A DNA stretch of 64,000 bases from an uncultured Thalassolituus sp. (GCF_950066645.1 NZ_CATMFB010000001.1:248001-312000), one strand, 5' to 3'. Positions 1 to 64,000 are shown, counted from the stretch's first letter. Notes: generated by a model not told the origin, from the letters alone. Numbers and translations are program-made.

Positions 1-1
1 T

Positions 2-214
2 CGTAACTCGTCAAAAGTTGTCGGGCGGGAAGTCAGTGAGATCCGCCTGCCACCGGGCACCAATATTGGTGCGATCGTGCGCGGCGACGAAGTGATTATG
101 GCCCGCTCAGACGTCGTCGTTGAATCTAATGACCACGTTATCCTGTTCGTGATGAACAAGCGCCACATTGCCGATGTGGAACGACTCTTCCAGGTAGGAT
201 TAGGCTTCTTCTGA
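2..214 (+). CDS. trkA: Trk system potassium uptake protein TrkA, C-terminal fragment (5' truncated by window edge)
   Basis: Open frame from base 2 (RNSSKVVGREVSEIRLPPGTNIGAIVRGDEVIMARSD...VERLFQVGLGFF*), a TrkA_C-like end, directly upstream of trkH. Confidence 0.85.
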   Translation, partial: RNSSKVVGREVSEIRLPPGTNIGAIVRGDEVIMARSDVVVESNDHVILFVMNKRHIADVERLFQVGLGFF

Positions 215-215
215 T

Positions 216-1664
216 ATGCACTTAACTGTGATTGCCCGGGTACTGGGCATCTTTCTAATGCTGTTCAGTCTGACCATGTTGCCACCGATACTGGTGTCTA
301 TGTGGTACAACGACGGTGCGACCGAAGCCTTCAGTATCGCGATGTCGCTGATTTTCGGCATAGGGTTTATTTCCTGGTTGCCAGTGCGTGATGTTCGTCA
401 GGACCTGAAAACACGGGACGGATTTATCGTAGCTGCCCTGTTCTGGTTTACCCTCGGTCTGGCCGGCACTCTGCCGTTTATGCTCGCCGACAACCCCGGG
501 CTGAGCTTTGCTGACGCCTTTTTCGAATCGCTCTCAGGCTGGACCACCACCGGGGCGACGGTGATGACAGGTCTGGAATACCTGCCGAAATCCATTCTCT
601 GGTATCGACAGCAGCTGCAGTGGCTTGGTGGTATGGGGATTATCGTACTGGCCGTCGCGATTCTGCCGATGCTCGGCATTGGGGGCATGCAGCTGTTCCG
701 GGCTGAAATGCCTGGCCCCCTGAAAGACTCGAAACTGACACCGCGAATCACAGAAACCGCAAAAGCGCTCTGGTACATCTATCTGTTTCTGACCGTCACC
801 TGTGCCCTGGCCTACTGGCTGGCCGGCATGTCGACCTTCGATGCCATTGCGCACAGCTTTTCGACGGTAGGCATTGGTGGCTTCTCTACCTATGACGCTT
901 CCATGGGGTACTTCGACAGCGCTCTCATCGAAGCCATCGCCATCGTATTTATGCTTGTCGCTGCGCTTAACTTCTCTCTTCACTTCTATGCCTGGCGGCA
1001 TAAATCGTTGCGGCATTACTTTCTCGATTCTGAGGTGAAATTTTTTCTGTTCATACTGGCAGGGGGCGCAATTCTTACCATCGCAGCGCTCTGGCTGACG
1101 GACACCTACGACTTTGGCGGCTCAGTCCGCCACGGCCTGTTTGAGTTAGTTTCTGTTGCGACAACCGCCGGGTTTGGCACCGCAGATTTCTCGGTGTGGC
1201 CCGTCTTCCTGCCGGTACTGCTGTTTATGATGGCCTTTATTGGTGGTTGCTCCGGGTCGACTGGCGGTGGCATGAAAGTGATCCGTATTCTGCTGGTATT
1301 CAAACAGGGTATCCGCGAAATCCATCGTCTGATTCACCCGAACGCGATTATTCCGGTGAAGCTCGGCAAGCAGCCGGTTTCTGACCGGATTCTTGAATCG
1401 GTATGGGGCTTCTTCGCCCTCTATGTGGTGACCTTTATGGTGATGATGCTGGCCCTGATGGCGACAGGTCTTGATCAGGTCACCGCGTTCTCTGCCGTTG
1501 GGTCCTGTCTCAATAACCTGGGCCCGGGCCTGGGGGAAGTCGCGGCACATTACGGGAATATCTCTGACACCGCCAAGTGGATACTGGCGCTCACTATGCT
1601 GCTGGGACGCCTTGAGATCTTCACTCTGCTGGTGCTTATCAGCCCGAGCTTCTGGCGTAGCTGA
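216..1664 (+). CDS. trkH: Trk potassium uptake system membrane protein TrkH
   Basis: 482 aa multi-TM protein with TrkH selectivity-filter-type segments (SGWTTTGATV, STVGIGGFSTYD, VATTAGFGTADF, GSTGGGMKVIR). Confidence 0.95.
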   Translation: MHLTVIARVLGIFLMLFSLTMLPPILVSMWYNDGATEAFSIAMSLIFGIGFISWLPVRDVRQDLKTRDGFIVAALFWFTLGLAGTLPFMLADNPGLSFADAFFESLSGWTTTGATVMTGLEYLPKSILWYRQQLQWLGGMGIIVLAVAILPMLGIGGMQLFRAEMPGPLKDSKLTPRITETAKALWYIYLFLTVTCALAYWLAGMSTFDAIAHSFSTVGIGGFSTYDASMGYFDSALIEAIAIVFMLVAALNFSLHFYAWRHKSLRHYFLDSEVKFFLFILAGGAILTIAALWLTDTYDFGGSVRHGLFELVSVATTAGFGTADFSVWPVFLPVLLFMMAFIGGCSGSTGGGMKVIRILLVFKQGIREIHRLIHPNAIIPVKLGKQPVSDRILESVWGFFALYVVTFMVMMLALMATGLDQVTAFSAVGSCLNNLGPGLGEVAAHYGNISDTAKWILALTMLLGRLEIFTLLVLISPSFWRS

Positions 1665-1875
1665 GTGCGCTTCTACCCTAAATGTGATTTGTGGCAACTC
1701 TGATAGATACATTACTTGACATATTTGAACTAAATGGTGACAGTTGGACACCAACAGGATGTGTATAACAATAAAGTGTTTAAAGTAGTCTAATCTTCCT
1801 TTATAATTCGCCGCCCTGTTTAGGGCATAAGATTGATTGCTATCAAACTTAATAACGGCAATAGAGGCCGAAAGT

Positions 1876-2103
1876 ATGGATAACTTAACTACAGATGTGT
1901 TCTGGAATACAGACCTTAAAGATTACAGTGCTGGTGATATAAAGCTGGTTAGAGGTCGTACGGACGCTCGTGTTCCAGCACAGGGACACATAAACCTTGA
2001 AAGTGCGAAGTATAAAGCCACTCTCGAACCTACCATTATGAGCAAGCTTTTATATAAAGCCGGTCTTAAGACTTTAAGTGCTCGCTTCAGGAAGAAAGCC
2101 TGA
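1876..2103 (+). CDS. small hypothetical protein
   Basis: ORF 1837-2103, likely start at MDNLTTDVFWNTD; short ORF, no recognised family. Confidence 0.4.
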   Translation: MDNLTTDVFWNTDLKDYSAGDIKLVRGRTDARVPAQGHINLESAKYKATLEPTIMSKLLYKAGLKTLSARFRKKA

Positions 2104-2171
2104 GGCTCTAGAGTTCGACGCATAGAGATACGTACGCGTCGAGTCTACAGTTCTAACTCCAAGGAAAGTTT

Positions 2172-3062
2172 GTGGTAAAGGATGCCTCTAATACTGACAC
2201 GCTGAGTTACGGTGATATTTCAGTAGATCAATTGCTAGAAAAAGCTAGGTTGGTTGCTCTTCAAGCACAAGACCCCTATAAGCAAATCGTAGAGGTTTAC
2301 TACATAGCCAGATATTTTATGAGTTGGTTCGAGTCTCGAGAGGCGCCTGAAGTGCCTATTCAAGTCTGGAATGAATATCGCATGGCTATGGATCACTTTA
2401 TGAGGTCTTTAACTTCTGAAGCAGCCGAAAACGAGGCTCAGCTCAGGAGAATGGATGCGCACCTGCAGCGAGCAGCATTAGATGTTCTTAAACTGCTCTT
2501 CACTTCAATGTCCGACAGTTGTAGCGAGTTTTTCAAAGGCTATTCTGCTACGGCGATTAACACTTTAGAATCTGGTGAGTTTCGTACCAAATCTAAGAAG
2601 CTTCGAGATCGTGCGCAATTACAATACCATGATGCAAAGTTGATGGACTCGGAGTCTAAGGCTAGTGGCAGCTTTGAAGAGTATTCGCTGCAAGATAGGT
2701 GTCCAGGTATAGCAGCTTATGCAGAAGCGGTGATGCGGATGTATGAGTGTGAAGGGTACTTAAAAGTTAAAGAAAGACACTTAGCGACCTTAGAGACCGA
2801 ATTGCAAAGGTCTAAAAGTGAAGGTTTGTTTCGGGGACGTGCAGGTTTTTGGGCTTACAGCTTAGGTTTTACAGTATTTGGAGCGTTTATACCAAGTCTG
2901 GTGGGCTCTGTTGTCTCAAGCGTTGAGCGTATTGATACAGTGACTCAAGCTGAAGCTATCGAGACTCTCCCCCCCACCGCCGCGGGGATACGGGTCGAAG
3001 CTATTCCAGATATGGATGCCAAATTAGAGTCCATTCCGAATGGCGCCATTACTGAAAAATAA
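2172..3062 (+). CDS. hypothetical protein, mostly helical with a C-terminal transmembrane segment
   Basis: 296 aa ORF with GTG start and upstream AAGGAAAG; hydrophobic segment GFWAYSLGFTVFGAFIPSLVGSVV near the C-terminus. Confidence 0.6.
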   Translation: MVKDASNTDTLSYGDISVDQLLEKARLVALQAQDPYKQIVEVYYIARYFMSWFESREAPEVPIQVWNEYRMAMDHFMRSLTSEAAENEAQLRRMDAHLQRAALDVLKLLFTSMSDSCSEFFKGYSATAINTLESGEFRTKSKKLRDRAQLQYHDAKLMDSESKASGSFEEYSLQDRCPGIAAYAEAVMRMYECEGYLKVKERHLATLETELQRSKSEGLFRGRAGFWAYSLGFTVFGAFIPSLVGSVVSSVERIDTVTQAEAIETLPPTAAGIRVEAIPDMDAKLESIPNGAITEK

Positions 3063-3087
3063 AGGGCTTGTTGAAAATGGGGGTACT

Positions 3088-3135
3088 TAATAGGACACCT
3101 ACCTAATAGGATGATTACCTAATAGGACACCCACC
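3088..3135. repeat. three tandem 16-bp units (TAATAGGACACCTACC / TAATAGGATGATTACC / TAATAGGACACCCACC) at left end of RAYT element
   Basis: Direct reading: exact period 16 at 3088, 3104 and 3120; inverted relative to GTGGGTGTCC motifs at the right end. Confidence 0.85.
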
Positions 3136-3209
3136 TTAGTACCTTCGCCTGATTGTTCGATAATTGACCTATGCTAGGCTGGCGGTTCATTCGTTGAAGG
3201 ATCAACGCC

Positions 3210-4205
3210 ATGCCTAAGCCTCGAAATCAACAGATCTCCCTGGACGCCACCCCTTACTATCATTGTATTTCCCGTTGTGTCCGGCGGGCCTTCCTGTGCG
3301 GTACAGATACAACGACAGGGCAGAGCTACGAACACCGTCGTGGCTGGCTCGAAGAAAAGTTACTGGCTCTTCCACAGACGTTTGCTATCAATATCGCAGC
3401 CTATGCGATTATGAGTAACCACTACCATGTCGTTCTGTATATCGACAAAAAGCAGGCTGCTGAATGGACGGATATCGAGGTGGTTGAGCGTTGGCATTCT
3501 CTGTTCAAGGGTAATCTCTTTTCTCAGAAATTTCTCAGAGGCGATACTCTCGATTCGGCGCAGCGGGCTCGTTTGCAGATGATCATAGAAGAGTGGCGCT
3601 CACGCTTATGCGATATCAGCTGGTTTATGCGGATTCTGAACGAAGCGATTGCCCGTGAAGCGAATCAGGAAGACCAGTGTTCAGGCCGATTCTGGGAAGG
3701 TCGTTTTAAGTCTCAAGCTTTGTTGGATGATGCCGCTCTGGCGGCTTGCATGGCCTATGTTGATCTGAATCCAGTGCGCGCTCAAATGGCAGACACGCCT
3801 GAGCAGTCGGATCATACGTCCATAAAGAAACGGGCAGAAAAGGCTAAGAGAGCGACGCAGGCAAATCATCCAAACCAACAGGTGAAAGAGCTGCATCCTT
3901 TTGTAGGAAATCCTCGCCAGAATTTGCCGAAGGGGATTCAGATGCGTCTGACGGATTATCTGGAATTGGTTGACTGGACCGGGCGGGTTCTCAGAGACGA
4001 TAAGCGTGGAGCGATTTCACAGAACGCTGAGGATATTCTCACGAGGCTTGGAGTGGATGATTCGCAGTGGCTGACAATGGCATCTGAGTTTGAACAGTGC
4101 TTTAAGACGTTCGCAGGAAATGAACAACGACTCCGCAGTGCCTGTGATGCGATGAACTACCAAAGAGCTTCAGGGTTAGGTGACTGCCGTAGGCTGCTTG
4201 GATAA
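3210..4205 (+). CDS. REP-associated tyrosine transposase-like (Y1_Tnp / IS200-like) protein
   Basis: 331 aa; YYHCISRCVRRAFLCG N-terminus, HUH-type motif MSNHYHVVL, tyrosine region YVDLNPVRA. Confidence 0.9.
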   Translation: MPKPRNQQISLDATPYYHCISRCVRRAFLCGTDTTTGQSYEHRRGWLEEKLLALPQTFAINIAAYAIMSNHYHVVLYIDKKQAAEWTDIEVVERWHSLFKGNLFSQKFLRGDTLDSAQRARLQMIIEEWRSRLCDISWFMRILNEAIAREANQEDQCSGRFWEGRFKSQALLDDAALAACMAYVDLNPVRAQMADTPEQSDHTSIKKRAEKAKRATQANHPNQQVKELHPFVGNPRQNLPKGIQMRLTDYLELVDWTGRVLRDDKRGAISQNAEDILTRLGVDDSQWLTMASEFEQCFKTFAGNEQRLRSACDAMNYQRASGLGDCRRLLG

Positions 4206-4395
4206 CTCTTCACATAATTTTCATTTGTGACCAGACCAGCGAATGCTGGCTTTCTTCGTGCCCTGAAGATCATTAACCTCGCTGATTCTCAATAACGAAC
4301 TATTCAGTTCGTAGAATTTATGACGTTGGAATTGAAGTTATATCGTTTTGGAACTGCTACTGATGTTTTCCCTAGAGTGGGTGTCCGTTTAGTAT
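4159..4395 (+). repeat. 237-bp 3'-end repeat of the RAYT element, copy 1
   Basis: Begins ACCAAAGAGCTTCAGGG and ends GTGTCCGTTTAGTAT; includes the last codons of the transposase (QRASGLGDCRRLLG*). Confidence 0.9.
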
Positions 4396-4461
4396 GTTTT
4401 GGAACTGCTACTGAGATATTAGCTAGAGTGCTAGTAGCTAGGGTGGGTGTCCATGTAGTAC

Positions 4462-4698
4462 ACCAAAGAGCTTCAGGGTTAGGTGACTGCCGTAAACTGC
4501 TTGGATAACTCTTCACACAATTGTTACTTGTGACCAGGCCAGCGGATGCTGGCTTTCTCCGTACCCGAACCTTCATCAATTCCGCTGATTCTCAATGACG
4601 AACTATTCAGTTCGTAGAATTTATGGCGTTGGAATTGAAGTTATATCGTTTTGGAACTGCTACTAATGTTTTCCCTAGAGTGGGTGTCCGTTTAGTAT
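4462..4698 (+). repeat. 237-bp 3'-end repeat of the RAYT element, copy 2 (about 90% identical to copy 1 by manual alignment)
   Basis: Same start and end motifs and same length; encodes QRASGLGDCRKLLG* with no transposase body attached. Confidence 0.9.
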
Positions 4699-4755
4699 CC
4701 GCTAGAGTGGGTGTCCGTTTAGTATCCGTTTAGTAGGTATACGTAAAGGCAAGGT

Positions 4756-5577
4756 ATGGAAACAGATATCAAAAAAGTGTGGCGGGCATTGAGGCCAACG
4801 GTCAAAGATGGTTTTACCTTCAATGAAACAAAGGATGTAATAGCGGCGGCTGCATTGCCAGTGGAAGAGTTAGCGCATCTACAGCAGAAATCGTTGCCCG
4901 CAAAAGGAGCCTCAAAGGGAGAACTCCTTGATGCACTTGATGGATTAATTGCTAGAGAACCTGATTCAGGGAAGGCAATACAGAGCCTTATAGCCGCAAT
5001 GCTTGAGCAGAAAAGCCATCTTGAATCCCGTATATCTGATTGTGCAGAAAGGTTTGGATGGAAAGTAGTTGATGGACAGCTTCGACCTTTGGACTTTCAA
5101 GTGGAGGGCGCTGTCCACGATTTTTCTGAAGAGGTGAAGGTTCTGCTGAAGAATGCATATCGGAGGTTTGGCGAAGGTGACTATTCAGGAGCAATGACGG
5201 CCATATGCAGTGCACTTGATACTGTAACAAACCACCTCTATGCAGTTCACAATCTTGGAAATCCTCATGATGACTCATATCAGCAAAGGGTATCTCGTTC
5301 TTTCTCGGTATTAGAGGATGTATATCGCCAGAGATTCAGCCAGGTGACGGATGATAGCGCTGAAGTTAATAAGCTATGGCAAAACTATCGAGGTTCTATT
5401 AATCAAGCTGCTTACGTTATGGGATCGTTTCGAAGAAATGCGAGTGATGTACATGGTGTCGCTGAATGTCCTCCAGAGTTGATTAGACATGCCATTGATA
5501 GTGGTACTTTTATTATTAGAAGTATAACGTCAGAAACTACGAAGAACGTACAACAAGAAGATCCACTCGATTTTTAA
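4756..5577 (+). CDS. abortive infection (Abi_C/HEPN-like) protein
   Basis: 273 aa; C-terminal ...FRRNASDVHGVAECPPELIRHAIDSGTFIIRSI resembles the Abi_C/AbiJ C-terminus and contains an R-N-x4-H HEPN RNase-type motif. Confidence 0.65.
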   Translation: METDIKKVWRALRPTVKDGFTFNETKDVIAAAALPVEELAHLQQKSLPAKGASKGELLDALDGLIAREPDSGKAIQSLIAAMLEQKSHLESRISDCAERFGWKVVDGQLRPLDFQVEGAVHDFSEEVKVLLKNAYRRFGEGDYSGAMTAICSALDTVTNHLYAVHNLGNPHDDSYQQRVSRSFSVLEDVYRQRFSQVTDDSAEVNKLWQNYRGSINQAAYVMGSFRRNASDVHGVAECPPELIRHAIDSGTFIIRSITSETTKNVQQEDPLDF

Positions 5578-5594
5578 ACGCTGGCGCGTTAAAA
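5572..5594 (+). other. hairpin TTTTAA(A)CGC-TGGC-GCGTTAAAA overlapping the stop codon of the Abi_C ORF
   Basis: 9-bp stem with one bulged A and a 4-nt loop, read directly. Confidence 0.6.
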
Positions 5595-5609
5595 GCGAGT
5601 GACCTTGAC

Positions 5610-5616
5610 GTTATGC
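5610..5616 (+). other. putative attC R' core site GTTATGC (5' boundary of the AAA-TOPRIM cassette)
   Basis: GTTATGCAA at 5610 is the exact reverse complement of TTGCATAAC at the cassette's 3' end (7155-7163). Confidence 0.6.
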
Positions 5617-5662
5617 AAGTGGCAGTAATACAGGTCGTATAGGATAAATAAGAAGATTTGAT

Positions 5663-7162
5663 ATGGCAGTCTCACAGCAAGTAATACATTCGATGAAAGT
5701 TCAAAATTTAAAGAATCTTATCGATCTAGAAATTTCTTTTGATTCTTCACCAATAACTGCGATTCTTGGGCCAAATGGAAATGGAAAATCCACGATATTA
5801 CATGCTTTAGCATGCGCGTTTTCACCCAGTCAAGAAGGTGAGAACTATAAGTTTAGTTCGTTCTTTTTGCCAAACACAGATGCGCTATGGAATGGCAGTG
5901 AGCTGAGTATCGTACACAGTTATAGGGATGGTCAAAACGAACATACGAACGTCACAAGAGAATATAAAAAGACTGAGGTTCGGTGGACACCTAGATACGC
6001 GAACAGGCCTCTTAGAGATGTATTCTATATTGGAATTGACAAGTGTGTACCAATGATTGAGGCAGAGAAAAAGCAGGCAAAGATCAACTACTCTACTCAA
6101 GTTGTAAATGAAGAAATTATAAATACTATTCTAGAAAAAGCATCAATCGTCCTGAATAGAAGATATGCCAAATATCATGTTCATGAAGCTTCCGGCAAGA
6201 AGTTTATCGGTGTTGAGGTGGATGGGCTTCGTTACTCTGCATTGAGTATGAGTGCGGGCGAACAAAAAGTGTTCTATATACTCGAAAAAGTCTTTAGAGC
6301 AAAAAAGTACTCACTGATTCTCATTGATGAGCTTGATCTACTTCTCCATGACCAAGCAATGAAGAAACTGATCGAGGTTGCTCTTGAAAGAGCTGCGGAT
6401 AAAAATTTACAAGTGATATTTACAACACACAGAGAAAGTGTTTTAGAGCTAGAAGATAAAATCAACATTAGACATATAGTTTGTCGGCCTGGGAAAACCC
6501 TATGTTTCAATGAAACGAAACCCGACGCTATAAATAGATTAACAGGCGTCCAGCCTCGTCCTATAGAGGTCTTTGTCGAAGACGACTTGGCTTCAACTAT
6601 AGTAAAAAAAGTTGCTTCTCGGCTTAGGCTTGCTAAATATGTCACTACAAGCAGGTATGGGGCCGCTATAAATTGTTTCACAGCTGTTAGCGGGCTATTG
6701 CTGGGTGGTGAGCCGTGTGAAAACTCTCTCTTCATGTTAGATGGTGATGTGTATCGATCTGACGATGAAAAAAGAACATCAATTAATAGAGTCCTGACTG
6801 GGCACGATGATAATGTTATTGCCGCACGAGCAACTGCACTGTCGGCAATTAAACAATTTTCCCTGCCTGTAGATACCAAGCCTGAGAAATATCTTCACTC
6901 TCTAATTATTGCTATTGATGAGACAGAAGATGAAGAAAAAAACGAGATCATTGAAGCTGCTAAGGAAATAGTTGTTGTTGATGAAGATCATAAATATATA
7001 AATGACCTAATACATAGGTTGGGCTGGGAGCGAGCAACTGGTCTTTCAAAAATAATTGATTTAGTTGCTTCGACAGATGAGTGGCCTGGCTATACAAATG
7101 ACTTGAGTGAATGGCTTGAATCAAAATCAGATGCTCTACGTGAAGATAGTCAAGTTGCATAA
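5663..7162 (+). CDS. AAA ATPase with C-terminal TOPRIM-like domain (OLD-like or fused PARIS-like), putative anti-phage defence protein
   Basis: 499 aa; Walker A GPNGNGKST, SMSAGEQ signature, Walker B LILIDELDLLLHD, TTHRES; TOPRIM-like IEVFVEDDLAS and LFMLDGDVY. Confidence 0.8.
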   Translation: MAVSQQVIHSMKVQNLKNLIDLEISFDSSPITAILGPNGNGKSTILHALACAFSPSQEGENYKFSSFFLPNTDALWNGSELSIVHSYRDGQNEHTNVTREYKKTEVRWTPRYANRPLRDVFYIGIDKCVPMIEAEKKQAKINYSTQVVNEEIINTILEKASIVLNRRYAKYHVHEASGKKFIGVEVDGLRYSALSMSAGEQKVFYILEKVFRAKKYSLILIDELDLLLHDQAMKKLIEVALERAADKNLQVIFTTHRESVLELEDKINIRHIVCRPGKTLCFNETKPDAINRLTGVQPRPIEVFVEDDLASTIVKKVASRLRLAKYVTTSRYGAAINCFTAVSGLLLGGEPCENSLFMLDGDVYRSDDEKRTSINRVLTGHDDNVIAARATALSAIKQFSLPVDTKPEKYLHSLIIAIDETEDEEKNEIIEAAKEIVVVDEDHKYINDLIHRLGWERATGLSKIIDLVASTDEWPGYTNDLSEWLESKSDALREDSQVA

Positions 7163-7207
7163 CAAACGCATGTTGTCGGACTGGTTTTCCGCTGCGCTCC
7201 AAACCAG
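7157..7207 (+). other. attC-like site, 5' half plus apex; 3' arm interrupted by IS3 insertion
   Basis: R'' GCATAAC (7157-7163) overlapping the TAA stop, then AAACGCATGTTGTCGGACTGGTTT...AAACCAGC apical stem, ending at the IS left end. Confidence 0.65.
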
Positions 7208-7262
7208 CTGATCTGTAACCACTTTTATGGACAGTTTTTTCTGTTCATTAAAAAGGTTCAGT

Positions 7263-7632
7263 GTGGGACAAACAAAAAAGAGAAACTATGATAGCTATAC
7301 GTTAGCTTTTAAACTTCAAGCCGTTAAGTTAGCGAATCACCCTGAAGTTAGGTCGAAGGATGTCGCTGAGTCTTTAGGCATACATCCAGTGATGCTATAC
7401 CGTTGGAAAATGGAACATCGGCGCGGTGAATTCAAAGAAAATAAGCATATAAAAAAAGAAGTTCCATCGCCTAAACGATCGCCCTGATCGTACTGATCCT
7501 GTCAAAGAGGCAGAGGAGAAGTTGGCTGCGGCGGAAAGGCGCATCAAGAAGCTCGAACGCGAACTCGAGAATCGTAATGACGAGATCGAACTTCTAAAAA
7601 AGGCCGAACGGTTCTTCCAGCGAAAAAAATAG
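7263..7632 (+). pseudogene. IS3-family transposase OrfA, frameshifted
   Basis: N-terminal HTH (RNYDSYTLAFKLQAVKLANHP...RWKMEHRRGEFKENK) ends early at 7487; the coiled-coil part (NDRPDRTDPVKEAEEKLAAAERRIKKLERELENRNDEIELLKKAERFFQRKK*) is in another frame, break near the A7 run at 7451-7457. Confidence 0.8.
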
Positions 7633-8485
7633 ATTTATACGAGCTTTTTGAGAAGAACCGTAAGGGACGTGACGTACGGCAGTTGTGTAAGCTGCTTGGC
7701 GTTTCGAGAAGCGGATTCTACGCCTGGTGTTCCCGAGGTGATAGCGAACGGCAGCGATACGATGGTGAGCTGAAAGAAGCCATTGTAGAGCTGCATCAAG
7801 GCTTCAGAAGAGCTTACGGAGCCCGTCGGATACACCAGCAATTACGTCGTAATGGCTTTGATTGTAGTGTCCGTAGAGTGACACGACTAATGAAAGAAGT
7901 GGGTGTAGAGGCCTCCAGTAAAGGGCTTTATACTTGGAATCCGGGACGGCATGAGTTCTATAGCTCAACTGGTAACCTACTGGCAGAGGATGATCGCGCA
8001 ACGTCTGAGGGGCAACAATGGGCCGGGGACTTCACCTATATACGTATAGGCTCAGGATGGCTCAATCACGCTATCGTTGTCGATCTCTTTAGTCGGCGAG
8101 TGGTAGGCTGGTCATTCAGTCGTAAGCGGAACAGTGAGCTTACGAAAAGCGCTTTGAGAATGGCCCTATCACGTGAAAGACCATCTGTTGGATGTATCTT
8201 TCATTCGGACCAGGAATTGAATATGCAGCTCATGAATATCGTGATTTAGTTGAGTCTGCGAATATGCGACGAAGTATGAGCCGGAAGGCGACGCCATTGG
8301 ATAATGCAATCGTTGAATCCTTCTTTCATACTCCCAAAACTGAGCTGGTTCATCAGCAGAAGTTTGAAAGTGATATAGAAGCTGGTGCAAGAGTGGTGGA
8401 GTTTATCGAGTATTATAACCGTGAGAGACTTCAATCTGGAATCGGGTGTGAAAGCCCTGAAAATTATTCAAGGGCGTGTGCCTGA
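7626..8485 (+). pseudogene. IS3-family transposase OrfB (DDE integrase core), frameshifted
   Basis: CKLLGVSRSGFYAW...GDFTYIRIG...HSDQ then a frame change to GIEYAAHEYRDLVESANMRRSMSRKATPLDNAIVESFFHTPKTELV; consistent with loss of one G in CCAGG at about 8212-8214. Confidence 0.85.
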
Positions 8486-8522
8486 AGTGTCCACGAAAGT
8501 GGTAGCAGATCACGGTGGTCGG

Positions 8523-9413
8523 ATGACAACGTTATACATAGTAGGCAACGGGTTCGATCTATGGCACGGGTTGCCCACTAGCTATGGCGAGTTCAATGCG
8601 TTTGCAGAAGAAGCGTTGAGTGAATTCGAGAGTTACTACTCATCCGATTTTTCTGTTCAAGGCCCCTGGTGTGATTTCGAGAACACGCTTGGTAAGTTTG
8701 ATTGGAAAGCTTTTTATGATGATCACAACCACATCGATGTGTCTTCAGGGAGTTTCAGGCCTAGCTTCATTTACTGCTTAGAAGACGACTTGGCCGAACA
8801 AACCAACCAACATGTCGAAAGGATTAGGGAATGCTTTCAAGAGTGGGTGTCGGAGATTGACGTCTCACTAGCTGAAAGGAAGTTGGTGTTTGCCGAGAAC
8901 GCTAAATTCCTTACTTTCAACTACACCTCCACCCTCGAAATCGTATACGCCGTTCCAGATGGACAGGTTTTGCATATCCACGGGAAGGCCGACACGTATG
9001 AAGAGCTGATCTTTGGCCACGCCGAGACAATCGAAGAAGAACCTGAATTTGACGAGTACGGTGAGAGCACGCGCACGCCATTTTCGGATGCCGAGGGAGC
9101 AGCTAGGTATCCCTTCTATGCTTTGCAAAAGCCTGTTGAAGCAATTCTGAAAAATCATAAGGCTTTTTTCGATGCTTTAGAGCACGTGGATAAGATCATT
9201 GTGGTTGGTCATTCCCTCAATAAAGTTGACCTGCCATACTTCAAACAAGTCGCCGAGAAGGCGCCAACGGCGAGCTGGACTGTTTGTTCTTTCAAGTCTG
9301 AGGAAGGAGTTAATCATGCTCAAGCATTGCTCCAGTGTGGTGTCACTCCGGCACAAATTCGTCTCTGTGGTTATCCCGAACTTGAAGGCGGGCTTAGTCG
9401 CAGGCGCACCTAA
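8523..9413 (+). CDS. abiH: AbiH-family abortive infection protein
   Basis: MTTLYIVGNGFDLWHGLPTSYGEF, FLTFNYTSTLE, HIHGKADTYEELIFGH and IVVGHSLNKVDLPYF are AbiH-family motifs; ATG lies 10 bp after the IS end. Confidence 0.85.
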   Translation: MTTLYIVGNGFDLWHGLPTSYGEFNAFAEEALSEFESYYSSDFSVQGPWCDFENTLGKFDWKAFYDDHNHIDVSSGSFRPSFIYCLEDDLAEQTNQHVERIRECFQEWVSEIDVSLAERKLVFAENAKFLTFNYTSTLEIVYAVPDGQVLHIHGKADTYEELIFGHAETIEEEPEFDEYGESTRTPFSDAEGAARYPFYALQKPVEAILKNHKAFFDALEHVDKIIVVGHSLNKVDLPYFKQVAEKAPTASWTVCSFKSEEGVNHAQALLQCGVTPAQIRLCGYPELEGGLSRRRT

Positions 9414-9506
9414 CAACACGTTGCAGGCGACGTTTGACCCGCTGCCCATTTATTCTGTCGCAAAAGCGGCCATCGCCTCAAACGCACCTGAACGTGGGCG
9501 TTATGA
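9408..9506 (+). other. attC recombination site (integron cassette-type), apparently complete
   Basis: R'' ACCTAAC ... R' GTTATGA; arms CACGTTGCAGG(CG)ACGTTTGA and TCAAACGCACCTGAACGTG are complementary apart from an unpaired G; overlaps the abiH stop codon. Confidence 0.8.
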
Positions 9507-9524
9507 GTTTTGGGCATGCAGATA

Positions 9525-9752
9525 ATGTTTTCTGAAACTGGTTGCGATTTTTGCCGAAAGTATTGGACCCATCCGTTCTTGGAAAATCGAGAGAAAATAC
9601 TGAAGCTATTAGTAGACCGCAATAGTGAAAGGCAGGCGAGCCTCTATCAATGCAATAAGTGCCGTGCATACTGGGAAGATCCGAACGGGGCATATCCGAT
9701 GGTGCTAACGAATGAAGAAGTTGAGAAATGCTATGGGATCAAGAACTCATAA
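9525..9752 (+). CDS. small zinc-ribbon-like cassette protein (two CxxC motifs)
   Basis: 75 aa MFSETGCDFCRKYW...YQCNKCRAYWEDPNG; TAA stop overlaps TCATAAC (R''), complementary to the cassette start TTATGAG. Confidence 0.6.
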   Translation: MFSETGCDFCRKYWTHPFLENREKILKLLVDRNSERQASLYQCNKCRAYWEDPNGAYPMVLTNEEVEKCYGIKNS

Positions 9753-9780
9753 CAATCCGCTGAATTCGTTGTGGCCACAA
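9747..9780 (+). other. truncated attC-like site (R'' TCATAAC and palindrome TTGTGGCCACAA, no 3' arm found)
   Basis: CTCATAAC is the exact complement of GTTATGAG at 9500-9507; no matching 3' half downstream. Confidence 0.5.
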
Positions 9781-9825
9781 GAAAAGCGGGGCCCTGAGGG
9801 TCAGTAAAAAAAAGAGGAATTATCT

Positions 9826-10047
9826 ATGGAATGTGCATGTAACTGTGGTGGAACTACCGCGGGTGGCGATTTTCTTCCTGGTCATGATCAGCGGCTAAGA
9901 GCTGATCTGGAGCGGCGTGTTGGTGGCATCATTAACTTGCGTATGCTGGTCGAGGCAGCAGAACACTTCGTAGAGGGCAGTGTTGGTAGTTATCAGTTTA
10001 ACGGCATGGTTAAAGAGCTATTAAGAGAGCCCAACCGCCGGCCATAA
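9826..10047 (+). CDS. small hypothetical protein (C-C-CGG...FLPGHDQRLR family)
   Basis: 73 aa MECACNCGGTTAGGDFLPGHDQRLRADLERRVGG; upstream AAAGAGG ribosome-binding-like sequence. Confidence 0.6.
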   Translation: MECACNCGGTTAGGDFLPGHDQRLRADLERRVGGIINLRMLVEAAEHFVEGSVGSYQFNGMVKELLREPNRRP

Positions 10048-10115
10048 ACGAGAGCCGGCGAGCGCTCAGCAAATAGCAAACTCGAACTACCACGGTGCTA
10101 CTTGAACGGTATCCG

Positions 10116-10150
10116 GTCTGAGCGAATGTATTCGCCAGACACGAGTCTGG
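10116..10150 (+). other. overlapping, mutually exclusive hairpins upstream of the DUF6160-like gene
   Basis: GTCTG-A-GCGAAT-GT-ATTCGC-CAGAC (10116-10140) versus CCAGAC-ACGA-GTCTGG (10135-10150); T6 run at about 10162. Confidence 0.5.
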
Positions 10151-10329
10151 TATCTCGCTTGTTTTTTGAACTCCGCAGGCCATTCTGAAACTCCTGATTA
10201 TCTTATTGGGCCATATTGTCCTCTTTGCTGGAAATCCCTGATCTTGCTGGCTAGCTTGGTGGAGTAGTTATACACGCCAGCAGGATGCAGTACTGGCCGC
10301 TTCAGTCGATTACCGCAGGGATGGCAATA

Positions 10330-11169
10330 ATGATAATAAGACCTTCCGTCGCAGTTCTGGCACTGTGTCTGCCAGCAGCCACTCTGGCTGAGTTGCGCTC
10401 TCTTGATGAATCTACCCTCAGTTCTGTGTCAGGTCAGGCGGGCATCACCGTCGAGTTTGAAGGGCAGCTTGATATTGGCAATATCACCTACACCGATGAA
10501 GGTTCGCTGTCGGTGAATGAGTTTAAGCTGGGCGGTGCAGGTCGCGATGATCTGTTCGTCGAGGGCTATATGGCAGCCAATGGCGGCAACCCCTTTATTC
10601 AGAACATCTCCGACAAGATTGATGATCTTAAGATCGATATTGATGTCGCCGCTGACGGCGAGATGTCGATACGCTTTTATCCGTTGAATTATGCCGCCCC
10701 TGTCGATTTCAGCGTAACCACAGGTGCCTGGGATATCCTGAACGCTGAGGGCGAGCGTCAGTTCACCCTGGTCGATAACTTCTCTCTCGAGGGGATTTTC
10801 ACTCAGCTCTGGGCCAAAGTCGGCTATGACGATGAGCTGGGGCAGGATCGCCTGAATCTGGAGTTGCGTATCGGTATTGATGATCTTGATTTCGAGATGC
10901 CGGCCTTCGGGATCGGTATCCGCGATCTGCGCATGACTGGCCCGGATTACGATACTAACCCGAACCTGCTGTCTGCGAACGCGGAAATTGAAGCGAACAT
11001 CTACAACGGTACGCGTCGTGATGGCGGAGGTGCGCTGGCACTCGATATCGTGAATATGGATGCGGATATCACGGTGGGCGGCATCGATATTGGCGGCCAG
11101 TCTATTGGTTCTGTCAAAATCGACAATATGAATCTGACCAACCACAGCATGCGTATCTACGGTCACTGA
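10330..11169 (+). CDS. DUF6160-like secreted protein
   Basis: Signal-peptide-like N-terminus, then LRSLDESTLSSVSGQAGITVEFEGQLDIGNI. Confidence 0.55.
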   Translation: MIIRPSVAVLALCLPAATLAELRSLDESTLSSVSGQAGITVEFEGQLDIGNITYTDEGSLSVNEFKLGGAGRDDLFVEGYMAANGGNPFIQNISDKIDDLKIDIDVAADGEMSIRFYPLNYAAPVDFSVTTGAWDILNAEGERQFTLVDNFSLEGIFTQLWAKVGYDDELGQDRLNLELRIGIDDLDFEMPAFGIGIRDLRMTGPDYDTNPNLLSANAEIEANIYNGTRRDGGGALALDIVNMDADITVGGIDIGGQSIGSVKIDNMNLTNHSMRIYGH

Positions 11170-11310
11170 CCGGCGCGCTGGCCGATGTTCCAAACCTGAC
11201 CTTCAGGGCCGCAGCCGGGTGCTGCGGTTGCCCCCTCTTGTCACCCCTGTACAATGCCGCTCTTTCCGTCCGGACATTCCGGGTGATGATGTCTCTCAAG
11301 TGAGTTCTGT

Positions 11311-12798
11311 ATGCTGAAGAAAATTCAACGGGAGTGGTTCTCCAATATCCGTGGAGATCTGCTGGCTGGTACCGTCGTGGCGCTGGCGCTGATTCCGGAA
11401 GCAATCGCCTTTTCTATTATTGCCGGTGTCGACCCTAAGGTCGGCCTGTACGCCTCCTTCTGTATTGCCGTCATTATTGCCTTCGTGGGCGGTCGTCCGG
11501 GCATGATCTCGGCGGCGACCGGGGCGATGTCTCTCCTTATGGTGACGCTGGTCAAAGAGCATGGCCTGGAATATCTGCTGGCGGCGTCTTTGTTGACCGG
11601 TGTCATTCAGATTGTGGCTGGTTATCTTAAACTCGGAGACCTGATGCGGTTTGTTTCGAGGTCGGTGGTGACCGGCTTCGTGAATGCGCTGGCGATTCTG
11701 ATTTTTATGGCGCAGCTGCCAGAGCTGACGAATGTGACCTGGCATGTGTATGCCATGACCGCGGCGGGCCTGGGGATTATCTATCTGTTCCCGTATGTGC
11801 CTAAGGTGGGTAGCTGGCTGCCGTCACCGCTGGTGTGCATTCTGACGATCACGGCGGTGGCTATGATCTGGGGCATTGACGTGCGTACGGTGGCTGACAT
11901 GGGTGAACTGCCGGATACGCTGCCTGTGTTCCTCTGGCCGGACGTTCCGCTGACGCTGGAAACACTGTGGATTATTCTGCCCTATTCGGTAGCACTGGCG
12001 GCCGTGGGTCTGCTGGAATCCATGATGACGTCGACCATCGTCGATGAACTGACGGACACGGAAAGTGATAAAAACCGCGAGTGTAAGGGCCAGGGCATTG
12101 CCAATATCGGTTCCTCTCTGCTGGGCGGTATGGCAGGCTGTGCCATGATCGGTCAGTCGATCATTAACGTGAAGTCGGGTGGCCGTGGCCGGTTATCGAC
12201 CTTTATCGCGGGCTTCTTTCTGCTCATCATGGTGGTGTTCCTCGATGACTGGATCGGGCAGATCCCGATGGCTGCGCTGGTCGCTGTGATGATTATGGTG
12301 TCGATTGGTACCTTCTCATGGGAATCTGTGGTGAACCTGAAGAAGCATCCACTGTCGACCAATATTGTGATGCTCGCCACGGTTTCTGTGGTTGTTGCTA
12401 CCCATAACTTAGCCCTTGGGGTATTGGTGGGTGTGCTGCTGGCAGCGCTCTTTTTTGCGAACAAAATCGGCCGCTTCATGGTGGTTAAGACCGATTCGCC
12501 GAACAAAGGCGAGCGCGTCTATCGCGTGGTAGGTCAGGTATTTTTTGCATCCTCGGATGCGTTCGGGAAATCGTTTGATTTCCGTGAGGCAGTGTCGAAA
12601 GTGACGATCGATCTGACTCAGGCGCACTTCTGGGATATCACTTCTGTATCGGCGCTCGATAAAGTGGTGATCCGCTTCCGTCGCGAAGGTGCGGAAGTGG
12701 AACTGATTGGTATGAACGACGCGACCTCAACCATCGTTGACCGGTTTGGCGTCCACGATAAGCCGGAGGAAGTCGAGAAGCTGCTCTCCGGACACTGA
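11311..12798 (+). CDS. SulP-family (SLC26) anion permease with C-terminal STAS domain
   Basis: [38 protein letters not shown]-like C-terminus [23 protein letters not shown]. Confidence 0.9.
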
Positions 12799-12812
12799 TA
12801 ATAAGGAACCCT

Positions 12813-13664
12813 ATGAAACAGATTACTGCCTGTATTGACGGATCTCACGGCGCGGAAGCCGTTTGCCATGCTTCCGCCTGGCTCAGCGCGCGGTTACAGA
12901 TGCCTCTGGCGTTGATGCACGTGCTGGAAAAACCGGAATCTCCGGATACCAATATGTCAGGCAGTATCGGGTTGGGGAGCCGCGAGCACCTGTTGCAGCA
13001 GCTGACCGAGCTGGACGAACAGCGCAGTAAACTGGCTCTGCAGCATGGCAGCCTGATGCTCGAAGCCGCGAAAGAGCTGGTTGAAGGTCGCGGAGCGGTC
13101 GACGTATCGACGGTTCAGCGTCATGGTCGTCTGCCAGATGCGGTTCTTGAAGTACAGGAAGCCACCAGTGTGCTGGTCATGGGCCGCCAGGGTGAAGACC
13201 ACAACGACCCTGAGGTTGCGAGTGTCGGCACTAACTTCGAGACCGTACTCCGTTCTGTTTCCTGCCCTGTACTGGTGACGCCGGGCACCTTCCCTGAACC
13301 AAAGAGCTTTATGATCGCTTACGACGGCAGTGAAGCGGCTGAGCGGATTATGGATGTGTATCCGAAAAGCCCGTTACTGAAGGGCCTGCAGTGTCATCTG
13401 ATTATGGTGAACGCTGACAGTCCTCAGCGCGTGAAGCTGCACAGCGCCGGTGACCGTCTGCGTGAGGCTGGCTTCCGTGTGCATGAGGAGCATCTGGAGG
13501 GGACAGATGTCCGTACAACGCTGATGCGTTATCAGGCCCAGCATAAGATTGATCTGATTGTGATGGGGGCCTACGGTCACTCGCGTATGCGCAGTTTCTT
13601 CCTGGGTTCTCACACCCGTGACATGGTGGCCCACACTCCGATTCCCCTCCTGCTGTTGCGTTAA
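12813..13664 (+). CDS. universal stress protein (tandem Usp domains)
   Basis: SVLVMGRQG...VLRSVSCPVLVTPG and IDLIVMGAYGHSRMRSFFLGSHTRDMVAHTPIPLLLLR. Confidence 0.9.
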   Translation: MKQITACIDGSHGAEAVCHASAWLSARLQMPLALMHVLEKPESPDTNMSGSIGLGSREHLLQQLTELDEQRSKLALQHGSLMLEAAKELVEGRGAVDVSTVQRHGRLPDAVLEVQEATSVLVMGRQGEDHNDPEVASVGTNFETVLRSVSCPVLVTPGTFPEPKSFMIAYDGSEAAERIMDVYPKSPLLKGLQCHLIMVNADSPQRVKLHSAGDRLREAGFRVHEEHLEGTDVRTTLMRYQAQHKIDLIVMGAYGHSRMRSFFLGSHTRDMVAHTPIPLLLLR

Positions 13665-13715
13665 GCCTCTGTGTGTCTGTTATAGTCCGGAAATATCGTT
13701 TTCCGGACTACGGAC

Positions 13716-14297
13716 ATGTCTGCTGAACCTGTTAATCCTCTCGCCGATACTGATATCGAAAAACTTCGTCAGGAAATGCTGGCGTTTGCCCGTCTGCAAC
13801 TCAACGATGCCCACCTGGCAGAAGATGCCGTTCAGGAAGCGCTGGCGGGGGCGCTGAAAAACTCTTCGTCTTTCTCGCGTAAAGCGACGCTGAAAACCTG
13901 GGTGTTCTCTATTCTGCGTTACAAAATCGCGGATGTACTGCGTGGCCGCTACCGCGAGCCGGTTCAGCAGGAGTGTAAGGATTGCAGCACCGATGACGAC
14001 TCATATTTTGACAGTGCCGGACACTGGCAGACGGGCAGCGCGCCCAGAGCGTGGGGCAATACCGATCAGCTGGTCACTGACGAGCATTTCTGGCGGGTGT
14101 TCGATGCCTGTCTGGAGGTCTTGCCGGGCGAGCAGGCGCGGGTATTTATGATGCGTGAGTTTGTCGAGCTGGATACGCACGAAATCTGCGATGCGCTGGA
14201 AATTAAACCGGCGAACCTGCATGTGTTGCTGCACCGTGCGCGTCTGCGCCTGCGGGCCTGTCTGAGTTCATCCTGGTTTAACGCGGAGGCGCAATGA
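13716..14297 (+). CDS. ECF-type RNA polymerase sigma factor
   Basis: Sigma-70 regions 2 and 4-like: LNDAHLAEDAVQEALAGALKN, LKTWVFSILRYKIADVLR, REFVELDTHEICDALEIKPANLHVLLHRARLRLR. Confidence 0.9.
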   Translation: MSAEPVNPLADTDIEKLRQEMLAFARLQLNDAHLAEDAVQEALAGALKNSSSFSRKATLKTWVFSILRYKIADVLRGRYREPVQQECKDCSTDDDSYFDSAGHWQTGSAPRAWGNTDQLVTDEHFWRVFDACLEVLPGEQARVFMMREFVELDTHEICDALEIKPANLHVLLHRARLRLRACLSSSWFNAEAQ

Positions 14298-14488
14298 TGT
14301 TGAGTTGTGAACAGGCGAGCAAGCTTCTTTCTGAGGCACAGGAACGTCCGTTGAAGCTCACGGAGCGGGCTGGGCTGACAATGCATCTGGCGATGTGCCA
14401 GGGCTGTCGTGAGTTCGGACGCCAGGTCAGCTCACTGCGCGATCTTATCCGTCGCTCTGAAGATCACGACGACACTCAGGGTAAGTAA
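14294..14488 (+). CDS. putative anti-sigma factor (zf-HC2-like)
   Basis: MLSCEQASKLLSEAQERPL...MHLAMCQGCREFGRQ; translationally coupled (ATGA) to the sigma factor. Confidence 0.75.
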   Translation: MMLSCEQASKLLSEAQERPLKLTERAGLTMHLAMCQGCREFGRQVSSLRDLIRRSEDHDDTQGK

Positions 14489-14568
14489 TTCACAGAATGC
14501 GGTGTCAGGTTGTAAGAACCCGCGTTCTGGCGCGACTTATCTGCACACTCTGACATAAGGAAGCCCAC

Positions 14569-15177
14569 ATGATCTCCAGACTCAGCCAACTGATGACCAG
14601 CACGACGGAGCGTCTGCAACTTGCCGATGGGCTGGCGCCCCTGCTGATCCGTCTGTATCTCGCCCCCATTATGATGCAGGCAGGATGGACCAAGTTTCAG
14701 TCATTCGACAGCACGGTGGCCTGGTTCGGAAATGCCGAGTGGGGTCTTGGATTACCTTTCCCTGAGCTGATGGTCACGCTCGCCGCAGGGACCGAACTGA
14801 TCGGCGGCCTGCTGCTGATTCCGGGCATTGCCGTGCGCTGGCTCAGTATTCCACTGCTGTTTACCATGCTGGTCGCTATGTTGACGGTTCACTGGGAAAA
14901 CGGCTGGCTGGCGATCGCCGACAGCAGTAGCTGGTTGGCTAACGAGCGGGTGATGGAGGCCTCAGAGAGGCTGGAGCGGGTACGCGCCATTCTGCAGGAG
15001 CATGGTCATTACGAGTGGCTGACCGGACGAGGGTCTGTCGTCATCCTCAACAATGGCATCGAGTTCGCTGCCACCTACGCGATCATGCTGCTGTCGCTGA
15101 TATTTACCGGCGGCGGCCGCTTTACCAGCGTCGATGACGTTATCCGGCGTCGTTATGGCACCCCGGCAGCACGATAA
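14569..15177 (+). CDS. DoxX family membrane protein
   Basis: LLIRLYLAPIMMQAGWTKFQSFDSTVAWFG and LIGGLLLIPGIAVRWLSIPLLFTMLVA. Confidence 0.85.
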   Translation: MISRLSQLMTSTTERLQLADGLAPLLIRLYLAPIMMQAGWTKFQSFDSTVAWFGNAEWGLGLPFPELMVTLAAGTELIGGLLLIPGIAVRWLSIPLLFTMLVAMLTVHWENGWLAIADSSSWLANERVMEASERLERVRAILQEHGHYEWLTGRGSVVILNNGIEFAATYAIMLLSLIFTGGGRFTSVDDVIRRRYGTPAAR

Positions 15178-16058
15178 GGATTGCGGGCGCCATCCGGGCG
15201 TCGTTTGAAGCGCTTATAGGTCCATTGATACTGCGCCGGACACTGGCTGACGCAGGTTTCGATGGCGCGGTTCATGGCCGTTGCGGCTTCCAGTGGGTCG
15301 GTGCTGTACTGACCCTCTTCGGCGGCCACGAAGTGAATATCGAATCCCTCTGCATCGGGAAGACGCTCGCTGAACGCGAAAATCACGTTGCAACCTGTCT
15401 TCTGAATCATCTGGTGTGGCAGCACGGGAGTCAGGGTCGGAATACCCATAAACGGGGCAAAAATCCCGTTCTTTTTTCTGGGCTCCTGATCAGGCAGAAA
15501 ACCGATCACTTCTTTATCCATCAGGCCGGTAAACAGGCGTTTCACCCCACCACCTGTCGTCGGTACCATCTTCGCCCCGACGGCTTCCCGGCGGCGGACC
15601 ATCCAGTCGCTGAAGCTGCGGATTTTGGCCGGGCGGTACATGGCGGTAATGCTGCATTTGCGGGCGGCATAGGTGCTGATGATCTCCCAGTTACCGAGAT
15701 GGGGCACCATCAGCAGCAGGCCTTTGTCTTCTGCCAGCAGGCGGTCGAACAGAGCTTCGTTGTGAACCTGGCGGATCATGCCGGAAATTTTGTCCGGTTC
15801 GTATCCCCACATCGGCCCCATCTCGGCGCCGGTCATTCCGTTCTGAAAGAGGGTGTCGCGCAGAAGCTGAGTGCGCTCGGCATCGCTCAGTTGTGGATAA
15901 CAGAGATCGAGATTTACCCGTGCGACCTCGCGGGAGCGGGTTCTGCGCATCCACATCAGCCGGCCTACGATGCGACCAAGGCGCTGTGCGTCAGCGAGAG
16001 AAATGTACCCAAGGGTCTTAATCAGACCGATCATCAGATAGCCAACCAGATTTTTCAC
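15153..16058 (-). CDS. LpxL/HtrB-like lysophospholipid (lipid A biosynthesis) acyltransferase
   Basis: LLMVPHLGNWEIIS, MYRPAK, FLPDQEPRKKNGIFAPFMG; likely GTG start at VKNLVGYLMIGL. Confidence 0.85.
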   Translation of the reverse strand: MKNLVGYLMIGLIKTLGYISLADAQRLGRIVGRLMWMRRTRSREVARVNLDLCYPQLSDAERTQLLRDTLFQNGMTGAEMGPMWGYEPDKISGMIRQVHNEALFDRLLAEDKGLLLMVPHLGNWEIISTYAARKCSITAMYRPAKIRSFSDWMVRRREAVGAKMVPTTGGGVKRLFTGLMDKEVIGFLPDQEPRKKNGIFAPFMGIPTLTPVLPHQMIQKTGCNVIFAFSERLPDAEGFDIHFVAAEEGQYSTDPLEAATAMNRAIETCVSQCPAQYQWTYKRFKRRPDGARNPYRAAGVP

Positions 16059-16169
16059 GCAGTCACCCCATAAAGCGAAGACCGAAGTGTACGTGAAGAA
16101 CTCAGCGACGCAAGATGCGCCAGTCCGGGAGCTTGTCAGAACCTCTGCTACACTCAAAAGACCTTTGGC

Positions 16170-17816
16170 ATGGGGCCCGGTATGAACAGCGAATCACACC
16201 TCCAGGGAAAACGGATACTGATTGTCGACGATCTGGTGGAGGCCAGAAGTGCACTGAAAAGCATGTTAACCATGCTGGGTGCCGATCAGGTGGACAGTGC
16301 GACCGACGGACGTGAAGCCATGGGCTTCATTATGGAACACGACTATGACGTGATCTTTTCCGACTATAACCTCGGAAAAGGCAAAGACGGGCAACAGATT
16401 CTCGAAGAAGCCCGCTACACCAACCGCCTGAAGGCAGCGTCGTCTTTTGTGATGGTCACGGGCGAGAATGCCGTCGACCGGGTGATGGGGGCGCTGGAAT
16501 ACGATCCGGATGCTTATATCACTAAGCCGTTTACGCTCAGCATTCTGCGCGAGCGTCTGGGCCGCCTCTGGCAGATCAAAGACATTCTGCATCCTGTGAA
16601 TCAGGCCATCGATCTTGGTGAAACAGACTGGGCGATTGAGTTGTCGCAGCAAGTGCTTGCTAACCAGCCAAGGCTGCTTCTGCCTATTTCCCGACTGATT
16701 GGCAAACTGTGTCTGCGTCAGGAGCGTTTTGACGATGCGCTGGCTGCCTATGAGCGCGTTCTGGAGAGTCGTCCGGCGTCATGGGCCAGACTGGGGCAGG
16801 CGGTATGTCTGTATCACAAGGGTGAGCCTGACCGAGCGAAAGAGCTGATCGAAGCCACGTTACGGGATCATCCCATGTATGTGCAGTGTTACGACTGGCT
16901 GGCGCGCATCATGATGGACAAAGGTCAGCCAGAAGAGGCACAACAGCACTTGCAGTCTGCCGTTAAAATTTCTCCCAGAGCTGTACTCAGACAGATGGAA
17001 CTGGGCAGGCTTGCACTCGAAAACGACGATATCGACACTGCGCGAATCGCGTTTGAGCAGGCGGTTCGTCTGGGACGTTACTCCTGCTATAAATCCTCTG
17101 ACACCTATCTGAAATTTGTTCAGGTCGCGCAGTCTTCGTTAGATGGTGAAAACTCCAAAGAAAACCGCTTGCTCTGCTCGAAAGCCCTGCGCGCTATTGA
17201 TGAAATGCGTCAGGAGTACGTGGGTCAGCTGTCGGTTATTTTCCAGGCCAACATTGCTGAGAGCCACACGCACAAGCTGGTAAAAGACGATTCTAAGGCA
17301 CGCACGTCGGCCGACAAGGCTGAAAGCACCCTGGCGCGCATCAAGGAACCCACCGGCGAGCAGCGGGTGATTATGACCGAGACCTACGTGGATACCGGCC
17401 AGCATGAAAAAGCCCGTGACATGATCGACGTGCTCAGAACCACCGGCCTTGCGGGGGATCTGCTGGCACGTCTGGATGCCCTTGATGACCAGATGAACGA
17501 TATGAACATGCGCGAACGCTCTGCCGAGCTGAACGCTGAGGGTGTTAAGCACTACGAAGCCGGGCGGCTGGAGGAGGCGATTGCAGCCTTTGATCAGGCA
17601 ACGCGCTATGACGAGGCGGGCATCAGTGTCCTGCTGAATTCTATTCAGGCGAAGGTCAGTTACATCGAACGTAACGAGCTGGACGTTCCACAGCTGAAAG
17701 ACTGCTACCGGCTGCTGCGCCGGATCGGCAGTATCGGACGTCTGGATGAGCGTTACGACCGTTATGACCGATTGAAAACCACCTGCGAACGTTTGCGTCG
17801 CAGTGCCGGACTTTAA
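16170..17816 (+). CDS. response regulator receiver with TPR repeats
   Basis: RILIVDDLVEARSALKSML...DVIFSDYNLGKGKDGQ...ITKPFT followed by TPR-like repeats. Confidence 0.85.
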   Translation: MGPGMNSESHLQGKRILIVDDLVEARSALKSMLTMLGADQVDSATDGREAMGFIMEHDYDVIFSDYNLGKGKDGQQILEEARYTNRLKAASSFVMVTGENAVDRVMGALEYDPDAYITKPFTLSILRERLGRLWQIKDILHPVNQAIDLGETDWAIELSQQVLANQPRLLLPISRLIGKLCLRQERFDDALAAYERVLESRPASWARLGQAVCLYHKGEPDRAKELIEATLRDHPMYVQCYDWLARIMMDKGQPEEAQQHLQSAVKISPRAVLRQMELGRLALENDDIDTARIAFEQAVRLGRYSCYKSSDTYLKFVQVAQSSLDGENSKENRLLCSKALRAIDEMRQEYVGQLSVIFQANIAESHTHKLVKDDSKARTSADKAESTLARIKEPTGEQRVIMTETYVDTGQHEKARDMIDVLRTTGLAGDLLARLDALDDQMNDMNMRERSAELNAEGVKHYEAGRLEEAIAAFDQATRYDEAGISVLLNSIQAKVSYIERNELDVPQLKDCYRLLRRIGSIGRLDERYDRYDRLKTTCERLRRSAGL

Positions 17817-17835
17817 CAGGCAGCCAGGAGATCAG

Positions 17836-18465
17836 ATGAACTTTGAAGCGTTGGCCGGAGCCATTATTCATGACCTGAAAAACCAGCTGCAGTCGGTCGT
17901 CGGAGAAGGGGAGCGGATGCTGGATGCCGTGCCTGCGGAATATCACGATCAGATACGGCCATTCCTGAGCCGAACGCGCCGGGTCCATCAGGATGCGATG
18001 CAGCTGGTGACACTTTACCGCCTGACGCAGCGGGGCAATTTTTCGTCGGATGATGCCTGGCCAGCGGATACCGCCAACCATGCGTCTGAGTGCGTCGCCG
18101 TGCACTATCCGGACGTTCGTATCATGAACAACATAGATGCCGACTGTCAGGGGTTTTATAACGACTTCCTGTTGCAGATGGCTCTGACGAACCTGATCAA
18201 TAACAGTGCTCAGGCGGGCGCCAGTGAAATCTATCTGAGTGCTGAAGAGTCGGGAGCGGATCTGATTATCCGGGTGGAAGACAACGGGCCGGGCTTCAGC
18301 GAAGCACAGCTCAGCGGCGAATTCTCAGATGACAGCCGCTCGGGAATGGGGCTGTACTTCAATAAGCTGATTATTAAGCACCATTCTCGCCCTGGCCGGG
18401 CAGCATCGATGGAACTCAGCAACCGCCCGGAAGGCGGAGCCTGCGTTACTCTGACGCTTCCGTAG
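17836..18465 (+). CDS. sensor histidine kinase-like protein (short, HATPase_c)
   Basis: IIHDLKNQLQSV; ALTNLINNSAQAG; VEDNGPGFSEAQLSGEF; GMGLYFNKLI. Confidence 0.8.
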   Translation: MNFEALAGAIIHDLKNQLQSVVGEGERMLDAVPAEYHDQIRPFLSRTRRVHQDAMQLVTLYRLTQRGNFSSDDAWPADTANHASECVAVHYPDVRIMNNIDADCQGFYNDFLLQMALTNLINNSAQAGASEIYLSAEESGADLIIRVEDNGPGFSEAQLSGEFSDDSRSGMGLYFNKLIIKHHSRPGRAASMELSNRPEGGACVTLTLP

Positions 18466-19018
18466 CGGCTTCACCCACCGTAAACAGGCGGAAGCAGAAC
18501 TCTTTTGTGCTTTTGCAGCGATATTCATCCCAGTGGGCAGGAAATACTGGGGTCAGATTGCTTTCGTGTTCCACGTACACCAGTGCGCCGGGTAACAGCG
18601 TCAGCCGGTCGAGAGCCGGTTGCAGAAGCTCTTTGCCAAAGGGCGGATCAAGAAATACCAGATCGTAAGGCTCCGGGTTCTGATCTAACCAGACCAGAGC
18701 ATCGCCTGCCCAGACCTGCGCATTGCCTGCCCCAAGCGTCTGCAGATTTTCTTTTAACTGTATGGCCGCCTTGGGATTCTTCTCCAGAAAAATAACTTCT
18801 CTGGCACCGCGTGACAGTGCCTCGAACCCGAGGGCGCCGCTTCCAGCAAAAGCGTCGAGCACGCGGGCACCTTCAATATCGTGCTGCAGCCAGTTGAAGA
18901 GAGTCTCCCTGACGCGGTCGAGCGTCGGGCGCAGGCCATCAATGGCAGGAAAACGCAGGCGCCGGGAGCGCCACTCGCCACCGATAATGCGCAGCTGGTG
19001 ATGTGACTGTTTGCTCAA
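18446..19018 (-). CDS. rsmD: 16S rRNA (guanine(966)-N(2))-methyltransferase
   Basis: RIIGGEWRSRRLRFP...LRPTLDRVRETLFNWL...VLDAFAGSGALGFEALSRGA...LVFLDPPF. Confidence 0.95.
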   Translation of the reverse strand: MSKQSHHQLRIIGGEWRSRRLRFPAIDGLRPTLDRVRETLFNWLQHDIEGARVLDAFAGSGALGFEALSRGAREVIFLEKNPKAAIQLKENLQTLGAGNAQVWAGDALVWLDQNPEPYDLVFLDPPFGKELLQPALDRLTLLPGALVYVEHESNLTPVFPAHWDEYRCKSTKEFCFRLFTVGEAATEASE

Positions 19019-19764
19019 TGTGCTATCCGTCCGGTAACTGAATGAATGCAGGCTGCGTAGAGTGCAGCAGAGTCAGGCTGAGCCGAGCCAAGATCCTGAT
19101 ACAGGGCCTGGAGGTAATTTTCGGGCCAGCGATGGTAGGCAAGTTCACTCTGAATGTCGATGCTGCGCGTCGGTGACAGCCAGTCTTTGCGCAGCGAGCG
19201 CGTCGCCGCTTCGCGGAAGCCTGCCCACTGTGCGTTATCAGGCAGCGCGGCGCCGTTCACCGGCGCCGGAGTGCCCCAGCTGGCATTTGTCTGATCGTTG
19301 AACCAGTAAGCCCCCGCCGGATAACTGAGCTGACATTGTTGTCCGGCCCGGCTGAGTGGCGCTTTCAGTTGCAGGTGATGGATCAGCCAGGCAGCAGAGC
19401 TGCGCATATCTTCGTCGCTGAGTGGCCCCTGCAATGCGATACCCGCTGCGCGGGCGGCGGGCAGGGACGGTGCGGCGTCTTTTAGTGCAGAGGCCCAGTT
19501 TTCTGCCGGAATGCTCAGATGTAAGCGATAGCCTTCGGCGCCGCTGATCGCGATGGTGAGGGTGTCGCTGCGCAGGGTCTGCCAGCGCAGAGGAACACCC
19601 TCTGAGCTGTCCCAGAGTTGCCATTGCTGCGCCGGTAACGGCGCCAGTGTCAGGGGTTCGAGGGTGGCGTCTTCACCGCTATTGCGCAGGTTGATCCAGA
19701 CAATCAGCAGCATCGAGCCAATGATGATGACATTCAGAGAACGGCGACTGAGGCCATTGAGCAT
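19015..19764 (-). CDS. hypothetical protein, N-terminal TM anchor
   Basis: 249 aa ORF overlapping the rsmD start; hydrophobic N-terminus NVIIIGSMLLIVWINL. Confidence 0.6.
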   Translation of the reverse strand: MLNGLSRRSLNVIIIGSMLLIVWINLRNSGEDATLEPLTLAPLPAQQWQLWDSSEGVPLRWQTLRSDTLTIAISGAEGYRLHLSIPAENWASALKDAAPSLPAARAAGIALQGPLSDEDMRSSAAWLIHHLQLKAPLSRAGQQCQLSYPAGAYWFNDQTNASWGTPAPVNGAALPDNAQWAGFREAATRSLRKDWLSPTRSIDIQSELAYHRWPENYLQALYQDLGSAQPDSAALYAACIHSVTGRIAH

Positions 19765-19887
19765 TGGCGTTTTACTCCCTGTGAAATACAGAACCTGTGG
19801 GGGATTTAATGATACGATACCCGCCCAAGTTTAGACTGGCAGGCTTGCTCCTGCCTATCCTGACCGTGATGGACACTGAGAATCCCC

Positions 19888-21201
19888 ATGTTTGATTTCT
19901 TTAAGCGTAAGAAAAACAAGCCTGAAAGCCCAGCACCCGACGCTGTATCTGAGGTCGCTGAAGAGCAACAGACCGACACCGGTGTTGCTGCCGAACCCCT
20001 TCCCGAAACCGCTGAAGCGCCGGTTGCCACTCCCGGGCCGGTCGAGCCGGTCAGTGCATTGGTGACTGACACGGTGGCCGATGAGGTGGTGTCTGAAACC
20101 GAAGCTGTACTGCAGCAGGCTGCAGCACAGATTGAGGAGTCTGCGGAAGAAGCCGTTGTTGATGCCGCTGCCGCAGAAGAGCCTGAGGTTGAAGAGCCTG
20201 CAGCAGAGGACACCGCGTCAGCCAATGATGTGATGGTTCCGGTTGCGCAGCGCCCGGTCGAAGAGAAGAAAGGTTTCTTCGGTCGTATGCGCGCTGGTTT
20301 AAGTAAAACCCGCTCCAACTTTACCGATGGTCTCTCCAGTCTGTTGCTGGGCAAAAAAGAGATCGATGACGACCTGATGGAAGAGCTGGAAACCCAGCTG
20401 ATCATGGCAGATGTGGGCGTCGAGGCGACCACAGAAATCATTGGCCGTCTGACCAAACGGGTATCGCGCAAAGAGCTGAAAGATTCAGAAGCGCTTTACG
20501 AGGCCCTGATTGAAGAGCTTCAGGACATGCTGGCCGTTTCGCAGAAACCTCTGGTGATCGACAGCACCAAAAAGCCTTATGTGATTCTGATGGTTGGTAT
20601 CAATGGCGTTGGTAAAACCACCACCATTGGTAAGCTGGCCAAGCAGTTTCAGAACCGCGGAAAGAGCGTCATGCTGGCGGCGGGGGATACCTTCCGTGCC
20701 GCTGCGGTGGAGCAGCTTCAGGTCTGGGGCGAGCGGAATAATGTGCCGGTCGTTGCGCAGCATACCGGGGCCGACTCGGCGTCGGTTCTGTTTGATGCTG
20801 TCCAGGCGGCGACGTCGCGCAAAACCGATATTCTGATTGCAGATACCGCCGGGCGTCTGCATACCAAAGACAACCTGATGCAGGAACTGGAAAAGGTTGT
20901 CCGGGTCATGAAAAAAATTGATGACACAGCGCCGCATGAAGTCATGCTGGTTCTCGATGCGGGCACCGGCCAGAATGCCGTTAACCAGACCAAGCAGTTC
21001 CTGCAGTCGGTGGGCGTTACGGGTCTGACCCTGACTAAGCTCGACGGTACTGCGAAGGGCGGTATTATTTTCGCACTGGCGAAGCAGTTTGGGCTGCCAG
21101 TACGCTACATCGGTGTCGGGGAAGGGATTGATGATCTGCGTCCATTCAACGCGGATGATTTCACCCGTGCCCTGTTCCGCCACGACGAGAAGGACAGCTG
21201 A
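19888..21201 (+). CDS. ftsY: signal recognition particle receptor FtsY
   Basis: Acidic N-terminal region; VGINGVGKTTTIGKLA, DTFRAAAVEQL, DTAGRLHTKDNLMQEL, GTAKGG. Confidence 0.97.
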   Translation: MFDFFKRKKNKPESPAPDAVSEVAEEQQTDTGVAAEPLPETAEAPVATPGPVEPVSALVTDTVADEVVSETEAVLQQAAAQIEESAEEAVVDAAAAEEPEVEEPAAEDTASANDVMVPVAQRPVEEKKGFFGRMRAGLSKTRSNFTDGLSSLLLGKKEIDDDLMEELETQLIMADVGVEATTEIIGRLTKRVSRKELKDSEALYEALIEELQDMLAVSQKPLVIDSTKKPYVILMVGINGVGKTTTIGKLAKQFQNRGKSVMLAAGDTFRAAAVEQLQVWGERNNVPVVAQHTGADSASVLFDAVQAATSRKTDILIADTAGRLHTKDNLMQELEKVVRVMKKIDDTAPHEVMLVLDAGTGQNAVNQTKQFLQSVGVTGLTLTKLDGTAKGGIIFALAKQFGLPVRYIGVGEGIDDLRPFNADDFTRALFRHDEKDS

Positions 21202-21212
21202 CGGAGTCTCTC

Positions 21213-21890
21213 ATGAGCATGGTGCGCTTCGAGGGTGTTGGTAAACGCTACGCCGGTGGTAAAGACGCGCTGAGTAATATCAGCTTTGAACTGGCGAAAG
21301 GTGAGTTTGCCTTTCTGACAGGGCACAGTGGTGCAGGTAAAAGTACCCTGCTGAAACTGATGACTCTGATGGAGCGTCCCAGCCGTGGCACGGTCTACGT
21401 CGATGGTCAGGATCTTGGCCGTATGCGTTCGTCGCAGGTGCCGTATCTGCGCCGCCGCATTGGTACCGTATTTCAGAATCACCAGCTGCTTTTCGACCGT
21501 ACTGTGTTTGATAACGTGGCCTTGCCGCTTCTGGTTTCGGGATTTCAGCCCGCGGAAACCGCACGCCGGGTGCGCGCTGCACTCGATTCGGTAGGGTTGC
21601 TTGGCTATGAAGGTCGAAATCCGATCGAGTTGTCCGGTGGGGAGCAGCAGCGGGTCGGTATTGCCCGTGCGGTGGTCAACAAACCTAAGCTGCTACTGGC
21701 CGATGAACCGACCGGTAACCTGGACCCCGAACTCTCCGAAGAAATCATGAATCTCTTTCTGCGTTTTCAGCAGGTAGGAGTCACCGTACTGATTGCGACG
21801 CACGATATTTCCCTGATTGAACGCATGGGGCATCGCCGCCTGATTCTCGATCACGGTTCACTCTATGAGCGGGTGGAATATGGCCTCTAA
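21213..21890 (+). CDS. ftsE: cell division ATP-binding protein FtsE
   Basis: [40 protein letters not shown]. Confidence 0.96.
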
Positions 21891-22845
21891 GGGATCTCCG
21901 GGCGCATCCGCCCGCACCATCGGTATTCAGGACCGCCTTCGTGCATGGGGACAGCAGCACCAGCTGGTGGCGGTTGAAACCCTGATGCGCCTTCTGTCGC
22001 GTCCGTTTGGCAGCATCATGACCTGGCTGGTGATCGCTATCGCACTCACTCTTCCGGGGGCGATGTGGATGACGCTGGATAACCTCGCGCAGCTGAGCAG
22101 CCGGTTCCAGGCGTCAGGCAGTATCAGTGTCTATCTCAAGCCCGCTACAGCGGATCGTGCCGGTCAGGCGTTATCAGAGCGCATTAAAGGGTTTGATCAT
22201 GTTGCAGGCGTTATCTATATCAGTGCTGATCAGGCACTGAAAGAATTCCGTGCAGGCAGTGGGCTGGGTGACGCACTCGATCTGCTGCCTGAGAATCCGC
22301 TGCCGGGCGTCATCGTGGTTGAGCCGTCTCTGACGGCGGGCCGGGACGATGTTCTGGCACTGGGAACCCGCCTCGAAAAAGAATCACTGGTTGATCTGGT
22401 CGATCTGGACACCGCCTGGCTGGATCGCCTGCATGCGCTGCTGGCGCTCAGTGAACGCATTATCTGGGTGTTGGGCAGTCTGCTCGCTCTCGCCATTGTG
22501 CTGGTGGTGGGTAACACCATCCGCCTGTCGATCGCTAACAGGGTTGATGAGATCCGGGTGACTAAGCTGGTGGGCGGCACCAACGCCTGGGTGCGTCGTC
22601 CTTTCCTTTATATGGGACTCTGGTTCGGTATGGTCGGTGGGCTGATGTCCTGGATACTGCTGGTGATTGGCTGGTTGCTGGTCAGCGGACCGGTGGAGCA
22701 GCTGGCCCAGTTGTATGGTTCAGAATACGAACTTCAGCCACTGTCAGCGGGCGCGGCGCTGGTCTTGTTAGGTGGCGCCATGTTGCTTGGCTGGGTGGGT
22801 GCCTGGTGGTCTGTGTTCCGTCATCTGCACCAGATTGAGCCCTGA
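21880..22845 (+). CDS. ftsX: cell division protein FtsX
   Basis: FtsX-type membrane protein (ISADQALKEFRAGSGLGDALDLLPENPLPGVIVV), follows ftsE. Confidence 0.95.
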   Translation: MASKGSPGASARTIGIQDRLRAWGQQHQLVAVETLMRLLSRPFGSIMTWLVIAIALTLPGAMWMTLDNLAQLSSRFQASGSISVYLKPATADRAGQALSERIKGFDHVAGVIYISADQALKEFRAGSGLGDALDLLPENPLPGVIVVEPSLTAGRDDVLALGTRLEKESLVDLVDLDTAWLDRLHALLALSERIIWVLGSLLALAIVLVVGNTIRLSIANRVDEIRVTKLVGGTNAWVRRPFLYMGLWFGMVGGLMSWILLVIGWLLVSGPVEQLAQLYGSEYELQPLSAGAALVLLGGAMLLGWVGAWWSVFRHLHQIEP

Positions 22846-22989
22846 CGTGGATCAGTGAATCCCGACGTTTTTATACACTCGGGGCCCATGGATACTGATA
22901 TTCTGAGATTGAGAGGTACGCCCGGCCGGAACAAATGCGGTCATTGGCGGTCTCATTGAGTCGGTGCTACACTGATTCGCGCACAAAAC

Positions 22990-23003
22990 GCCCGTATACG
23001 GGC
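22990..23003. promoter_or_regulatory. perfect palindrome GCCCGTATACGGGC in the rpoH leader
   Basis: 14-bp perfect inverted repeat 20 nt upstream of the rpoH ATG. Confidence 0.6.
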
Positions 23004-23023
23004 ATATCCAACAGGAGTGTGAG

Positions 23024-23893
23024 ATGAACACTGGTTTGCAAGCCGTTTATGCCATGTCGCCAGGTGCCAACCTGGACGCCTACATTACTACGGTTAATGC
23101 GATTCCTATGCTCTCGCCAGACGAAGAGAAAGAGCTGGCCGAGCGCTTTCATTACCATGAGGACCTGGAAGCAGCCCGTCAGCTGGTTCTGTCCCACATG
23201 CGCTTTGTCGTACATATTGCCCGCAGTTATTCCGGTTACGGACTCAACCAGGGCGACCTGATTCAGGAAGGCAACGTAGGCCTGATGAAAGCCGTTAAGC
23301 GCTTTGATCCTCAGGTTGGCGTTCGTCTGGTGTCCTTCGCGGTGCACTGGATCAAAGCTGAGATCCACGAATTTATCCTGAAGAACTGGCGCATTGTGAA
23401 AGTGGCTACCACGAAAGCACAACGTAAGCTGTTCTTTAATCTGCGTAGCCAGAAGAAAAAACTGGGTTGGCTGACTCAGGCCGAAGCCGAGTCAATCGCT
23501 GAAGATCTGGGCGTAGAAACCAAAACTGTGTTCGAGATGGAAGGTCGTCTCAATGCGCATGATGCCGCGTTTGATGCGGGTGCGGATGAAGATGATGATA
23601 CCGCGTGGCAGGCACCTGCCCATTATCTCGAAGACCATAGCTATGACCCTGCCCGCGTCGTTGAACGCGACAACTTCGAGCAGGACTCAAATGATCGTCT
23701 GCATCAGGCATTGAGTGATCTTGATGAGCGTAGCCGCACCATTCTTCAGCAGCGTTGGCTGACGGAAGAGAAAGCCACTCTGCACGAGTTGGCCGCGGTC
23801 TATAACGTTTCCGCTGAGCGTATCCGCCAGCTTGAAAAGAACGCGATGAAGAAACTCAAAGAGGCCATAGGCACCGAGCTTATGGTGGTCTGA
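23024..23893 (+). CDS. rpoH: RNA polymerase heat-shock sigma factor RpoH (sigma-32)
   Basis: [64 protein letters not shown]. Confidence 0.97.
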
Positions 23894-25104
<1,211 letters not shown>

Positions 25105-25105
<1 letters not shown>

Positions 25106-27258
25106 TGAGTCCAGGGGAAATAGTACCGATTCAGGAGCCGGGTATGGCGACGTCCGACACTGCACCAGATCTGACCAGCAGCGAGTTGTATATCAACCGT
25201 GAACTGAGTCATCTGCAGTTTAATATCCGCGTGCTTGCTCAGGCATTGGATGAAACTCATCCATTGCTGGATCGCCTGTTTTTCCTCTGCATTTTCAGTA
25301 AGAATCTCGACGAATTCTATGAAGTCCGGGTGGCGGATTTAGCTCACCAGCTGACATTCGCCCGGGAGCAGGCTGGTATCGATGGCCTGCACCCAGCTCA
25401 GGTACTTAACGAAATCTATGCCCTGTGCAGTATTAACGTTGCCCGTCAGTACGAGATTCTTAACGACACTCTGCTGCCTGCACTGAAGCAGGAAAATATC
25501 CATTTTCTGCGCCGTGCCGAATGGACCGAAGATCAGCGTCAGTGGATACGTGAGTACTTCGACGAAAATGTTCAGCCGCTGGTCAGTCCGATCGGACTGG
25601 ACCCCTCACACCCGTTCCCGCGTCTGGTAAATAAGAGCCTGAACTTTATCGTCGCTCTGGAAGGAAAAGACGCCTTTGGCCGTGAAACCGGCCTCGCGAT
25701 TATTCCTGCTCCGCGTTCTCTGCCCCGGACCGTTCGCCTGCCCGACGAATTGACCGAAGGAGGGGATCACTTTGTCTTCCTGTCGTCGATTATTCACGAA
25801 TATGCCGATGAGCTTTTCCCTGGGATGTCGGTGAAAGGTTGCTATCAGTTCCGGGTGACCCGAAACGCTGACCTGGATATCGATCATGAAGAAACGTCTG
25901 ATCTGGCTTCTGCACTCGAAGATGAACTGCACTCGCGTAACTTCGGTGAAGAGATGCGTCTGGAAGTCGCAGATAATTGCCCGGACGAGCTGATCGCATT
26001 TCTGCTGCGTCAGTTTAATCTGGAAGAAACCGATCTGTATAAAGTAAATGGACCGGTTAACCTTGGACGACTGATTGAAGTCATTGATCAGATTAACCGC
26101 CCGGACCTCCGCTACGCGCCATTTACTCCGGGGCTGCCCAAAAATGTGAACTTTAAGAAGAGCATTTTTGAAAGTATCCGGTCGAAAGACACTCTGTTGT
26201 TACACCCTTATGAGTCTTTTACCCCGGTGGTCGATTTACTGCGGGAAGCGGCAAAAGATCCGGGTGTCCGCGCGATTAAGCAGACGCTTTACCGCACCGG
26301 TGCTAAGTCAGAAATCGTTAATGCACTGGTGGATGCGGCCCGCAACGGTAAAGAAGTGACGGTTGTCATCGAGCTGCGTGCCCGCTTCGATGAAGAAGAA
26401 AACCTCTATCTCGCAAACCGCCTTCAGGAAGCCGGAGCGGTGGTTGTTTACGGCGTGGTGGGTTACAAAACGCACGCAAAAATGATGCTGATCGTACGCA
26501 AAGAAGGCGCGATTTATCGTCGCTATGTGCACCTTGGCACCGGCAACTACCATGCGGGGAATGCGCGCGCTTATACCGATTACAGCTTTATGACCTGTGA
26601 CGACTCCATCTGTGAAGACGTTCATAAGGTATTTCAGCAGTTGACGGGTATGGGTGAAGTCATGCGGGTGAAGAAGCTGTTTCATGCACCTTTTACCCTG
26701 CATAAGCGACTCATTCAGATGATAGATCGGGAACGCGAGGTTGCAGAGGCGGGGCGCCCGGCACTGATCCGGATGAAAGCCAATGGTCTCACAGAGCCCA
26801 AGGTGATCCGCGCACTTTATCGCGCATCGCAGGCGGGCGTTAAAATCGAATTAATCATTCGTGGCATGTGTAGCCTGCGTCCGGGCATTGCGGGTGTGTC
26901 TGAGAATATTGAGGTCCGTTCTATTATCGGGCGCTTTCTTGAGCACACGCGGGTGTTCTATTTCCTGAACGACGGCAAAGACGAGATCTACGCGGCCAGC
27001 GCCGATCTGATGGAGCGGAATCTGCTGCGTCGCGTCGAGACAGCGTTTCCGATTGAGAGTAATAAACTCAAAGAGCGGATGAAAGAAGAGCTGGAAATCT
27101 GCATGAAGGACAACACCCAGGCCTGGATTCTTCAGTCAGATGGCAGCTATGTCCGTCAGCAGCCGGCCGAAGGTGAAGAACCGCTGTCTGCTCAGAACTG
27201 GCTTCTGGACCGGCTTGCCGCCAGCAGCGGCGCTGCCACAGCGCCGCCTGCCAGTTGA
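25105..27258 (+). CDS. ppk1: polyphosphate kinase 1
   Basis: YINRELSHLQFN, LLLHPYESFTPVVDLLREAAKDPGVRAIKQTLYRTG, YVHLGTGNYHAGNAR, IIRGMCSLRPG. Confidence 0.97.
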
Positions 27259-28767
27259 TCAGCTGAGCGCAACTTCCAGCCCTGCCTGTTTCTGCAGGGC
27301 TATTTCTTCTTCCAGATCTCGTGCGGTCAGCGAGTGATTATCCAGCCAACCTTCTGGCATCCGGATCGACAGGTTATCTCCCTCCACAGACAGAGAGGGG
27401 ACCGGCACGTCATACGCTTCGCGACTGTGATTGAGGACAACGGCTAACCGCAGAATCCTGATTAACCAGAGGGCCTGAGTCTGTTGGCGTTTAGGCAACA
27501 TCTGTAATTCTTCAGGGTGAATTTTACGTCTGTGATTGCGCACAAGAATGGCCAGCAGCAATTGCCCCTGTCGGGTAAAACCGAGCATGTCTGAGTGCTG
27601 TAGCAGATACGCGCCGTGTTTGTGAAAGCCACTGTGCGCGATGCTTAAGCCGATTTCGTGGACGCCGGCGGCCCAGCCGAGCCAGGCCTGAGCGTCTTTC
27701 GGCAGTGAAATATCCTTACGGATCTGGCGCAACAGTTCCTGTGCCGTCAGTTCTACCCGTTCAGCCTGTTGGGCATCCACATAAAAGCGCTCTTTCATCG
27801 ACTGAATGGTACGCCCCCGGACATCTTCGTGATCGGAACGGCCAACCAGATCCCACAGTGCCCCTTCACGCAGCGCACCGTCGGAATAGCGCATGTGAGA
27901 GAGTTTAAAGGTGCGGAACACCGCCGCGAGAATCGCCAGGCCACCGATAAATACCTGACGGCGGTCGGGTTTGACGCCCGAGATGGTCAGTTCAGTGGTT
28001 TTATTAAAACTCAGGCAGTGATCAATTACCTTAGCGAGGCCGTCTTCGGTGATCCCTTCGTCGCCCCATTGATTGGCAATGATGGCCTGCTCAACGGCCC
28101 GGATAGTGCCTGAAGAACCAATTTCGCTTTCCCAGCCGATGCTGCGGTACTGCGCACGGATATTCAGCAATTCCTGTTCGGCGGCGGCAACCGCGTCTTT
28201 GAAATGCTTACGGTTGATTTCGCCATCCGGAAAAAAGCGGCGGGTAAACGAAACACAGCCCATGTGCAGGCTTTCCAGAGCCCGGGTTTCGAAACGTTCG
28301 CCAATGATAAATTCGGTGCTGCCCCCGCCGATATCGACCACCAGACGGCGGCCACCGTCATCGGCCTGGGTGTGGGCTACCCCAAGATAAATCAAACGGG
28401 CTTCTTCCCGGCCGGAGATTACCTCTACCGGATACCCCAGAACCTCTTCTGCCCGGTCAATAAATTCGCGCCGGTTACGGGCGGCTCGCAGAGCATTGGT
28501 TGCGAATACGACGACCCGCGATGGGTCCATATTCTGTAGTCTTTGTCCGAATTCGCTCAGGCAGGAGATGCCGCGCTGGATCGCTTCTTCGGAAAGATTG
28601 CCATTTTTGTCCAGTCCAGCGGCCAGCTGAACTTTCTGTCCGCGGCGTTCCAGGGTCCGTAATTCTCCCTGAAACTCTTCTGCCACCATCATATGGAAGC
28701 TGTTTGATCCCAGATCGACTGCTGCGAGACGCTGTGTTTCAGCGGAAATTCCCGGAGTATTGCTCAT
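27259..28767 (-). CDS. ppx: exopolyphosphatase (Ppx/GppA family)
   Basis: AAVDLGSNSFHMMVAE, VFATNALRAARN, VVDIGGGSTEFIIG; likely start MSNTPGISAE. Confidence 0.95.
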   Translation of the reverse strand: MSNTPGISAETQRLAAVDLGSNSFHMMVAEEFQGELRTLERRGQKVQLAAGLDKNGNLSEEAIQRGISCLSEFGQRLQNMDPSRVVVFATNALRAARNRREFIDRAEEVLGYPVEVISGREEARLIYLGVAHTQADDGGRRLVVDIGGGSTEFIIGERFETRALESLHMGCVSFTRRFFPDGEINRKHFKDAVAAAEQELLNIRAQYRSIGWESEIGSSGTIRAVEQAIIANQWGDEGITEDGLAKVIDHCLSFNKTTELTISGVKPDRRQVFIGGLAILAAVFRTFKLSHMRYSDGALREGALWDLVGRSDHEDVRGRTIQSMKERFYVDAQQAERVELTAQELLRQIRKDISLPKDAQAWLGWAAGVHEIGLSIAHSGFHKHGAYLLQHSDMLGFTRQGQLLLAILVRNHRRKIHPEELQMLPKRQQTQALWLIRILRLAVVLNHSREAYDVPVPSLSVEGDNLSIRMPEGWLDNHSLTARDLEEEIALQKQAGLEVALS

Positions 28768-28916
28768 GTCCTTGAAATCCAAACCTTTTAGCCCGATATA
28801 GTAGAAATATGCAATGCCGGTTAGGTATGTGTCCAGCGGATAATCCAATTGATTCCCGGGCGCGGCGGCGTACAATAACCCGGCTTTCTACGATATCCGT
28901 CCTACAGGGGAAACAC

Positions 28917-29243
28917 ATGAGCGACAACATTCTGACCGTAACTGACGATTCTTTTGACACCGACGTACTTGGCTCTGACGTGCCAGTGCTGGTGGATTTC
29001 TGGGCAGAGTGGTGTGGCCCATGCAAAATGATCGCTCCGGTTCTGGAAGAGATCGCTGACGACTACGCTGGCAAGCTGAAGATCGCCAAGCTGAACATCG
29101 ACCAGAACGAAGCTACTGCGCCTAAGTTCGGTATCCGCAGCATTCCAACGCTGATTCTGTTCAAGAACGGCAATGCTGAAGCCACCAAGATCGGTGCAAT
29201 GAGCAAATCTGAGCTGTCTGCTTTCATCGAACAGGCACTCTGA
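28917..29243 (+). CDS. trxA: thioredoxin
   Basis: [52 protein letters not shown]. Confidence 0.97.
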
Positions 29244-29462
29244 TTACCCGGTATCCGGGAAAATCGCTGCAAATGGGACGAAATGTCCCTTGCAGCGCTG
29301 GACATACCCCCACGATCTGTCTATATTTAAATCCGCACCGCTGATTTGCAGGCTTTGCCCTGAGTTAATCCTTCAATGATGCCCCGCCTGGCTTATCTGC
29401 CACGGTTTCTGTGTTGTCTCACATCCTGAACCAAATTCAAATAACATAACCGACCTGCACAT

Positions 29463-30725
29463 ATGAATCTTTCAGACCTGAAACTTAAATCTGTTCCCGA
29501 GCTTCTGGCTGTCGCCAGCGAAATGAACCTTGAGAACGTCAGCCGTACCCGTAAACAGGACATCATCTTCGCAATTCTGAAACATCACGCGAAGAGTGGT
29601 GAAGACATTTACGGTGATGGTGTACTGGAGATTCTGCAGGACGGCTTCGGCTTTCTCCGTAGTGCGAACAGCTCCTACCTGGCAGGCCCTGATGATATTT
29701 ACGTATCACCCAGCCAGATCCGTCGTTTTAACCTGCGTAAGGGTGACAAGATCTCCGGTAAGATCCGCCCGCCAAAGGACAACGAACGTTACTTCGCGCT
29801 GCTGAAAGTAAACGAAATTAACGACGACAAGCCTGAGAACGCTAAAAACAAGGTTCTGTTCGAGAACCTGACCCCTCTCTTTCCGACCGAGCGTCTGGTA
29901 CTTGAAGTGGGTAACGGCTCAACCGAAGACCTCTCTTCCCGTGTACTTGATCTGGTTGCGCCAATTGGTAAAGGTCAGCGTGGTCTGATCGTTGCACCGC
30001 CGAAGGCCGGTAAGACCATGCTGCTGCAGACGACTGCTCAGGCCATTACCCGCAACAACCCTGAGTGTGAAGTCATCGTTCTGCTGATTGACGAACGTCC
30101 GGAAGAAGTGACCGAAATGAAGCGCTCTGTGCGTGGTGAAGTGGTTGCGTCGACCTTTGACGAGCCGCCAGCGCGTCACGTTCAGGTTGCTGAAATGGTG
30201 ATCGAAAAAGCGAAGCGTCTGGTTGAGCACAAGCGTGACGTAGTGATTCTGCTGGACTCGATTACCCGTCTGGCGCGGGCATACAACACCGTTATTCCTT
30301 CCTCCGGTAAAGTACTGACCGGTGGTGTTGATGCTAACGCACTGGAAAAACCAAAGCGTTTCTTTGGTGCTGCGCGTAATGTAGAAGAAGGTGGCTCACT
30401 GACCATTATCGCGACTGCGCTGGTAGATACTGGTTCGAAAATGGACGAAGTAATCTACGAAGAATTTAAAGGTACGGGTAACCAGGAACTGCACCTCGAC
30501 CGCAAAATTGCAGAGAAGCGCATTTACCCGGCGATCAATATCCGTCGTTCAGGTACCCGTCGTGAAGATATGCTGTTCAATGAAGCAGATCTTCAGCGTC
30601 TGTGGATTCTGCGTCGCCTGCTGGCTGAGATGGAAGATGTTCCTGGCATCGAATTCCTGCTGGATAAGCTGCGCCAGACCAAGACCAATGATGAGTTCTT
30701 CGACTCGATGCGCGGCGGTAAGTAA
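29463..30725 (+). CDS. rho: transcription termination factor Rho
   Basis: [69 protein letters not shown]. Confidence 0.98.
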
Positions 30726-30746
30726 GCTTACCGACGCACACACAGA

Positions 30747-30772
30747 AACGCCCGGCACTGCCGGGCGTTTTT
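30747..30772 (+). terminator. intrinsic terminator after rho
   Basis: AACGCCCGGC-ACT-GCCGGGCGTTTTT. Confidence 0.85.
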
Positions 30773-30797
30773 GTTTCTGCTGCTTGCCCGGGCTGTG

Positions 30798-33497
30798 TTA
30801 CTGATATTTCTGCTCGATGGTTTCTATTACTTCGTTGCTGATGCGCAGGCTTTCCAGCAGATCGAGAAGGTTGTAATCAAGATTCACATTCAGGTGGGTT
30901 GCCTGACCGCCGAAGAAATCGGGGTTTTTTCCCTGAAACTGCAACGACAGATTAAGCTGCCCGTCGGGCTGATACTGCACGCCAGACTGGAGCTGGTCGT
31001 ACTCAAAATTCTGCAGCAGTTTCATCGCCATGCCGACGCTCTGGTCGCTCTGCGCGAGTGCATCGGCACTGTCGCCCTGGTAGCGGATAACGCCTCCGGG
31101 GTCGCGCGCAAACAGATTCCCGCCGGGCACCATAGGCCCCTCTTTGGTCAGAACCACAGGCAACATTCCGTCGAGCAGGCCAGTGGCTTTGACCCCGGCG
31201 CTTTCTTCAATGGCGGCTATCTGACTCAGTTGAAGATGGTCGAGGCGGACGCCAAAGGCGTTTACCTCTTTGCGGCTGTCATAGCGGATAAGCGGGGTAT
31301 ACACCCGGCCGCCGAGCAGGTCGGTGTGCATTTCGTGGACTGACAGATCAAAATAACTGAAATCTGCAGGTATCCGTGTCTGGCTGCGGGCCAGAATATT
31401 GGTGAGCGGAATACCGCTGTCGAGCTTACTGCCAGACACCTGCGCATCAAGCAGATAATCGCCCTGTGCAGGGCGGCGCAGAGCGATCATGGCATTCCAG
31501 TCTTCCAGCGTAATGGTGTTGTCGTAAATTGCGCTGACTCCGTCCGCCCGTAGCATCAGGTCTGGCGTCAGTGTCCATTCCTCACCTTCAGCATACCAGT
31601 CAATCCATCCCTGTCCGGACAGATGACCACTGAGCAGCTGGACGCTGGTCAGCGAGGCCATTCGGAGCAGCCCAAGTGCCTGCCAGTCGAGGCGGGCATC
31701 CGTCAGGTGCCATTGCAGGCTGCCTTTGCTGGTCTGCAGGTCGTGTTCGAAGCGGGTACGCAGGCGGATTTCCTGATTGGCAGCCGTCAGGCCAAGTGAG
31801 GCGCTGATGCGCTGGCGCAGGTCATCATAAGTAATTGCCAGAGGCCCCGAGAGCTGCACATCAGGGACGGGCCATAACCCCCATTGTGAATCCCGTAAAG
31901 CGAGTTCAAGACTGCAGTTGCCGAGCAGGGTGTCAGTTGGACTCGCCAGGCTGATCGTACCCGGGTCACATTCCGCTTTACTGCGGGCAAAACCGAGATT
32001 GATGTCTTTTGCCATGACATTAAAGGGGGCGAGATTAATGACCAGAGGCGCGGCCGTGACACTGCGGTCATCACCGATATCCCCCTGAATGTTAAGGCCA
32101 GCGAGCAGAGTGCCCTGTAACCGGTCAATGCTCCATCCCTGCCAGGGCAGGAAGGTGGCTGTCGTTTCCAGGCCGGTACTGGTCAGTTGCCACAGGCCGT
32201 CCTGAGACAGGGTGCCGGTTAATGTCCCCTGAGAAGAGGCTGTCCAGCCCGGTAAATCGGCAGTCGCGGGTTGCTGGTAGGTCATTTCTACAGGCAGTTC
32301 GATACGACTCTGTCCGTCTGACAGCCAGCTTAGCGAAGGGGTGATCTTCACTGATGACGTGGTTGGCCCCCGCAGCTGAGTACTGATCTGTCCACTGGCG
32401 GTACATTCTGTTATCCGGGCATTGCAGTCGGAGGTGAGCTGCTGCGAAGGCAGTTCGGCCACCCAGCGGGTATCTTCCAGCAGCATGTCCAATGTAGCTG
32501 CCCCGGTGGTCAGGGTTGTCTTCCAGCCAGATTGCTTGTCGCTGTGTTGTGCCGACAGACTGAGCGAGAGCGGCGATAAGGTCATCCCGTCGGCAAGAGT
32601 GGAGGTGGCGCTGGTTAACTCTGCAGTCACCTGCCCGCTGAGATCCTGAGGCCAGAGCGCGTCATCCGGGCTGCTCAGGCGGCCACTCAGAGTCAGCGAC
32701 TGTATCTGCACTGGCTGGTCATTCAACACAGGTAGCGACTGGCGCAGGCGGGCCAGGTCGCTGTTCAGGCGCAGGTCTGCCTGCGTTTCGCCATCTTTCT
32801 GCTGGAGACCACTCCAGAGCTGAGCCAGCAGCGTCTGTCGGTCTGAGAGCATAATCAGCAGGTCTGCCCGGTCGTCTCCACGCTGCAGCTGCGCTTCGAG
32901 TTGTACAGGTTCTGGAATGTGCGGAAGGTGCGCATCTCCGCGCAGCCACCATAACTGTGGCGTGAGTTCAGCATGAATGTTCAGGCTGAGGTCGGGCGTA
33001 TGCAGACTGAAGCTGTCTACGTTGATGTTATTCACGGGCAGGGACATCAGTTGCGCGATCTGAGGCAGTGATACTTCCGTCTCTGTGGTGGCTGGAGAGC
33101 CAGGCGATACCGTCGAGGAGTCAGCAGCGTCATCTGCGCTGATCACTACAGTGACCGAGGCGGCACTCAGTCGCTCAGCTTCGCCCTGCAGAATCCCTGC
33201 TATCTGATAGTCCAGGCGGGCATTGCGTATCTGAATGTTGATGCCGGGCGCCGGCGTGAGATCGAGGGATTCAACTTCCAGGTAGTCGCGTGTGAGATGG
33301 GATATCCGCAGATGACTGCCGGGGGCGACGAAGTAATCGAGTACCGGTGGCAGCCAGCGGTTGAGCAACGGAACAACCGACCAGAAAAGTATGGCCAGGG
33401 TGGCCAGCAGGATTGTCAGGGCAATCAGAATGCCCTGCACCCAGCCCCGGCGCAGCCATCCCTGCTTTGCTGCTGGTGAATCCTCCGGCCTGGTCAT
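30798..33497 (-). CDS. YdbH-like (AsmA/TamB-type) large envelope protein
   Basis: N-terminal TM then repetitive beta-rich sequence; C-terminal GLLDGMLPVVLTKEGPMVPGGNLFARDPGGVIRY resembles the YdbH C-terminus. Confidence 0.7.
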   Translation of the reverse strand: MTRPEDSPAAKQGWLRRGWVQGILIALTILLATLAILFWSVVPLLNRWLPPVLDYFVAPGSHLRISHLTRDYLEVESLDLTPAPGINIQIRNARLDYQIAGILQGEAERLSAASVTVVISADDAADSSTVSPGSPATTETEVSLPQIAQLMSLPVNNINVDSFSLHTPDLSLNIHAELTPQLWWLRGDAHLPHIPEPVQLEAQLQRGDDRADLLIMLSDRQTLLAQLWSGLQQKDGETQADLRLNSDLARLRQSLPVLNDQPVQIQSLTLSGRLSSPDDALWPQDLSGQVTAELTSATSTLADGMTLSPLSLSLSAQHSDKQSGWKTTLTTGAATLDMLLEDTRWVAELPSQQLTSDCNARITECTASGQISTQLRGPTTSSVKITPSLSWLSDGQSRIELPVEMTYQQPATADLPGWTASSQGTLTGTLSQDGLWQLTSTGLETTATFLPWQGWSIDRLQGTLLAGLNIQGDIGDDRSVTAAPLVINLAPFNVMAKDINLGFARSKAECDPGTISLASPTDTLLGNCSLELALRDSQWGLWPVPDVQLSGPLAITYDDLRQRISASLGLTAANQEIRLRTRFEHDLQTSKGSLQWHLTDARLDWQALGLLRMASLTSVQLLSGHLSGQGWIDWYAEGEEWTLTPDLMLRADGVSAIYDNTITLEDWNAMIALRRPAQGDYLLDAQVSGSKLDSGIPLTNILARSQTRIPADFSYFDLSVHEMHTDLLGGRVYTPLIRYDSRKEVNAFGVRLDHLQLSQIAAIEESAGVKATGLLDGMLPVVLTKEGPMVPGGNLFARDPGGVIRYQGDSADALAQSDQSVGMAMKLLQNFEYDQLQSGVQYQPDGQLNLSLQFQGKNPDFFGGQATHLNVNLDYNLLDLLESLRISNEVIETIEQKYQ

Positions 33498-33499
33498 CG

Positions 33500-34171
33500 T
33501 CAGCGGGTCTGGGTTTTGACCCCGTCCTGCGTGCCCAGCAACAGAACATCGGCGCCGCGCAGAGCGAACAGGCCGTTGGTAATGACGCCGGTGATCTGGT
33601 TGATTTCACTTTCCAGAGCCATTGGCGACTGGATTTTCATATTGTGAACGTCGAGGATCTGACCACCATTGTCGGTGATTACGCCCTCGCGCCAGACCGG
33701 ATCTCCACCGAGTTTAACCAGTTCACGTGCTACGTGAGAACGGGCCATCGGGATCACTTCAACCGGCAGCGGGAAGTTGCCCAGCATGGGAACGACTTTG
33801 CTTTCGTCCGCAACACAGATGAATTTGCGCGCCACCGCCGCAACGATTTTCTCACGGGTGAGGGCAGCACCACCGCCTTTGATCATATCCAGCTGATCGT
33901 TAATTTCATCTGCGCCATCAATATAAAACTCGATGCCATCGACGCCATTCAGGTCGTATACCGGAATGCCGTGCCCGCGCAGACGTTCGGCCGAGGCTTC
34001 AGAGCTGGCGACGGCACCGTCGAACAGGTGTTTTATCCCCGCCAGAGCATCGATAAAACAGTTCGCTGTTGAGCCTGTCCCTACCCCGATAATGCTGTCG
34101 TCATCGAGGTGAGGCTTGATGTAATCAACCGCGGCCTGGCCAACGGCTCGTTTCAGTTCATCCTGGTTCAT
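33500..34171 (-). CDS. rpiA: ribose-5-phosphate isomerase A
   Basis: [63 protein letters not shown]. Confidence 0.97.
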
Positions 34172-34291
34172 GGAATCAGTTGTCCGGTAGAAGCTTTCGG
34201 GGAATTATATGCGTTCATGCGCTACAATGCGCGTCCGCCCGGGATTTTTTCATTGACCGGGCACCGTGATTCACCGCTTTGGAACACCGCT

Positions 34292-35809
34292 ATGCTGAAC
34301 GAATATCTGAAGAAGATTCTTGCCGCCCGCGTTTATGACGTGGCGATTGAATCTCCGCTGCACACGGCCACTTTTCTGAGTGAGCGTCTGGGCAACCAGA
34401 TCTGGTTCAAGCGTGAAGACAAGCAGCCGGTGTATTCGTTCAAAATCCGCGGCGCCTACAACAAAGTGGTCCAGCTTTCTGAAGAAGAGAAAGCAAAAGG
34501 GGTGATTGCTGCATCGGCCGGTAACCACGCCCAGGGGCTGGCGCTGGCAGCGAAAGAGCTGGGCATCCGCGCGGTGATTGTGATGCCCCGCACGACTCCT
34601 GAAATTAAAGTGATGTCAGTACGCGCGCGCGGTGCTCGTGTTGTATTGCATGGCGATTCGTTTGACGAAGCTTTTAAGCATTCGCAGAAGCTGGTCGAAG
34701 ACAAAGGCTACACCTACGTTCACCCTTATGATGATCCGGACACGATTGCGGGTCAGGGGACGATTGGTATGGAAATTCTCCGTCAGCTGAAACACAGTCC
34801 CGACGCGATTTTCGTTCCTGTCGGCGGCGGTGGTCTGGCGGCGGGTGTGGCTGCGTACGTTAAAGCGCTGGCGCCTGAGGTTAAAGTGATTGCCGTCGAA
34901 AGTACCGAATCTGCCTGTCTTGCCGCAGCAAAAGAAGCGGGCAGCCGGGTGATTCTGCCTGAGGTGGGCATTTTTGCTGACGGCGTGGCAGTGGCACAGA
35001 TCGGCGAAAACACCTGGGAAATCTGCAAAGACTACATCGACGAAGTGATCACCTGTACGCCTGATGAAATTTGCGCAGCAATCAAAGATACGTTTGACGA
35101 TACCCGGGCGGTACTGGAGCCGGCGGGTGCGCTGTCTGTCGCTGGCTTAAAGAAATACGTCGAGCGGGAACAGTGCAGCGACCAGAATCTGGTGGCTATC
35201 CTCAGCGGTGCCAACGTGAATTTTGATCGCCTGCGTTACATCTCTGAGGTCGCTGAAATCGGTGAGGGGCGTGAAGTCATTCTTGCTGTGACGATTCCTG
35301 AGCAGCCGGGCAGTTTTCAGCGCTTCTGCAGTCTGCTGGGGCGACGTCCGATCACCGAGTTTAATTATCGCTACGGCGATGATAACGAGGCGCAGATCTA
35401 CGTCGGGGTTAAGGTAGATGCGGAACCCGGAAGTCGCGCTGCGCTGGTCGATGAGTTGCGTGAAGACGGGTATCCGGTGCTCGATATTTCTGATGACGAA
35501 ATCGCCAAGTATCATATCCGCCATATGGTAGGCGGGCATGCGCCGGCGCACGTCAGTGATGAGCGTGTTTACCGTTTTGAATTTCCTGAGCGTCCGGGCG
35601 CTCTGCTTAACTTCCTGAAGAAGCTGGGTAAACGTTTTAACATTTCGTTATTCCATTACCGCAACCATGGTGCGGCTTATGGACGTGTACTGGTGGGGCT
35701 GCAGATTGATGATGATAAGCGTGAGCAGCTGCACGGTTATCTTGAGGAATTAGGCTATCGTTACTGGGATGAGACCGAGAATCCGGCTTACCAGTTATTT
35801 CTGCGCTGA
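34292..35809 (+). CDS. ilvA: threonine ammonia-lyase, biosynthetic
   Basis: FKREDKQPVYSFKIRGAYNK, AASAGNHAQGLALAA, PVGGGGLAAGVAAYVK, two C-terminal ACT-like repeats. Confidence 0.96.
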   Translation: MLNEYLKKILAARVYDVAIESPLHTATFLSERLGNQIWFKREDKQPVYSFKIRGAYNKVVQLSEEEKAKGVIAASAGNHAQGLALAAKELGIRAVIVMPRTTPEIKVMSVRARGARVVLHGDSFDEAFKHSQKLVEDKGYTYVHPYDDPDTIAGQGTIGMEILRQLKHSPDAIFVPVGGGGLAAGVAAYVKALAPEVKVIAVESTESACLAAAKEAGSRVILPEVGIFADGVAVAQIGENTWEICKDYIDEVITCTPDEICAAIKDTFDDTRAVLEPAGALSVAGLKKYVEREQCSDQNLVAILSGANVNFDRLRYISEVAEIGEGREVILAVTIPEQPGSFQRFCSLLGRRPITEFNYRYGDDNEAQIYVGVKVDAEPGSRAALVDELREDGYPVLDISDDEIAKYHIRHMVGGHAPAHVSDERVYRFEFPERPGALLNFLKKLGKRFNISLFHYRNHGAAYGRVLVGLQIDDDKREQLHGYLEELGYRYWDETENPAYQLFLR

Positions 35810-35890
35810 TATACCTGCACGCTGACCGTTGTGCACCTTGCCTGAACGGGGTCGGATCATAAAAATAGCGGCCCCGTTGAGGTATTTATT

Positions 35891-36598
35891 ATGTTGTTAG
35901 TTCTGCGCTCTGTTTATCTGATTTTCCATTTTATCGTGGGCTGTCTTCTCGGCCTGATGATCTGTCTCGTGCGTCCTTTCCACAAAGACAACAGCCATTA
36001 CTGCGCTCGGGTGTTTGGCTGGGCGAGGTTCGTCCTTGGGGTTCGCTTTATTGCGAAAAATGAATGTCCGACCGGACGGGGGCAGGCGATCTATGTCTGT
36101 AACCATCAGGATTCGCTCGACATGTTTCTGTACCCTCCGATGCTTCCGTATAACCTCGCATTACTCGGAAAACACAGCCTGATGTATATCCCGCTGTTTG
36201 GGGTGCTGTTCTGGTTGGCTGGCAATATTTTTATTAACCGCAGTGATAAAAGCAAAGCCCGCGATGCCATGGCCGAAGCCGCTCAGGCCGTACACAGGAA
36301 AAAGTGTGCAGTGTTTATTTTTCCGGAGGGCACCCGCAGTCGTGGACGAGGTCTGCTGCCGTTTAAGCACGGTGCCTTTACTCTGGCGATCGAAGCGGGT
36401 CTGCCGATCGTGCCTTTGTGCTTCAGCAGTACTCATAAAAACGTCGATCTGCGGCGCTGGAAGGCCGGTGAGTGTATTGGTGAATTTCTGCCCCCGGTCT
36501 CCACAGAGGGGCTGACCAGAGCGGATGCTAAAGCACTGGCCGCTCAGGTGCAGGAGCAGATGGCAGAGCATATAGCGCGGTTAGATGCCCGCGCCTAG
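35891..36598 (+). CDS. plsC: 1-acyl-sn-glycerol-3-phosphate acyltransferase (PlsC-like)
   Basis: VCNHQDSLDMFL, NIFINRSDKSKARDAM, FPEGTRSRGRGLLPFKHGAFTLAIEAGLPIVPL. Confidence 0.9.
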   Translation: MLLVLRSVYLIFHFIVGCLLGLMICLVRPFHKDNSHYCARVFGWARFVLGVRFIAKNECPTGRGQAIYVCNHQDSLDMFLYPPMLPYNLALLGKHSLMYIPLFGVLFWLAGNIFINRSDKSKARDAMAEAAQAVHRKKCAVFIFPEGTRSRGRGLLPFKHGAFTLAIEAGLPIVPLCFSSTHKNVDLRRWKAGECIGEFLPPVSTEGLTRADAKALAAQVQEQMAEHIARLDARA

Positions 36599-37176
36599 AT
36601 ACGTCCTTTGCTGAACTGTTCGCGTGCCTGCTGCTTTTTACGCTCGCTTTTACGCAACAGAACGTAAAATGCCCCCGTGCCGCCGTGGTGTGGCTGAGCG
36701 GTGTGAAAGGCCTGGACCTGTTCCAGTTCTTCGAGCCAGAACACGAGATAGCTTTTCAGGACGCCCGGATCTTTAATATTGCGGTCGCCTTTGCCTGGCA
36801 TAATCAGCACACTGCGCAGGTCGGCTTCCATGCAGTCGCGGACAAAGCGGTACACTTCGCGACGGGCTTCCTCAATAGTACGCCGGTGCAGATCCAGCCG
36901 GGCTTCTGTTTCATATTTGCCGAGCCGCAGTTTGCGGTAGACGCCATCCTGAATTCCGGGACGCTTAAAACCCAGAACATCATGGGGGCCAACACGAGGA
37001 ACTTCGCTGGCCCGTAAATGGTTCGGGTCTGTGTTTGCCTGCTCAACGACCGCGTTGTTGCGGCGGACGGCGACGTTGCCCTGAGGTGTGTCTTTGCGGA
37101 GAGTAACCTTCTCCGGAGTTTTCAGTCGTTTAACGCCCTGCATTTCCTGCAGGAACAGGTCATCTTCATCGCTCAT
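36595..37176 (-). CDS. Smr/MutS2-type domain protein
   Basis: EARLDLHRRTIEEARREVYRFV, VLIMPGKGDRN, HTAQPHHGGTGAFYVLLR. Confidence 0.9.
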   Translation of the reverse strand: MSDEDDLFLQEMQGVKRLKTPEKVTLRKDTPQGNVAVRRNNAVVEQANTDPNHLRASEVPRVGPHDVLGFKRPGIQDGVYRKLRLGKYETEARLDLHRRTIEEARREVYRFVRDCMEADLRSVLIMPGKGDRNIKDPGVLKSYLVFWLEELEQVQAFHTAQPHHGGTGAFYVLLRKSERKKQQAREQFSKGRI

Positions 37177-37299
37177 ATTCTGTGCCTGTCAGTGGCCCGG
37201 CAGGTGTGACAAATCTTTGCAATGCCGGACACAAATTTCACGCCATCCGGCTAGTATAACCTCTGAACCATATAACTGGCGTCGCCAGAGGATGTAAAG

Positions 37300-37977
37300 A
37301 TGAAATTACCGGCTTCACTCTCCCGCTTCAGTCATGTTCTGGGCGCGGTTGCCTGCGGCGTGTTGATGACTACCGCTCAGGCCTGGGGTTTTGATGATCG
37401 CCAGGGGCGGATGGACTGGGAAGGTTCGCTGAATCTGACAGAAGAACAGGAAAAGCAGATTGACGATATCGAAGACCGTTATCGCAAAAGTTTCCGTGAA
37501 CTGCGCGCCAGTGAAAAAGAGTCCCGTGGTGATGTCGACGAGCGCCAGGCGCTTTATCTGCAGATGCGCGAAGAGATGCGTAACGTTCTGACCGAAGAGC
37601 AGCAGGCGCTTGCGGAAGAGCAGATCAGCGAGCGTAAGAAAGACCGACACGAGCGTGAGTTGCACCGTCTGGCCAAGGCTCTGAAGCTGACCGATGAACA
37701 GAAAGCGACGATCGCGACGCGGCTATCCAAACATGAGCCGTCCGACTGGCCTGTGGATAAAGAGCAGCGGGACGCAGACCGCGAATATTTTGATGAATGC
37801 ATCTCAGATGTCCTGACGGAAGAACAGCAGGCCAAGTGGAATAAGCTGCGCAAGAAAAATCGCGATAAGTGGCGTAACCACAAAGAAGAGCGCTACGAAG
37901 AAGGCCGTGGTGACCGGGATGAGAAGTCCGAGCGCCGCAGGAAAGACAAAGATGATGAGGAAGAAGGTGACCAGTAA
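37300..37977 (+). CDS. Spy/CpxP-like periplasmic helical protein
   Basis: Signal peptide; repeated LTEEQ segments (LNLTEEQEKQID, VLTEEQQALAEEQ, LKLTDEQKATI, VLTEEQQAKW); charged C-terminal tail. Confidence 0.65.
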   Translation: MKLPASLSRFSHVLGAVACGVLMTTAQAWGFDDRQGRMDWEGSLNLTEEQEKQIDDIEDRYRKSFRELRASEKESRGDVDERQALYLQMREEMRNVLTEEQQALAEEQISERKKDRHERELHRLAKALKLTDEQKATIATRLSKHEPSDWPVDKEQRDADREYFDECISDVLTEEQQAKWNKLRKKNRDKWRNHKEERYEEGRGDRDEKSERRRKDKDDEEEGDQ

Positions 37978-37994
37978 GGTCACCTTGCTGCCAA

Positions 37995-38708
37995 TCAGAA
38001 GCTGTACACCAGTGTGACACCGAATTCGCGATCGGTGTTTTCAGTTTCTTCAGGCACTTCTTCGACGTACTTGATTTTGTACGTGATTTTAGTCGCGAGA
38101 TTGCCCTGAAGCTGGCTCTGCAGGCCGGTTTCAGATTTGTAGACAGAGTTGTCGCTACCAATTTCAGCGGTCATCAGTTCGATGAACTTAGTGCCTTCGC
38201 TGATGGTCCAGCTGTAATCCAGAGCCAGACGGCCGATGGCCTCTTCCTGAATCTCATCGCTTTCTTTCAGTTTGTCACGACGATAACCTGGACCCACCTC
38301 AAGATCGAGCTTCATGTCGTCCTGATTGATGGCGCGATAACCGTAGTTGACTGACACAGTGCTCTGATAGACATAGCCGCTGAAGCGCGCACGCTCCTGC
38401 TGAGCAACGATGGCTGCGTATGAGTGTTCGGTGAAGTTACGGTCCAGCTGTCCGAGAATGCTGTATTTCTCTTTGGACGTGACGTCGTCTTCTTTACTGG
38501 TCAGAGCGTCCAGACGGATGGTCTGCTCCCAGTCACCACCTTTATGATTCGCAGAAAAACTGCCGTTCAGGCTCTGGGTATCAGTATTACCTGACGTCAC
38601 GATGGATCCCAGTTCAGCGGAGCCAGTCCAGGCTGGGTTATCTTCGGCAGCAAGAGCGCTGACCGGAGTAAGAATCAGGGCAGTAAGCAGGGAAGTGCGT
38701 TTCAGCAT
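37995..38708 (-). CDS. DUF481 (YdiY-like) outer membrane-associated protein
   Basis: WTGSAELGSIVTSGNTDTQSLNGSFSANHKGGDWEQTIRLDALTSKED. Confidence 0.85.
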   Translation of the reverse strand: MLKRTSLLTALILTPVSALAAEDNPAWTGSAELGSIVTSGNTDTQSLNGSFSANHKGGDWEQTIRLDALTSKEDDVTSKEKYSILGQLDRNFTEHSYAAIVAQQERARFSGYVYQSTVSVNYGYRAINQDDMKLDLEVGPGYRRDKLKESDEIQEEAIGRLALDYSWTISEGTKFIELMTAEIGSDNSVYKSETGLQSQLQGNLATKITYKIKYVEEVPEETENTDREFGVTLVYSF

Positions 38709-38800
38709 AGTGTCCTCTCAGTCCTTATTAATGGTTGCCAGCCAACGCTGACGGAACGCTGACAGAGGGTACTATGATAACGGTTACAGTAAGAAGTTCT

Positions 38801-39610
38801 TTATTCGCTGAACAGCGGTTGGCTCATCTGCCAGTCTCTGAGGTTATAGAGATCAAGCAGGTTGGCCAGTTCACCGCTCATGCGCATCCGTACAATCCCG
38901 TCGTTCAGCTGACGAACGTAGGTTGCTGCCATCGGGTTAGATGGGCTGCAGGCGATATAAAGAGGGGTAACGGAGCCAATGCGACCCGCAACACGAACTT
39001 CTGGCCGGGGGCTGAGTTGTTGCAGGCGGGCATGCATCACCATCGGTGATTCCACCAGAGCATCGATGCGTCGTGACAGCAGTTTCTGCAGGTTCTGATC
39101 CAATGCGTTGTTGCCCTTCATTACCTGAACTGTAGGGGCACCGGTCTGTGAAGCAACGTATTCGTCGAATTCTCCATCATCGTAGGAATACCCGCCGACA
39201 ACGCCAATCCGGATTTCCGACAGAGAGCCAATGCCCGTGTATTGCCAGTCGTTATCTTTGAGGACAAAGATATAGCTTTCGTCCATGCCAAGGGGCTGAT
39301 CGGGAAAGAGAAAATCCGGAGCTTCGTCCAGGGTAGTCCCGACAATGCAGTCGAGAGAACCCGCCCGGGCTTCATCGATCGCACGCTCCCACGGCAATAC
39401 CTGATAGTCGACGGTGTGCCCGGCCTGCTTCCAGACCGCACTGGCCAGCTCAATCATATAACCCGGTCGAGGACTGTCTGGTTCGCCATTGAATGGATAC
39501 CAGACGTCGGCACCAAGGCGGATATGTTCTGCCTGTGCCGGTGCACAGAGGCCAGATGCCAGCACAAGTGCTGCAAGCATCTGTTTAAGGTACGAGAGTC
39601 TGAACAACAT
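38801..39610 (-). CDS. periplasmic substrate-binding protein (SBP_bac_3-like)
   Basis: Signal peptide; LGADVWYPFNGEPDSPRPGYMIELASAVWKQAGHTVDYQVLPWERAIDEARAGSLDCIVG. Confidence 0.85.
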   Translation of the reverse strand: MLFRLSYLKQMLAALVLASGLCAPAQAEHIRLGADVWYPFNGEPDSPRPGYMIELASAVWKQAGHTVDYQVLPWERAIDEARAGSLDCIVGTTLDEAPDFLFPDQPLGMDESYIFVLKDNDWQYTGIGSLSEIRIGVVGGYSYDDGEFDEYVASQTGAPTVQVMKGNNALDQNLQKLLSRRIDALVESPMVMHARLQQLSPRPEVRVAGRIGSVTPLYIACSPSNPMAATYVRQLNDGIVRMRMSGELANLLDLYNLRDWQMSQPLFSE

Positions 39611-39692
39611 CCATCAGGTCCTGCATTTTTTCAGAGAGGCGTCAGGTTAACTTATCCGGCCACGGGTTCAACCCCGGGAACAGGTCGTCCTG

Positions 39693-40106
39693 TCAGCGCG
39701 GCATCTTGTCATTGATCCGGCCAAGCAGGAAATCTTTGAGCATCACCCAGTCAGCCAGAAAGCTCCATAAAGGATAGCGGAAGGTGGCGGGTTTGTTGTG
39801 CTCATAAAAGAAGTGACCGACCCATGCGAAGGCATAACCACTGACGAACGCAGCAGGGATGACGGTGTAGTTACCGCTGGTCAGTGCGTACAGCAGAATA
39901 CCCAGCGCCATCGCAGAGCCGACATAATGCAGGTAGCGGCAGGTGGAGTTGCGGTGTTCTGAAAGGTAGTAAGGGTAGAATTCAGAAAAGCTGCTGAATC
40001 CCTCTGTCTTTAACGATTGCTTGCCTGCGGCCATTGTCCACCTCTCATTATGATTGTTATCGGCGGTCCATCGCTCCCTAGCGGGTGACTTAATAGACTC
40101 AGTCAC
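39693..40106 (-). CDS. DUF962/Mpo1-like membrane protein
   Basis: FSEFYPYYLSEHRNSTCRYLHYVGSAMA...WVGHFFYEHNKPATFRYPLWSFLADWVML. Confidence 0.9.
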   Translation of the reverse strand: MTESIKSPARERWTADNNHNERWTMAAGKQSLKTEGFSSFSEFYPYYLSEHRNSTCRYLHYVGSAMALGILLYALTSGNYTVIPAAFVSGYAFAWVGHFFYEHNKPATFRYPLWSFLADWVMLKDFLLGRINDKMPR

Positions 40107-40353
40107 TCAGTGTAATTCAAATGCTTCCCATGCCCCACTGTCAGAGCAGGACCGGAAGCGCCATTTATGCTCTTTGCGGCCGTAGATCTGACTTTTTGGG
40201 CCATTATACGCCCTGTGGCCCTGAAGGAAAACAATCGTCCTGATCGTCGCTTTCGTTTGATTCTGCTCATCGGAATCAGCAGGCAAGGCCGGAACGCTGA
40301 GCTAAGCTGGTTGTCTACACATCCCACCGGTGCAGACGAGAAGGTAGAGCAAC

Positions 40354-41574
40354 ATGTTATACGCGATCAATGCCCAGATTATGAATGCCATGCGCCCGGT
40401 CCACGTGGCCGCGCGATTCTCCAGGCAGATGCTGTACCTGCCCTGGCACCCCGCCAACTACAGCTGGTCCATGCGGACAGCCCGCGCCTCGCTGGAGTTG
40501 ATGGAACGCCTCACCGATTTTTACGAAAAGCCGGAGTGGATGCTCGACACCACAGAAATAGATGGCCGGCAGGTGGGAATCGAATACGTCGATGTGATCG
40601 AAAAGCCTTATTGCAACCTTGTTCATTTCCGGCGCCGCAAGCGTGGACTGGAGCAGCCTAAGGTGTTGATTGTTGCGCCCTTGTCGGGGCACTTTTCAAC
40701 TCTGCTGCGGGGGACTGTGCGGGAGTTTCTGCCGGACCATGAGGTGTACATTACCGATTGGCTGAATGCCCGCGATGTGCCTATGTCGAAGGGAGAGTTC
40801 AGCTTTAATAATTACGTCGACTACCTGCTTGAATTTATGGAATTTCTCGGCCCGGATACGCATGTAATGGCGGTGTGTCAGCCCTGTGTTCCGGCGCTGG
40901 TCGCAGCGTCTTATATCGCTCAGAATAAACTCGACTTTATGCCCAGAAGCATGACCCTGATGGGCGGGCCGATTGATGTGCGTATCAGCCCGACCGAGGT
41001 GAATGATTATGCTACGGGCAAAGATCTCGAATGGTTCCAGGACAACGTGATCTGTCACGTGCCGGATGGTTTTCCCGGTCGCGGCCAGTTGGTCTATCCG
41101 GGCTTCATCCAGTTGTCTGGCTTTATGTCGATGAACATGGACACCCATGTGAACAAGCACTTCAAATTCTTTGCTGATCTGATCAGGGGGGATGGTGACA
41201 GTGCTGAGGCACACCGTGAGTTTTATAACGAATACCTAGCGGTTATGGATATGCCGGCGCGCTATTATCTCGATACTATCCGTCGGGTATTCCTTGAATA
41301 TCAGCTGCCTCGCGGCGAAATGAAATATCGGGGTGAGAAGGTTGATCTGAAAGCCATTGAAAGCATGGCGCTGATGACGATTGAAGGTGAGCTGGATGAT
41401 ATTACCGGTCGTGGGCAGACGTCCTGTGCACTGGATCTCTGCAGTGGTATTCCGAAGAGTCGCAAGCAGCATCTGGAAGAACCGGAAGTCGGGCATTACG
41501 GCATCTTTAATGGACGTAAATTCCGCGAGAGTATTGCGCCCCAGATCAAAGACTTTATGAAGAAAATGTCCTGA
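40354..41574 (+). CDS. phaZ: intracellular polyhydroxyalkanoate depolymerase (PhaZ)
   Basis: VLIVAPLSGHFSTLLRGTV, DWLNARDVP, CQPCVPALVA lipase-box-like motif, VGHYGIFNGRKFRE. Confidence 0.88.
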   Translation: MLYAINAQIMNAMRPVHVAARFSRQMLYLPWHPANYSWSMRTARASLELMERLTDFYEKPEWMLDTTEIDGRQVGIEYVDVIEKPYCNLVHFRRRKRGLEQPKVLIVAPLSGHFSTLLRGTVREFLPDHEVYITDWLNARDVPMSKGEFSFNNYVDYLLEFMEFLGPDTHVMAVCQPCVPALVAASYIAQNKLDFMPRSMTLMGGPIDVRISPTEVNDYATGKDLEWFQDNVICHVPDGFPGRGQLVYPGFIQLSGFMSMNMDTHVNKHFKFFADLIRGDGDSAEAHREFYNEYLAVMDMPARYYLDTIRRVFLEYQLPRGEMKYRGEKVDLKAIESMALMTIEGELDDITGRGQTSCALDLCSGIPKSRKQHLEEPEVGHYGIFNGRKFRESIAPQIKDFMKKMS

Positions 41575-41645
41575 CCCCGCAGGAAGGCTGCGCACTGCAG
41601 CCTTCCCTGCTACCATCGCTCCGATATCTCTGATCCTGCCTTTTT

Positions 41646-42962
41646 ATGTCGAAGCAAACTCTTACCGAAGACATCTACGAAAAACTGGTCAACACCGAGG
41701 ATGCGCGCGCCTGTAAGGCGATTCCGGAAGAGGCCTGTCGCGAAGTTCCCGGGAATTTTCTGCGTACCCTGATCAGCTCGTTTCTGTCGAAGCTGGGAGA
41801 TGCGCTGGTTAACCCTAAAATCACTTTGCCCTGGCTCATGCAATCGCTGGGGGCGCCATTATGGATGCTTGGCTGGTTAGTGCCCATCCGTGAGTCGGGC
41901 TCTATGTTGCCGCAGCTGGCGATTGCCAGTGCAGTGCGGCGGCTGGCCATCCGTAAATGGGTCTGGGTGCTGGGCAGTGTCCTGCAGGCTGTTGCGATCG
42001 CTTTCATTGCTGTGGTGGCCTATACCCTTGACGGGAGCAGTGCTGGGTGGGCAATTCTTGGGCTGCTGGTTGTCTTCAGCCTTGCCCGGGGGCTCAGCTC
42101 TGTCTCATCTAAGGATGTGCTGGGTAAAACCATCCCGAAACAACGGCGTGGGTCACTGAATGGCTGGGCGGAGAGTGGCGCTGGCTTGATCACTCTGGTG
42201 GTGGCCGCATTGTTGATGTCAGGATTGAGTACCGAAGGCAGTCGCGATCTCTACGCCGCGGGCTTTGGTCTGGCCGCCCTTTGCTGGTTACTGGCGGGGG
42301 GAATTTTCTCAGGTATTAAGGAGTTTCCGGGTGAAACCGACGGAGGGCGCAATGGCCTGAAGGAGGCATTGGGGCGTGTGGGCTTACTCAGAACGGATGC
42401 GGCGTTCCGCCACTTTCTGCTGACCCGCGCGCTTATGCTGTGCTCTGCGCTGGCGGCTCCGTTTATGGTGGTACTGGCACAACAGGAAATGGAGGCAGCT
42501 CTCAGTCTTCTGGCCCTGTTTATGGCGGCCAGTGGTCTGGCCAGTCTCGTTTCGGGGCGCTTCTGGGGACGCTTTGCAGATACCTCCAGTCGCCGGGTGA
42601 TGGTGTCGTCAGGCCTGATGACCGCAGGGACCGGCCTTCTCGTCTGTCTGATTACCTGGTTTGCCCGTGACTGGCTGTCCGTGATCTGGGTATTACCTGT
42701 ACTGTATTTTCTGCTCAGTATTGCGCATCAGGGGGTGCGTCTCGGGCGTAAAACTTACGTCGTCAATATGGCCGAGGGCAATCGCCGTACCGATTACGTC
42801 TCGGTGGGCAATACTCTGATTGGTGTGATTCTTCTGCTGATGGGCTTTATCAGTGCGCTGGAGCCCTGGATCGGTATCAGCGGTGTGATTCTGGTGTTGT
42901 CCCTGATGGGCCTGGCAGGCAGCCTGATGGCGAGCCGCCTGCCAGAGGTCGAGCAGGACTGA
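41646..42962 (+). CDS. MFS transporter
   Basis: 438 aa, about 10-12 hydrophobic segments; VSSKDVLGKTIPKQRRGSLNG. Confidence 0.75.
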   Translation: MSKQTLTEDIYEKLVNTEDARACKAIPEEACREVPGNFLRTLISSFLSKLGDALVNPKITLPWLMQSLGAPLWMLGWLVPIRESGSMLPQLAIASAVRRLAIRKWVWVLGSVLQAVAIAFIAVVAYTLDGSSAGWAILGLLVVFSLARGLSSVSSKDVLGKTIPKQRRGSLNGWAESGAGLITLVVAALLMSGLSTEGSRDLYAAGFGLAALCWLLAGGIFSGIKEFPGETDGGRNGLKEALGRVGLLRTDAAFRHFLLTRALMLCSALAAPFMVVLAQQEMEAALSLLALFMAASGLASLVSGRFWGRFADTSSRRVMVSSGLMTAGTGLLVCLITWFARDWLSVIWVLPVLYFLLSIAHQGVRLGRKTYVVNMAEGNRRTDYVSVGNTLIGVILLLMGFISALEPWIGISGVILVLSLMGLAGSLMASRLPEVEQD

Positions 42963-42963
42963 T

Positions 42964-44625
42964 TCAGTCTTTGATCAGGTAGTTGATGTATTCATCGCGC
43001 AGGGTGCGTTTCTGAAGTTTGCCGGTTGCTGTGTGGGGGAGATCATCAACGATAAGAATGTCGTCGGGCATCCACCACTTAGCGATCTTGCCCTCCAGGT
43101 AACCGTAAACACTCTCTTTGGAGACTTCCTTACCCGCCACCGGAACGACGAACAGCAGCGGGCGCTCGTCCCATTTCGGATGCTTCACCCCAATCACACA
43201 GGCTTCCGCCAGGTCAGGGTGACCTACGGCGGCATTTTCGAGGTCAATGGACGAAATCCATTCACCGCCGGACTTCACCACGTCTTTTGCCCGGTCGACA
43301 ATCTGCAGGTAACTGCCGGGATCGATCACGGCAATATCGCCGGTATCAAACCACTGACGCCCCTCTGAGTCGGTGAAAAAGGCATCGGGCTTATCGGTTT
43401 TGTAGTAACCGCTCAGTACCCAGGGCCCGCGGACTCTGAGATAGCCCCGGCTGGTGCCATCGTGTGGTAATGCCTTGCCGTCGTCGTCAAAAATTTCCAG
43501 CTCGATGCCGAACATGGGCTTTCCGGCGGTGGTCTGTATGCGATAGCGTTCTTCGTCACTCATACCGCTCATCGCTTTGGTGGGAGCGCCGAGCGTGGCA
43601 AGTGGTGACGTTTCGGTCATCCCCCAGATGGGTAGCAGGTAAATACCGAAATCCTTGTCGAGGGTCTCGACCAGTGAGCGGGGCGACGCAGAACCGCCGA
43701 CGCCGACGGTTTTTACGGAAGGAATTCTCAGGTCATTGGCCTTCAGATAATCCACGAGGCGCAACCACACCGTAGGAACTCCCAACATAAGATCCACCTG
43801 TGCGAGGTCAATCAGTTCGTACAGATCCGGGCCATCCATCCCATCGCCAGGCAGAACCAGACTGGCCCCCGACATCGGGGCGATGTACGGCATCCCCCAG
43901 GCACAGACGTGATACATGGGCACAACGGGCATCACGACGCTGTCCTGTCCGACACTGAGCGCATCCGGATTGCGGCTGGCGTAGGCGTGCAGCACAGTCG
44001 ACGCATGAGAGTAGAGTACGCCTTTCGGATTTCCTGTGGTTCCCGAGGTGTAACACAGGCAGGCAGCTGTATCAGCCGGAAACTCAGGCCAGTCGAAGAT
44101 ATCTGGCTGTGCTGCCAGCAGCGTTTCGTAATTGTGGACGTTGGGCAGACTGGTGTCGGGCATCTGCTCCGGGGCGATCATCACGATAAAGCCTTTTACC
44201 GAGGTCAGCCTGTCGGCTACCGGTTCAAGCAGCGGAACAAAACACGCGTCGACGAACACGTAGCAGTCTTCCGCATGGTTGATGATGTATTCCACCTGTT
44301 CGGCATAGAGGCGGGGGTTCACCGTGTGGCAGATGGCGCCGATCCCTGAAATCCCGTAATAACACTCAAAATGGCGATAGCCGTTCCAGGCCAGAGTCGC
44401 GACCCGGTCGCCCGGCTGGACACCCAGAGAGATCAGACAGTGAGCCAGTTGCTTGCTGCGGCGCAGAGCTTCGCGGTAGGTGTATCTGTGAATATCGCCT
44501 TCCAGCCGGCGGCTGATTATTTCTGCATTGCCGTGGTGGGCGGCCGCGTACTCAAGCAGGTCACTGATCAGCAGAGGCTGCGTCATCATCTGTCCGTTCA
44601 TCACGCTGGTCGTCATGGCCGTCAT
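42964..44625 (-). CDS. medium/long-chain acyl-CoA synthetase (AMP-binding)
   Basis: CYTSGTTGNPKGVLYSHAS, WGMTETSPLATLG, FDTGDIAVIDPGSYLQIVDRAKDVVKSGGEWISS, HTATGKLQKRTLR. Confidence 0.93.
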   Translation of the reverse strand: MTAMTTSVMNGQMMTQPLLISDLLEYAAAHHGNAEIISRRLEGDIHRYTYREALRRSKQLAHCLISLGVQPGDRVATLAWNGYRHFECYYGISGIGAICHTVNPRLYAEQVEYIINHAEDCYVFVDACFVPLLEPVADRLTSVKGFIVMIAPEQMPDTSLPNVHNYETLLAAQPDIFDWPEFPADTAACLCYTSGTTGNPKGVLYSHASTVLHAYASRNPDALSVGQDSVVMPVVPMYHVCAWGMPYIAPMSGASLVLPGDGMDGPDLYELIDLAQVDLMLGVPTVWLRLVDYLKANDLRIPSVKTVGVGGSASPRSLVETLDKDFGIYLLPIWGMTETSPLATLGAPTKAMSGMSDEERYRIQTTAGKPMFGIELEIFDDDGKALPHDGTSRGYLRVRGPWVLSGYYKTDKPDAFFTDSEGRQWFDTGDIAVIDPGSYLQIVDRAKDVVKSGGEWISSIDLENAAVGHPDLAEACVIGVKHPKWDERPLLFVVPVAGKEVSKESVYGYLEGKIAKWWMPDDILIVDDLPHTATGKLQKRTLRDEYINYLIKD

Positions 44626-44819
44626 CCTTCACAAAGTGGTCGGTTCAGATTAAGAGCAGTTTTGACAGTCCGCCACTGCAAACGTGCAGTTTGTTAGGCA
44701 ATTTCATCAGACTGGTATTTCCTCAGGCGTACGGCTAAGGTTCACTCTTCTCAGGATGATCTGAATGGCGCTGGTTGACCGTACAGAGAATCGTCAGATT
44801 GAATTACCGGGACCCCTGC

Positions 44820-45386
44820 ATGAATTACCTGATTTCAGGTCTGCTTCTGTTCGTTGTGCTTCACTCTCTTCGGATCGTTGTACCCTCATTTCGCGACCGG
44901 CTGATCGCAGGGCTTGGCAAACCGCTCTGGTTCAGTATTCACGGTGTATTGTCACTGGTCAGTCTCTGGTTAATTGCTGCAGGTTACGGGGAAAGCCGCC
45001 AGTCTCCGTTGTGGATATGGTTTCCACCGCTGTGGCTGAATCACGTCACGCTTCTGCTGATGCTTGTTTCATTTGTCTATTTAGTCGGAGGGCTGGTGCC
45101 AGGCTCTCATATACGGCGTTTTGTCCGCGCGCCGGTTACCTTCGGGGTGATTCTCTGGAGTACGGCTCATCTGCTGAGTAATCCCACAACTGCGGACATG
45201 TTGCTGTTCGGGACGTTCTTTGTCTGGGCACTGCTGCTGCAGCGCCACGTGCTCAGCCGGCCACACGAGCCAGCGTCAGCGACTCTTTCGCGCACTCTGC
45301 TTGCGTTGGCAGGCGCATTGGCAGCCTATCTTCTGGTGTTGTTCTGGCTTCATTCCGCCCTCATCGGTGTCAGTCCTTTGTCGTGA
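44820..45386 (+). CDS. NnrU family membrane protein
   Basis: LLLFVVLHSLRIVVPSFRDRL...RFVRAPVTFGVILWSTAHLLSNPTTADMLLFGTFFVWALL. Confidence 0.8.
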   Translation: MNYLISGLLLFVVLHSLRIVVPSFRDRLIAGLGKPLWFSIHGVLSLVSLWLIAAGYGESRQSPLWIWFPPLWLNHVTLLLMLVSFVYLVGGLVPGSHIRRFVRAPVTFGVILWSTAHLLSNPTTADMLLFGTFFVWALLLQRHVLSRPHEPASATLSRTLLALAGALAAYLLVLFWLHSALIGVSPLS

Positions 45387-45435
45387 TTGCATAGATCCGG
45401 CCACCAATAGGACACTTCAGGACAGAATAGTGACG

Positions 45436-45477
45436 CGGAATCACCTGTTATCAGACAGGTGTACAGTTATTATTCCG
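45436..45477. other. nested inverted repeats CGGAAT-CACCTGT-TATCAG-ACAGGTG-(10 nt)-ATTCCG
   Basis: 7-bp perfect inner stem and 6-bp perfect outer stem, read directly. Confidence 0.65.
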
Positions 45478-45507
45478 GCCTTAACAGACAACAGGCCAGA
45501 TGTTCCG

Positions 45508-46026
45508 ATGAAATGGATTTACTCCTTACTGCTGGTGGTCAGCATGACCGTGATGACCGCTTCTGCTGATAATGCTGAGCTGGAGTCCTCGGGGTGTGCG
45601 CATATGTTGGCGACTCTGCTGAACGAGCGGGCCGGTCAGGCGCTGACCGAGGCGGATGCGTTCTGGCTGTTACTGTTAAACGGTGACGTGCAGAAAATTG
45701 CTGAAAGTAATGGCTTCAGCCTGATGGATATCCGCCTGGCGGCGAAGGCCGTGGGGGTTGAAGCACGTGCTTACCGTTCTGATGATTTGCTGCTGGATCT
45801 GGCCGAGCGTACCCGTGTTCAGAATGATGGTCCGTACCTGTTATTGCAGGACCGTACCGACGGAGCTGACCGGTTTATGCTGTACGACGGTGAAGAGGAC
45901 GGTTATGTCTGGCTGCGGGACCCGTTTGCCGGAAAGGTGAGAGTGCCAGCGAGTGAATTTAACGGTCTCTTTGTGCCGTATGTCGTCATTATTGAAGAGC
46001 AGAGCCCGGGATTCTCCGGGCTCTGA
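45508..46026 (+). CDS. secreted peptidase C39-like protein, possibly catalytically inactive
   Basis: Signal peptide; C39-like C..MLATLLN, NGFSLMDIRLAAKAVGVEARAYR, GYVWLRDPFAGKVRVPASEF; expected catalytic His region reads DRFMLYDG. Confidence 0.55.
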   Translation: MKWIYSLLLVVSMTVMTASADNAELESSGCAHMLATLLNERAGQALTEADAFWLLLLNGDVQKIAESNGFSLMDIRLAAKAVGVEARAYRSDDLLLDLAERTRVQNDGPYLLLQDRTDGADRFMLYDGEEDGYVWLRDPFAGKVRVPASEFNGLFVPYVVIIEEQSPGFSGL

Positions 46027-46031
46027 CGCCA

Positions 46032-47210
46032 TCAGCGCTCGACTGCGAGCGCGACGCCCATGCCACCACCGATACAGAGTGTGGCCAGTCCCTTCGAGAC
46101 ATCCCGTTTTGCCATTTCGTGCAGGAGTGTGACCAGAATACGGCAGCCAGACGCGCCAATCGGGTGACCGAGCGCGATGGCTCCACCGTTGACGTTGATT
46201 CTGTCGGCGTCCCATTCGAGCCCTTTGTTGACCGACAGGGCCTGAACGGCAAAGGCTTCGTTTGCTTCTATCAGATCCAGATCGGCGACCGACCAGCCTG
46301 CTTTGGCCAGACATTTCTTCGTTGCCGGAATTGGGCCTGTGCCCATTATCCGTGGCTCGACCCCTGCGTTTGCATAGCCCCGGATGGTAGCCATGACCGG
46401 CAGGCCAAGCTCATCCGCTTTGGTTTTGCTCATCAGCATCACAGCCGCCGCGCCGTCATTCAGAGATGACGCATTGCCGGCGGTGACGCTGCCGTCTTTC
46501 TTGAACGCCGGGCGCATACCGGCGAGCTTCTCAGCGGTGGTGCCTGCGCGGGGATTTTCATCGGTGACAAAGATCAGTGGATCGCCTTTGCGCTGCGGGA
46601 TTTCCACGGGGGTGATTTCATCTGTGAAGCGCCCACTTTCAATGGCACTGATGGCTTTGCTCTGTGAAGCGGCGGCAAATGCATCCTGAGCTTCGCGGCT
46701 GATGTCGTAATCGCAGGCGATATTTTCGGCAGTGATGCCCATGTGGTAATCATTGAAGGCATCCCAGAGACCGTCGACGATCATTGTGTCGACCATAGTG
46801 ATCGGTCCCATGCGCTGCCCGTTACGGGAACCCGGCATCGCGTGCGGTGCATTCGACATTGATTCCTGACCGCCTGCGATAACGACATCCGCGTCGCCAC
46901 AGGCAATTGCCTGAGCTGCGAGGTGAACGGCTTTCAGGCCGGAGCCACATACTTTGTTAATGGTCATCGCAGGAACACTCGCTGGCAGCCCTGCTTTGAT
47001 GGCCGCCTGACGCGCCGGGTTCTGCCCGCTCGCGGCCGTAAGTACCTGCCCCATCAACACTTCACCGACCAATGCGGGGTCTATGCCGGTTTTTTTCAGC
47101 AGAGAATTGATAACAACAGAGCCCAGCTCGACAGCAGAAAGCGGGGCAAGTGAACCCCCGAAGCTGCCGATGGCAGTCCGGGTCGCAGCAACAATAACGA
47201 CGTCAGTCAT
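46032..47210 (-). CDS. acetyl-CoA C-acetyltransferase (thiolase)
   Basis: [69 protein letters not shown]. Confidence 0.96.
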
Positions 47211-47263
47211 GGAGGTCTCCAGTCTTTTCAGGTTATGACGTTCAGATTGACCGGCAGCTGCCC

Positions 47264-47755
47264 TCACGCATCAGGTGCGTGACGGTCAAGCTGGCCAAGA
47301 TCAAGAACAGGTGATGCATCAATATGCTGAGCATCCATCATATAGGCCACCCGCTCCAGGGATGCGAGAATCATACTCTGTTCCCAGTCACGGAGGTCCT
47401 GAAACTGCTGTACGAAGCTGTCCTGAAGTGGCTTCGGAGCATCAAGCAGGGCCTGATGCGCGTCGTCGGTCAGGTATACGTATACCTTGCGTTTGTCTGT
47501 GCTGCCACGTTCGCGCTTAACAAAGTTACGTTTCTCCAGTCTGTCGATGATGGTGGTCACCGTTGCCTGGGAAAGGCTCACTTTTGTCGCGATCTCACCA
47601 ACCGTGAGTTCTTCATGGCGTTGCAGTGTCTGCAATACCAGAAGTTGCGGAGACGTCAGCCCGGCGGTCTTGCTTAACTGGCGGGAGTGCAGATCTGTTG
47701 CACGGATAATCCGGCGCAGGGCAATCAGCACTTCTTCATAGCGATTAATACTCAT
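47264..47755 (-). CDS. ectR: MarR-family regulator of ectoine genes (EctR-like)
   Basis: MarR wHTH ([47 protein letters not shown]), divergent from ectABC. Confidence 0.88.
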
Positions 47756-47995
47756 TCTCTGTCTGCTGTCAGTCTTTTTGGGTAACTCCGTTATTTTACC
47801 TCTTTCCTGATATTTAGAGTACGAAATATTCATCGGGCCTCATTCTGGGGCTGCCCCCAAGGTTGTTGTGCGGATTATCATTTAGATCTCTATATATATT
47901 TCACACACATTCTGGACAATATGTAAACAAATTGTTCGATTGATGCTCATAACCCAGCGGATTGTTAGACTTTGGTAGCAGTGAATTATTTAGGG

Positions 47996-48034
47996 TTGTA
48001 AATAAATTGCTTCGAACTATAATATTTAGAGTTC
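47996..48034 (+). promoter_or_regulatory. putative ectA promoter (TTGTAA-N16-TATAAT) with an imperfect palindrome over the -10 box
   Basis: TTGTAA 47996-48001, TATAAT 48018-48023, inverted repeat GAACT...AGTTC 48014-48034. Confidence 0.6.
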
Positions 48035-48098
48035 AAACTAATTGACTACAGAGACGTAATGGCAATCGTTTTGTCGGTACGCGTACTCTGACGGAGAA

Positions 48099-48626
48099 AT
48101 GAATCAGATTCTGGCGCAGGCAGCGCCCAATGATACTGACCAGTCACAACGCATCCTTACTCTTCGCAAGCCCAATCCGGAAGACGGTGCGGGTGTTCAC
48201 GCTCTGATTGAGCGTTGTAAGCCTCTCGATACCAACTCAATGTACTGCAACCTGCTGCAGTGCTCGCACTTCCGCAACACGTCTGTTCTGGCGGAAGAGA
48301 AGGGCAATCTGGTTGGGTTTATTTCTGGATACCTGCTCCCTGAGCAGCCAGATACTTTATTCGTCTGGCAAGTGGCGGTGAGTGAAGAGGCTCGCGGACT
48401 TGGACTGGCCAGTCGCATGCTGAAAGAACTGGTTCAACGTCTTGCTCCAGGTGTCAGACACCTGCACACCAGTATCACTCCAGGCAATGAGGCGTCGTGG
48501 AACACGTTCCGCCGACTGGCCCGTGACCTGGAGGCCCCTCTGAATGAAAGGGTTATGTTCGATAAAGAACAACACTTCGATAGCCAGCACGACACAGAAA
48601 TGCTGGTTCACATCGGTCCTTTCTGA
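48099..48626 (+). CDS. ectA: L-2,4-diaminobutyric acid acetyltransferase
   Basis: LRKPNPEDGAGVHALIERCKPLDTNSMYCNLLQCSHF; VAVSEEARGLGLASRML; upstream of ectB. Confidence 0.96.
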   Translation: MNQILAQAAPNDTDQSQRILTLRKPNPEDGAGVHALIERCKPLDTNSMYCNLLQCSHFRNTSVLAEEKGNLVGFISGYLLPEQPDTLFVWQVAVSEEARGLGLASRMLKELVQRLAPGVRHLHTSITPGNEASWNTFRRLARDLEAPLNERVMFDKEQHFDSQHDTEMLVHIGPF

Positions 48627-48690
48627 TTTCTGCCACAGCACCCGGCAAACACACACACATATTTAAAAACGACAACCGAGGAACATTAAC

Positions 48691-49956
48691 ATGGGCATTT
48701 TTAAAGACCTTGAATCTAACGTACGAGGTTACTGTCGTTCATTTCCGGTAACTTTTACCAAAGCACAGAATGCAACCCTGACCGACAGCGAAGGCAATCA
48801 GTACATCGATTTTCTGGGTGGTGCTGGCACACTGAACTACGGTCACAACAACCCGGCTTTCAAAGACGCGCTGATCGATTACATTCAGTCAGACGGCATG
48901 ACGCACGGCCTGGACATGCACACGGAAGCTAAGGCGGCATTCCTTGAGACCTTCCGCGATCTGATTCTGGCGCCGCGTAACATGGACTATAAGGTTCAGT
49001 TCACAGGCCCGACTGGGACTAACGCGGTTGAAGCAGCACTGAAAATCGCCCGTAAAAATACCGGTCGTCAGACCATTGTGTCTTTCACCAACGGGTTCCA
49101 CGGTGTAACACAGGGCTCTGCAGCTGTTACTGCCAACGGGTATTACAAGAAGGCGAGTGGCCTGCCAACGACGGGTGTGCACTTTATGCCATTCGATGGT
49201 TACCTGGGTGACTTTAATACCCTGACGTATTTCGAAAAAGCGCTGAAGGACAAGTCATCTGGTCTGGGTCATCCAGCGGCGGTGATTGTTGAGTGTATCC
49301 AGGGCGAGGGCGGTCTGAATGTCGCTTCAAAAGAATGGATGCAGGGCCTTCAGGAACTGTGCAAACGCTACGACATGCTGCTGATTGTCGACGATATTCA
49401 GGCAGGTTGTGGTCGTTCAGGTACTTTCTTCAGCTTTGAAGAATTTGGTATCGAGCCAGATGTTATTACGCTGTCAAAATCGCTGAGTGGTTACGGTCTG
49501 CCGATGGCCATCGTGCTGCTGAAAGAAGAACTGGATATCTGGCAGCCAGGCGAACACAACGGGACATTCCGTGGTAACAACCACGCGTTCGTGACGTCGC
49601 GAAAAGCCCTTGAAACTTACTGGTCAGATTATCGTTTTGCTGAAGAAGTTCAGCACAAAGCCAGTGTTATCCGTCGTCGTCTGAAAGAAATTCAGGCCGA
49701 GAATGGCGGCCAGATGAAACACAAAGGTCGTGGCATTATGCAAGGCCTTGAATTCGCTAACGGTGAGATTGCCGGTGCGATTACTGAGCGGGCTTTCGAT
49801 AAAGGTCTGGTGATTGAAACCAGTGGTTCTGACGGCCAGGTTGTGAAGATTCTCGCGCCTCTGACCATTGAAGAAAGCACCCTGAACGCCGGTCTCGATA
49901 TTCTTGAGAAGGTGATCGGTGAAGTAATGGCAGAGCAGGTATCAAAGGCGTCCTGA
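48691..49956 (+). CDS. ectB: diaminobutyrate-2-oxoglutarate transaminase
   Basis: [61 protein letters not shown]. Confidence 0.97.
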
Positions 49957-50002
49957 ATCCGGACGCCACAGACCGACATTAACGAATTCAGGAAAAAACA
50001 GA

Positions 50003-50401
50003 ATGATTGTAAGAACACTGGAAGAATGTAAGAACAGCGAACGTGCCGTAAATGGTGGTAACTGGGAAAGCGTTCGTATGTTGTTGAAAGACGACAATAT
50101 GGGCTTCTCTTTCCACATCACCACAATTTTTGCAGGTACTGAAACTCCGATTCACTATCAGAATCATCTGGAGTCTGTGTATTGCATGTCAGGCTCAGGC
50201 GAGATTGAAACCTGTGATGACGGTAAGGTATATCAGATTCGTCCGGGAACGCTTTATATTCTGGACAAGCACGATAAACACCTGCTGCGGGCAACAGAAG
50301 ATATGCATATGGCGTGTGTATTTAATCCGCCGCTGAATGGTAAAGAAGTGCATGATGAAAATGGCGTCTATGCACTGGAAGCTGACGCAATTACTGACTG
50401 A
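50003..50401 (+). CDS. ectC: L-ectoine synthase
   Basis: [62 protein letters not shown]. Confidence 0.97.
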
Positions 50402-50448
50402 GTCATCTCTCTGAAAGTCGAAAACTAAAACAAATAAGAGAGGAAAGT

Positions 50449-51906
50449 ATGACGGTCAGTCACAGCGTAGAGAAAATTGGCGGCACTTCAATGAGTCGCT
50501 ACGATGAAGTTCTGAATAATATCTGGAAGCGCCCTCAGTTGCCGAACGGTGGTGAACAGGAAACCATTTACCAGCGTGTATTTGTTGTTTCTGCTTATGC
50601 GGGTATGACCAACGGTTTGTTGGAGCATAAAAAGACCGGTGAGTCCGGTGTATATGCGTTATTTGCTGAGATGGATGATAAGCGCCCGTGGCAGCAGAAA
50701 CTGTACGAAGTGCAGGCGGCCATGCTGGCAATGAATGCCGAGATGTTTGAAGGGCAGGACATTGTCCGCAAGCGTGCGGACCAGTTTATCAGCGGTCGCA
50801 TTGATGACGTTCTGCAATGTCTTGAGCACCTTGAGAACGTCTGTAATTTCGGACACTTCCAGCTGGATGATCACCTGCACCGTGTTCGCGAAATGCTCAG
50901 TGCCCTGGGTGAAGCGCACAGTGCCTACAACTCAGTCCAGCTGCTGCAGCTGCATGATATTAATGCGCGCTTTGTTGATCTGACCAACTGGCGTTCTGAT
51001 CAGCAGCATAGCCTGGACGATCACATTCAACGTGCATTCGACGGTATCGATCTGGCGAAAGAAATGCCGATTGTGACGGGTTATACCCAGTGCCGCGAAG
51101 GCCTGATGAAAACGTATGATCGTGGTTACAGCGAGATGACCTTCTCGCGGGTTGCTACTGTGACGGGTGCTGCCGAAGCGATTATTCATAAGGAATATCA
51201 CCTGAGTACCGCTGATCCTATGATGGTCGGTGCTGAAAATGTTCACCCGATCGGGCTGACAAATTACGATGTCGCTGATCAGCTGGCGAACCTGGGGATG
51301 GAAGCGATTCACCCACGGGCTGCTGCAGGTCTGCGTAAGCGTAATATTGTGTTGCGTGTAAAAAATACGTTCGAGCCTGAGCATCAGGGCACAGAAATCC
51401 GTGCTGACTACAGCAGCGATACGCCTAAGGTAGAAATCATTGCCGGAACCCGGAATGTCTGGGCACTGGAAATGTTCGATCAGGATATGGTTGGCGATGC
51501 GACCTACGGTCAGAAAATGAATGATCTGGTGTTCGAGTCGGGTGTGAGAGTCCTGACCAAAGACTTTAATGCGAACACAGTGACTTTTTATCTGAAGGGC
51601 AATAAGCGTCGGATCAACTGGTTGATGGATCGCCTGCAGGCGACCTACACCACCGCTGACGTCCGTGTTGAAAAACTGGCGATGGTCAGTGCTATCGGTA
51701 GCGACATGAAGGTCCCGGGTCTGCTGACGTCTGCCGCAGGCGCGTTGTCAGATGCGGGTGTTAACGTGTTGTCCGTTCACCAGGCGATGCGTCAGGTCGA
51801 TATGATGTTTATCGTTGCCGATCAGGATTACGCCCCGGCTGTAAAAGCCTTGCACACCAGTCTGATTGAGAAAAGCGACGTCTGGAAACAGGCCCATACT
51901 GCATGA
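50449..51906 (+). CDS. ask: ectoine-cluster aspartate kinase (Ask_Ect)
   Basis: HSVEKIGGTSMSRYDEV aspartokinase motif, C-terminal ACT region, directly after ectC. Confidence 0.93.
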   Translation: MTVSHSVEKIGGTSMSRYDEVLNNIWKRPQLPNGGEQETIYQRVFVVSAYAGMTNGLLEHKKTGESGVYALFAEMDDKRPWQQKLYEVQAAMLAMNAEMFEGQDIVRKRADQFISGRIDDVLQCLEHLENVCNFGHFQLDDHLHRVREMLSALGEAHSAYNSVQLLQLHDINARFVDLTNWRSDQQHSLDDHIQRAFDGIDLAKEMPIVTGYTQCREGLMKTYDRGYSEMTFSRVATVTGAAEAIIHKEYHLSTADPMMVGAENVHPIGLTNYDVADQLANLGMEAIHPRAAAGLRKRNIVLRVKNTFEPEHQGTEIRADYSSDTPKVEIIAGTRNVWALEMFDQDMVGDATYGQKMNDLVFESGVRVLTKDFNANTVTFYLKGNKRRINWLMDRLQATYTTADVRVEKLAMVSAIGSDMKVPGLLTSAAGALSDAGVNVLSVHQAMRQVDMMFIVADQDYAPAVKALHTSLIEKSDVWKQAHTA

Positions 51907-52796
51907 TACGAACCATGATGCATGTTTTTCTGTCGATGCTGTTATTTGTGTCGGCGCTCATGGTATTGCCCGACCGAGTACATGCAGATGAAGCATCCGC
52001 TGATGAAAAAGCGGAACAGACAATTGAGGCGCTGAACGCGCCTCTTTATTCTGCATTTACCGAACGCTATCTGTTGGATGAGGTGAAAAATCTTCGTCAG
52101 ATGCTGGCAGACACCCGGGTCGAATTTACCGAAAAACTCACCGACCGTGAGCTGAGTGTGGCCGACAAGGCTCTCACTTATGCGACGGATACCGTCACTT
52201 ATTTTTTCTATCTGATTGCCGGTGCTTCCACTTTACTGGTACTGGTTGGCTGGAATTCACTGCGCGAAATTAAAGACCGCGCGAGTGCACTGGCTAACGA
52301 AGAAATTAAGCGTATTACTGCGTCTTATGAGAACAGACTGGAAACACTGGAGCGCGAGCTGCACCATAAATCGCGTCATATTGCCCGGACTCAGGAAGAG
52401 ATTGAGCTGACCAACGAAGTTCACTCGCTCTGGCTGAAGGCCTCTCAGGAGTCTGTGCCTCAGAATAAAATCGCGATTTACGATCAGATTCTGGCGCTGC
52501 GACCGGACGATGTTGAAGCGCTGACTTATAAAGCAGATGCTGCGCTTCTGATGGGGCAGACACAGTGGGCGAACAGCCTCGCCAATCGAGCGCTTACCAT
52601 TGATCCTGACAACAGCCATGCGCTGTATCAGCGTGCCTGTGCTCATGCCGAGAGTGGATACCATGAGGAGGCCCTCAGGGATCTCGCAGATGCCATTGAA
52701 AAGTCTGAAGCACTTCGCGAGCAGGCTGAACTGGATCAGAGTTTTGAGAAACTCCGTTCCAATGACGACTTCATTCAACTCCTCCGCCGCAGTTAA
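51903..52796 (+). CDS. membrane-anchored TPR protein
   Basis: Signal/TM segments (DTVTYFFYLIAGASTLLVLVGW), then coiled-coil and TPR-like repeats; overlaps the ask stop. Confidence 0.7.
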   Translation: MIRTMMHVFLSMLLFVSALMVLPDRVHADEASADEKAEQTIEALNAPLYSAFTERYLLDEVKNLRQMLADTRVEFTEKLTDRELSVADKALTYATDTVTYFFYLIAGASTLLVLVGWNSLREIKDRASALANEEIKRITASYENRLETLERELHHKSRHIARTQEEIELTNEVHSLWLKASQESVPQNKIAIYDQILALRPDDVEALTYKADAALLMGQTQWANSLANRALTIDPDNSHALYQRACAHAESGYHEEALRDLADAIEKSEALREQAELDQSFEKLRSNDDFIQLLRRS

Positions 52797-52965
52797 TGCG
52801 CATTTTTGGCGGCTTTGTCCTGCGTAGACAGGCCGCCACTCGTGATTTTTTCTATCAAGCCGATTAAAACAAACAAATACTCCGGAACCCCGGACTCTCA
52901 TACGCTTCACACATAAGACGCTGCAGATCTGTCTGCGTCGTATTGTTGAATTCAGAGGGGGAAGC

Positions 52966-53817
52966 TTGATGGCTGATTCCAGTAAAGCGTTGATCGTCGA
53001 AGGTGGTGCCATGCGCGGCATCTTTGCCAGTGGTGTACTCGATACCTTTATGGCATCGGGTTACAGTCCTTTTGATCTTGCGATTGGCGTATCTGCAGGG
53101 GCAACGAATCTGACCGGCTATGCGGCGAGGCAACCGGGACGAAGTCGGCAGGCGATCATGGAATATGCGGTCCAGAAAGATTTCTTCAGTCCGGTGCGCT
53201 TTTTCCGGGGCGGACATATGACGGACGTCAGCTGGCTCTGGCACTACGCTCAGAAACGTCTGCCACTGGAAACGCTGGACGGCCCGATGGCTTTTTATGC
53301 AACCCTCACTCACGTAGAAACCGGTGCGGCCCATTACATGCGGGTCTCGGACCTGAATGTGCATGATCTGATGGTGGCGACCTGTGCTATCCCGTATCTC
53401 TATCGTGATCAGCCACTGATTAATGGCGAGTATTACGTCGACGGCGGAGTCGCTGACTCTATTCCTGTCCGTCGGGCGTACGAGATGGGCGCGAGAGATA
53501 TAACCGTCGTGTTGTCGCGGCCACTCGGGTATCGCAAGAAGCCGGTCAACCAGTCATGGTTGTTGGAAAAGGCGTTCGGATCTCATGCGCAGCTGCTGAA
53601 TGCCATGCTGTTCCGCTCGGATGACTACAACGCAAGTCTGGAGTTTATTGCGAATCCACCGCCTGACTGTCGCGTGCATGTCATTGCGCCACCACCGGAG
53701 TTTGCTGTGTCGCGGCTGACGATGAATCAACAGCGACTTGCTGATGGCTATCGGATGGGAGTGACCGAAGGTGAGCGCTATCTGCAGCTTCACGCGCCGG
53801 TTGCGCGTGTTGCCTGA
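52966..53817 (+). CDS. patatin-like phospholipase
   Basis: VEGGAMRGIFASGVLD, GVSAGATN, DGGVADSIPVRRA. Confidence 0.93.
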   Translation: MMADSSKALIVEGGAMRGIFASGVLDTFMASGYSPFDLAIGVSAGATNLTGYAARQPGRSRQAIMEYAVQKDFFSPVRFFRGGHMTDVSWLWHYAQKRLPLETLDGPMAFYATLTHVETGAAHYMRVSDLNVHDLMVATCAIPYLYRDQPLINGEYYVDGGVADSIPVRRAYEMGARDITVVLSRPLGYRKKPVNQSWLLEKAFGSHAQLLNAMLFRSDDYNASLEFIANPPPDCRVHVIAPPPEFAVSRLTMNQQRLADGYRMGVTEGERYLQLHAPVARVA

Positions 53818-54972
53818 TTACTCCTCGGGAAGAAACAGGGCGAGCAGTTCATTAAGGTACTGCTGGCCTTTATCTGTTGCGCGGAACCATTCACCGGCTT
53901 CCATCAGCCCCGCCTGACAAGCCTTATCAATCGTCGGTGCGATCTGAGCGGGTTGCAGGCCAGTGCGCGCAATAAAATCGTCGCGGCGGATACCCTCTCT
54001 CAGGCGCAGCGCATTCATCAGGCACTCCAGGCCCGTGTCGGTCTCAGGGATTTTCTCTGTCCCCGCGAGAAACGTTTTTTCAGGGTTAAGATAATCTTTC
54101 GGCAACCGGGTTTTCCAGCTACGCAGAATCTGCAGTGAATTATTTCCGGGGGTTGGCACGGTAATTTTTCCGTGGGCTCCGGCACCGATGCCCAGATAAT
54201 CACCGAAGGTCCAGTAATTCAGATTATGGCGCGCTGCCCGACCGGGTTGCGAGAAGGCCGAAATTTCGTAGTGCTCATATCCTTTCCCTGCCAGTAATGC
54301 GAAGCCGGCTTCCTGAATATCCCAGAGCGTGTCATCTTCGGGCAGGCGCGGAGGATACTTATAAAATTCGGTATTGGGTTCAATGGTCAACTGATACCAG
54401 GACAGATGCGGCGGCGCAAAGCTGAGAGCCGTGTTAAGGTCATCCAGCGCCTGCTCAAGGGTCTGCCCCGGTAAACCGTGCATCAGGTCGAGGTTAAAGT
54501 TATCGAAGCCTGCATCACGCGCCTGCGCAATCGCAGTGAGAGCCTGGTCGCGGTCATGGACGCGGCCCAGTGCACTCAGGTGCTGCGGCTGAAAGCTCTG
54601 AATACCCATCGACAGGCGATTGATTCCCAGGCGTCTGTAATCAGCAAATTTTTCTGCTTCGAAGGTTCCGGGGTTCGCTTCCAGAGTAATTTCGATGTCG
54701 GGGATAAAGGTCAGGTGCTGACGCAGGCCTGAAAAAAGACGTGAGTAGGCATCTGCGGAGAGCAGACTGGGTGTGCCGCCTCCGAAGAAAATGGTACTGA
54801 CCGGACGCCCCTGAACCCAGTGGAGATCCTGTTTCAGGTCTTCCAGCAGGGCATCAATGTAGGCGTCTTCGGGCAGATCTGCTGCGGCCTGATGTGAATT
54901 GAAATCACAGTAAGGACATTTGCGTATACACCAGGGAACGTGGATGTACAGGCTCAGTGGCGGCAGCATCAT
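53818..54972 (-). CDS. hemW: HemW-like radical SAM protein
   Basis: LSLYIHVPWCIRKCPYCDFNSH, FFGGGTPSLLS, GINRLSMGIQSF; adjacent to rdgB. Confidence 0.93.
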   Translation of the reverse strand: MMLPPLSLYIHVPWCIRKCPYCDFNSHQAAADLPEDAYIDALLEDLKQDLHWVQGRPVSTIFFGGGTPSLLSADAYSRLFSGLRQHLTFIPDIEITLEANPGTFEAEKFADYRRLGINRLSMGIQSFQPQHLSALGRVHDRDQALTAIAQARDAGFDNFNLDLMHGLPGQTLEQALDDLNTALSFAPPHLSWYQLTIEPNTEFYKYPPRLPEDDTLWDIQEAGFALLAGKGYEHYEISAFSQPGRAARHNLNYWTFGDYLGIGAGAHGKITVPTPGNNSLQILRSWKTRLPKDYLNPEKTFLAGTEKIPETDTGLECLMNALRLREGIRRDDFIARTGLQPAQIAPTIDKACQAGLMEAGEWFRATDKGQQYLNELLALFLPEE

Positions 54973-54979
54973 GGGACTT

Positions 54980-55264
54980 TCAGGCCGGCTCGCACTGCTC
55001 AATGAGTTCCATCAGAGCCGAGACTTTGACTTCCCATTCGCTTTTTTCCTGCGCGAGTCGGGTATTTTCTTTCTTTGCCGCTTCGTACTGTTGCTGCAGT
55101 GCAGTAATGGCAGTGTCACGGTGCTGCAGACGCTCTTCTGTGGTGGCGAGCTGCTGCTTCAGTGCTTCTATCTGGTCTTCCAGAGTGCGGCGTTGCTGAC
55201 GTGCGTCTTCCAGGGCACTGACGGTGCCCAGAACTTTATGTTCAAGTTGTTCGAGAATGTCCAA
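54980..55264 (-). CDS. small coiled-coil protein
   Basis: 94 aa heptad-rich sequence between rdgB and hemW. Confidence 0.5.
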   Translation of the reverse strand: MDILEQLEHKVLGTVSALEDARQQRRTLEDQIEALKQQLATTEERLQHRDTAITALQQQYEAAKKENTRLAQEKSEWEVKVSALMELIEQCEPA

Positions 55265-55283
55265 AGGAGTTCCTGCGGGTGTT

Positions 55284-55880
55284 TTACGGATGCCAGCGCT
55301 TCAGCAGTTGCTGAATGGCCTGTCCGCGATGGGAGATAAGGTTTTTACGTTCTTTGCTCAGTTCAGCGGCGCTGACGCCCTCTGCTGGCACATAAAAGAG
55401 TGGGTCGTACCCAAAGCCGCCATCACCAGCGGGAGAGGTCAGAATGCGGCCTTCCCATGCGCCCTGAAATACCTGAGGCGTGGGATCTTTGGCATGGCGC
55501 ATATACACCAGCACACACTGGAATCGCGCCGTACGTTTTTCTTCCGGTACGTCCGCCAGTTCGCGCAACAGCTTGTCGTTGTTGCTCTGATCACCGGCGC
55601 CGGAATAACGGGCACTGTAGATTCCCGGAGCACCATCAAGGGCGTCGACTTCAATACCTGAGTCATCGGCGAGGGCAGGCAGGCCAGTGACTTCGCAGGC
55701 ATGACGGGCTTTTAAAATAGCGTTTTCGACAAAGCTCAGGCCGGTTTCATCGGCGTCGCTGACGCCCAGTTCGGTCTGCGGAATCAGGGTCACGCCCGAA
55801 TCGGCAAAATGCTCGCGGAACATGGCGGAAAACTCGCGCAGTTTACCCTGGTTGCCACTGGCTAAAACGATCCGGGTCAT
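55284..55880 (-). CDS. rdgB: RdgB/HAM1 dITP/XTP pyrophosphatase
   Basis: [55 protein letters not shown]. Confidence 0.97.
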
Positions 55881-55882
55881 GT

Positions 55883-56350
55883 TTATTCCTGATAAAACTG
55901 CTGGCTGAAATTCACGTCGAACGTTCGCGTCTGTCCGCTGGGTGTGACATCCAGGCTGATGCGGTACACGTCGTTTTTATCGAAGGGGAACGTCGATACG
56001 TAGTACACCGCATTGGTTTCTTTGATTTCGCGGAATTCGATGGTGCGGCTCTGGCCAATCAGATTTTTAACCGTGCCGGTCAGCGTAGCCGTGACAGGCA
56101 GAGGGAGGTCACCTTCGTCCGTTTTCAGGACTGAGATGCTCAGATAGGCCAGTGAGCGCGAGCGGGGAATGTCGTACGCCTCTGCGGCCTGCTCCGGAAT
56201 AAAGCTGGAATTCAGCCCGATGTAATGGACTTCATAGTTGCCGAATACCTGTTTCTTTTCACCACGGTCGTTTGCCAGGGCGTTCTGAGCACCGAACGCG
56301 GTGGCGAGCAGAATGACAGAAGCAATCGCAGAGCGGAAAAGTGAGCGCAT
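55883..56350 (-). CDS. DUF4426 domain protein
   Basis: [44 protein letters not shown]; adjacent to metW/rdgB. Confidence 0.85.
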
Positions 56351-56352
56351 AC

Positions 56353-56958
56353 TTATTTCCTCGTTACGTGATAAACGGCAATTTCCCCCAGCATGGCAGG
56401 CCAGAGGCGGATACTCCAGTGTTCCTGGTGATTATCATCCATTACGGTCTTATTCAGAATCCGGATGTTTTTCTCATGACACAGTATTTCAAAGTCACGG
56501 AAGGTACACATATGAATGTTGGGTGTGTCGTACCAGTTGTATGGCAGAGTTTCCGACATCGGCATGCGCCCTTTTAACAGCAGATAGAAGCGCGTTTTCC
56601 AGAAACCGAAGTTCGGGAAGGTCACAATGGCTTCTTTACCGATGCGCAGCATTTCTTCGAGGAGTTCATCCGGGCGACGGACCACCTGCAGCGCCTGCGT
56701 CATGATGACGGTATCCATGCTGTCATCGGCAAAGTTACTCAGGCCATCGTCCAGATTCTGTTCCAGTACGTTCACACCATTACGGATACAGGCGGTGATT
56801 TTATCCGGGTTAATTTCCAGACCGTAGCCGTTCACCTGTTTGTTGGCCTGAAGATAGCTGAGCAGCTGGCCTTCACCACAACCGAGGTCGAGCACCTGGC
56901 TGGAGGGTTTAACCCACTGCTGAATAATGCGCAGATCATCGCGCAGAACGTGATTCAT
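56353..56958 (-). CDS. metW: methionine biosynthesis protein MetW
   Basis: [56 protein letters not shown]. Confidence 0.95.
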
Positions 56959-58118
56959 GAGCGCTCTCCCTTGACCTGACAGCGGGTGGCAACACCGTCC
57001 ATGTAAGCGCTGAAAATATCCAGATAACGGGGAATCGGCATCAGGAACGCGTCGTGCCCGCTTTCTGATTCAATGCAGGCGTAGGCGACATCTTTTTTGG
57101 CGTGTACCAGTGCATTAACGATCTCTTCCGAGCGGGCAGGCGCGAAGCGCCAGTCGGTAGTGAAGGACACCACCAGAAAACGACATTGCGCCTGACTCAG
57201 ACACGCCTGCAGGTCATTATTGTAATCCGCTGCGGGGTCGAAATAATCCAGCGCTTTGGTCATCAGCATATAGGTGTTGGCGTCAAAGCGGGTGCTGAAT
57301 TTTTCACCCTGATAATGCAGGTAGCTTTCGACCTGAAACTCAGGTGCGAAGCTATAGTTCAGTTTCCCTTCGCGCAGTTCACGACCGAACTTCTGACGCA
57401 TTGCATCATCGGACAGGTAGGTCAGATGCCCAAGCATACGGGCCTGCATCAGCCCAGCCTTAGGAATCGTCTCTTTTTCGGTATACCAGCCATCATGGAA
57501 ATCGGGGTCTTTGGCGATGGCCTGGCGGGCAACTTCGTTAAACGCGATGTTCTGTGCCGAGAGTTTAGGCGCCGAAGCAATCACGACTGCGTGTTTAAGT
57601 CGCTCGGGGTACTGGATTGACCAGCGCAGTACCTGCATGCCCCCCAGTGATCCGCCAACAACCGCTGCCCAGCACTCAATACCCAGTACGTCGGCCAGGC
57701 GGGCCTGACTCTGTACCCAGTCACGCACAGCAACAATCGGAAAGTCCGGGCCATATACTTTGCCTGTTTCCGGGTTAATGCTGGTCGGGCCAGTGGAACC
57801 GGAGCAGCCGCCGAGGTTGTTCAGCGAAACGACAAAAAAACGATTGGTGTCGATGGCTTTGCCGGGGCCAATGCAGGTGTCCCACCATCCGGGCTTTTTG
57901 TCGTCCATGCTGTGATAGCCAGCGGCATGATGATCGCCACTCAGTGCGTGACAGATCAGAATGGCGTTTGAACGAGACTCGTTCAGTTTACCGTAGGTTT
58001 CGTACACCAGATCGTATTCGTTAAGCACCCGCCCGCTACGCAGGGTCAGAGGCTCGCTGAAGTGTTGGGTTTTCGGGGTCACCAGACCGACTGAATCGAC
58101 AGGAATAACTTCCGGCAT
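56955..58118 (-). CDS. metX: homoserine O-acyltransferase MetX
   Basis: [53 protein letters not shown]. Confidence 0.96.
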
Positions 58119-58212
58119 CAGGGGTGGGTATCCATAACAAATGAAATTGCGCGCAGTGTAACAGGCCGGGCGGGCTGACAACAGCGGCCCGGCGGAGTGC
58201 GCAATGGAGGAA

Positions 58213-58806
58213 TCAGAGGCCGAGGATCAGGCCGCCAGGCACGCTCAGTGCAACCGCCATTGGGTTGATCAGCAGAACTTCCAGTACCTGCAGACCAAGG
58301 ATCAGCACTAAGGGTGACAGGTCCAGTCCGCCCATATCCGGCATCACGTTGCGGATGGGTCTCATCAGTGGATCAAGCAGCTGATTGATCAGAATCAGTG
58401 CCGGGTTATAGGAGTTCGGCGCAACCCATGAGGCGATCACCATAATGATCATGCCCCAGAAGTAGATATTAAAGATGAGTTTGACCAGGCCCAGCAGCGC
58501 CCAGCCGAGCATGGCCACCCATGGCAGAGCCGCGGTGCCGTAGGCAACCATGGCTATCAGAGTGATCAGCAGATACTGAGCAATGAAGGCCAGCACCAGA
58601 GATGCGATATCCAGACCGCCAAAGCCCGGAATGATCCTGCGTAACGGAATCAGCATAGGGTTGGTGAATTTCACAATCATCTGCGACAGCGGGTTGTAAA
58701 AGTCTGCGCGTACCAGCTGCAGCAGAAAGCGCAGTACGATGATCAGCAGGATCAGGCTGCCGATGGAGTTGATCAGTAGCAGGCCGGCCTGGCTCAGTGG
58801 GGACAT
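58213..58806 (-). CDS. YggT family membrane protein
   Basis: Two YggT repeats ([59 protein letters not shown]). Confidence 0.92.
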
Positions 58807-58896
58807 GGTATCTCCGTTGAAGTAGTCGAACGATAATTCAGTCTATGGGGGCAGAACCAGGATGTTTCACCCCTGCTGCCCCGGCATTTTTTACGC

Positions 58897-59718
58897 TCAG
58901 TCTTTTCCCAGCATGTCGCTGAGTTCGCCAGCGCGTTTCGCAGCAGCATCCATAGCGGCCTTAACGATGTCGCGCAGGTGAGCGCCCTCAAATGTTGCAA
59001 TGGCTTTTTCTGTTGTGCCTCCGGGTGAGGTCACGCGGCGACGTAGCTCATCCGGGCCCACGTCTGAGTGGCTGGCCATATGTCCGGCCCCCAGCGCAGT
59101 CTGCAGCGTCAGGCGGCGCGCAGTGTCTTCACTCAGGCCCAGCGACTGGCCTGCCGCGAGCATGGCTTCCATCAGCAGGAAGTAGTAAGCCGGGCCGCTG
59201 CCAGACAGAGCAGTAACGGCGTCTATCTCTGCGTCAGATTTCACCCAGACGGTGATCCCGGTACCGGCGAGCAGACGGTCGGTAATATTCTGCTGATCAA
59301 GCGAGACCCCTTCACTGGCGTACAGACCTGTCGCACCGAAACCATGCAATGACGGCGTATTAGGCATAGCGCGGACAACGGCTTTACAACCGGTCCAGGA
59401 TTCGAGTGTCGGCAGGCTGATGCCCGCAGCAATAGAGATGATGAGTGGCTGGCGGGTGCTCAGCGTTTCTTTGAGTGGTTGCAGAACATCACGCATGACC
59501 TGAGGCTTCACGGCCAGAATAACCACTGACGCACCGTTGATCGCGTCGAGATTATCCTCGTGAGTCTGCACTGAAAACTGCTGCTGCAGACGTTCGCGTT
59601 GTTCTGTACCCGGGTCGCTGACGTGAATCAGGTCCGCGCTGATGCCACCCTCGCGGACCAGTCCGCCGATGATGCTGGTGGCCATGTTGCCACCACCGAT
59701 GAAAGCAATCTGGGTCAT
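58897..59718 (-). CDS. proC: pyrroline-5-carboxylate reductase
   Basis: IAFIGGGNMATSIIGGLV, VILAVKPQVM, VRAMPNTP, ALSGSGPAYYFLLMEAM, VTSPGGTTEKAI. Confidence 0.97.
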   Translation of the reverse strand: MTQIAFIGGGNMATSIIGGLVREGGISADLIHVSDPGTEQRERLQQQFSVQTHEDNLDAINGASVVILAVKPQVMRDVLQPLKETLSTRQPLIISIAAGISLPTLESWTGCKAVVRAMPNTPSLHGFGATGLYASEGVSLDQQNITDRLLAGTGITVWVKSDAEIDAVTALSGSGPAYYFLLMEAMLAAGQSLGLSEDTARRLTLQTALGAGHMASHSDVGPDELRRRVTSPGGTTEKAIATFEGAHLRDIVKAAMDAAAKRAGELSDMLGKD

Positions 59719-59739
59719 TTCGTTTCCTTAGTATTCGGT

Positions 59740-60426
59740 TTAGCCACGGGCGCCAAAAATATCTGTTCCGATCCGTACCTGAGTGGCGCCGCATTCAATG
59801 GCCAGTTCCAGGTCTCCTGACATTCCCATCGAGAGCGTATCTGCGTCCGGATGAATGCCGCGGAGACTCGTCCACAGGGCGTGCATCTCGTTAAACTGAG
59901 CGCGCAGGCGCGCTTCGTCGTCGGTGTCTTCGGGGATGCACATAAGACCACGCACCTTCAGTCTAGGCAAGGATGCTACAGTCTGCGCAAACTCCGTCAG
60001 TGCTTCCGGCAGAATGCCGCTTTTCTGCGGTTCGCGACTGATGTTTATCTGGATCAGAACACAGAGGTCGGGCAGAGACTGGGGGCGTTGTTCACTCAGG
60101 CGCCGGGCAATCTTTTCGCGGTCCAGGGTCTCCAGCCAATCGAAGTGCTCTGCAACCTGTCGGGTCTTGTTCGACTGCAGCGGGCCGATAAAGTGCCATT
60201 CGAGTCCGCGGAGGTGCGACAACGCAGAGATCTTGTCAGATGCGTCCTGCAGGTAATTTTCACCGAAGGCCCGCTGGCCGAGGTGATAACACTCTTCTAC
60301 CATTTCAGCAGGCTTGGTTTTACTGACGGCCAGCAGGCTCACACTGCCGGCTTCCCGGCCGCTGCTTTCACAGGCCCGGCGCAGGCGATCACAGACCTGA
60401 GAGTAGTTGCTTGCGACTATAGACAT
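59740..60426 (-). CDS. YggS family PLP-dependent protein
   Basis: LLAVSKTKPAEMVEECYHLGQRAFGENYLQDASDKI, WHFIGPLQSNKTR, LSMGMSGDLELAIECGATQVRIGTDIFG. Confidence 0.96.
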   Translation of the reverse strand: MSIVASNYSQVCDRLRRACESSGREAGSVSLLAVSKTKPAEMVEECYHLGQRAFGENYLQDASDKISALSHLRGLEWHFIGPLQSNKTRQVAEHFDWLETLDREKIARRLSEQRPQSLPDLCVLIQINISREPQKSGILPEALTEFAQTVASLPRLKVRGLMCIPEDTDDEARLRAQFNEMHALWTSLRGIHPDADTLSMGMSGDLELAIECGATQVRIGTDIFGARG

Positions 60427-60587
60427 TGTTGGCTGTTTGTTTAGGATGTGGAAATCAGTGACACGGTTCAACGAATCGTTCGCCAGAGCATGATACACCA
60501 TATCTCCGCGGCGCAGATGCCTCTGTGACCGATGAACATCCCGGCCTGTTCTTTACTCTGGCGCATACCGACCAACTAGGAAACGCA

Positions 60588-61622
60588 ATGGACATTACCG
60601 AATTACTCGCATTCAGTGCCAAACAGGGCGCATCAGATCTGCACCTCTCTGCTGATATGCCACCAATGATCCGTGTTGATGGCGACGTACGTCGTATTAA
60701 TCTGCCATCCCTGAGTCACAAAGAAGTGCATGCGCTTGTGTATGACATCATGAATGACAAGCAGCGTAAGGACTTCGAAGAGTTTCTTGAAACTGACTTC
60801 TCATTTGAAGTGCCGGGTGTGGCTCGCTTCCGTGTTAACGCCTTTAACCATAACCGCGGTGCGGGTGCGGTATTCCGGACCATTCCCTCAAAAGTGCTGA
60901 CGATGGATCAGCTGGGCATGGGGCAGGTGTTCAAGGATCTGGCGGCAATTTCACGAGGGATTGTTCTGGTGACGGGGCCGACCGGGTCGGGTAAATCCAC
61001 GACGCTGGCAGCCATGATTGACCATATTAATGAATCACGCTACGACCACATTCTGACTGTGGAAGACCCGATTGAATTTGTTCACGAATCGAAAAAATCC
61101 CTGGTTAACCAGCGTGAAGTGCATCGAGACACCTTAGGTTTTAACGAAGCGCTCCGTTCTGCCTTGCGTGAAGACCCGGATGTGATTCTGGTGGGTGAGA
61201 TGCGGGATCTGGAGACCATCCGTCTGGCGCTGACGGCCGCAGAAACCGGTCACGTGGTGTTTGGTACTCTGCACACCAGTTCGGCCGCGAAGACCATTGA
61301 CCGTATTGTTGATGTATTTCCTGCGGAAGAAAAGTCGATGGTGCGCTCAATGCTGTCGGAGTCACTGCAGGGCGTTATTTCTCAGTCTCTGCTGAAAAAG
61401 AACGGCGGTGGCAGGATTGCTGCGCACGAAATTATGATCGGTACCCCCGCGATCCGTAACCTGATCCGCGAAGACAAAGTGGCACAGATGTACTCGTCGA
61501 TACAGACTGGCGCATCGCATGGTATGCAGACGATGGATCAGTGCTTGCAAAATCTGGTCAGTAAGGGGTTAATTACCCGTGAAGTGGCACGCGAAAAAGC
61601 GAAAATGCCTGAGAATTTCTGA
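60588..61622 (+). CDS. pilT: type IV pilus twitching motility ATPase PilT
   Basis: ASDLHLSADMPPMIRVDGDVRR, VTGPTGSGKSTTLAAMIDHIN, HILTVEDPIEFVH, GHVVFGTLHTSSAAKTIDRIVDVFP. Confidence 0.97.
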   Translation: MDITELLAFSAKQGASDLHLSADMPPMIRVDGDVRRINLPSLSHKEVHALVYDIMNDKQRKDFEEFLETDFSFEVPGVARFRVNAFNHNRGAGAVFRTIPSKVLTMDQLGMGQVFKDLAAISRGIVLVTGPTGSGKSTTLAAMIDHINESRYDHILTVEDPIEFVHESKKSLVNQREVHRDTLGFNEALRSALREDPDVILVGEMRDLETIRLALTAAETGHVVFGTLHTSSAAKTIDRIVDVFPAEEKSMVRSMLSESLQGVISQSLLKKNGGGRIAAHEIMIGTPAIRNLIREDKVAQMYSSIQTGASHGMQTMDQCLQNLVSKGLITREVAREKAKMPENF

Positions 61623-61633
61623 GGAAACTGACA

Positions 61634-62749
61634 GTGTCGATGGATAAATTTCTGCGGTTGATGGTTGAGAAAACCGCATCGGACCTTTTTATTACTGCCG
61701 GCGTGCCACCGTCAATGAAGGTTCATGGAAAACTGGTTCCGCTGAATAAAACTGTACTCAGTGCGGAGCAGGCCAAAGACATTGTGTACGGTCTGATGAA
61801 TGACCGCCAGCAGCGCGAGTTTGAAGAGAAAAAAGAGCTCAACTTTGCGATCAATGCGTCGGGTATCGGTCGTTTCCGTGCCAGTGCTTTTTATCAGCGT
61901 AACGTTGCCGGCATGGTACTGCGCCGGATTGAGACCCGCATCCCCGGCGTCGATCAGCTGGGCCTGCCAGAAATTATTAAAGACCTGTCGATGGCAAAGC
62001 GCGGTCTGGTGTTGTTTGTCGGTGCAACGGGGGCGGGTAAATCGACTTCGCTGGCAGCGATGATTGGTCACCGGAACCGCAACAGCAAAGGGCATATTCT
62101 CAGCATTGAAGATCCGATTGAATTTATTCACCAGCATGAAAGCTGCATTATTACGCAGCGGGAAGTGGGGCTGGATACTGAGACCTATGAGGTGGCGCTG
62201 AAGAACTGTCTGCGTCAGGCGCCGGATGTCATTATGATCGGTGAGGTGCGCTCTGCCGACACTATGGAGCACGCCATTACCTTCTCCGAAACGGGTCACC
62301 TTTGTCTGGCGACACTGCACGGTAATAATGCGAACCAGGCGCTGGACCGCATCATTCATTTCTTCCCGCCGGAACGGCATTCGCAGATCTGGATGGACTT
62401 ATCCCTGAACCTGAAAGCCATCGTTGCTCAACAGTTAATTCCAACACCGGACGGTCGCGGCCGCCGCGCGGTCGTCGAAGTTCTGCTTAATACACCGCTG
62501 GTGTCTGACCTGATCCGTAAAGGTGAGATTCATGAGCTGAAAGGCCTGATGGCCCGTTCTACTGAGCTGGGCATGCAAACGTTCGATCAGGCGCTTTATG
62601 CGCTCTACGATCAGAGTGAGATTACCTACGAAGATGCGATTGCGCATGCCGACTCTCCGAATGATCTGCGTCTGATGATCAAACTGGGTAACGAAACCAA
62701 CGCAGATATGCTGGAAGGTGCAACGCGCAACCTCCGCCTGCAGGATTAA
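61634..62749 (+). CDS. pilU: PilT/PilU-type ATPase PilU
   Basis: ASDLFITAGVPPSMKVHGKLVPL, FVGATGAGKSTSLAAMIGHRN, LATLHGNNANQALDRIIHFFPPERH; follows pilT. Confidence 0.96.
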   Translation: MSMDKFLRLMVEKTASDLFITAGVPPSMKVHGKLVPLNKTVLSAEQAKDIVYGLMNDRQQREFEEKKELNFAINASGIGRFRASAFYQRNVAGMVLRRIETRIPGVDQLGLPEIIKDLSMAKRGLVLFVGATGAGKSTSLAAMIGHRNRNSKGHILSIEDPIEFIHQHESCIITQREVGLDTETYEVALKNCLRQAPDVIMIGEVRSADTMEHAITFSETGHLCLATLHGNNANQALDRIIHFFPPERHSQIWMDLSLNLKAIVAQQLIPTPDGRGRRAVVEVLLNTPLVSDLIRKGEIHELKGLMARSTELGMQTFDQALYALYDQSEITYEDAIAHADSPNDLRLMIKLGNETNADMLEGATRNLRLQD

Positions 62750-63246
62750 CTCTCGCTATCGCTGCTTTTTATCTCCGGATTCCTGTTCTCAGGAGTCCAC
62801 TTTTGTCGGGCATCCTGGTCTTTCTGGCGGGCTTCTACCCAGACTTCTCCCGTCTCCGTCAGTTCTTTTTTCCAGAAGGGGGCTTCTGTTTTCAGGTAGT
62901 CCATCAGAAACCGACAGGCGTCAAACGCGGCGTCTCTGTGTGCACTGCTGACACCGGCAAAAACGATCTGCTCTTCTGTTTTTAAAATGCCGGTGCGGTG
63001 GATCAGAGTGACGCGTTGCAATGGCCAGCGCTGACGTGCTTCAGCGATGATTTTTTTCAATGCCTTTTCAGTCATCCCGGGGTAATGCTCCAGGATCATG
63101 CCGGTAACACCGCTCTGCTCACTGAATTCACGGACCAGCCCACTGAAACACACCACGGCCCCAGTGGCTGGGTTGTGCCGGCGCAGCGCTTCATATTCGT
63201 CATGAACGTCGAAGTCCTGGGTCTGTACGACAACTCGGTCAGTCAT
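62746..63246 (-). CDS. moaE: molybdopterin synthase catalytic subunit
   Basis: GAVVCFSGLVREFS, MILEHYPGMTEKALKKII, VSSAHRDAAFDACRFLMDYLKTEAPFWKKE. Confidence 0.95.
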   Translation of the reverse strand: MTDRVVVQTQDFDVHDEYEALRRHNPATGAVVCFSGLVREFSEQSGVTGMILEHYPGMTEKALKKIIAEARQRWPLQRVTLIHRTGILKTEEQIVFAGVSSAHRDAAFDACRFLMDYLKTEAPFWKKELTETGEVWVEARQKDQDARQKWTPENRNPEIKSSDSES

Positions 63247-63495
63247 TCAGCCTCCGGTGACTGGTGGGAAGAAAGCGATTTCATCAGTCGCGTTCACCAG
63301 GGTGTTGTCGTCAGTGATCATCTCCTGATTGACGGCAACCAGTGCATAACTGTCAGAAAATAAGTCAGCGTGCTCCGGAAAGCGACCCTGCATGGCAGTG
63401 CGGATGGCTGCTACGGGAGAAGGATTGTTGATGTCTAATGTGACTGTGGCGCAGTTGCAGACATCTCTTAATCGGGCAAACAGGAGTATCTGCAT
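63247..63495 (-). CDS. moaD: molybdopterin synthase sulfur carrier subunit
   Basis: MQILLFARLRDVC...AVNQEMITDDNTLVNATDEIAFFPPVTGG* ending in Gly-Gly. Confidence 0.93.
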   Translation of the reverse strand: MQILLFARLRDVCNCATVTLDINNPSPVAAIRTAMQGRFPEHADLFSDSYALVAVNQEMITDDNTLVNATDEIAFFPPVTGG

Positions 63496-63496
63496 A

Positions 63497-63970
63497 TCAG
63501 GCCTCCCAGTGACCGGTTTTGCCACCTTTTTTCTCAAGCACACGGATGCCTTCGATGACCATACCCGGATCAACTGCTTTGCACATATCAAAGAGCGTCA
63601 GGGTGGCGACAGAGACCGCGGTAAGTGCCTCCATTTCTACACCGGTCTGACCGGTAAGCTTGCATAATGCGTGTACCCGGATCCGTGATCCGGCCTGATC
63701 AATATCGAAATCCACAGCGACTTTACTCAGCATCAGGGGATGGCAAAGCGGAATCAGAAGGCTGGTCTGTTTCGCTGCCTGAATTCCTGCAATGCGAGCA
63801 ACACCGAACACATCCCCTTTGTGATGATTGCCATCGATGATCGCCTGCAACGTGTCGGGCTCCATCCGCACATAGCCTTCTGCTCTGGCTTCCCGTACTG
63901 TCGCGTCTTTGCTCGAAACATCGACCATGGACGCTTCGCCGCGTTCATTTACATGCGAAAATTCAGCCAT
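63497..63970 (-). CDS. moaC: cyclic pyranopterin monophosphate synthase MoaC
   Basis: [86 protein letters not shown]. Confidence 0.97.
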
Positions 63971-64000
63971 TCTGCGAGCTCACTTTTTTAAGTCGGGCAG

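Follow-up and report, generated by a model that had tools for sequence, protein, structure and literature searches.

Evidence for a small, decaying integron cassette array with defence-type genes downstream of trkH in Thalassolituus, a genus with scattered attI platforms

Between trkH and a DUF6160 gene, the chromosome of an uncultured Thalassolituus carries a run of genes, an AAA-TOPRIM gene and an AbiH gene among them, whose stop codons lie within boxes resembling those of integron attC sites. The question raised by this locus is whether the genes are integron cassettes and, if they are, how they came to stand here with no integrase beside them. An attC cluster without an integron integrase is termed a CALIN (IntegronFinder 2.0, PMC9024848), and the initial annotation of this DNA had read the block in that way. 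The window, meaning the whole analysed stretch of 64 kb, has been compared with the genomes of the genus (G000, the source genome, to G008) and with 392 genomes of the order. The block is very probably a small, decaying, off-platform array of four cassettes (a CALIN), with the following features.

4756..9793, + strand: CALIN block of four cassettes between trkH and the DUF6160 gene
3084..4740, + strand: left neighbour, non-cassette; REP-associated Y1 transposase (3210-4205) with repeat blocks D1-D5
4756..5577, + strand: gene of cassette 1, 273-aa protein; cassette start lost, REP repeats abut
5548..5616, + strand: attC of cassette 1, R'' GTACAAC, R' GTTATGC; overlaps the 3' end of gene 4756-5577
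5611..7209, + strand: cassette 2, TTATGC up to the IS3 insertion; first 9 nt complementary to the cassette's R''
5663..7162, + strand: AAA ATPase plus TOPRIM (OLD-like) protein of 499 aa, from Pfam and PADLOC HEC-04
7157..7208, + strand: left half of the cassette 2 attC, with R'' GCATAAC, L'' and upper stem; right half lost to IS3
7209..8512, + strand: IS3-family element, ends TGATCTG...CAGATCA; transposase frames broken
8523..9413, + strand: cassette 3, AbiH (296 aa); cassette start lost beside the IS
9408..9506, + strand: attC between AbiH and the zinc-ribbon gene; complete, canonical; recovered by models R1 and R2 and by folding
9501..9793, + strand: cassette 4, zinc-ribbon-like protein of 75-80 aa (ORF 9510/9525-9752)
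9747..9793, + strand: left half of the cassette 4 attC; end of the array

The attC sites were searched with two covariance models of our own. The training set of model R1 consisted of 20 plasmid-borne class 1 attC sites and contained nothing from Thalassolituus; model R2 was built from attC sites of other Thalassolituus arrays, of G327 and of a Vibrio plasmid, with the window sites excluded. The single full-length attC-like hairpin that had been reported between AbiH and the next ORF (9408-9506) is recognised by both models and has canonical attC geometry: R'' ACCTAAC, 5 nt and L'' GTTGCAGG with one extrahelical G on one side, L' CCTGAAC, 6 nt and R' GTTATGA on the other. In a geometry scan it attains 14.0, the best score in the window (runner-up 12.5); known class 1 attC sites mostly reach 12-15.5 under the same rule, and shuffled sequences yield 0.02 such sites per 8.6 kb (one strand) or 0.125 per 64 kb (both strands). 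R1 matches nothing else in the 64 kb and places both ends of the site, R'' and R', exactly (23.4 bits, E 0.0015); R2 scores it at 30.1 bits (E 6.8e-5), these E-values being approximate owing to a short calibration. The bottom strand of an attC is the strand used by IntI, and here it folds into a hairpin of -24.1 kcal/mol (z -3.6 against shuffles). With R'', L'', L' and R', the extrahelical base and the bottom-strand fold all present, 9408-9506 is classed as a canonical attC, and its recombination by IntI is predicted.

The second complete site, 5548-5616, is weak and was recovered only with the filters off, at 19.1 bits with unfiltered R2 (approximate E 0.0054 for 8.8 kb searched) and 13.6 bits with R1; its bottom-strand hairpin has a z of -3.8 against shuffles. 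The initial annotation had counted three cassettes, all of which stand, but had overlooked this site and its gene (4756-5577), which make a fourth. An Rfam scan of the window returned zero matches.

The remaining two attC sites are left halves, identified through homology, and all cassette genes of the block lie in one orientation. The TAA stops at 7160, 9411 and 9750 are indeed embedded in RYYYAAC-like boxes (GCATAAC 7157-7163, ACCTAAC 9408-9414 and TCATAAC 9747-9753), and the match of a cassette start to its own R'' box is exact for cassette 2 (GTTATGCAA 5610-5618 / TTGCATAAC 7155-7163) and, over 8 nt, for cassette 4 (GTTATGAG 9500-9507 / CTCATAAC 9746-9753). The three ORFs concerned had been called consecutive; however, the AAA and AbiH genes are separated by the broken IS3-family element. 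Directly 3' of the AAA gene stands GCATAACAAACGCATGTTGTCGGACTGGTTTTCCGCTGCGCTCCAAACCAGC, and the attC half found there matches an attC in the intI-linked array of G006 (L051) at 98% identity over 50 nt and, at 96% over 49 nt, an attC belonging to an attI platform of the source genome (contig C14), the identity ending exactly at the edge of the IS3-family element (7209). The half site of cassette 4 matches an attC of G002 (L094; 91% identity over 47 nt) and one on contig C9 of the source genome (88% identity); the homology ceases at 9793, and the sequence from 9794 onwards is unrelated.

The 273-aa protein of cassette 1 matches no Pfam or NCBIfam family. Its gene, like those of the other cassettes, is very patchy in the order (3/392 genomes), and a relative in G184 (32%) is flanked by attC sites, with TTCTAAC...GTTAGGT downstream and an attC remnant carrying an IS110-like insertion upstream. 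At this left edge of the array no cassette start is recognisable and REP repeats adjoin; the Y1 transposase beyond them matches REP_Tyr_transpos at 42 bits, under the cut-off.

The product of cassette 2 combines an AAA ATPase with a P-loop and, after it, a TOPRIM-like region, as in HEC-04 and OLD-like nucleases. Matches to AAA_15 (E 5e-16), AAA_21 (E 4e-15) and HEC-04, the best PADLOC model (E 3e-41), span residues 6-377; GPNGNGKST, LIDEL and LDGD motifs are visible in the sequence, and PDB gave weak PtuA/OLD matches. The gene occurs in three of the 392 genomes of the order. A 68% relative in G327, which belongs to another family, is bounded by an upstream attC R' GTTATGC and a downstream attC R'' GCATAAC, the same boundary boxes as those of the window cassette.

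AbiH is assigned through Pfam PF14253 (188 bits, cut-off 30.9, residues 4-254), and its gene occurs in this genome alone among the 392 of the order. A 52% relative lies on the Vibrio tubiashii plasmid pFP31 in a VCR-type cassette, GTTAGGTGC ... GCACCTAAC, with R'' ACCTAAC as in the window. Since the DNA to the right of the IS3 element starts 10 bp ahead of the AbiH start codon, the start of this cassette is missing, presumably removed by an IS-associated deletion. GTTATAC at the AbiH start was considered as an attC R' box and rejected, as it codes for the LYIVGN motif and the IS is not followed by any left half. The element itself retains HTH_21 and rve domains in its broken frames and has no target duplication at its flanks (AGC / CGG).

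For the zinc-ribbon protein of cassette 4 no relative was found elsewhere in the 392 genomes of the order or in plasmids. The defence-type cargo previously proposed for the block holds for two genes, AAA-TOPRIM and AbiH, which match defence models, but not for the 273-aa and zinc-ribbon proteins, neither of which matches a defence family convincingly. Judged by their families, the OLD-like AAA-TOPRIM nuclease and AbiH are phage-defence types and probably independent single-gene systems. With sites scored by covariance models, with the block missing from every related genome, which goes against a conserved single unit, and with relatives of three of the genes found in attC cassettes elsewhere, the earlier CALIN reading was right, subject to the corrections given here.

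As had been stated before, the window contains no match to an integron integrase. A complete integron would have intI beside attI and the array, and neither intI nor an attI leader (the segment described below) is present in the window. Because it has no attI leader, the block is an off-platform array. An intI above the cut-off occurs in six of the nine genomes of the genus. The genome-wide search returned a single match in the source genome, on contig C11, broken by an in-frame TGA and missing profile positions 175-259; a bigger attC cluster lies on contig C9. The array had been described as mobile or trapped, and of these trapped fits better, since the sole intI of the genome is broken and truncation has affected two of the four attC sites.

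In the source genome the interval 3' of trkH measures 8.6 kb. Its counterpart spans about 0.3 kb (G006), 1.0 kb (G001), 2.2 kb (both G004 and G005) or 7.4 kb (G007), and in G002 and G003 a SulP gene comes next after trkH. The block is absent from this place in all the relatives (G001-G007), which have other genes or nothing there; a comparison of these junctions had been suggested for finding empty sites, and it yielded no precise one among the relatives. A CALIN as a conserved feature of trkH is rejected: the intervals of the relatives lack the block, and the VapBC insertion in G004 and G005 has no attC. The site downstream of trkH is variable in general and is not a cassette site, the fetched trkH intervals of relatives having given no attC match.

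A search with R2 revealed attC clusters distant from intI in all nine genomes of the genus. Many of these arrays are headed by a segment of about 310 bp that corresponds to the intI-attI interval of G001, G004 and G005. A LexA-like box just 5' of the intI ribosome site marks the start of this leader; its other end is CTAACAAGCTG^TTA, where the first cassette begins. At E <= 1e-4 the copies in G000 to G008 number 4, 6, 5, 1, 7, 8, 4, 2 and 0, respectively; at most one per genome adjoins intI (none in the source genome), and up to seven per genome do not. No intI sequence was found at 17 fetched dispersed leader loci, nor was an inverted copy of the left end of the leader, as in a transposon, found at the far end of the arrays.

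The leaders mark exact breakpoints between species. Contigs C14 (source genome), C26 (G004) and C9 (G005) share one such locus, where the alignment runs through about 1 kb of flank upstream of the leader and through the leader itself up to the attI crossover (G^TTA; points 2353, 2298 and 2243 in L145, L146 reversed and L147 reversed); the arrays of about 3.4, 2.0 and 2.6 kb differ, and the downstream flanks realign from 5781, 4354 and 4874. The same break at the leader end is seen in a second set of loci (G001 C14, G004 C1 at 268.6 kb, G005 C27 and G007 C205) and in a third (G004 C1 at 1.0 kb, G001 C19, G005 C36, G006 C43 and G000 C13). The complete chromosome of G414, from a neighbouring genus, carries eight leaders, one adjoining an intI that shares 87% identity with the G004 gene and seven without an adjoining intI, with attC sites at four of these seven.

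It is likely, on the strength of the leaders, their attC arrays, the missing intI and the exact attI breakpoints at orthologous loci, that Thalassolituus and the neighbouring genus possess a distributed integron. One intI of the SOS type would act in trans on several scattered attI sites, each an intI-less leader of about 310 bp heading its own array, with turnover between species, and the window block would be its off-platform spill-over, in a genome whose integrase has since died. A single IntI may serve all platforms, and the leader may spread as one unit whose left end is defined. That each platform lost its intI separately is the less likely alternative, as three or four species share the intI-less state at the same loci. 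The platforms of the source genome should all be frozen now, because its intI is broken.

For the block itself, the cassettes would have come both from the pool of the genus itself and from broader marine exchange, and IntI would have recombined them here, at an attC or at an off-target genomic site, while the integrase of the lineage was active. The gene intI would then have broken, the IS3 insertion and neighbouring deletions would have destroyed the AAA attC and the AbiH cassette start, and a truncation would have taken the right half of the last attC. AbiH keeps an intact downstream attC, and the array would be immobile unless an outside IntI arrived. The cassettes, attC sites, broken intI, IS and truncations are read directly from the DNA; the insertion route and the order of events are our proposal.

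Alternatively, a complete integron (intI, attI and array) might once have stood at trkH and lost its head by deletion, the block being its tail, with no off-target insertion involved. Such an origin, suggested by the truncated left edge with its abutting REP repeats and by the attI-headed arrays at other loci of the source genome, is nevertheless unlikely, given that neither an attI leader nor intI lies near trkH in the window and that the trkH intervals of relatives gave no attC match and, in the genus search, no leader match. It is also improbable that the array was copied or moved from an attI-headed platform through an IS or homologous recombination, and not built in place by IntI. The resemblance of the two half sites to attC sites on C14 and C9 speaks for such a transfer, as does the presence of the IS3 family both in the block and on contig C8, where a 170-bp copy, 96% identical, lies inside an attC-like sequence, whereas the cassette genes themselves were not found elsewhere in the source genome. 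A defence island delivered by a transposon, IS or REP element, with the attC-like sequences as chance palindromes, would suit the Y1/REP transposase at the left, the IS3 element inside and the unrelated genes in the same interval of relatives, but is already contradicted by the attC geometry, the model scores, the 91-98% identity to attC sites of other arrays and the cassette-borne relatives of three genes, and can hardly be entertained.

The routes described for CALINs are off-target IntI insertion, intI loss and rearrangement (PMC8618304). The block resembles known CALINs in its two complete attC sites, the lack of a nearby intI and its one-direction cassette genes, and differs from them in being small and decayed, with half sites at two of four attC positions and an IS3 element in one. 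Off-target insertion by IntI at attG sites (Loot 2024, as cited in PMC12444791) would be a likely route for cassettes into a site that is neither attI nor attC. Defence cassettes occur in sedentary and mobile integrons (Darracq 2025, Kieffer 2025 and Getz 2025, reviewed in PMC12409362). The block likewise carries small, single-gene, defence-type cargo in cassettes, but it is not part of any attI platform, and the intI of its genome is broken. As a CALIN with defence-type cargo it belongs to an already known kind, a further example of such genes travelling as cassettes and left stranded once the integrase decays.

The platform arrangement of the genus is the less ordinary part. No paper on Thalassolituus integrons, on several attI sites per genome or trans-served platforms, or on AbiH integron cassettes was found in a literature search that left subscription journals mostly outside. 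A close likeness is to the CALINs of Xanthomonas (PMC12444791), where a genome likewise holds several arrays off the platform and some of these occupy conserved loci; in contrast, many Thalassolituus arrays have an attI leader copy at their head, a feature not mentioned in the consulted passages of that paper. The genus keeps several attI platforms at fixed chromosomal loci, and it is exactly at the attI crossover point that the arrays of the species begin to differ. If all of them are served by one integrase, integron function would not be bound to one locus alone, and some of the arrays at present classed as CALINs would be working capture sites.

Cassette arrays in the own genome and at the orthologous loci L137-L149 are headed by dispersed attI leaders, that is, by copies of the interval of about 310 bp between intI and attI, located there without intI. 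In the own genome the following have been identified:

L145:2046-2353, attI leader without intI, contig C14
L150:2069-2346, attI leader without intI, contig C8
L151:2045-2329, attI leader without intI, contig C4
L153:2209-2368, attI leader without intI, contig C13

At the shared loci (L137-L149), the divergence of the arrays between species begins exactly at the attI G^TTA. In the neighbouring genus, a complete chromosome (G414) carries eight leader copies (L154-L161); one adjoins an intact-looking intI and the remaining seven lack intI, with attC sites present at four of these seven. All leaders have a sharp left end in common, AATGTAAAGA, which adjoins a LexA-like box (L105:3105, L101:2747 and L103:1224, among others). 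Given this shared boundary in the sequences, the leader looks as if it spreads as one unit; a far end matching the sharp left end was searched for and none was found.

The intI of G005, another genome of the genus, is represented by its first 131 positions only (L011 / L053, G005:C31), and integrase activity may thus have been lost here too, which would make it the second such case in the genus. In G004 and G005, an additional gene and a VapBC pair lie immediately downstream of trkH, and no attC was found at this insertion (L039:1700-2950; L040).

Twice in the own genome, attC sequence is interrupted by the same IS3-family element, which possibly prefers attC (window 7209-8512 and L102:5143-5312). 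The attC beside the relative of the AAA gene is interrupted by an apparent group II intron 5' end (L077:3005-3100), and that beside the 273-aa relative by an apparent IS110-type element (L081, reverse complement 1-1480).

Two array-flanking products in the window, a 296-aa protein (2172-3062) and a 73-aa cysteine-containing ORF (9826-10047), gave no family match. A REP-associated Y1 transposase with repeat blocks (237-bp and shorter) adjoins the cassette array (window 3084-4740), and similar Y1 genes are located close to attC arrays in G002, also of this genus. The contig C13 platform contains a cassette, L153:3218-3808, whose protein product is GmrSD_N / NsnA-like; this is a further gene of defence type among the arrays of the own genome.
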